25,579 nt of DNA. Source: an uncultured Prevotellaceae bacterium. Its GTDB lineage: Bacteria; Bacteroidota; Bacteroidia; Bacteroidales; Bacteroidaceae. Under the pieces are notes generated by a model. It saw only the letters and a program-made list of their open reading frames with translations. It made no database searches and had not been told where the DNA came from. This document shows, piece by piece, positions 1-25,579 of the stretch (position 1 is its first letter; every line of letters starts with the position of its first letter). A program made the translations under genes and the position numbers. The stretch covers positions 1 through 25,579 of the forward strand of contig CAMZHP010000010.1 in the NCBI GenBank assembly GCA_947306845.1. Direction: 5' to 3'.

Positions 1-653
1 ACGCCTCCTATTTTTCCAAAAAGACCAGGTTGGTGAATGCTGCTGTCCAGATAGCCCTGCTCGACACTCTTATTGCCATTCTTGCTGGACTGATGATTTT
101 CCCCGCGGCTTTTTCTGTGGGGGTAAACCCCAACTCAGGGCCATCGCTCATTTTCATCACGTTGCCCAATGTGTTTCATGAGGCGTTCGGCAGTGTTCCT
201 GTGGTGGGATATGTCATCTCTTTGCTCTTCTATTCGTTGCTGGCACTGGCAGCGCTCACTTCCACCATTTCGATGCATGAGATAGGTACCGCTTTCTTCC
301 ATGAGGAACTACATATCACCCGCAACCAAGGGGCATGGATTGTCACCGTGCTCTGTGGTATCATCGCGGTGCTCTGCTCGCTGTCCAATGGCGTGCTTGC
401 CCATCTCACCATCATGGGACAGGGACTGTTGGACTTCTGCGATTCGCTCACTGCCAACATCTTGCTGCCCTTGGGCGCCTTCCTCACCAGTCTTTTCGTT
501 GGCTGGTATGTCCCTCGGAAAATAGTGAGCGACCAGATCACCAACTGGGGTGAGACCGCCCAATGGAGTTACAGTGTATTCATCTTCTTCGTACGTTTTG
601 TATGCCCTCTGTGCATCGCTTTCATCTTCCTTCATCAGTCAAAAATCATCTAA
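1..653 (+). CDS. Sodium:neurotransmitter symporter (SNF) family transporter, C-terminal part
   Basis: This is the 3' part of a gene that enters from the left edge; the frame is open from base 3 with no stop, so the start lies outside the window. The visible 216 residues are almost entirely hydrophobic and hold about five membrane spans. They begin with a cytoplasmic loop reading SKKTRLVNAAVQ before a helix rich in A, I and L. The SKKTR loop, the following helix and the FITLPNVF segment resemble the second half of bacterial LeuT/MhsT-type symporters, which take up amino acids or related amines using the sodium gradient across the inner membrane. About half the usual protein of around 450 residues is seen, so the substrate site in TM1/TM6 cannot be judged. 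Only 12 bases separate its stop from the next start, so the two genes are probably co-transcribed. A TTG at 30 is in frame but would cut the protein mid-domain. Confidence 0.85.
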   Translation, partial: ASYFSKKTRLVNAAVQIALLDTLIAILAGLMIFPAAFSVGVNPNSGPSLIFITLPNVFHEAFGSVPVVGYVISLLFYSLLALAALTSTISMHEIGTAFFHEELHITRNQGAWIVTVLCGIIAVLCSLSNGVLAHLTIMGQGLLDFCDSLTANILLPLGAFLTSLFVGWYVPRKIVSDQITNWGETAQWSYSVFIFFVRFVCPLCIAFIFLHQSKII

Positions 654-665
654 AACTGCTGCTGC

Positions 666-1694
666 ATGTCTTGGAGGGAGTTTTTCTATTTCCAGAAATC
701 AGACCGCAAGGTGCTTGTTGTGGCAATGTGTGTGGCTGTCGCAGCATTGGGCGTCATCTTTTTGCTGGGTGGGCGCCATGATGCCACACCCGGCATGGAG
801 GCAGACAGTCTGGCGATGACGGAAGGGATGGAGGGACCGCCGGAAACTGGCGCTTATTATGCTGCGGAGCAAAGGGAGGTGAGACTGTCTCCTTTCGATC
901 CCAACACCGCCGACAGCACCCAGTTGCTTGCCCTCGGCCTTCAGCCGTGGCAGGTGCGTAATATATACCGCTATCGTGCCAGGGGTGGTGTGTTCCGTCA
1001 ACCAGAGGATTTCGCACGGGTCTATGGACTGACGGCAGGACAATATCGTGAGTTGCAGCCCTATATCCGCATTTCCGATGATTTCCGTTCGGCATCGGAG
1101 GTGTATGGCCGACCTCGGCAGTATGGCGGTAGCCACCGCTATCCGAACAGTGGTGTTGGGAATGGAAGAAGTACCCACTGGGGCTCTTCCCGCGATGGGG
1201 AAATATCGGGTGGTTCTGTGCAGAATGGAAAAGCGGCAGAAAGTTCAGACAGAGGTGTCGCGGGATATGTCCGCGACACGGTGCGTTATCCCATAAAGAT
1301 GAGGGTGGGGGAGCACATCGACCTCAACACGTCAGACACTACCATGCTGAAAAAGGTGCCAGGCATTGGCAGCTATTTTGCCCGCAAGGTGGTGACTTAT
1401 CGTGAGCAATTGGGGGGCTACTGTTCCACCGACCAATTGTTTGAGATTGAGGGCTTTCCCGAGGAGGCTGTTGGTTTCCTCACCTGCAAGCCGGCATCGG
1501 TGAGGAAACTCAATGTCAATCAACTTTCACTGTCACAATTGAGACGGCATCCCTATATCAGTTTTTATCAGGCAAAGGCCATCACTGATTACCGCCGTCT
1601 GAAGGGTCCTCTCCGCTCCCTCGATGACCTTCGTCTCCTGCCAGACTTTACGCCGGATGTCATCGACCGGCTTACACCTTACGTGGATTTTTGA
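666..1694 (+). CDS. Membrane-anchored helix-hairpin-helix (ComEA-like) protein
   Basis: The 342-residue protein has a short basic N-terminus, one hydrophobic anchor at about residues 16-36, a low-complexity G/S/R linker at about 140-200, and three helix-hairpin-helix units at about 77-137, 218-272 and 282-342. The second unit carries the classic hairpin PGIGSYFARKVVTYR. Each unit opens with a D/N-x-N motif (DPNTAD, DLNTSD, NVNQLS), as in ComEA-type domains, which bind DNA without sequence specificity. An anchor followed by HhH units outside the membrane fits a ComEA-like role in DNA binding at the cell surface or periplasm. No other competence gene is in the window, so this is an inference from the fold. 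It follows the transporter by 12 bases and converges with the M6 protease gene, leaving only 19 bases between the stops. Confidence 0.8.
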   Translation: MSWREFFYFQKSDRKVLVVAMCVAVAALGVIFLLGGRHDATPGMEADSLAMTEGMEGPPETGAYYAAEQREVRLSPFDPNTADSTQLLALGLQPWQVRNIYRYRARGGVFRQPEDFARVYGLTAGQYRELQPYIRISDDFRSASEVYGRPRQYGGSHRYPNSGVGNGRSTHWGSSRDGEISGGSVQNGKAAESSDRGVAGYVRDTVRYPIKMRVGEHIDLNTSDTTMLKKVPGIGSYFARKVVTYREQLGGYCSTDQLFEIEGFPEEAVGFLTCKPASVRKLNVNQLSLSQLRRHPYISFYQAKAITDYRRLKGPLRSLDDLRLLPDFTPDVIDRLTPYVDF

Positions 1695-1713
1695 ACAATA
1701 GCGGGCCTTTTAT

Positions 1714-4098
1714 TTATTTCACCACTATTTTCTTGCCGTTTTGGATGTAAATGCCCTTGGGCAAGTTGTCGCCTGTCATGCGTATGCCTGAAAGGGAGTA
1801 GATGCCCTGAGGAGTTGCTTGGGGTGCTGTGGTGGGCATACTGATACCCGATGCCTCATCGCTCTCCTTGAAAAGCAGGGCGTAGAGCATGTTGCTGTTC
1901 ACTTTGCTGGTGTAGATATTGAATCGCGGACTGAGATAGTTGTATAGCATAGTACCCAGTTCATTGTAACTCATAGCCACGCCGTCGCTCACCTGGATGA
2001 GTGACCATGTCTTGGGCTCCTGGGTGTAGTTCAGTTTCTTGGTGGCAGTGGCATGGAGATACTCGCCATTGGCATTGAGAATGGAGAATTGTGTGTCTGC
2101 TCCCTCAAGGGTGAACACCTCCACGTCATCATCGATGGTGATGATATCGTCCTCTAGCTCCACTTTCACGTTGTAGAGGTAATCGTTACCCAGTTCTCCG
2201 GCAGCGGCACCTTTGATGGAACCGATGATGTAGTGCTTGCCCGTTTCCACGTCAGCGACGGTCTTCACTAATTTGAATTTATTGGTTGTCGTGACATTTT
2301 CCGGCCGGATGGTGAAGGTGGCTGTTGCCACATTGCTCACTTCGTCGCCGAGGATGGCAATGGCCTTGACGACGGTGGTGGTATCGATGGTGATGGGTTC
2401 TGTGTAGCGTGTGCTCTCAGAGGTAGGTGTGCTCTCGTCGGTGGTGTAGAATATTTCGGCATCCTTGGTGCCGCAACTGATGGTGATGGTCTGGGCCCCT
2501 TTGTAACGGCCTTCTTCAGGTGTGAACGATGGGGTTGCCACGTTGACGCTCTCGAACTTAAAGGAGATAAGGCCATTGCTGCTGCGTTTGATGTCGCTCA
2601 CCAGAAAATCCATGTAATTTGTACCATTGGATGTTCTGTTATAGAACTTGGCTGCCGGCGTGGTTTCCCTTCCGAAGGACTTCGTCGCCCCATAGGGGAA
2701 GGGGTCTGTTTTCATGCCTTGTGTGGTATAGTATTTGGAGCCCTGATAGGTTGTGTATTGGTAATCGTTGTCGGCGGCAATCCATGTCATGCGCTGGTGG
2801 TTGGGGTCATCGTTGGGCGTATTGTTCTCCCATGCACTTCTGTTGTAGTCCACATGCAGGATGAGCAGTCCTGCACCTGGCAGACTGGCATCCCAACCAA
2901 TCTTGGCACGGTTCTCCAGCATGAAGTACTCATTCTTGGTGCGGTCATTGTATATGATATACGCCTCAGCCTTCTCCTGCAGGGGTGACATGTCGGTCAC
3001 CAATGTGTCTTTTATCAATACGGTGGGCTCCATCCATCCGGCAACCCATCGCTCGTAACTGGTATAGCCGGAGGGCTGATAGCCGTCGCCATTGTAGCAG
3101 CCGCTGTCCATCAGATCCCAATATCCCATTCCCTGTCCGCCGCTGTAGTCGGTGTCGTAGAAGTCGGGGTAACCAAGACAGTGGCTGAATTCATGGCAGA
3201 TGGTGCCGATGCCGTCAAGCTGATCGAAGCCGTTGAGCTCCGGACCACAAGCGTAGGTGTCGATGGTTACTCCATCGATAGTCTGTGCTCCGCTGCCATC
3301 GCCATAGAGCTTTGCTCCGCTGAGCATCCACTCATGTGGCCAGATGGAGCTTGCGGGGCCTCCATCGGCTTCCCCCATACCGGCAAAGACGATGAAAACT
3401 TGGTCCACCTCTTTGTCGCCATCCCAGTCATAGTCGGCGAAGTTGACCAGCGAATCGGCCAGATGGCAAGCCTCGATGACCATGCTGGCGGGTTTCTTGT
3501 CATCGCCTGCTGAGTTGTTGGCTCCGTAGTAGCTCCGTTTCATCGACAAGGTGAGAGGCCCCACGACATCAAACTCAAGGTCGAACTGTCCTTCGCTTTG
3601 GTCATAGAAATAGTCGAAAACTGAGCCTTTGAACTTGTCTTGGTTAAAGTTCTTCTCATTGGCGATGCGGTTATACAAGTCATTGTCGTGGGCTTCCTCA
3701 AAAGTCACATCACTGAAGTTGATGAGGATAATGATGCCCTTTTTCTTTCCAATGAAGTTGCTTGCTTTGGCTGGGCTGTTGCCGGGTGCCAGACGCATCC
3801 CGCGCCGCTCATTGGAATGAAATCGGCGTGTCTTGGCTCTCTCATCTGCAGAAAGACGGTTCACTTGTCGGAAAAAGCCACCGTTGTCCTCGCGGTAGGC
3901 ATTTCCGTCAGATCCCAACCAATAGTGGCCGAATTCATCTCCCACCAGGCGTGCAGTGATGGCTGTTCCGTCTGCCAACAGGATTTTCCGGGTCTGACCA
4001 GGTTTGGCAGGAACAGCGTTGATGGTGAGGGTGAACATGATGGCTGTAAACAACAGCATGAGGCGGTTTGCTTTCTGGCTGAAATTTCTTCTATTCAT
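1714..4098 (-). CDS. Secreted M6-family metalloprotease with chitobiase-like domain and T9SS-type tail
   Basis: This 794-residue protein starts with a signal peptide (about 1-30, basic NRR then a hydrophobic core ending near AVPA). The catalytic region holds the zinc motif HEFSHCLGYPD with His302, Glu303, His306 and Asp312, matching HExxHxxGxxD of family M6 (immune inhibitor A type). A downstream GYWDLMDSG segment fits the Met-turn. Residues about 518-596 resemble a chitobiase-like beta-sandwich (CHB_HEX_C_1), with the pattern F-T-P-E-E-G followed by IFYTTDESTPT. The last 35 residues (IYSLSG then GIYIQNGKKIVVK) match the short C-terminal tails of Prevotella proteins sent through the type IX system. 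It is thus probably a surface or secreted protease. It has its own promoter at 4184-4215, separate from the upstream LamG-like gene, which ends in a terminator. Substrates are unknown. Confidence 0.9.
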   Translation of the reverse strand: MNRRNFSQKANRLMLLFTAIMFTLTINAVPAKPGQTRKILLADGTAITARLVGDEFGHYWLGSDGNAYREDNGGFFRQVNRLSADERAKTRRFHSNERRGMRLAPGNSPAKASNFIGKKKGIIILINFSDVTFEEAHDNDLYNRIANEKNFNQDKFKGSVFDYFYDQSEGQFDLEFDVVGPLTLSMKRSYYGANNSAGDDKKPASMVIEACHLADSLVNFADYDWDGDKEVDQVFIVFAGMGEADGGPASSIWPHEWMLSGAKLYGDGSGAQTIDGVTIDTYACGPELNGFDQLDGIGTICHEFSHCLGYPDFYDTDYSGGQGMGYWDLMDSGCYNGDGYQPSGYTSYERWVAGWMEPTVLIKDTLVTDMSPLQEKAEAYIIYNDRTKNEYFMLENRAKIGWDASLPGAGLLILHVDYNRSAWENNTPNDDPNHQRMTWIAADNDYQYTTYQGSKYYTTQGMKTDPFPYGATKSFGRETTPAAKFYNRTSNGTNYMDFLVSDIKRSSNGLISFKFESVNVATPSFTPEEGRYKGAQTITISCGTKDAEIFYTTDESTPTSESTRYTEPITIDTTTVVKAIAILGDEVSNVATATFTIRPENVTTTNKFKLVKTVADVETGKHYIIGSIKGAAAGELGNDYLYNVKVELEDDIITIDDDVEVFTLEGADTQFSILNANGEYLHATATKKLNYTQEPKTWSLIQVSDGVAMSYNELGTMLYNYLSPRFNIYTSKVNSNMLYALLFKESDEASGISMPTTAPQATPQGIYSLSGIRMTGDNLPKGIYIQNGKKIVVK

Positions 4099-4183
4099 GG
4101 ATATGCTTCGTCTTCTTATTGATTGTCAAGTTAATAGCGCATAATTACCCCGATTGCATGATAGAATGCAGTCTAAAAGTCAA

Positions 4184-4215
4184 CAAAAGTAAGAAAAATA
4201 ATTTTCCCCACCAAA
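4184..4215 (-). promoter_or_regulatory. Bacteroidetes-type promoter for the M6 protease gene
   Basis: Read on the minus strand, TTTG (4212-4215) is followed after exactly 20 bases by TACTTTTG (4184-4191). This matches the Bacteroidetes primary-sigma consensus TTTG-N19/20-TAnnTTTG at every fixed base. Transcription would start near 4178, giving a leader of about 80 bases before the ATG at 4098. It lies just beyond the terminator of the upstream gene. Confidence 0.8.
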
Positions 4216-4280
4216 ATTTACTTTTTCTTTTAGTATGAATTAACGGTGTCGTGTCTTTTAAAATATGGCAAATATCGCTA

Positions 4281-4318
4281 TAAAAATTCAGGCGGATTGC
4301 ATTGCAAATCCGCCTGAA
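4281..4318 (-). terminator. Rho-independent terminator of the LamG-like gene
   Basis: A perfect 12-bp stem (TTCAGGCGGATT at 4287-4298 pairing with 4307-4318, loop of 8) begins 31 bases after the stop of the minus-strand gene at 4350. On the minus strand the stem is followed directly by TTTTTATA, the expected U-tract. This isolates the M6 protease gene from its upstream neighbour. Confidence 0.85.
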
Positions 4319-4349
4319 TATCTAAAATTCAATTTTTATAATCTCCGAT

Positions 4350-6263
4350 TTACTTTCTGATCATCTTCTTGCCATTTTGGATAACGATACCCTTGTAGCT
4401 GTCGCTCACTCTCTGTCCGGCAAGATTGAATGATGCACCGCTCATGTTGGAGTTGCCCATTCTCATAGACTCGATGCCAGAGACGAGGTATTCCTCGCAG
4501 CCGGGGAAGTCGGCGAGCATCTGTGCCTTGATTTCACCTGCAGTCATCTGGCTGTTCTTGATCAGCAGACGGGCAAAGCGGAAGGGCGCGTCATTGTCGT
4601 TCCAATCCCAAGCCTGGTTGCCGCCAAGGCAAATATACTTCAGGTCTGAGCCATTGTTGAAGAGGCCATTGATGACCTGTCCCTCGGTTACGCCGTCTAC
4701 ATTCCACTCGTTCTTCACTTCACCGTCAAGGTAAATTTTGGCGTTGGTTTCTGTGAAGACAGCTGTGTAATAGTGCCACTTCTGGTCTTCCAGCCAGTTG
4801 TTGACGAAGGTGTGAGCGGGATCAGTAGCTTCCCATGCGTTCTGGTTGTAGACGTTGTTCTTACCTGTGACGTTAAATGCTGAAGTGAAGTCACACCAAC
4901 CAGAGCAGTTCAATTGGGCAAAGCCGCGGCTTTGGAGAGCCAGCATGGGCCAGGAATTGGGAGAGTTTTGCTGTGCATAAGCTGTGAATAAGGGTGCGTA
5001 AGTGTACTGGTCAGGAGTGAATCCCTCTGCACTCACCCAGAAGGCAATGGTCAGTTCATGGGTGTTGGCGGAGTGAGCAAGCACGTCCTCAGGCAGCAGG
5101 CAGTAGCTTTGTCTCACACCCGTTGACACATTCTGGAAGTACTCGCCGAACGGAGCACCCTCTTCCTCAGTGGTGGCAAACTGTCCGCCACCGACGATGG
5201 ACTCACCTTTCCATGTCTTCCGTTCACCTGTCTCGCTGTCCTCATAGGTGGAGAAGTTGGTGGTGTAGATGTATGGAGGCTCGATACCGTTGATAAGCTC
5301 CTCGGCTGTCATGCCCTCATGGAACTCAAAGCCGCCAAAACCGATTTGTGAGCTGTGCTGGAAGACCCAGTATTCTTCTCCTGCCTCAATGTCGAAGGTC
5401 AGCCATCCCCAGAAATTCTGGTTGCCGTTGCCGATGACATACTGGCGCTCTACGGCCATGGCATCAGCATCGGCCTTCATCTGTGCCAGCTCTTCCTCGG
5501 TCTTTCCACCATCAGCCACGGCTTTATCGTAGTTGCCGTAGATGTAGACATGGTGCACAGAGTCTACTTGCTCTACGGAGAGCAACTTCTTCTTGCCGTT
5601 CTCATCATTGACACCATTGATATAACCCGATGCATAGAGCTTCTGGGCTTTCATGTCCTTGGCGTTGACCACGAAGGTCTTGCGGTTGCCCTTGTTGGCC
5701 CACACCTTCACTTTGAAGGCACCCTTGGCGGTGGCGGTGAATTTGTAGTACAGTCCGGTGATGGGCAAGCCTTTCGACCCATCGGGCTCGTAGTACACAT
5801 AGTCGGCCTTGTAACTGTTCTCTACGAGTTCACCGTCCTTGCTGTTCTGCACGGCATACATTTCCACATAGGGATTGCCAGTACCAGTCACATACCAGAA
5901 GTCGATGTCGCCCTGGTTTTTCATGCCCCAGTTGACATCGTTCCAAGCTCCTACCGACTCGATGTAGTAGGTGTTCTCCTTGCCCTCGACGGGAGCACCG
6001 ATAGTAATCTGCTGAGCGGCTCCGCCAATTTCTGTGTTGTTGGCAGGTGTGGTGCCTCCCACGCCAGTGACAGTGGCTTTCCCCACCTGCATGACGACGA
6101 GTGACTTGCCGTCGGCGGTGTTGTTGGCGGCACCTCCGCTCTCTCCGGCCACGGCAGCAAACTCAGGTGCCAGCTTGCCATCGACGATGGCATTGTAAAC
6201 ATCTTGTGCACTGGCTGTCAGGGTACAGAGAGCCATTGCAATCATTGTGTAGATTTTCTTCAT
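4350..6263 (-). CDS. Secreted LamG/concanavalin-like domain protein with T9SS-type tail
   Basis: This 637-residue protein opens with a clear signal peptide (MKKIYTMIAMALCTLTASAQ). Residues about 25-320 form a beta-rich region of unknown type. Residues about 329-587 look like a LamG/concanavalin A-like jelly roll, with strands such as LTIAFWVSAEGF and WHYYTAVFTETNAKIYLDGE, the hallmark of Laminin_G_3-type domains that often bind carbohydrate. The C-terminus (NLAGQRV then GIVIQNGKKMIRK) is a shortened copy of the tail on the neighbouring M6 protease, so both are probably exported the same way. No catalytic residues are recognisable; binding or adhesion is the most likely role. The gene ends in a strong terminator and is transcribed divergently from the subtilase gene. 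Confidence 0.75.
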   Translation of the reverse strand: MKKIYTMIAMALCTLTASAQDVYNAIVDGKLAPEFAAVAGESGGAANNTADGKSLVVMQVGKATVTGVGGTTPANNTEIGGAAQQITIGAPVEGKENTYYIESVGAWNDVNWGMKNQGDIDFWYVTGTGNPYVEMYAVQNSKDGELVENSYKADYVYYEPDGSKGLPITGLYYKFTATAKGAFKVKVWANKGNRKTFVVNAKDMKAQKLYASGYINGVNDENGKKKLLSVEQVDSVHHVYIYGNYDKAVADGGKTEEELAQMKADADAMAVERQYVIGNGNQNFWGWLTFDIEAGEEYWVFQHSSQIGFGGFEFHEGMTAEELINGIEPPYIYTTNFSTYEDSETGERKTWKGESIVGGGQFATTEEEGAPFGEYFQNVSTGVRQSYCLLPEDVLAHSANTHELTIAFWVSAEGFTPDQYTYAPLFTAYAQQNSPNSWPMLALQSRGFAQLNCSGWCDFTSAFNVTGKNNVYNQNAWEATDPAHTFVNNWLEDQKWHYYTAVFTETNAKIYLDGEVKNEWNVDGVTEGQVINGLFNNGSDLKYICLGGNQAWDWNDNDAPFRFARLLIKNSQMTAGEIKAQMLADFPGCEEYLVSGIESMRMGNSNMSGASFNLAGQRVSDSYKGIVIQNGKKMIRK

Positions 6264-6309
6264 AAATGTTTTGGTTTAGTGATTGTAGCTTAAAAATAGA
6301 ATTGGATGT

Positions 6310-6317
6310 CAAAAATA
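6310..6317 (-). promoter_or_regulatory. Possible -7 element of the LamG-like gene
   Basis: On the minus strand this reads TATTTTTG, which fits TAnnTTTG and would place the start about 40 bases before the ATG at 6263. No TTTG is found 19-21 bases upstream, so only half of the promoter is supported. Confidence 0.4.
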
Positions 6318-6399
6318 AGCCAATTGTCTGTAAAACATGTCATTTAAGTATATTTTTTAAGAATTTTTAATAACTTTGGCGGTGTTGGTCAGCGCTTCG

Positions 6400-6431
6400 T
6401 TTGCAAACCTCGCTTTTTGGTTGTAAATTTG
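6400..6431 (+). promoter_or_regulatory. Bacteroidetes-type promoter for the subtilase gene
   Basis: TTTG (6400-6403) is separated by exactly 20 bases from TAAATTTG (6424-6431), a full match to the consensus. It lies 21 bases before the ATG at 6453, so a start at the in-frame TTG at 6417 would fall inside the promoter. This decides the start in favour of 6453. A second -7-like TAACTTTG at 6371-6378 lacks a partner -33 element. Confidence 0.8.
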
Positions 6432-6452
6432 CAGGTGATAACAAAAAGAGTT

Positions 6453-8660
6453 ATGAGAAGATATTTGATGATGATGTTCCTCCTCGCCTGTGCATGTATA
6501 GCAGGGGCGCAGCGGGCAGACTATAGTAAGATGTCGTCGATGGTGAGGCAGCTCACCCTCACCCAGCATGCAGCGATGCGCAAAAAGCCAGGTAAGGACA
6601 ACCGAAGCTTGTGTGCCTTTGTGCGTGTCGACAGTCAGTGTGTTGCCGGAGAAGACACGGATGCCTCTGGCATGTTGAGAAGTCTCGGATGTGAACCTCT
6701 CGCACAGTTGGGTGACATCTTCATTGCCGACATCCCACTGCATCGGCTGGCTTCACTCTCACTTCATCCCTTCATCACCCGCATTGAGGCCAGGCAGGGC
6801 AATTCAATCAGTATGGATACCACCACCGTACTGTTGGGTGGTACGCGCGTGCATTTGGGCGATGGTCTGCCCCAGGCTTTCACTGGAGAAGGGGTCGTTG
6901 TGGGGGTGGAGGATATTGGGTTCGACCTCACCCATCCCAATTTCTATGACGCCACTCTTTCCCGTTACCGCATCAAGCGGTTATGGGATTTCCTTTCTGT
7001 CGACACAGTAGGCTCACCGCTGTATGTGGGGGCAGATTATGTTTCGGAAGAAGCACTCAAGGCATACGCCCACTCCCGCGATGCCCACCTTCTCTCACAT
7101 GGCACCCATACCTTGGGTTCGGCAGCAGGGAGCGGCTACGACACACCTTACCGGGGGATGGCTCCCGGTAGCGATATCTGCTTGGTGGCGAATGCTGTGA
7201 CTGATAACAGCATCCTTATCGATTCCACCAACGTCTATAAGTTCACTTATGCTACCGATGCACTGGGGTTCAAGTATATGTTTGATTATGCCGATTCTCA
7301 GGGGAAACCTTGTGTCATATCGTTCAGCGAGGGGTCGGCGATGGACTTCCGGGGTGATGATGTACTTTATTATGAGGTGCTCAGTAGGCTCACCGGACCG
7401 GGTCACATCATGGTCGCATCAGCGGGCAACGAAGGACAGCAGATCAATCATGTGACGAAACCGTCCGATAAGCAACGGGCTACTGTCGCCATCCTTTCCA
7501 ATGGCTCCGCAGCTTATTTCTCAGTCAAAGGCAAGACAGATGACTACATCGTGCGCCTGAATCTGCCAGGCCCAGAGGGCACCGTGGAGAGTCTCGACCT
7601 GACCGTTGCAGGCATCTATGCCATGCCAGACTCACTTTTCACCGATTCCATCATTGTTGACGAAAAGCCCTATTACATCACTGCCAACTGTTATCCCTCG
7701 TGTTTCAATAAGAATGAGAATGTGATAGAAGTCATACTGCAGACAGACAGCAGGCTGGGCCTTGATTATTACACGTCAGTGGATCTGATCAGCGATGGCA
7801 GTCAGGTGGAACTATTCCGGGGTGTTGGCTATCTGATACCAGCTGTCCACTCTATGGGCGACAATACCTATTCCATCCATTCCCCAAGTAGTGCCCCCTC
7901 AGTCATCTGTGTCGGAGCTACAGGCTACCGAACGGAGTTTGTCAATTATCTAGGTGAGCAACGGTTATATGCTATGGGGAAAAACGGTCTCCGAGGGGCC
8001 TATTCTTCAGTGGGACCAACTTTCGATGGTCGTATCAAGCCCGATGTGATGGCGCCGGGCACCAATATCATATCCTCATACAGCAGCTATTATCTTGAGG
8101 CGAAACCCGATGCCAGCGACATCGCATCCAATGTGCGGAATTTTGAGTTTGAAGGCCGCACTTATGCTTGGAATGCCAATAGCGGCACGTCGATGTCAAC
8201 ACCGGTTGTGGCAGGAACCATCGCTCTATGGCTGCAGGCCAATCCCAAACTTTCGCCCGAGGATGTGATGGAGGTGATCCGTGAAACGTCGCGCCACACC
8301 GACGCCTCGCTCAGTTATCCCAACAACCTGTATGGCTATGGCGAGATTGATGCTTATGCAGGATTGCTGCATGTCCTCAAATTCTCGCGTGTGGAGGGTA
8401 TTTCCCAACGACAACCTGCAAGCGTGCGTTTCCAACTCAATGGTGAGGGTCGGCTCAGACTGACTTTTGATAAGGATGTCCATCAACCTGTGACTGTTCG
8501 AATATATACTTCAGCAGGTGCTTTGTTGACTACCTATAAGACAACACCAGCAGGCAAGGTGCTTGACTTGCCTGCTGGTGCCTGGTCTCACGGGGTCTAT
8601 GCCATTCAGGTAGATGGTCCCGACAGTGCTACGACGGGTTCCACGTTGATTCGGCTATAG
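6453..8660 (+). CDS. Secreted subtilisin-like (S8) serine protease with T9SS-type C-terminal domain
   Basis: From the ATG at 6453 the protein has 735 residues and a signal peptide (MRRYLMMMFLLACACIAGAQ). The S8 catalytic set is complete: Asp154 in VEDIGFDLTHP, His216 in SHGTHTLGSAAG, oxyanion Asn326 in SAGNEG and Ser580 in SGTSMSTP. The Asp motif is D-I-G rather than the usual D-T/S-G. A beta-rich insertion of about 120 residues (about 345-470) separates Asn and Ser, as in many Bacteroidetes subtilases. The last 80 residues form a beta-sandwich ending VYAIQVDGPDS then GSTLIRL, like type A T9SS sorting domains. It is therefore predicted to be exported to the cell surface or medium. The start is fixed by the promoter, which overlaps the longer alternative. 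A perfect inverted repeat sits in the 3' coding end. Confidence 0.92.
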   Translation: MRRYLMMMFLLACACIAGAQRADYSKMSSMVRQLTLTQHAAMRKKPGKDNRSLCAFVRVDSQCVAGEDTDASGMLRSLGCEPLAQLGDIFIADIPLHRLASLSLHPFITRIEARQGNSISMDTTTVLLGGTRVHLGDGLPQAFTGEGVVVGVEDIGFDLTHPNFYDATLSRYRIKRLWDFLSVDTVGSPLYVGADYVSEEALKAYAHSRDAHLLSHGTHTLGSAAGSGYDTPYRGMAPGSDICLVANAVTDNSILIDSTNVYKFTYATDALGFKYMFDYADSQGKPCVISFSEGSAMDFRGDDVLYYEVLSRLTGPGHIMVASAGNEGQQINHVTKPSDKQRATVAILSNGSAAYFSVKGKTDDYIVRLNLPGPEGTVESLDLTVAGIYAMPDSLFTDSIIVDEKPYYITANCYPSCFNKNENVIEVILQTDSRLGLDYYTSVDLISDGSQVELFRGVGYLIPAVHSMGDNTYSIHSPSSAPSVICVGATGYRTEFVNYLGEQRLYAMGKNGLRGAYSSVGPTFDGRIKPDVMAPGTNIISSYSSYYLEAKPDASDIASNVRNFEFEGRTYAWNANSGTSMSTPVVAGTIALWLQANPKLSPEDVMEVIRETSRHTDASLSYPNNLYGYGEIDAYAGLLHVLKFSRVEGISQRQPASVRFQLNGEGRLRLTFDKDVHQPVTVRIYTSAGALLTTYKTTPAGKVLDLPAGAWSHGVYAIQVDGPDSATTGSTLIRL
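8545..8580. repeat. Perfect 14-bp inverted repeat inside the subtilase gene
   Basis: CACCAGCAGGCAAG (8545-8558) pairs perfectly with 8567-8580 across an 8-base loop. It encodes the doublet PAG-KVLDL-PAG in the C-terminal sorting domain, about 80 bases before the stop. No T-tract follows on either strand, so it is not a standard terminator. It could be an mRNA stem or a by-product of the repeated PAG codons. Confidence 0.7.
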
Positions 8661-8765
8661 TGTCGTAGTTCCATCTTTTTTCTTACCGATTGAGAATCAT
8701 ATTCACCAATCCCATCACGTCGGTCACACATTCATTTGCATAAATAGTATTTTTTTAGTGAAATG

Positions 8766-8796
8766 TTTGAATGAATGAAGATTTTTAGTATCTTCG
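8766..8796 (+). promoter_or_regulatory. Promoter of the YD-repeat protein gene
   Basis: TTTG (8766-8769), 19 bases, then TATCTTCG (8789-8796): seven of eight -7 positions match, with C for the third T. The start would be near 8803, about 20 bases before the ATG at 8824. The upstream gap 8661-8765 shows no terminator or other gene. Confidence 0.65.
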
Positions 8797-8823
8797 CATG
8801 GATTAATATATAAAAATAGGAAT

Positions 8824-9534
8824 ATGAAACGCTTTATTACCATGACAAGCATGTTGCTGATGATGGCCATGATGGCATTGGCTTCTACTCATCATCACCA
8901 GGATGGGGGCACCGATGCCCGCACATTCGGTCTCAAGGGCAACGTGGGGAAAGTCATCACCACACCTTATTTCGCCACACCAGGCGAAGACGGCCTCGTA
9001 CAAGGCGAGAAGATGGACGGCAGCGAGTCGGAGATGGCTTTCGATTGGCAGGGTAGGGTGCTGCGTGACCTTTATGGCAATGTCTATGTGTATGATGAAG
9101 CGGGCAACTTCATCAAGGGTGAGGAAGACTACCAGAAAATGAAGCGCGATGGTCAGGGCCGTATCGTGCTCTACGAGAGCAGACGTGATGATGAGGATGA
9201 CACCTGCTTCACGATGGAGTTCACCTATGACTCGAAAGGCAGGGTCAGCAAGATGAACCTCTCTCTCTGGGAGGGGGCCTACACCGATGAACTCGTCTAT
9301 CAGGGCGACAATGTCTATCCGGATAAGATCATCAACAAGGGCTCGGAGCAGGGTGAGGATACTAAGATGACGACTCAATACCGTTACCTGGATTTTGACG
9401 AGCAGGGCAACTGGCTCAAGCGCGAGGTGCATGTCACCGTTGTCACCACGGAGGAGACTGGCGACTCTTCTGCTCCCGTACCCACCAAGGAGGAGATCTA
9501 CACCATAGAGGAGAGGGAGATAAAATACTATTGA
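8824..9534 (+). CDS. Secreted protein with YD/RHS-like repeats, function unknown
   Basis: The 236-residue product starts with a methionine-rich signal peptide (MKRFITMTSMLLMMAMMALA). The rest is acidic and holds several short beta-hairpin units of the YD/RHS style: FDWQGRVLRD, YDEAGNFIKG, RDGQGRIVLYE, YDSKGRVSKM and DEQGNWLKRE. Each gives a D/Y-x-x-G-x core about 25-60 residues apart. True RHS toxins are far longer and carry a C-terminal toxin, which is absent here, so a small periplasmic or surface protein is more likely. Similar small proteins are common in Bacteroidetes without an assigned role. It stands alone between its own promoter and the non-coding segment upstream of the SusC-type gene. 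An antisense frame spanning 8803-9600 is judged a shadow. Confidence 0.75.
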   Translation: MKRFITMTSMLLMMAMMALASTHHHQDGGTDARTFGLKGNVGKVITTPYFATPGEDGLVQGEKMDGSESEMAFDWQGRVLRDLYGNVYVYDEAGNFIKGEEDYQKMKRDGQGRIVLYESRRDDEDDTCFTMEFTYDSKGRVSKMNLSLWEGAYTDELVYQGDNVYPDKIINKGSEQGEDTKMTTQYRYLDFDEQGNWLKREVHVTVVTTEETGDSSAPVPTKEEIYTIEEREIKYY

Positions 9535-9552
9535 TTCAAAGTTTTGCATCTG

Positions 9553-9694
9553 TTCAACTTTTGGGAGTATAGGAGTATAGGAGTTTAGGAGTTTAGACAA
9601 TAGAACTGATTATTCATCGTCAGTATAGGCAATGACTTGCAAGAGTAATGTCTACACTCCTAAACTACCACACTCCTACACTCCTTTCAACTTT
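9553..9694. mobile_element. Miniature inverted-repeat-like element with octamer-built ends
   Basis: Four tandem 8-bp units (GAGTATAG twice, GAGTTTAG twice; 9565-9596) face four degenerate units in the opposite direction (9652-9683), forming imperfect inverted ends of about 36 bases around a 50-base core. The whole is flanked by a perfect 9-bp direct repeat, TTCAACTTT, at 9553-9561 and 9686-9694, as expected of a target-site duplication. It encodes no protein. A non-autonomous element is inferred from structure alone; a folded RNA or terminator-like repeat is the alternative. It lies 18 bases after the YD-protein stop. Confidence 0.5.
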
Positions 9695-9708
9695 AAAGAA
9701 AAATTTCG

Positions 9709-9757
9709 CATAATTATGTATAAATACGGCAATTTGGCATATTTATACATAATTATG
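9709..9757. promoter_or_regulatory. Perfect 18-bp dyad, candidate operator of the SusC/SusD locus
   Basis: Bases 9709-9726 (CATAATTATGTATAAATA) are repeated exactly as reverse complement at 9740-9757 around a 13-base spacer. Each arm also contains the self-complementary decamer CATAATTATG. It lies about 45 bases upstream of the probable promoter and 138 bases upstream of the SusC-type ATG. The perfect symmetry, AT content and position suggest a binding site for a dimeric regulator. No regulator gene is adjacent, so the binding protein is unknown. An attenuator stem is unlikely because the dyad lies before the inferred start site. Confidence 0.6.
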
Positions 9758-9799
9758 TATTATTTAACATAAAAAATATGAAGGAATAGGGAATAAAAC

Positions 9800-9831
9800 T
9801 TGCATAGTTCAAAAAATAATGCCGACATTTG
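9800..9831 (+). promoter_or_regulatory. Probable promoter of the SusC-type gene
   Basis: TTG (9800-9802), 21 bases, then GACATTTG (9824-9831), followed by CACC as in many Bacteroidetes -7 regions. The first base of TAnnTTTG is G rather than T, so the promoter may be weak and dependent on an activator at the upstream dyad. It argues against a start at the in-frame TTG at 9829. Confidence 0.5.
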
Positions 9832-9894
9832 CACCCTGAAAAGAAAATTGGTTTTTTCAAAGGTAAAAGATTGATTAAATTAATAAAAAGAAGG

Positions 9895-12636
9895 ATGCAA
9901 AAACTGCTGTTCTTGAGTTCGCTCTTCCTCCTCTTTCCTTTCGTGGCAAGAGCGGACGACGAGATTGTACCTTTGCCCGACAACCCTGTCGACACGCAGT
10001 ATGTATGGAGCAAGGATTTGAATGAATTTGTCGTTACAGGTCAGGGTGGAGCCGTTTCCAAGCGCCGCCTTTCCTCCAATGTGACAAAACTCTCGGCTGC
10101 CGACCTCGCCAAATTGCCCACGGGCCGCATCGACCAGATGTTGCAGAATGCCGTTCCCAACATGCAGATCACATTGACCAATGGGCAGCCCGGCACTACC
10201 TCCATGATCAAGTCGCGCGGCCTCTCATCGGCTTTCACCAATTCCACCCCCGTGATTTATGTGGATGGCGTGCGTGTTGACAACCTCAACACCGGATCGT
10301 CCCTCTTCAACGTGATGAACAATGCCTATGGCGACATCAACGGTCAGACAGCGGCCTCGAGTGCCATCGGCGACATCCCAATGGAGAACATCGAACATAT
10401 CGAGTATGTTCCGGGAGGCGCTGCCACCACGCTCTACGGTTCTGATGCCGCCAATGGCGTGATACAGATTTTTACGAAAAATCACGGCACAGGGCGCTTC
10501 AATGCCTCCGTCACCGCACAGATGGGGATTGATGTGGCTAACTCGCAGTTCTACCATTTCAACCGAACCAAGGAACTGCTCCACCAGACAGGATTTCAGC
10601 AGCGTTATGGCTTGTCGTTCTCTGGCGGCACCGATCGCTTGGGCTATTCTTTCGGAGCGAGCATGAGTCAGAACACAGGCACCATCATCCACGATGGAAA
10701 TGAGCAGAAGAAGTACGACCTGCGCTTCGGGTCTTCCATCCGCATGAACTCCATGCTGAAATACACCAACTCTTTCGGTCTGGTGGCGGAAGAGTACAGA
10801 CGCAACCGCAACGGCAACCAAGGCTACTACACCGGACTGTGGTTCGCCGAGGGCAGTGCGGCAGCCAACTTCACCTATACGGCAGAGGACGGCACGCAGC
10901 ACAACTTCCCCGCCGATATCGATTCCGCCTCGCCCTTTGTCTATGAGAAGATGAAGGAGTTCGTCTCCGAGGCAGAGGCCCTGCAGGACCATAAGGAGGA
11001 GGTGAAGCGCTTCCAGACATCACATCAGTTGGAGTTCACCCCGATAAGGAATCTCTCCTTCCATGGCACACTCGGTCTTGACTACCGTTACAATACCGAC
11101 AAATTGGTGGAGACCAACCGCTATATCATCCATACACAGATGAAGCCGGCGGGAACCACCGATGCCGGTAGCGTGGCCAACTATGACCGCAACTACTATG
11201 GCATCACGGGCGAGATCAACGGCCAGTGGAAATACTACCATGACGACCTGTTGAGCAATATCCTCACCGGAGGATTCCAATACTTCAGCACTCATGACCA
11301 CCAGAGCCTTTACAAAGGTCAGAACGTGCGTGACGGTGCCCGCATCATGTCTGGTGCCGGAACCATCCAAGCCGATGAGTGGCTGAGTTACCTGCACAGT
11401 TATGGATTCTACCTGCAGGACAACTTCGGCTGGCGCAACCGCTATTTCCTTGACCTGGGCATGCGTGTCGACTACAACACCGCTTTCGGCGACAAGGTGG
11501 CATGGCAGGCCTACCCCAAGGTGGGACTCTCCTATATCGTCTCCGACGAGCCGTGGATGCGGCCGTTGGTGTTCGAGGGTTGGGTCAACACATTGAAACT
11601 GATGGCTAACTACGGTGTGGCTGGCAGTTATCCGCCGGCTTTCGAGTACCAGCGCACCATCGAGGTGAGTTCGTATCTTGACAAGCAAGCCAACACTTTC
11701 GGAAAAAACGGCAACCCCAACTTGGGACCAGAGAAGAAACATTCGTTTGAGATGGGACTTCAGGGAGCGTTCTTCCACAATGTGCTACAACTCGGATTCA
11801 ACTATTACCATGCCGTGACTTATGATGCCCTCTTCAACGTACCCACGCTGCCGTCATCGGGGCAGAGCAGTTACTACCTAGCCAACATCGGCAAGATACG
11901 CAACAGGGGCATCGAGGCACTGGTGGGGGTGAACATCATCGACACCAAAGACTGGGGACTGGGCGTGCGCGCCTCGCTCAACACCAATGACAACAAGGTG
12001 CTCTCCACAGGCGGCGTGGTCCCCTTCGCCATCGGCGGCTTCTCTTCGCGCACCATCGTCACCGTCGTCGAGGAGGGCAAGTCGGTGGGCTTCCTCCGGG
12101 GAACCGCCACCACGCTGAATGCCGACAACACCATCGCCAAGACCCTGAACAACCAGGACCTGGGGCGCACCATTCCCACCCTGTTTGGCAACTTCTCCCT
12201 CTCCGCCCGTTGGAAAAAACTCCAACTGACCGTCATGGGCGACTATCAGACAGGGGCGTATGTCCACTCCTTCGACCGGCAGTTCCGTTTCGCCAAAGGC
12301 ATCCCCGACGAGGCCATCCCCGCTGCCGCCCTCCAAGGCACCACGCAAGCCAAGTCATGGCTCAACTTCACCAACTTCTTCGTGGAGAAAGCCGATTTCA
12401 TAAAGATCCGCAACATCGGACTCGACTATTCCTTCCAGTTCCCGAAGTTCGTCATCCATGACCTCGACCTGGCATTCAACATCTATAACCCGTTCTCTTG
12501 GACGAGCAGCAGCGTCGATCCCGAGGCAGTGCTGAGCGGCGCCCGCACGCAAGGTGCCGTGGCCACGGGCGGACTGAGTTACAGCAGTTACAGCCTGCCG
12601 CGGCAATACGTGCTGACAGCGAAGATGAGTTTTTAG
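9895..12636 (+). CDS. TonB-dependent outer-membrane receptor, SusC-like
   Basis: From the ATG at 9895 the protein has 913 residues with a signal peptide (MQKLLFLSSLFLLFPFVARA). A TonB-box-like EFVVTG lies at 44-49, followed by a plug domain (about 55-180) with VIYVDGVRVD, IEHIEYVPGGAATTLYGSDAANGVIQIFTK, and then a beta-barrel to the C-terminal Phe in LTAKMSF. These are the marks of receptors that carry large nutrients across the outer membrane with TonB energy. Classic SusC proteins carry a carboxypeptidase-like beta-sandwich of about 80 residues before the plug; here the plug begins almost at once, so this is the short form. The SusD-type gene starts 23 bases downstream, so the pair should form a lidded importer. 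In-frame codons from 9829 would add a basic stretch before the signal peptide and are rejected. Confidence 0.93.
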   Translation: MQKLLFLSSLFLLFPFVARADDEIVPLPDNPVDTQYVWSKDLNEFVVTGQGGAVSKRRLSSNVTKLSAADLAKLPTGRIDQMLQNAVPNMQITLTNGQPGTTSMIKSRGLSSAFTNSTPVIYVDGVRVDNLNTGSSLFNVMNNAYGDINGQTAASSAIGDIPMENIEHIEYVPGGAATTLYGSDAANGVIQIFTKNHGTGRFNASVTAQMGIDVANSQFYHFNRTKELLHQTGFQQRYGLSFSGGTDRLGYSFGASMSQNTGTIIHDGNEQKKYDLRFGSSIRMNSMLKYTNSFGLVAEEYRRNRNGNQGYYTGLWFAEGSAAANFTYTAEDGTQHNFPADIDSASPFVYEKMKEFVSEAEALQDHKEEVKRFQTSHQLEFTPIRNLSFHGTLGLDYRYNTDKLVETNRYIIHTQMKPAGTTDAGSVANYDRNYYGITGEINGQWKYYHDDLLSNILTGGFQYFSTHDHQSLYKGQNVRDGARIMSGAGTIQADEWLSYLHSYGFYLQDNFGWRNRYFLDLGMRVDYNTAFGDKVAWQAYPKVGLSYIVSDEPWMRPLVFEGWVNTLKLMANYGVAGSYPPAFEYQRTIEVSSYLDKQANTFGKNGNPNLGPEKKHSFEMGLQGAFFHNVLQLGFNYYHAVTYDALFNVPTLPSSGQSSYYLANIGKIRNRGIEALVGVNIIDTKDWGLGVRASLNTNDNKVLSTGGVVPFAIGGFSSRTIVTVVEEGKSVGFLRGTATTLNADNTIAKTLNNQDLGRTIPTLFGNFSLSARWKKLQLTVMGDYQTGAYVHSFDRQFRFAKGIPDEAIPAAALQGTTQAKSWLNFTNFFVEKADFIKIRNIGLDYSFQFPKFVIHDLDLAFNIYNPFSWTSSSVDPEAVLSGARTQGAVATGGLSYSSYSLPRQYVLTAKMSF

Positions 12637-12659
12637 TTCACCAAACATTGCCAAAGAAA

Positions 12660-14081
12660 ATGAAACTGAGATATTTTCCCATGATGATGGCGGCACTGCT
12701 GCTGGCAGGCTGCGATCTGGTCTCCCCCGATGAGATCGTCAATCCCAATGTCGACGAGTCGGCATTCCTCCATTCCGACAATCCGATGGAGACATGGATG
12801 AACGGTACAGAGAAGGAACTGGCTCTCCACATGTCGGATTTTGTGGAACTGATGGAGATTCTCTCGGACAATTATTTCAACAACTACACCCGTTCGAGCA
12901 AGGTGTTCGATATACCGCAGTTGCTCTACACCGACGGCGATGTCACCAACCTGCAGCGCCATATCGGCGCGTTGCGTGAGATGGCCGATTATGGTCTGAC
13001 AACGGTGGCGGATGCCGATCCCCACACCACCAATGCCGACCGCTTCCACCTGCTCTGGGTCAAGGCATACTCCTTCGTGCTGGCAGGAGACTTCTTCCGC
13101 GCGTTGCCCGTGGAGAACGGAGGCGACGTGGTGGAATGGGACCTTCAGATGAAAAAGGCGGAGGAGGTGCTCGCCGAGGCGCTCCCTTTGGCGTCGACCG
13201 ATGCCGACCGTGCTTTCATACACACCCTCCATGCCCGCGCCGCCTATCGGTTGGGCGACCGTGAGCAAGCCGTGGCACATGCCCGTCAGGCACTGGCCTG
13301 TTCCAACAATTTCTGCCACCAAGTGCAGTTCGACTCCAAGAATGGCGTGCTCAGCAGGGCACAGGAGGCCATCTGGAGCGACTGGTTCCAACCGCTGCCA
13401 CGGCTCGATTTCCTCGACCCCAAATATTTCCAGTTCAGCAGCACCGACCAATGTCCCATCACCATCGCCAAAGCAGAGGAGAACTATCTCATCCTCGCCG
13501 AGGCGGCATTGGCTGCCAACGACCTGACTGAGGCAAAAGCGCAACTCACGGCACTTCTTGGACTGGTCTCCGAGCGCCCTGTGCAGACTGGGATCAACGA
13601 CCAACTTGAGGGCCGCTACAACGGAGGACTGAAGGCATTCCCCAACGACCCCGACTACCGGGTGCAGGCATCGCCGTCAGACTCGCTCCGCTCCGGACTG
13701 ATCATCGACCGCCGGCCGCCGTGCCTCATTGCAATACCCTATATCTCGGGCACCTCGGTGACACAGGCTATGATTGACGGCCTCGACAACCACGACAGTG
13801 CGCTGGAACTGGTCTATCTCATGCGCCAGGAGATTTTCTTCGCAGAAGGGCGCAGACCGGCTGATCTGGGCATCCGCCTGCCGGTCTGTGAGGTGGAGGC
13901 TGCCAGCGCCCGCAACGCTGCGGCCTATACGGAGGCTTTCATACCCCAGTTTGTGCCACTCAACTACGGACTCGACGATTTCTCGGTCGATGACGAGGCA
14001 AAGACCGTGACCATCACCCACAACATGAACCATGTTATCATGGTAAATGCCCGTTCGGCAGACGTGGCACCGTTTGAGTGA
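12660..14081 (+). CDS. SusD/RagB-like nutrient-binding lipoprotein
   Basis: The 473-residue protein starts with a lipoprotein signal (MKLRYFPMMMAALLLAGC); Cys18 is the predicted lipidated residue and is followed by an acidic stretch suited to surface display. The body is helical with TPR-like segments, including AEENYLILAEAALA near residue 272, and ends with a long region containing LMRQEIFFAEGRRPADLGIR, which is typical of the SusD C-terminal part. SusD proteins cap the SusC barrel and bind the substrate outside the cell. The gene follows the SusC-type gene by 23 bases. Its reading frame remains open upstream into the SusC gene, but the lipobox fixes the start at 12660. A heptamer array begins at its stop codon, where TGA lies within GAGTGAA. 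Confidence 0.92.
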   Translation: MKLRYFPMMMAALLLAGCDLVSPDEIVNPNVDESAFLHSDNPMETWMNGTEKELALHMSDFVELMEILSDNYFNNYTRSSKVFDIPQLLYTDGDVTNLQRHIGALREMADYGLTTVADADPHTTNADRFHLLWVKAYSFVLAGDFFRALPVENGGDVVEWDLQMKKAEEVLAEALPLASTDADRAFIHTLHARAAYRLGDREQAVAHARQALACSNNFCHQVQFDSKNGVLSRAQEAIWSDWFQPLPRLDFLDPKYFQFSSTDQCPITIAKAEENYLILAEAALAANDLTEAKAQLTALLGLVSERPVQTGINDQLEGRYNGGLKAFPNDPDYRVQASPSDSLRSGLIIDRRPPCLIAIPYISGTSVTQAMIDGLDNHDSALELVYLMRQEIFFAEGRRPADLGIRLPVCEVEAASARNAAAYTEAFIPQFVPLNYGLDDFSVDDEAKTVTITHNMNHVIMVNARSADVAPFE

Positions 14082-14141
14082 AGAGTGAAGAATTTTGAGA
14101 ATTAAGAATTAAGGATTAGGAATTAAGAATTATGATTACTC
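14076..14141. repeat. Degenerate 7-bp tandem array, GAGTGAA then AATTAAG type
   Basis: Two copies of GAGTGAA (14076-14089) overlap the SusD stop codon. After a short irregular stretch, six 7-bp units run 14100-14141 (AATTAAG, AATTAAG, GATTAGG, AATTAAG, AATTATG, ATTACTC). The same final units recur at 19455-19475. The period of 7 is exact and the units vary by one or two bases. Confidence 0.75.
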
Positions 14142-14196
14142 CTGGAAGGATGGCGGACGCGATACATCGCATCTCTACCCTTACACCGCCAACTAA
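14128..14196 (+). pseudogene. Possible gene remnant (C-terminal tail only)
   Basis: Between two heptamer arrays lies about 50 bases of normal-complexity DNA. In one frame it reads SWKDGGRDTSHLYPYTAN followed by TAA at 14194. It looks like the end of a real protein but has no start or domain upstream, since the frame passes into the repeat array. It may be what is left of a gene between the SusD-type gene and the phosphodiesterase. A frame of this length can also occur by chance. Confidence 0.25.
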
Positions 14197-14202
14197 GTAC
14201 CA

Positions 14203-14251
14203 ACTATGCACTATGCACCATGCACTATGAACTATGAATTATGAACTATGA
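14203..14251. repeat. 7-bp tandem array, ACTATGA type
   Basis: Seven consecutive units of 7 bp: ACTATGC, ACTATGC, ACCATGC, ACTATGA, ACTATGA, ATTATGA, ACTATGA. It creates a series of ATG codons upstream of the phosphodiesterase, one of which (14241) is in frame with it. Confidence 0.8.
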
Positions 14252-14265
14252 ACTAAAAAAGCATA

Positions 14266-14300
14266 CCTCTCACCCCTCACCTTTCACCTCTCACCTCCTA
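14266..14300. repeat. 7-bp tandem array, CCTCTCA type
   Basis: Five exact-period units: CCTCTCA, CCCCTCA, CCTTTCA, CCTCTCA, CCTCCTA. It ends three bases before the chosen ATG of the phosphodiesterase. A short relative in reverse orientation occurs at 21626-21641 next to the AraC-type gene. Confidence 0.8.
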
Positions 14301-14303
14301 AAA

Positions 14304-15581
14304 ATGACCGCGTTGCTGTTGCTTTTGGCATCGGCCGTCACCGTCCATGCCCAGGAGAATGTCCGCTATGTTATCCTTATCACTATCGACGGGCTGCGGG
14401 CAGAGATGATCGACGACCCTCAGATGCCGTCGCCTTTTCTGAAGATGATGAGCCGCAACGGTCTGCGTGTCGGTCGTGTGATAGGCATCCCGCCGGCAGC
14501 CACCTATCCCTCGCACACCACATTGGTCACCGGTGAGGTGCCGGCGCGTCATCGGATTTTCTACAACCGTCCGTTCTTGTGGAACAAGGACACCGCCCGC
14601 ATCAGTTACTGGTATGCCGATAGTATCGCCGTGCCTACGATATGGCAGCGGGCGCATGAGGCGGGGATGAAGACGGCCTCGCTGTTCTGGCCCGTTTCCA
14701 CGGGAAGTTCTTATATCGACTACAACGTCCCTGAGTTTTGGTCGCTCGACTATAGTTGTGACCAGATGGAGTATATCAAACCCTCATGCACCCCGATGGG
14801 TATCCTCGACGAACTGGAACAGAATGCCTGTGGAAAACTGGATACCATTACTTACCAGGCCGGGTCGCTGCAACGTGATGGCCGTACCGCTGCGATGGCC
14901 AACTATCTGATGAACCATTATCAGCCGCAGCTGATGACCATCCACCTCATCACCACCGACTATAGCCAGCATGCCTTGGGCACACAGAGTCAGGAGCTGT
15001 TGCAGGACATGGGGAGTGCCGACCATGCCGTGGGCACCATCCTCGAGAACCTGCGGCTGACGCACCGCCTTGACAGTACGGTGGTCATCGTCACGGGCGA
15101 CCACGGCTTCTGTGATTACAGCAAGACCCTCAGTCCCAACGTATGGCTGACGCGTGCCGGACTGCTCAGTCCTCGGCCAGGGGGTGAGTGGAAGGCTTGT
15201 TTCTATGGGGGTGGCAACACCAGTTTCCTGTATCTTCGCCATGGCAAGGACAAAAAGACACTCCGACAAATACGTCGTCTGCTCGACCGCCTGCCCGATT
15301 CGGAACGTGGCCTCTTCCGCATCGTGGAGAAAGAGGAACTCACGGAAAAAGGGGCCGATCCAGCCGTGGCATTGGCTTTGGAACCCGTTGTCGGTGTGGC
15401 CGTCACCAACGACCGCACAGGTGAGGTGGTGACGGAGAAAAAAGGAGGCACTCATGGGTTCCTCAGCGGACAGGATGCCACTACGCTCATCGCCTATGGC
15501 CCCGGCTTCCCTCCCAGCCGCCAGGACTCCATCCGCCAGACCGCCATTGCCCCATGGATCCTCCGCCTGCTCGGATTGTGA
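14304..15581 (+). CDS. Type I phosphodiesterase / nucleotide pyrophosphatase (alkaline phosphatase superfamily)
   Basis: From the ATG at 14304 the protein has 425 residues and a signal peptide (MTALLLLLASAVTVHAQ). All metal ligands and the nucleophile of the NPP/alkaline phosphatase fold are visible: Asp29 (LITIDGLRAEM), Thr67 (AATYPSHTTLVTG), Asp219 and His223 (TTDYSQHALG), Asp266-His267 (VTGDHGF) and His384 (GGTHGFLSG). Such enzymes hydrolyse phosphodiesters or pyrophosphates, for example nucleotides or lipid head groups, in the periplasm or at the surface. The gene lies 222 bases after the SusD-type gene in the same direction, so it may process what the SusC/SusD pair binds. An earlier in-frame ATG at 14241 would add 21 residues encoded by the heptamer arrays and is less likely. 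The substrate cannot be told from sequence. Confidence 0.88.
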   Translation: MTALLLLLASAVTVHAQENVRYVILITIDGLRAEMIDDPQMPSPFLKMMSRNGLRVGRVIGIPPAATYPSHTTLVTGEVPARHRIFYNRPFLWNKDTARISYWYADSIAVPTIWQRAHEAGMKTASLFWPVSTGSSYIDYNVPEFWSLDYSCDQMEYIKPSCTPMGILDELEQNACGKLDTITYQAGSLQRDGRTAAMANYLMNHYQPQLMTIHLITTDYSQHALGTQSQELLQDMGSADHAVGTILENLRLTHRLDSTVVIVTGDHGFCDYSKTLSPNVWLTRAGLLSPRPGGEWKACFYGGGNTSFLYLRHGKDKKTLRQIRRLLDRLPDSERGLFRIVEKEELTEKGADPAVALALEPVVGVAVTNDRTGEVVTEKKGGTHGFLSGQDATTLIAYGPGFPPSRQDSIRQTAIAPWILRLLGL

Positions 15582-15705
15582 CTTTCTCAGTACATAGATA
15601 CATCAGGACAAGGGATGTTGAAAATGTGAAAGGTGGTCGGAAAACAAAAAAAGAAATACAATTATCTGATAAAAACCACAAATAAAGTGCAAGTTGACCC
15701 AAAGA

Positions 15706-15740
15706 TTTGCATAATAAATCAGTTTTTTGTGTTATCTTTG
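15706..15740 (+). promoter_or_regulatory. Promoter of the topoisomerase IV subunit A gene
   Basis: TATCTTTG at 15733-15740 is a perfect -7 element. The nearest TTTG (15706-15709) is 23 bases upstream, longer than the usual 19-21, so the -33 assignment is uncertain. Initiation near 15747 gives a leader of about 44 bases. The rest of 15582-15705 shows no gene or terminator. Confidence 0.55.
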
Positions 15741-15790
15741 CATCCAAATGTGCGACACGCCAAACATTAGGACCCAACTGATTGGAATTT

Positions 15791-18613
15791 ATGAACGACG
15801 ACGAGAAGAAAGACGAAGAGATACTGGAAAATAGCAATACCTCAGCCAACAGACAGGAATCCCAGACCGACGATTCTGACAAGCCAGAAGAGACAGACGA
15901 CTCCGACAAGTTCGATGAGTCAGATGACTCTGCTGACCCAGACAAGTCAGACGAGTCCGACGAGCTTGAGGAAGACAGCCATAGCGACTACAAACCCGTC
16001 AACCGTTTTGATGCCTCTGTCGTGCACCATCTCAGCGGCATGTATCAGAACTGGTTTCTCGACTATGCCTCCTACGTCATCCTGGAGCGTGCCGTTCCTC
16101 AGATCGACGATGGACTGAAGCCTGTGCAGCGGCGCATTCTCCATTCGATGAAGCGCATGGACGACGGGCGGTTCAACAAGGTGGCCAATATCGTGGGACA
16201 CACCATGCAGTTCCATCCCCATGGTGATGCCTCCATCGGCGACGCCTTGGTGCAGCTGGGACAGAAAGATCTGCTCGTCGATACCCAAGGCAACTGGGGA
16301 AATATCCTTACTGGCGACCGTGCCGCCGCACCCCGATACATCGAGGCCAAACTATCGAAATTCGCTCTCGAGACCACCTTCAATCCCAAGACCACCGAAT
16401 GGCAGATGAGTTACGACGGGCGCAACAAGGAGCCCATCGCATTGCCTGTGAAGTTCCCGCTTCTGCTGGCACAAGGTACCGAAGGCATCGCCGTCGGACT
16501 CACTTCTAAGATTCTTCCACATAATTTCTGCGAACTCTGTCAGGCCGCCATCAGTTATCTTCACGGCGAGGAGTTCCAGCTCTTTCCCGATTTCCCCACC
16601 GGGGGTTCCATCGACGTGAGCCGCTACAATGACGGGCAGCGCGGGGGAGGCCTGCGTGTCAGGGCAAAAATAGAGAAACTCGACACCAAGACCCTCGTTA
16701 TCCGCGAGATACCCTACAGCAAGACCACCACGACACTCATTGAGTCGATACTCAAAGCCATTGAGAAAAATAAGATCAAGGTGAAAAAGGTGGATGACAA
16801 TACAGCGGCCGAGGTGGAGATACTCATACATCTCGCTCCAGGCGTGTCATCCGACAAAACCATCGATGCCCTCTATGCCTTTACCGACTGTGAGATCAAT
16901 ATCTCACCCAACTGCTGCGTCATCGTCAACAAGCGGCCGGAGTTTCTCACCGTGAGCGACCTGCTGCGACACTCTGCCGATCACACCAAGGACCTGCTGC
17001 GGCAGGAGCTGGAGATCCGCAAGGGCGAACTGCTCGAACAACTCCATTTCGCCTCATTGGAGAAGATCTTTATCGAGGAGCGCATCTACAAAGGCAAGCC
17101 CTTCGAGAACGCACCCGACATGGACGCCGCCTGCGAATATGTCGATGAGCGCCTCACACCTTTCTATCCGCAGCTCATCCGTGAGGTGACCAAGGATGAC
17201 ATACTCCGGCTCATGGAGATCAAAATGCAGCGCATCCTCAAGTTCAACAAGGACAAGGCAGATGATTACATCCTGCGCATCAAGGCTGAGATTGAGCAGA
17301 TTGATTACGACCTTGCACACCTTGTGGACTACACCGTGAAGTGGTTTGAGCACATTCTCGAGAAATATGGCACCGACCATCCACGCCTTACTGAAATCAA
17401 GAGCTTCGACACCATTGTGGCATCCAAGGTGGTGGAAGCCAACCAAAAGCTATACATCAACCGCACTGATGGGTTTATTGGGACAGGCCTCAAGAAAGAC
17501 GAGTTTGTGTGCAACTGCTCCGACATCGACGACATCATCGTGTTCTACCGCGACGGCAAATACAAGGTGGTGAAGGTGGCCGAGAAGATCTTCATTGGCA
17601 AAAACATCCTCCATGTGCAGGTGTTCAAGAAAAATGACACACGCACCATCTACAACGTGGTTTACAGAGATGGCAAGCGAGGCAGCTATTACATGAAGCG
17701 CTTCAATGTGACCAGTTTGGCCCGCGATAAAGAGTATGACCTCACACAGGGCACTCCTGGTTCCAGGGTGGCTTACTTCACCTGCAACCCCAATGGCGAG
17801 GCGGAGGTCATCAAGGTGACCCTTGAGCCTAACCCCAAAATCAAGAAGATATTCCTGGAGCGTGACTTCTCCGATATCCTCATCAAGGGACGAGGAAGCA
17901 AAGGCAACCTGCTCACCAAATATCCCATCCACCGCATCGCACTCAAGAGCCACGGCCACAGTACCCTCGGCGGAAGGAAAGTGTGGTGGGATCCTGATGT
18001 GAAACGTCTCAACTACGACGAGCATGGCACCCTGCTTGGGGAATTCAATGAGGACGACTCCGTCCTCGTCATCCTTGAGGGCGGCGATTTCTACATCAGT
18101 ACGTTTGACAGCAACAACCACTACGAAGACAATGTGCGCATGGTGGAGAAATGGAAGCCTGAGAAAGTGTGGACAGCATTGCTCTTCGATGCTGACCAGT
18201 CAGGTTTCCTCTATCTCAAGCGTTTCAAGATGGAGGCGACCAAGCGCCGCCAAAACTATCTTGGCGACAACCCTGACAACCGCGAGGTGCTGCTCACCGA
18301 CCAACTATTCCCCCGCCTCCAGGTGAACTATGGAGGTAGCGATGCTGATCGTCCTCCTCTCATTATCGAGGCCGATGAGTTTATCGCCGTGAAAGGCTTT
18401 AAGGCACGTGGCAAGCGCGTTACCACTCTTGCGGTGGATTCTGTGGAACAGCTGGAGCCTACCAAAATGCCTGAGCCGGAGAATACCGCAGATGATGCTG
18501 ACTCTGAGGAAGAGCCCGAGAACCTCGACCCCGACAAGGACAAAACAGAGCAGCAAATCATCACCGAGCTCACTGGACAGCAATTCTTCCAATTTGATGA
18601 TAATGACGAGTAA
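15791..18613 (+). CDS. parC: DNA topoisomerase IV subunit A (gyrase A/ParC family)
   Basis: The 940-residue product is the DNA-cleaving subunit that, with its ATPase partner, separates linked chromosomes and removes supercoils in the cytoplasm. The breakage-reunion domain (about 78-510) shows DYASYVILERAVPQIDDGLKPVQRRIL, the HPHGDASIGDAL segment and the catalytic Tyr183 in AAPRYIEAKLSK. Residues about 520-860 make up the C-terminal DNA-wrapping part, of the divergent type found in Bacteroidetes. The GyrA-box motif QRRGGRG is not seen, which favours ParC over GyrA. Residues 1-68 form an acidic low-complexity extension made of repeated D-D-S-D-K/E words, and residues about 880-925 are acidic too. 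The start is the ATG at 15791; an in-frame TTG nine bases earlier is possible. The next gene begins one base after the stop. Confidence 0.9.
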   Translation: MNDDEKKDEEILENSNTSANRQESQTDDSDKPEETDDSDKFDESDDSADPDKSDESDELEEDSHSDYKPVNRFDASVVHHLSGMYQNWFLDYASYVILERAVPQIDDGLKPVQRRILHSMKRMDDGRFNKVANIVGHTMQFHPHGDASIGDALVQLGQKDLLVDTQGNWGNILTGDRAAAPRYIEAKLSKFALETTFNPKTTEWQMSYDGRNKEPIALPVKFPLLLAQGTEGIAVGLTSKILPHNFCELCQAAISYLHGEEFQLFPDFPTGGSIDVSRYNDGQRGGGLRVRAKIEKLDTKTLVIREIPYSKTTTTLIESILKAIEKNKIKVKKVDDNTAAEVEILIHLAPGVSSDKTIDALYAFTDCEINISPNCCVIVNKRPEFLTVSDLLRHSADHTKDLLRQELEIRKGELLEQLHFASLEKIFIEERIYKGKPFENAPDMDAACEYVDERLTPFYPQLIREVTKDDILRLMEIKMQRILKFNKDKADDYILRIKAEIEQIDYDLAHLVDYTVKWFEHILEKYGTDHPRLTEIKSFDTIVASKVVEANQKLYINRTDGFIGTGLKKDEFVCNCSDIDDIIVFYRDGKYKVVKVAEKIFIGKNILHVQVFKKNDTRTIYNVVYRDGKRGSYYMKRFNVTSLARDKEYDLTQGTPGSRVAYFTCNPNGEAEVIKVTLEPNPKIKKIFLERDFSDILIKGRGSKGNLLTKYPIHRIALKSHGHSTLGGRKVWWDPDVKRLNYDEHGTLLGEFNEDDSVLVILEGGDFYISTFDSNNHYEDNVRMVEKWKPEKVWTALLFDADQSGFLYLKRFKMEATKRRQNYLGDNPDNREVLLTDQLFPRLQVNYGGSDADRPPLIIEADEFIAVKGFKARGKRVTTLAVDSVEQLEPTKMPEPENTADDADSEEEPENLDPDKDKTEQQIITELTGQQFFQFDDNDE

Positions 18614-18614
18614 C

Positions 18615-19430
18615 ATGAGAAGAAGCACATTGCCCTTTCTTTTTCTGTTGATGGCGCTATGGCTGACTCCCACACGGATGGCAGCCCAGGACTCATCGGG
18701 CACCACCAAGGAGGTTATCAATGCACAGATGGTTAGCCTGGGTAGCTCCAACCTCCTCGACACATACCTGTCTCCAGAGAAATACAACGGCGCGGATTTA
18801 CGCTATATCTCACATACCACACGATTCACGCCCGGCAGACGGTGGGCACACCGCATCACTCACTATGGTGACATCGCCACAGCCAACGACCGCAATGATA
18901 AGGGCAGTCTCATGCAGGGCCTCTATACCCTCGATGTAGCCTTCGTACGCCAGTATGACCTTTTTGGTGGACAGCTCCATCTGTTGGCTGGCGGTATGAC
19001 AGACTTCAATTTCGGAGCGGTCTATAATTCACGCAATCAAAATAACCCGGCACAGATGAGGCTGTCGATGCAGATCGGCCCTACGGCTTCTGCCCGATAT
19101 GAATTCAGCCTCTTCAGTCGGCCGTTTATACTTGGGTATGAACTGTCGGTACCTCTCCTGGGTCTCATGTTCAGTCCCAATTATGGGCAATCTTATTATG
19201 AGCTTTTCTCACGAGGCAACTACGAGCACAACGCCGTGGTGACCACTCCCTTCAACGCTCCATCGCTTCGCCAGATGCTCACTCTCGACTTCCGGCTCCT
19301 GGGTGCTCAGTTGCGTATCGGTTATCTGGGTGACTTCCAGCAGGCAAAAGCCAACCACCTCAAGCAACATGGCTATACCCACGCATTGATTATCGGCTAT
19401 GTGAGAAACCTGAGAATTACACATAAGTAA
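18615..19430 (+). CDS. DUF3316-like exported protein
   Basis: From the ATG at 18615 the protein has 271 residues with a signal peptide (MRRSTLPFLFLLMALWLTPTRMAAQ). The sequence ISHTTRFTPGRRWAHRITHYGD, the LLAGGMTDFNFGAVYNSRNQNNPAQMRLS block and FSPNYGQSYYELFSRGNYEHN match my recollection of DUF3316 proteins, which often follow the topoisomerase IV subunit A gene in Bacteroidetes. Alternating hydrophobic strands and aromatic residues suggest an outer-membrane or periplasmic beta-barrel-like protein; the function is unknown. One base separates it from the parC stop, so translation is probably coupled. An in-frame ATG at 18603 would overlap parC by 11 bases and lengthen the signal peptide by four residues. 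Confidence 0.75.
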   Translation: MRRSTLPFLFLLMALWLTPTRMAAQDSSGTTKEVINAQMVSLGSSNLLDTYLSPEKYNGADLRYISHTTRFTPGRRWAHRITHYGDIATANDRNDKGSLMQGLYTLDVAFVRQYDLFGGQLHLLAGGMTDFNFGAVYNSRNQNNPAQMRLSMQIGPTASARYEFSLFSRPFILGYELSVPLLGLMFSPNYGQSYYELFSRGNYEHNAVVTTPFNAPSLRQMLTLDFRLLGAQLRIGYLGDFQQAKANHLKQHGYTHALIIGYVRNLRITHK

Positions 19431-19433
19431 AAG

Positions 19434-19475
19434 GATTAAGGATTGAGGATTAAGAATTAAGGATTATGATTACTC
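19434..19475. repeat. 7-bp tandem array, GATTAAG type, containing a start codon
   Basis: Six 7-bp units: GATTAAG, GATTGAG, GATTAAG, AATTAAG, GATTATG, ATTACTC. They fill the 35-base gap between the DUF3316-like gene and the S41 gene and run into the latter. The ATG of the S41 gene (19466-19468) lies in the fifth unit. The last 24 bases match 14121-14144 with one mismatch. Confidence 0.8.
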
Positions 19476-20536
19476 CTGTTTGTCATGTTCTGTATGCCGC
19501 TAAACCACAGCGATTCCATCTGTGGCTCTCCCGATGGGTGTGTGCCGCTGCCACCCTTTTCTGTCTGATCTCTCTCAGTGGCTGCATCGATGAGGAAAGA
19601 ATGCCCGACACGCCGAGGGGCAACTTTGAGGCACTGTGGCGCATCATCGACGAGCGCTACTGCTTCCTTGAGGAAAAGAAGGCAGCGTACGGACTCGACT
19701 GGAATGAGGTGCATGCACGCTACGCTCCGCAGGTGGATATCACGATGACTGACCTGCAACTCTTTGAGGTACTCAGCAACATGCTCGCCGAACTGCGCGA
19801 TGGACACGTCAACATCTATACCTCTTTTGATGTAGCGCGCGAATGGAGTTGGCATGAGGATTATCCGAGCAACCTCAGCGACACGCTCCTGCGCCGATAC
19901 CTCGGCACTGACTATAAGATGAGCAACGGCTTCGACTATCGCGTTCTCGATGACAACGTCGGTTATGTGCGCTATGAAAGCTTCGGCAACGAAATAGGAG
20001 AGGGTAATCTTGACGACATGCTCACCATGCTCGCACCCTGCCGGGGACTGATCATCGACATTCGCGGAAACGGTGGTGGACTCATCTCCTCTGCAGAGCA
20101 ATTGGCGGCGCGGTTCACCAACGAGGAAATCCTCGTCGGATACATGCAGCACAAGACAGGACCCGGACACAGCGATTTCTCTTCGATGGAGGAGCAGAGG
20201 TTGAAACCCACCAATGGAGTGCGATGGCAGAAGCCTGTGGTGGTGCTCACCAACCGCGGCGTGTTCAGTGCCGCCAACGAGTTCGTGAAATACATGAAAT
20301 GTTGTCCGCTTGCAACGGTCATCGGCGATCGCACAGGCGGTGGTGCGGGGATGCCTTTCTCCAGTCAGCTTCCCTGCGGATGGAGTGTTCGTTTCTCTGC
20401 ATGTCCCATGTATGACCGCGATAAGAAAAGCACGGAGTTTGGTATCGATCCCGACCAGTTTGTTTCTCTTTCAGATGATGACTTGGCTCGAGGCTTCGAC
20501 ACCATCATTGAGGCGGCAAGAAGAATCATTCGTTGA
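19466..20536 (+). CDS. S41-family peptidase, predicted lipoprotein
   Basis: The 356-residue protein has a long N-region followed by a hydrophobic stretch and lipobox LISLSGC, so Cys40 is the likely lipid anchor. The peptidase domain follows: an N-terminal helical part with FEALWRIIDERYCFLEEKKA, then GYVRYESFGNE, the GLIIDIRGNGGG strand and the nucleophile region TNRGVFSAANEF with Ser268. GDRTGGGAGMPFS and EFGIDPD complete the fold. S41 peptidases degrade or process C-terminal ends of proteins in the periplasm. There is no clear PDZ domain, so it is of the shorter class common in Bacteroidetes. The start codon comes from a heptamer array; the only other in-frame choice seen (GTG at 19538) would leave a signal peptide with no positive charge. 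A strong hairpin begins at the stop codon. Confidence 0.85.
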   Translation: MITPVCHVLYAAKPQRFHLWLSRWVCAAATLFCLISLSGCIDEERMPDTPRGNFEALWRIIDERYCFLEEKKAAYGLDWNEVHARYAPQVDITMTDLQLFEVLSNMLAELRDGHVNIYTSFDVAREWSWHEDYPSNLSDTLLRRYLGTDYKMSNGFDYRVLDDNVGYVRYESFGNEIGEGNLDDMLTMLAPCRGLIIDIRGNGGGLISSAEQLAARFTNEEILVGYMQHKTGPGHSDFSSMEEQRLKPTNGVRWQKPVVVLTNRGVFSAANEFVKYMKCCPLATVIGDRTGGGAGMPFSSQLPCGWSVRFSACPMYDRDKKSTEFGIDPDQFVSLSDDDLARGFDTIIEAARRIIR

Positions 20537-20578
20537 TATAGAAAGTGGGCATGTCTTGACACGCCCACTTTCTATATC
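20535..20578. terminator. Long hairpin between convergent genes, probable terminator
   Basis: GATATAGAAAGTGGGC (20535-20550) pairs perfectly with 20563-20578 across a 12-base loop, part of which can pair further (TGT with ACA). The stem starts within the S41 stop codon and lies 35 bases from the end of the opposing PepSY-like gene. No T-tract follows on either side, so termination may rely on the stem itself or on Rho, or the stem may block RNA decay. Confidence 0.65.
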
Positions 20579-20613
20579 ATGTTGTTGCTTGCCGCGGATG
20601 CACCGCATATTGT

Positions 20614-21045
20614 TTATGCCACATTCTCTGCCATGTTGAACTTCAGGGAGACGAAGTTGGAGAGGGTGGTTTCATAGCCATTGGCAGTCTTCTCAATCTT
20701 GACGATGGGGACACGGGGATAGTAGTCGTTCATGAATGCAGCTACGTTGCAGGGAACCATAGTGGCAGGGACAGCCCCCATTTTGCAATCAATTTTTTCC
20801 CAATTGCCATTCTCGCTGAACTCAATGAGTATGCCGTCGTTAAGGACGGTCACAAACGATGTACCTTTGAGCGAGGCCTTCTTGTTTGCGAAAGCGATAC
20901 TCCTGCCAGGGAAGTTGCGCTGCACGAAGTATTTGACTGACTTGGGAAGATCCTCTGCGAAGAATTTCTTCTCACTCTTTTTCTCTGCTGCGGGTCGGGT
21001 CATCCTGTGGATGAAGTTGGACACCATTGAAATAGCACTTTTCAT
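20614..21045 (-). CDS. PepSY-like (PF11396-type) protein without signal peptide
   Basis: The 143-residue protein holds two copies of the PepSY-like half-domain. The first covers about residues 30-82 (DLPKSVKYFVQRNFPGRSI to GILIEFSENGNWEKID). The second covers about 92-138 (VPCNVAAFMNDYYPRVPIV to VSLKFN). This is the layout of the putative beta-lactamase-inhibitor-like, PepSY-like family of Bacteroidetes. Family members are usually exported; here the first 30 residues (MKSAISMVSNFIHRM then a K/E-rich stretch) have no hydrophobic core, so it may be cytoplasmic or the signal was lost. The gene converges with the S41 gene. Upstream are a perfect -7 element and a direct repeat shared with the neighbouring 46-residue gene, which suggests joint control. 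Confidence 0.8.
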   Translation of the reverse strand: MKSAISMVSNFIHRMTRPAAEKKSEKKFFAEDLPKSVKYFVQRNFPGRSIAFANKKASLKGTSFVTVLNDGILIEFSENGNWEKIDCKMGAVPATMVPCNVAAFMNDYYPRVPIVKIEKTANGYETTLSNFVSLKFNMAENVA

Positions 21046-21079
21046 AATCTTATCTTTTTTGTTTTTTTGTTTTCTGATG

Positions 21080-21087
21080 CAAAGATA
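21080..21087 (-). promoter_or_regulatory. -7 element of the PepSY-like gene
   Basis: On the minus strand this reads TATCTTTG, a perfect -7 box, 34 bases before the ATG at 21045. No TTTG occurs 19-21 bases upstream. A promoter with a good -7 but no -33 often needs an activator, which fits the direct repeat 53 bases further upstream. Confidence 0.6.
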
Positions 21088-21140
21088 AGATGGTTGACAG
21101 CATGAATGGTTATTTTTTGGTGTTTTTCTCTCTTACTCGT

Positions 21141-21168
21141 TGCGACACGGCGTGCCAGTTGCGACAAA
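21141..21168 (-). promoter_or_regulatory. Direct-repeat regulatory site upstream of the PepSY-like gene
   Basis: On the minus strand: TTTGTCGCA, 11 bases, GTGTCGCA, then ACGAGTAAGAG and a GAAAAA tract. The two TGTCGCA words are 19 bases apart. The same arrangement with the same spacing occurs at 21566-21593. The distance from the site to the -7 element is 53 bases. No DNA-binding protein is proven; the adjacent AraC-type regulator is the obvious candidate because that family often binds direct repeats. Confidence 0.65.
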
Positions 21169-21265
21169 CAGGCTCCACATATAGTAAATATGTCGCGTGA
21201 CGGTTCATAAAAGTCAAATTTTCAATTCACACCCCTGTTTTCACCAAAAAGAAAAAAGGTTGGAA

Positions 21266-21295
21266 AAAGCCGGAGAAACCTCAGTCCTCCGGCTT
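21266..21295 (-). terminator. Rho-independent terminator of the 46-residue gene
   Basis: A 9-bp perfect stem, AAGCCGGAG (21267-21275) with CTCCGGCTT (21287-21295), and an 11-base loop. On the minus strand the stem runs into TTTTTCC and then a second T-rich stretch. It lies 40 bases after the stop codon at 21336 and there is no other minus-strand gene for it to serve. Confidence 0.8.
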
Positions 21296-21335
21296 AAATA
21301 CTCTTTCCTAACCTAACCAAAAACTACTTGTCATT

Positions 21336-21476
21336 CTACATCACATACGGATTATAGAATCGCGAGCAATAGATGGAATGGTTGGTGTACTTGCTGATTT
21401 CTTCGAAACCTGCCACGAAACTTCTTACCGCTTTGCGGAAGAATTTCACTGTCCTCATTATGCTCATTGTTTTCAT
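21336..21476 (-). CDS. Small basic protein of 46 residues, unknown function
   Basis: The frame begins ATGAAAACAATGAGC and encodes MKTMSIMRTVKFFRKAVRSF, continuing VAGFEEISKYTNHSIYCSRF and ending YNPYVM. The N-terminal half looks like an amphipathic basic helix (KFFRKAVRSFVAGFEEI); the second half is rich in Tyr, Asn and Ser with one Cys. I do not recognise a family. It is accepted as a gene because it forms a complete transcription unit: a consensus promoter at 21506-21537, a leader of about 25 bases, this frame, and a terminator 40 bases after the stop. Its upstream direct repeat is shared with the PepSY-like gene. Longer frames starting upstream (to 21600 or 21770) would cross the promoter and are rejected. 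Membrane association or a regulatory micro-protein are open options. Confidence 0.65.
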   Translation of the reverse strand: MKTMSIMRTVKFFRKAVRSFVAGFEEISKYTNHSIYCSRFYNPYVM

Positions 21477-21505
21477 TGTCGTATGTTTTATTTGTCTTGA
21501 CAATG

Positions 21506-21537
21506 CAAAAGTAGGGCAGTTTCTCTCCCATGGCAAA
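21506..21537 (-). promoter_or_regulatory. Bacteroidetes-type promoter of the 46-residue gene
   Basis: On the minus strand TTTG (21534-21537), exactly 20 bases, TACTTTTG (21506-21513): a full consensus match. Initiation near 21500 leaves a leader of about 25 bases before the ATG at 21476. Confidence 0.8.
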
Positions 21538-21565
21538 GTATTCCTCTTTTTTCGCCTTTTCTCGA

Positions 21566-21593
21566 TGCGACACACCCGCATATCTGCGACAAA
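21566..21593 (-). promoter_or_regulatory. Direct-repeat regulatory site upstream of the 46-residue gene
   Basis: On the minus strand: TTTGTCGCA, 11 bases, GTGTCGCA, then TCGAGAAAAGG and a GAAAAA tract, the same layout as at 21141-21168. It lies 52 bases upstream of the -7 element. A single related half-site (TGTCGCA followed by AACGAG) faces the other way at 21616-21628. Confidence 0.65.
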
Positions 21594-21625
21594 ACGGCAA
21601 TGACTCCCCAACATCTGTCGCAAAC

Positions 21626-21641
21626 GAGAAGTGAGAGGTGA
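21626..21641. repeat. Short relic of the CCTCTCA-type heptamer array
   Basis: On the minus strand this reads TCACCTCTCACTTCTC, two to three units of the 7-bp word seen at 14266-14300. It begins two bases after the AraC-type stop codon. Confidence 0.5.
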
Positions 21642-21643
21642 CT

Positions 21644-22204
21644 CTATTGGTCGCGGGTAAGCATTCTTCGGTAGTCGACAGGCGTCATGCCCACCACCTC
21701 CTGCACGCGGCGCTGGAGCGTGCGCACATTGCCGATGCCCGACTCCTCTGCTACGGCGGCGATGCTCCACTGCGGTTTGTCACGAAGCATTCGCAGAGCG
21801 GCAAGCACGCGCAGGTTGTCGATGTATGCCTCCGGAGTGCGGTGGATGGTCTGGTGACGGAACAGCCGGTTGAGCCGTTCCTGACTCACGCCCAGTAGCT
21901 GTGCCAGTGCCGCTGCGTCGAAGTCTGCCTTCAGGTGCGGCCTGTCCTGCTCCACATGCAGTTCGATGAGTGCCATGAGCTGCGAGTCATCCTTCAGGTC
22001 GGCATTGCGTTGCCGCTCAATGTTGCCATTGAGCAATTCGCGTGCCACGTCGGTGCGGCGTCGCATCTCCAAGTCTTCCTCTAGCCGCTCAGAGAGGTCG
22101 AGGTTGCGGCTGACGAGTCGGATCAGTTCATTCTTGAGTTGCTCCACTTCTTTGCGGAGTGCGGCATTTTCCTCTTGCAGCCGCGATATCTCTTCCTTGG
22201 TCAT
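21644..22204 (-). CDS. AraC-family regulator with N-terminal coiled coil
   Basis: The 186-residue protein begins with a clear coiled coil (about 3-48: ISRLQEENAALRKEVEQLKNEL and onward), then a short helical linker. A C-terminal AraC-type double helix-turn-helix (about 85-183) contains LAQLLGVSQERLNRLFRHQ and IAAVAEESGIGNVRTLQRRVQEVVGMTPVDYRR. No ligand-binding cupin or receiver domain is present, so control must come through the coiled coil or a partner protein. Its ATG overlaps the stop of the STAS gene (ATGA), which implies translational coupling and roughly equal amounts of the two products. I infer that the STAS/kinase pair controls this factor, where a sigma factor would stand in a classic partner-switching system. 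A direct-repeat motif just beyond its 3' end may be its target. Confidence 0.88.
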   Translation of the reverse strand: MTKEEISRLQEENAALRKEVEQLKNELIRLVSRNLDLSERLEEDLEMRRRTDVARELLNGNIERQRNADLKDDSQLMALIELHVEQDRPHLKADFDAAALAQLLGVSQERLNRLFRHQTIHRTPEAYIDNLRVLAALRMLRDKPQWSIAAVAEESGIGNVRTLQRRVQEVVGMTPVDYRRMLTRDQ

Positions 22205-22503
22205 TGGAAATTAAATAAGTTGGTGAATCCTATTTCATCAAAAACTTGGCGGAGGTCATCACTCATTCCGGAGATGGTGACCTTGCTGCCATGCTTGTTG
22301 GCATTCTTGAGCACTGCGAGAAAGATACGCAGTCCGCTGGAGGAGATATACTCCAACTTGGAGCATTCAAGGATGATGTCATGACCGGCACAGTCATAAA
22401 GTACCTGCATGTCGCGCCCAGCCTGAGTGGAGGCACTTGTGTCAAGCCTACCCTCAAGGTGCATCACATAGTTGTTGTTTTCTTCTTTGAATGTTGTAAT
22501 CAT
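22201..22503 (-). CDS. STAS-domain anti-sigma-factor antagonist-like protein
   Basis: The 100-residue protein is a stand-alone STAS domain like SpoIIAA and RsbV. It shows the N-terminal strand YVMHLEGRLDTSAS, the ILECSKLEYISSSGLRIFLAVLK phosphorylation region and a C-terminal GMSDDLRQVFDEIGFTNLF helix. Aligned by eye with SpoIIAA, Ser55 is the expected phosphorylation site; the preceding Asp of the usual D-S-S-G motif is Ser here. In partner switching the antagonist is phosphorylated by an anti-sigma kinase and reactivated by a PP2C phosphatase; both domains are in the protein encoded just upstream. The stop overlaps the start of the AraC-type gene. No promoter is visible in the 106-base gap upstream, so it is probably read from the operon promoter near 25540. 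Confidence 0.9.
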   Translation of the reverse strand: MITTFKEENNNYVMHLEGRLDTSASTQAGRDMQVLYDCAGHDIILECSKLEYISSSGLRIFLAVLKNANKHGSKVTISGMSDDLRQVFDEIGFTNLFNFQ

Positions 22504-22586
22504 ATATCTTGGATTTGGAATTTAAAAGTTTATATATATAGATGAATCATCTTCAATTATCTATTTCCTGTTTTAGAATTTTTAAT

Positions 22587-22614
22587 CTTCAATTTTCAAT
22601 TTTCAATCTTCAAT
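22587..22614. repeat. 7-bp tandem array, ATTGAAG type
   Basis: Four 7-bp units (plus strand CTTCAAT, TTTCAAT, TTTCAAT, CTTCAAT). On the minus strand the array begins at the stop codon of the sensor/phosphatase/kinase gene, whose TGA lies in the first unit. The gap to the STAS gene (22504-22586) holds further AT-rich degenerate copies but no promoter. Confidence 0.75.
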
Positions 22615-24490
22615 CTAGGTGTTCAATTCTTTTCCGCAGGGTGAGGATATTGCGGCCTTCATGGCGCTCATAGTTAATACTGTCCATGTACTTGCGGATG
22701 AGATGGATACCGAGTCCGCCGATGCCTCGTTCCTCAGCAGGCAGTGTGATGTCCACTTCTTCCTTGGTGGTCGGATCGAACGGTTGTCCGCTGTCGGTGA
22801 TGACAAACTTGACTCTCTCTGAGTTTGCCTCCGCCTCGATGGTGACATCCCCCTCCAGTCCTGCTGGATAGGCATAGTTCATCACATTGACTACCGCCTC
22901 CTCCAGGGCGAGATTAATCTGCATGGTGGTAGTGTCGGAGAATCCTACCTCCTCACACACCTTTTCTACCATTTCTGCAAGTCGTGGTATCTCATTGACA
23001 TCGCAAGGCAGGGTGAGTGAGTGATACAGGTAGGCGTCGGATGACTGTCGGATATAGTGTATGGCGAGCATCGTGAGATCATCGCTCTGCTCGGTGTCGC
23101 CCACGAAGTTGTTGACTGCCTCTGTCATCTGCTCAATGAGCTGCCGTGGCGTGTCTGCCTTCAGAAGAGCCTCCATGCGCTCAGTGCCAAACTGATTGTG
23201 TACGGCATCCTCTGCTTCTGTCAGTCCGTCAGTGTAGAGGAAGATGATGGCACCCGATGGAATCAACGCATCCTGTGCAGAGTATCTGTAATTGTTGAAT
23301 GCTCCGACAGGAAGGTTGGGCTCGACGGGAAGCGGTTGGTTGCCCACATACGGAGCCTTGTGCCCCGCGTTGGAGTAGTGCAACCGTCCGGTGGGCAGGT
23401 CGAGGACACCTACGAACATGGTGATGAACATGTTGTAGTCGTTGTCTTGTGCCATCGTGTCGTTCATCGCTGTGATGATACGGTCAGGAGCCGACTCTCT
23501 CGCTATCAGCATACGGAATGAGGCGCGTGCTACTGCCATCACCAGTGCGGCAGGCACACCTTTTCCTGAAACGTCACCGATGCAGAAAAAGAGTTTCTCG
23601 TCACGGATGGAGAAGTCACAGAAATCACCGCCCACTTCCCGGGCTGGTGTCAGGAAGGCATGGAGCTCGATGTCATCGCGCATGGCAAATGACGGCGACA
23701 CCTTGGGCTTCATCGCCTCCTGGATGCCTTGGGCGACGCTCAATTCTCCCGCGATGCGCTCCTTCTCTTTATTCACGTCATGCAGACGGCGGATGCCGCG
23801 CACATAGCGGTGGATAATGAACACCAAAATACCCAGTCCGAGGATTTGTAAGAGGATGACGGGCAACAGGGAGCGTTTCTGGTTGTCATAGAGTTGCGAC
23901 GCAAGAGCCGACAATTCCTTCATCGGCACATCGGCACCCAGCACAGCCACCGTTTCTCCCTGGGCATTGCGCACTGCCCGTGAGAAGGTGCACATCAGCA
24001 CCACCTTGTAGTTGCTCATATAAGGCTCACTCCAGAAACCGTCGCTGTCGATGGCCCGTGAATACCAAGAGCGCTGGGTATAGTCGAAGTCGATGACCTG
24101 CTCTGTGAGGCCGCCCTGCTCCTCCTCCTTATAAATATATATTCCGTCGTGATGACCGTCAGCCCCCACCAAGCGGCAATAGTCCACTCCCACCACCTGC
24201 TGCTCCTTGCCGAGCATCTCACGGATGAGCATGCGCAGGGAGTCTTTATCTTGCTTGGCGGTGAGTCGTTCTATGTCGGGCAGTATCTGAGCCATCGTCT
24301 CCTCCACATCTTTCTTCAACTCCGCAGTGCGGTTGGTCGCACTGAGGTCACGCTGCGCCATTTCGGTCATCTGCATGGTGATCCCTCTCCGTGTTGAGAA
24401 ATACTGCACGGCGGTGATCAATTCCAGCAACAATGCAGCGATGATGAGCACAGCGATGCTTCGAAGTTGATTCTTTCGGGAGGTCTTCAT
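22610..24490 (-). CDS. Membrane sensor with PP2C (SpoIIE/RsbU) phosphatase and RsbW-like kinase domains
   Basis: From the ATG at 24490 the protein has 626 residues. A membrane helix (about 10-30), an extracytoplasmic sensor region (about 31-205, Cache-like with WYSRAIDSDGFWSEPY) and a second helix (about 205-228) precede a short signalling helix. The SpoIIE/RsbU-type PP2C domain (about 265-475) keeps the metal-binding acidic residues: Asp306 in GDVSGKG, Asp421 in YTDGLTEA, and Asp470 and Asp471 in SDDLTML. The last 140 residues form a GHKL ATPase of the RsbW/SpoIIAB type, with NLALEEAVVNVMNYAYP, ITDSGQPFDP and RGIGGLGIHLI. The single chain thus holds the sensor, the phosphatase that activates a STAS antagonist and the opposing kinase. 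It starts 11 bases after the nuclease-like gene and is followed by the STAS gene. A TTG at 24505 is a less likely start. Confidence 0.92.
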   Translation of the reverse strand: MKTSRKNQLRSIAVLIIAALLLELITAVQYFSTRRGITMQMTEMAQRDLSATNRTAELKKDVEETMAQILPDIERLTAKQDKDSLRMLIREMLGKEQQVVGVDYCRLVGADGHHDGIYIYKEEEQGGLTEQVIDFDYTQRSWYSRAIDSDGFWSEPYMSNYKVVLMCTFSRAVRNAQGETVAVLGADVPMKELSALASQLYDNQKRSLLPVILLQILGLGILVFIIHRYVRGIRRLHDVNKEKERIAGELSVAQGIQEAMKPKVSPSFAMRDDIELHAFLTPAREVGGDFCDFSIRDEKLFFCIGDVSGKGVPAALVMAVARASFRMLIARESAPDRIITAMNDTMAQDNDYNMFITMFVGVLDLPTGRLHYSNAGHKAPYVGNQPLPVEPNLPVGAFNNYRYSAQDALIPSGAIIFLYTDGLTEAEDAVHNQFGTERMEALLKADTPRQLIEQMTEAVNNFVGDTEQSDDLTMLAIHYIRQSSDAYLYHSLTLPCDVNEIPRLAEMVEKVCEEVGFSDTTTMQINLALEEAVVNVMNYAYPAGLEGDVTIEAEANSERVKFVITDSGQPFDPTTKEEVDITLPAEERGIGGLGIHLIRKYMDSINYERHEGRNILTLRKRIEHLD

Positions 24491-24501
24491 TCTATTAAAT
24501 T

Positions 24502-25509
24502 TCAAAGGCTGTTGATGACATCTTCTGACAGGCCTGTTGCTTTTGAGATTTGTGCAAGTTCCATGCCCATTTCCTTCAGTTGTAAGGCTATCTCCCGTTG
24601 TTTCTTTGCTTCACCTTCTGCGAGGCCTTCTGCGAGACCCTCAGCATGTCCCTCGGCGAGTCCCTCAGCATGTCCTTCAGCGAGTCCCTCAGCACGTCCC
24701 TCGGCGAGTCCCTCGGCATGTCCCTCAGCACGTCCCTCGGCACGCCCCTCAGCACGCCCCTCAGCATGTCCTTTGGCATGTCCCTCGGCACGCCCTTCTT
24801 CTGCTGCTCTTTCTATGATGGCAAGGTTGTCCCGATAAACCTTGATACTTTCTTCATATCTCTCTCGTTCAGCTGGGGTAAGAGCTTCCACCTCACATAT
24901 CTCTGCCAACCTCTGGAATGCAGCATATTGTGCAGCCCAGGGCATTCTATCCAGTATCTCCATATTCTTCAATACATAAATCCATTTCTCGAAAAAACTC
25001 TCACACTCATCATACTCCTTGTTGAACAGAGGAAGCTGTAGAAAAATCATACGCATTTTGTCGCTGAACATCTCCTTGGTCTTCATGTTCAGAATTCCCA
25101 CGTCAGTACGGAACTCATCCTTAAAAGGTGCCTCACTGAAATTCATGAAGAATACGCCATAAACAGCGTTGAGGGCATATCTCTTCCCTTCACTTCCCCT
25201 TTTGCTTTGACCGACAATTGCTTTCGAAAGGTATAGCAACGCGCGGTCTTTGAAATACGCCTGTGCGCGGTTCTGCATCTCCACCACGATGCGTTCACCC
25301 GTGTCTGTCGTGCAGTAAATGTCGTAAATCAGTCCGCGGTCGATATCGGTCTCGGGCAACTGCTCCTTGTCAAGGAACTGCAGGTCGGTTATAATCCTTT
25401 CACCCTCGAGCAGGGTGTTGAGGAACGACAATAGAAGGTCTTTTGATACTTCTTGACCAAAGATCCGCTTGAAACCCACGTCTGTGAAAGGATTGATAAA
25501 CTTTCCCAT
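24502..25509 (-). CDS. Rpn/PDDEXK-type nuclease (putative transposase family) with tetrapeptide repeats
   Basis: From the ATG at 25509 the protein has 335 residues and opens with the family signature INPFTDVGFKRIFG. The PD-(D/E)XK core is seen as Asp63 (IYDIYCTT), then Glu77 and Gln79 (VVEMQNRAQ), with the E-x-Q variant of E-x-K usual in this family, and RALLYLSKAI after it. Relatives called recombination-promoting nuclease (Rpn) or PDDEXK family transposase cut DNA, but most chromosomal copies have no known host role. A linker of 15 tetrapeptides of the form R/H/L-A-E-G (residues 240-299) leads to a short C-terminal helical tail ending ATGLSEDVINSL. The gene is first in the operon with the sensor kinase, STAS and AraC-type genes and has a consensus promoter at its 5' end. 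An earlier ATG at 25557 would overlap that promoter. Confidence 0.85.
   Translation of the reverse strand: MGKFINPFTDVGFKRIFGQEVSKDLLLSFLNTLLEGERIITDLQFLDKEQLPETDIDRGLIYDIYCTTDTGERIVVEMQNRAQAYFKDRALLYLSKAIVGQSKRGSEGKRYALNAVYGVFFMNFSEAPFKDEFRTDVGILNMKTKEMFSDKMRMIFLQLPLFNKEYDECESFFEKWIYVLKNMEILDRMPWAAQYAAFQRLAEICEVEALTPAERERYEESIKVYRDNLAIIERAAEEGRAEGHAKGHAEGRAEGRAEGRAEGHAEGLAEGRAEGLAEGHAEGLAEGHAEGLAEGLAEGEAKKQREIALQLKEMGMELAQISKATGLSEDVINSL
24613..24792 (-). repeat. Fifteen 12-bp tandem repeats coding x-A-E-G
   Basis: An uninterrupted 180-base tract of 12-bp units codes for R/H/L-A-E-G fifteen times (one unit is HAKG). Units differ mainly in the first codon and in silent positions. The length is a multiple of three, so unit gain or loss by slippage keeps the frame. 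Related nucleases often carry similar E-G-x-x-x-G tracts. Confidence 0.9.
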
Positions 25510-25527
25510 ATTTCTTTGCTTTTTCTG

Positions 25528-25558
25528 CAAAATTAGCGATAATATGTAAATAAACAAA
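25528..25558 (-). promoter_or_regulatory. Bacteroidetes-type promoter of the nuclease-sensor-STAS-AraC operon
   Basis: On the minus strand TTTG (25555-25558), 19 bases, TAATTTTG (25528-25535), a full consensus match. Initiation near 25521 gives a leader of about 12 bases before the ATG at 25509. No other promoter is seen before any of the four genes. Confidence 0.75.
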
Positions 25559-25579
25559 ATTATATCATTTTTTTTTGAA

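Follow-up and report, generated by a model that had tools for sequence, protein, structure and literature searches.

Two neighbouring promoters in the stretch of DNA analysed here (25,579 nucleotides from an uncultured Prevotellaceae bacterium of the rumen, Prevotella-like in character, hereafter the window) are preceded by the same direct repeat, in the same orientation and at nearly the same distance. This raises the question of whether one regulator acts at both promoters and, if so, which. The original prediction named a shared regulator and took the product of a nearby AraC-type gene as the obvious candidate. On the sequence evidence assembled below, we consider it very probable that the sites are a three-half-site operator, that an AraC-type activator is the most likely factor acting there, and that this activator is probably set by a partner switch composed of a SpoIIE/RsbW-like-kinase sensor and a STAS protein.

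Two sites in one window

The repeat TGTCGCA-N12-TGTCGCA is present without mismatch at 21141-21166 and 21566-21591, both on the minus strand, and the CGAG..AA and GAAAAA stretches reported to follow it are found in the sequence after the sites. The -7 boxes TATCTTTG (21080..21087, minus strand) and TACTTTTG (21506..21513, minus strand) start 53 and 52 nt past the respective repeats, as claimed; the second site occupies the stretch 51-78 bp past the stop of the AraC-type gene. When up to three mismatches were allowed, the direct-repeat pattern matched the window five times against 2.93 expected, a count reached by 19 of 100 shuffles; two of these matches are exact and the other three carry three mismatches each. 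The total number of direct repeats in the window is unremarkable, and the exactness of the two sites is the point.

The description of the sites as simple direct repeats was correct for the repeats and incomplete for the site, in that a third, inverted half-site had been overlooked. It reads TGTCGC on the plus strand at 21191-21196 and 21616-21621, at equal offset from both repeats. Because both copies carry this third half-site, the window's direct repeat forms the proximal portion of an operator with three half-sites. Operator 1 (21141..21196, minus strand) reads GCGACATATT-N18-TTTGTCGCA-N12-TGTCGCA, with its distal inverted half-site GCGACATATT at 21187..21196 on the same strand and no mismatch to the three-part pattern given below. 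It lies upstream of the gene for a PepSY_like protein of 143 aa (20614..21045, minus strand; Pfam PF11396, E 1.6e-19), a predicted target. Operator 2 (21566..21621, minus strand) reads GCGACAGATG-N18-TTTGTCGCA-N12-TGTCGCA, with its distal inverted half-site GCGACAGATG at 21612..21621 (minus strand) and one mismatch; it lies between the AraC-type gene and a 46-residue ORF (21336..21476, minus strand), which is likewise a predicted target. Homologues of this ORF with 78% and 73% identity follow the AraC gene in loci L001 and L002, respectively, and tblastn found none in the remaining 78 of the 80 AraC loci. The three-part scan of the window returned these two sites and no others; no operator precedes the SpoIIE operon of the window.

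In the order of minus-strand transcription, the genes are a PDDEXK_2 gene, the gene of a Cache-SpoIIE-HATPase sensor, the STAS gene, the AraC-type gene, the 46-residue ORF and the PepSY_like gene. The PDDEXK_2 transposase-family ORF (24502-25557), just upstream of the SpoIIE gene, contains a long in-frame tract of GHAEG/GRAEG-type repeats near its C terminus.

Operator anatomy and copy number

The full pattern is GCGACANATT-N18-TTTGTCGCA-N12-TGTCGCA, which spans 56 bp with 25 defined bases and consists of an inverted distal half-site followed by two tandem half-sites with a 19-bp period. For an alignment we used 79 sites with an exact direct repeat, in loci that had been retrieved either with the AraC protein or with the direct repeat itself. 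The inverted half-site GCGACA-N-ATT lies thirty bases upstream, with its GAC core kept in 74-75 of the 79 sites; A-tracts lie at about +40, +50 and +69, and a TAnnTTTG box begins 50-54 nt past the site in 76. The -33 region is weakly conserved in this alignment. PMC7366714 gives TAnnTTTG as the -7 consensus of the primary sigma factor in Bacteroidetes. Similar phasing was found in a 97-site set to which loci retrieved with the three-part pattern had also contributed, where the box lies at 50-54 nt in 94 sites and CGACA occupies the distal place in 85. Among 117 distinct three-part sites (up to four mismatches, some loci having been fetched with the three-part pattern itself), the -7 box lies 50-54 nt downstream in 114, at 52 nt in 79 and at 53 nt in 28.

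Operators of this kind occur in multiple copies that are in phase with promoters. A motif scan beyond the window, as proposed with the original prediction, gave 80 exact direct repeats across 12 AraC-bearing genomes, some of which were picked since their AraC locus already showed a site; 11 of the 12 contained the repeat, and a reversed control pattern gave no match. The three-part pattern, with up to three mismatches, was present in 44 of 50 AraC-bearing genomes in a scan that drew on 50 of the 80 AraC loci, and its reversed form had no match there. Copy numbers reached 23 in G001, 26 in G002 and 15 in G009 (Prevotella sp. ne3005).

Candidate regulator and rival readings

The distribution of the operator follows that of the AraC-type gene. 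In two genome sets, both of which include the centre genome G001, chosen for having the operator and the AraC gene, and in both of which AraC relatives were called at E 1e-25, the three-part operator was found in 7 of 7 AraC-positive genomes against 3 of 294 others (family set, 301 genomes) and in 27 of 31 against 7 of 89 (genus set, 120 genomes), with Fisher p-values of 3e-12 and 2e-16 that ignore shared ancestry and are inflated by it. The exact direct repeat alone was present in 7 of 7 AraC-positive family genomes and 7 of the 294 others. Five of the 31 genus positives have weaker AraC matches only (best E 7e-57 to 7e-47), and three of these five contain a single operator with three mismatches; when the five are recounted as AraC-negative, by a threshold set afterwards, the proportions become 24/26 versus 10/94. 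An operator follows the AraC gene within 900 bp in 13 of the 71 loci with enough sequence. That a single regulator is shared by both window sites, as originally predicted, is strongly supported by the copy number and promoter phasing of the operator, and co-occurrence and adjacency support the AraC-type protein as the probable regulator. The operator, its phasing, this co-occurrence and the gene order are the parts of our reading that the sequences support.

Exceptions occur in both directions. No operator at three mismatches was detected in 6 of the 50 and 4 of the 31 AraC genomes, with G334 counted both times. An in-frame stop interrupts two AraC genes: that of G183, a partial match counted among the seven family positives, in a genome with one operator, and that of G314, in a genome with none. 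Conversely, ten genomes of the family and genus sets have an operator and no AraC relative at E 1e-25, with one copy each in G043 and G077 and eight in G112 (family set), and one each in G353, G383, G448 and G449, two each in G391 and G422 and seven in G355 (genus set). At E 1e-9, no AraC relative was found in G043, G077, G112, G353 and G448, and only distant matches (best 2e-22) were found in G355, G383, G391, G422 and G449. In loci L192-L196, which come from five of the ten genomes, no AraC-like ORF was seen by eye beside the STAS gene. Assembly gaps could account for these operator-positive, AraC-negative genomes.

The candidate regulator is a protein of 186 aa (21644..22204, minus strand) in which HTH_18 (E 2.9e-16, 60 bits against a cut-off of 33.6) and HTH_AraC (42.4 against 26.6) identify an AraC-type DNA-binding domain of the double helix-turn-helix kind. 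No NCBIfam equivalog reaches its cut-off for this protein, and in sequence it is weakly related to the PDB chains for AdpA, SoxS and AraC (E 9e-5 to 5e-4). In the closest locus found, L001 from the MAG Prevotella sp. Tb.RUG.168, the AraC-type protein is 99% identical to that of the window. An AlphaFold2 model (mean pLDDT 81.4, pTM 0.55) has one long N-terminal helix (residues 3-69) and a seven-helix AraC-type domain. We found no N-terminal small-molecule-binding domain, a feature that many but not all AraC/XylS regulators have, residues 3-69 being one predicted helix with no Pfam domain above cut-off. Because the model combines a single long helix with a seven-helix domain, it is reasonable to suppose that the protein oligomerizes through this helix, and on the half-sites it may act in dimeric or higher oligomeric form. 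We found no support for the AraC gene being of mobile or viral origin: 14 viral_contigs stretches matched a pattern and none encoded a relative, and the window DNA from 20600 to 22700 had no match among plasmids.

Several other readings of the sites have to be weighed against an operator bound by the AraC-type protein. Two copies in one window could coincide by chance, and in the 301 family genomes, 14 of which contain the exact direct repeat, the reversed control occurs in three, with one copy each, so that chance can produce a direct repeat that stands alone. The contrast between 80 exact copies in the 12 genomes and none for the control, together with the absence of any match to the reversed three-part pattern in the 50-, 301- and 120-genome sets, nevertheless rejects chance or coding background as the source of the sites, and we judge chance repeats to be excluded by these counts for practical purposes. 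Alternatively, the sites could be a dispersed repeat or a mobile promoter cassette without a dedicated regulator, as some G009 copies (the TGTCGCAAATC group) are near-identical beyond the motif. The spacers differ from site to site, however, whereas the half-sites, A-tracts and promoter words are kept, and the downstream ORFs belong to many families; we regard a cassette of this kind as highly improbable.

The remaining readings accept the operator and differ in its factor or in the sign of control. A different, unlinked regulator that travels with the AraC/SpoIIE/STAS genes could bind it, in keeping with the ten genomes in which operators persist and a close AraC relative is missing, with seven or eight copies in two of these genomes. 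The co-occurrence within the genus favours the AraC-type protein over such a factor, as do the operators right after the AraC gene in 13 of the 71 loci, and gaps in the genomes could explain the exceptions, so that we consider an unlinked regulator unlikely. AraC-type proteins can both activate and repress, and the sign of regulation is not given by sequence alone; the protein could accordingly bind the operator as a repressor, or in both capacities. We think this quite unlikely, since the half-sites precede the promoter core, the proximal one ending 50-54 nt ahead of the -7 box at 114 of the 117 sites, an activator-like placement, and since the -33 region is weakly conserved. The same geometry, with the operator upstream of the promoter core and the end of the proximal half-site mostly 52-53 nt away from the -7 box, suggests the role of an activator.

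The preferred reading, that of the AraC-type protein as activator, extends to the genes encoded ahead of it. The STAS gene (22201..22503, minus strand) overlaps the AraC-type gene by 4 nt, and its anti-sigma-antagonist-like product matches STAS at E 1.1e-14 and TIGR00377 with 53.3 bits, just below the cut-off of 53.45. The sensor gene (22610..24505, minus strand) encodes PDC/Cache, SpoIIE phosphatase and RsbW-like kinase domains in one protein, according to Pfam (MCP-like_PDC_1, E 1.3e-13; SpoIIE, 1.2e-44; HATPase_c_2, 1.4e-26, above cut-off); its matches to RsbW models, at 3.6e-14 and 2.1e-13, are below their equivalog cut-offs. A SpoIIE/PP2C phosphatase, an RsbW/SpoIIAB-like kinase and a STAS protein with serine at the phosphorylation position, three components of partner switches, are present. 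Phosphorylation of the STAS-motif serine is known from SpoIIAA and RsbV. Same-strand SpoIIE and STAS genes lie upstream of the AraC gene in 62 of the 80 loci and were not found beside it in 18, isolate ne3005 among them. The STAS gene runs 4 nt into the AraC gene in 17 of 65 loci, and the STAS motif is ISSSGLR in 62 of the 65, ITSSGMR in two and neither in one. From this gene order, we propose the AraC-type protein as the module's output partner.

In the mechanism that we envisage, the three-half-site operator would bring one transcription factor, most likely the adjacent AraC-type protein acting as an activator, to a fixed place upstream of TAnnTTTG-type Bacteroidota promoters. Control of this protein's activity would probably lie with the STAS protein and with the sensor that combines SpoIIE phosphatase and RsbW-like kinase domains, and the controlling step may be phosphorylation of STAS. 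Such a partner switch would have an AraC-type regulator as its output in place of a sigma factor. Binding, activation rather than repression, and the partner switch are the parts that we infer. A fuller version, in which the Cache sensor with its phosphatase and kinase sets STAS phosphorylation and thereby controls the AraC-type activator through its N-terminal helix, and in which the resulting three-half-site regulon comprises type VI secretion, exported proteases and PepSY-like and small proteins, is one that we hold with evenly balanced confidence. A second SpoIIE gene has its own operator in G001 (L117, where a STAS gene follows) and in G002 (L125 and L106), which suggests feedback; its product has 765 aa in L117 and L125.

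Predicted regulon and known systems

Downstream of the operators we scanned 96 ORFs, drawn from the 117 sites after omission of sites with no box, no ORF or an ORF start more than 260 nt away and of duplicates; ORFs were chosen by a mechanical rule, and some of them are unlikely to be genes. They include 20 PepSY_like, six TssD and five clostripain-type Peptidase_C11 proteins, and most of the others match no family. Among the predicted targets are small ORFs, PepSY-like proteins, clostripain peptidases, the type VI tube protein TssD and the second SpoIIE gene. In L023 (Prevotella sp. ne3005), an operator and a TssD gene come after the AraC gene and, one ORF on, a gene for a Phage_base_V-domain protein as in VgrG. 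In L074, an operator precedes a TssD cluster similar to that of L023, with a STAS gene on the opposite strand and an AraC gene further on.

The HTH_18 domain and the tandem direct half-sites with a distal half-site upstream of a promoter resemble AraC/XylS regulators, for which araI1-araI2 with the distal araO2 of E. coli AraC and the sites of SoxS and RhaR serve as comparison. The system differs from these in the single long N-terminal helix predicted where a ligand-binding domain would be, in the inverted orientation and fixed 30-bp offset of the distal half-site and in the Bacteroidota promoter, and its repeat period is 19 bp, whereas that of the E. coli AraC half-sites is 21 bp. As in the partner switches RsbU/RsbV/RsbW, SpoIIAA/SpoIIAB/SpoIIE and SiaABCD, a SpoIIE phosphatase, an RsbW-like kinase domain and a STAS protein are encoded together. 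Unlike in those systems, the phosphatase and kinase domains reside in one sensor, and the next gene is AraC-type instead of a gene for a sigma factor or, as in the Sia system, a diguanylate cyclase.

TssD tube genes, which here appear to be regulated targets, are shared with Bacteroidales type VI loci. A survey of such loci names TetR/AcrR-family regulators near them, and the word AraC is absent from its main text (PMC4714493). In contrast to TetR/AcrR-linked loci, the linked regulator in L023 and L074 is AraC-type and the operator precedes a TssD-like gene. Searches of a literature collection with few subscription papers and no bioRxiv preprints, largely at the level of titles and abstract openings, returned no description of the operator or of the SpoIIE/STAS/AraC wiring; the parts are known, the wiring is apparently new and the operator is apparently undescribed. 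To our knowledge, few regulons have been defined in rumen Prevotella, for which the 56-bp operator is predictive of a regulon whose targets can be read from genome sequence. Through this system, a partner-switching sensor may be connected with type VI secretion and with exported proteins. The operator claim could be tested in Prevotella sp. ne3005 (L023), whose record is not labelled a MAG and which we regard as a cultured isolate.

Among the ORFs past operators, short ones of 46-65 residues are found repeatedly, in L082, L098, L127, L134, L135 and L151 and at 21336-21476 of the window; their tails read, for example, ISPVYPQYVES or FYNPYVM. Starts resembling double-glycine leaders occur in operator-downstream small ORFs of L146 (3262-3393, EEMEHVNGG) and L179 (1230-1364, EELEQVNGG), which are possible exported peptides. 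In G009, the operators of L140, L143, L144, L146, L148 and L150 form a near-identical sub-group (TGTCGCAAATC...), possibly a repeated promoter segment.
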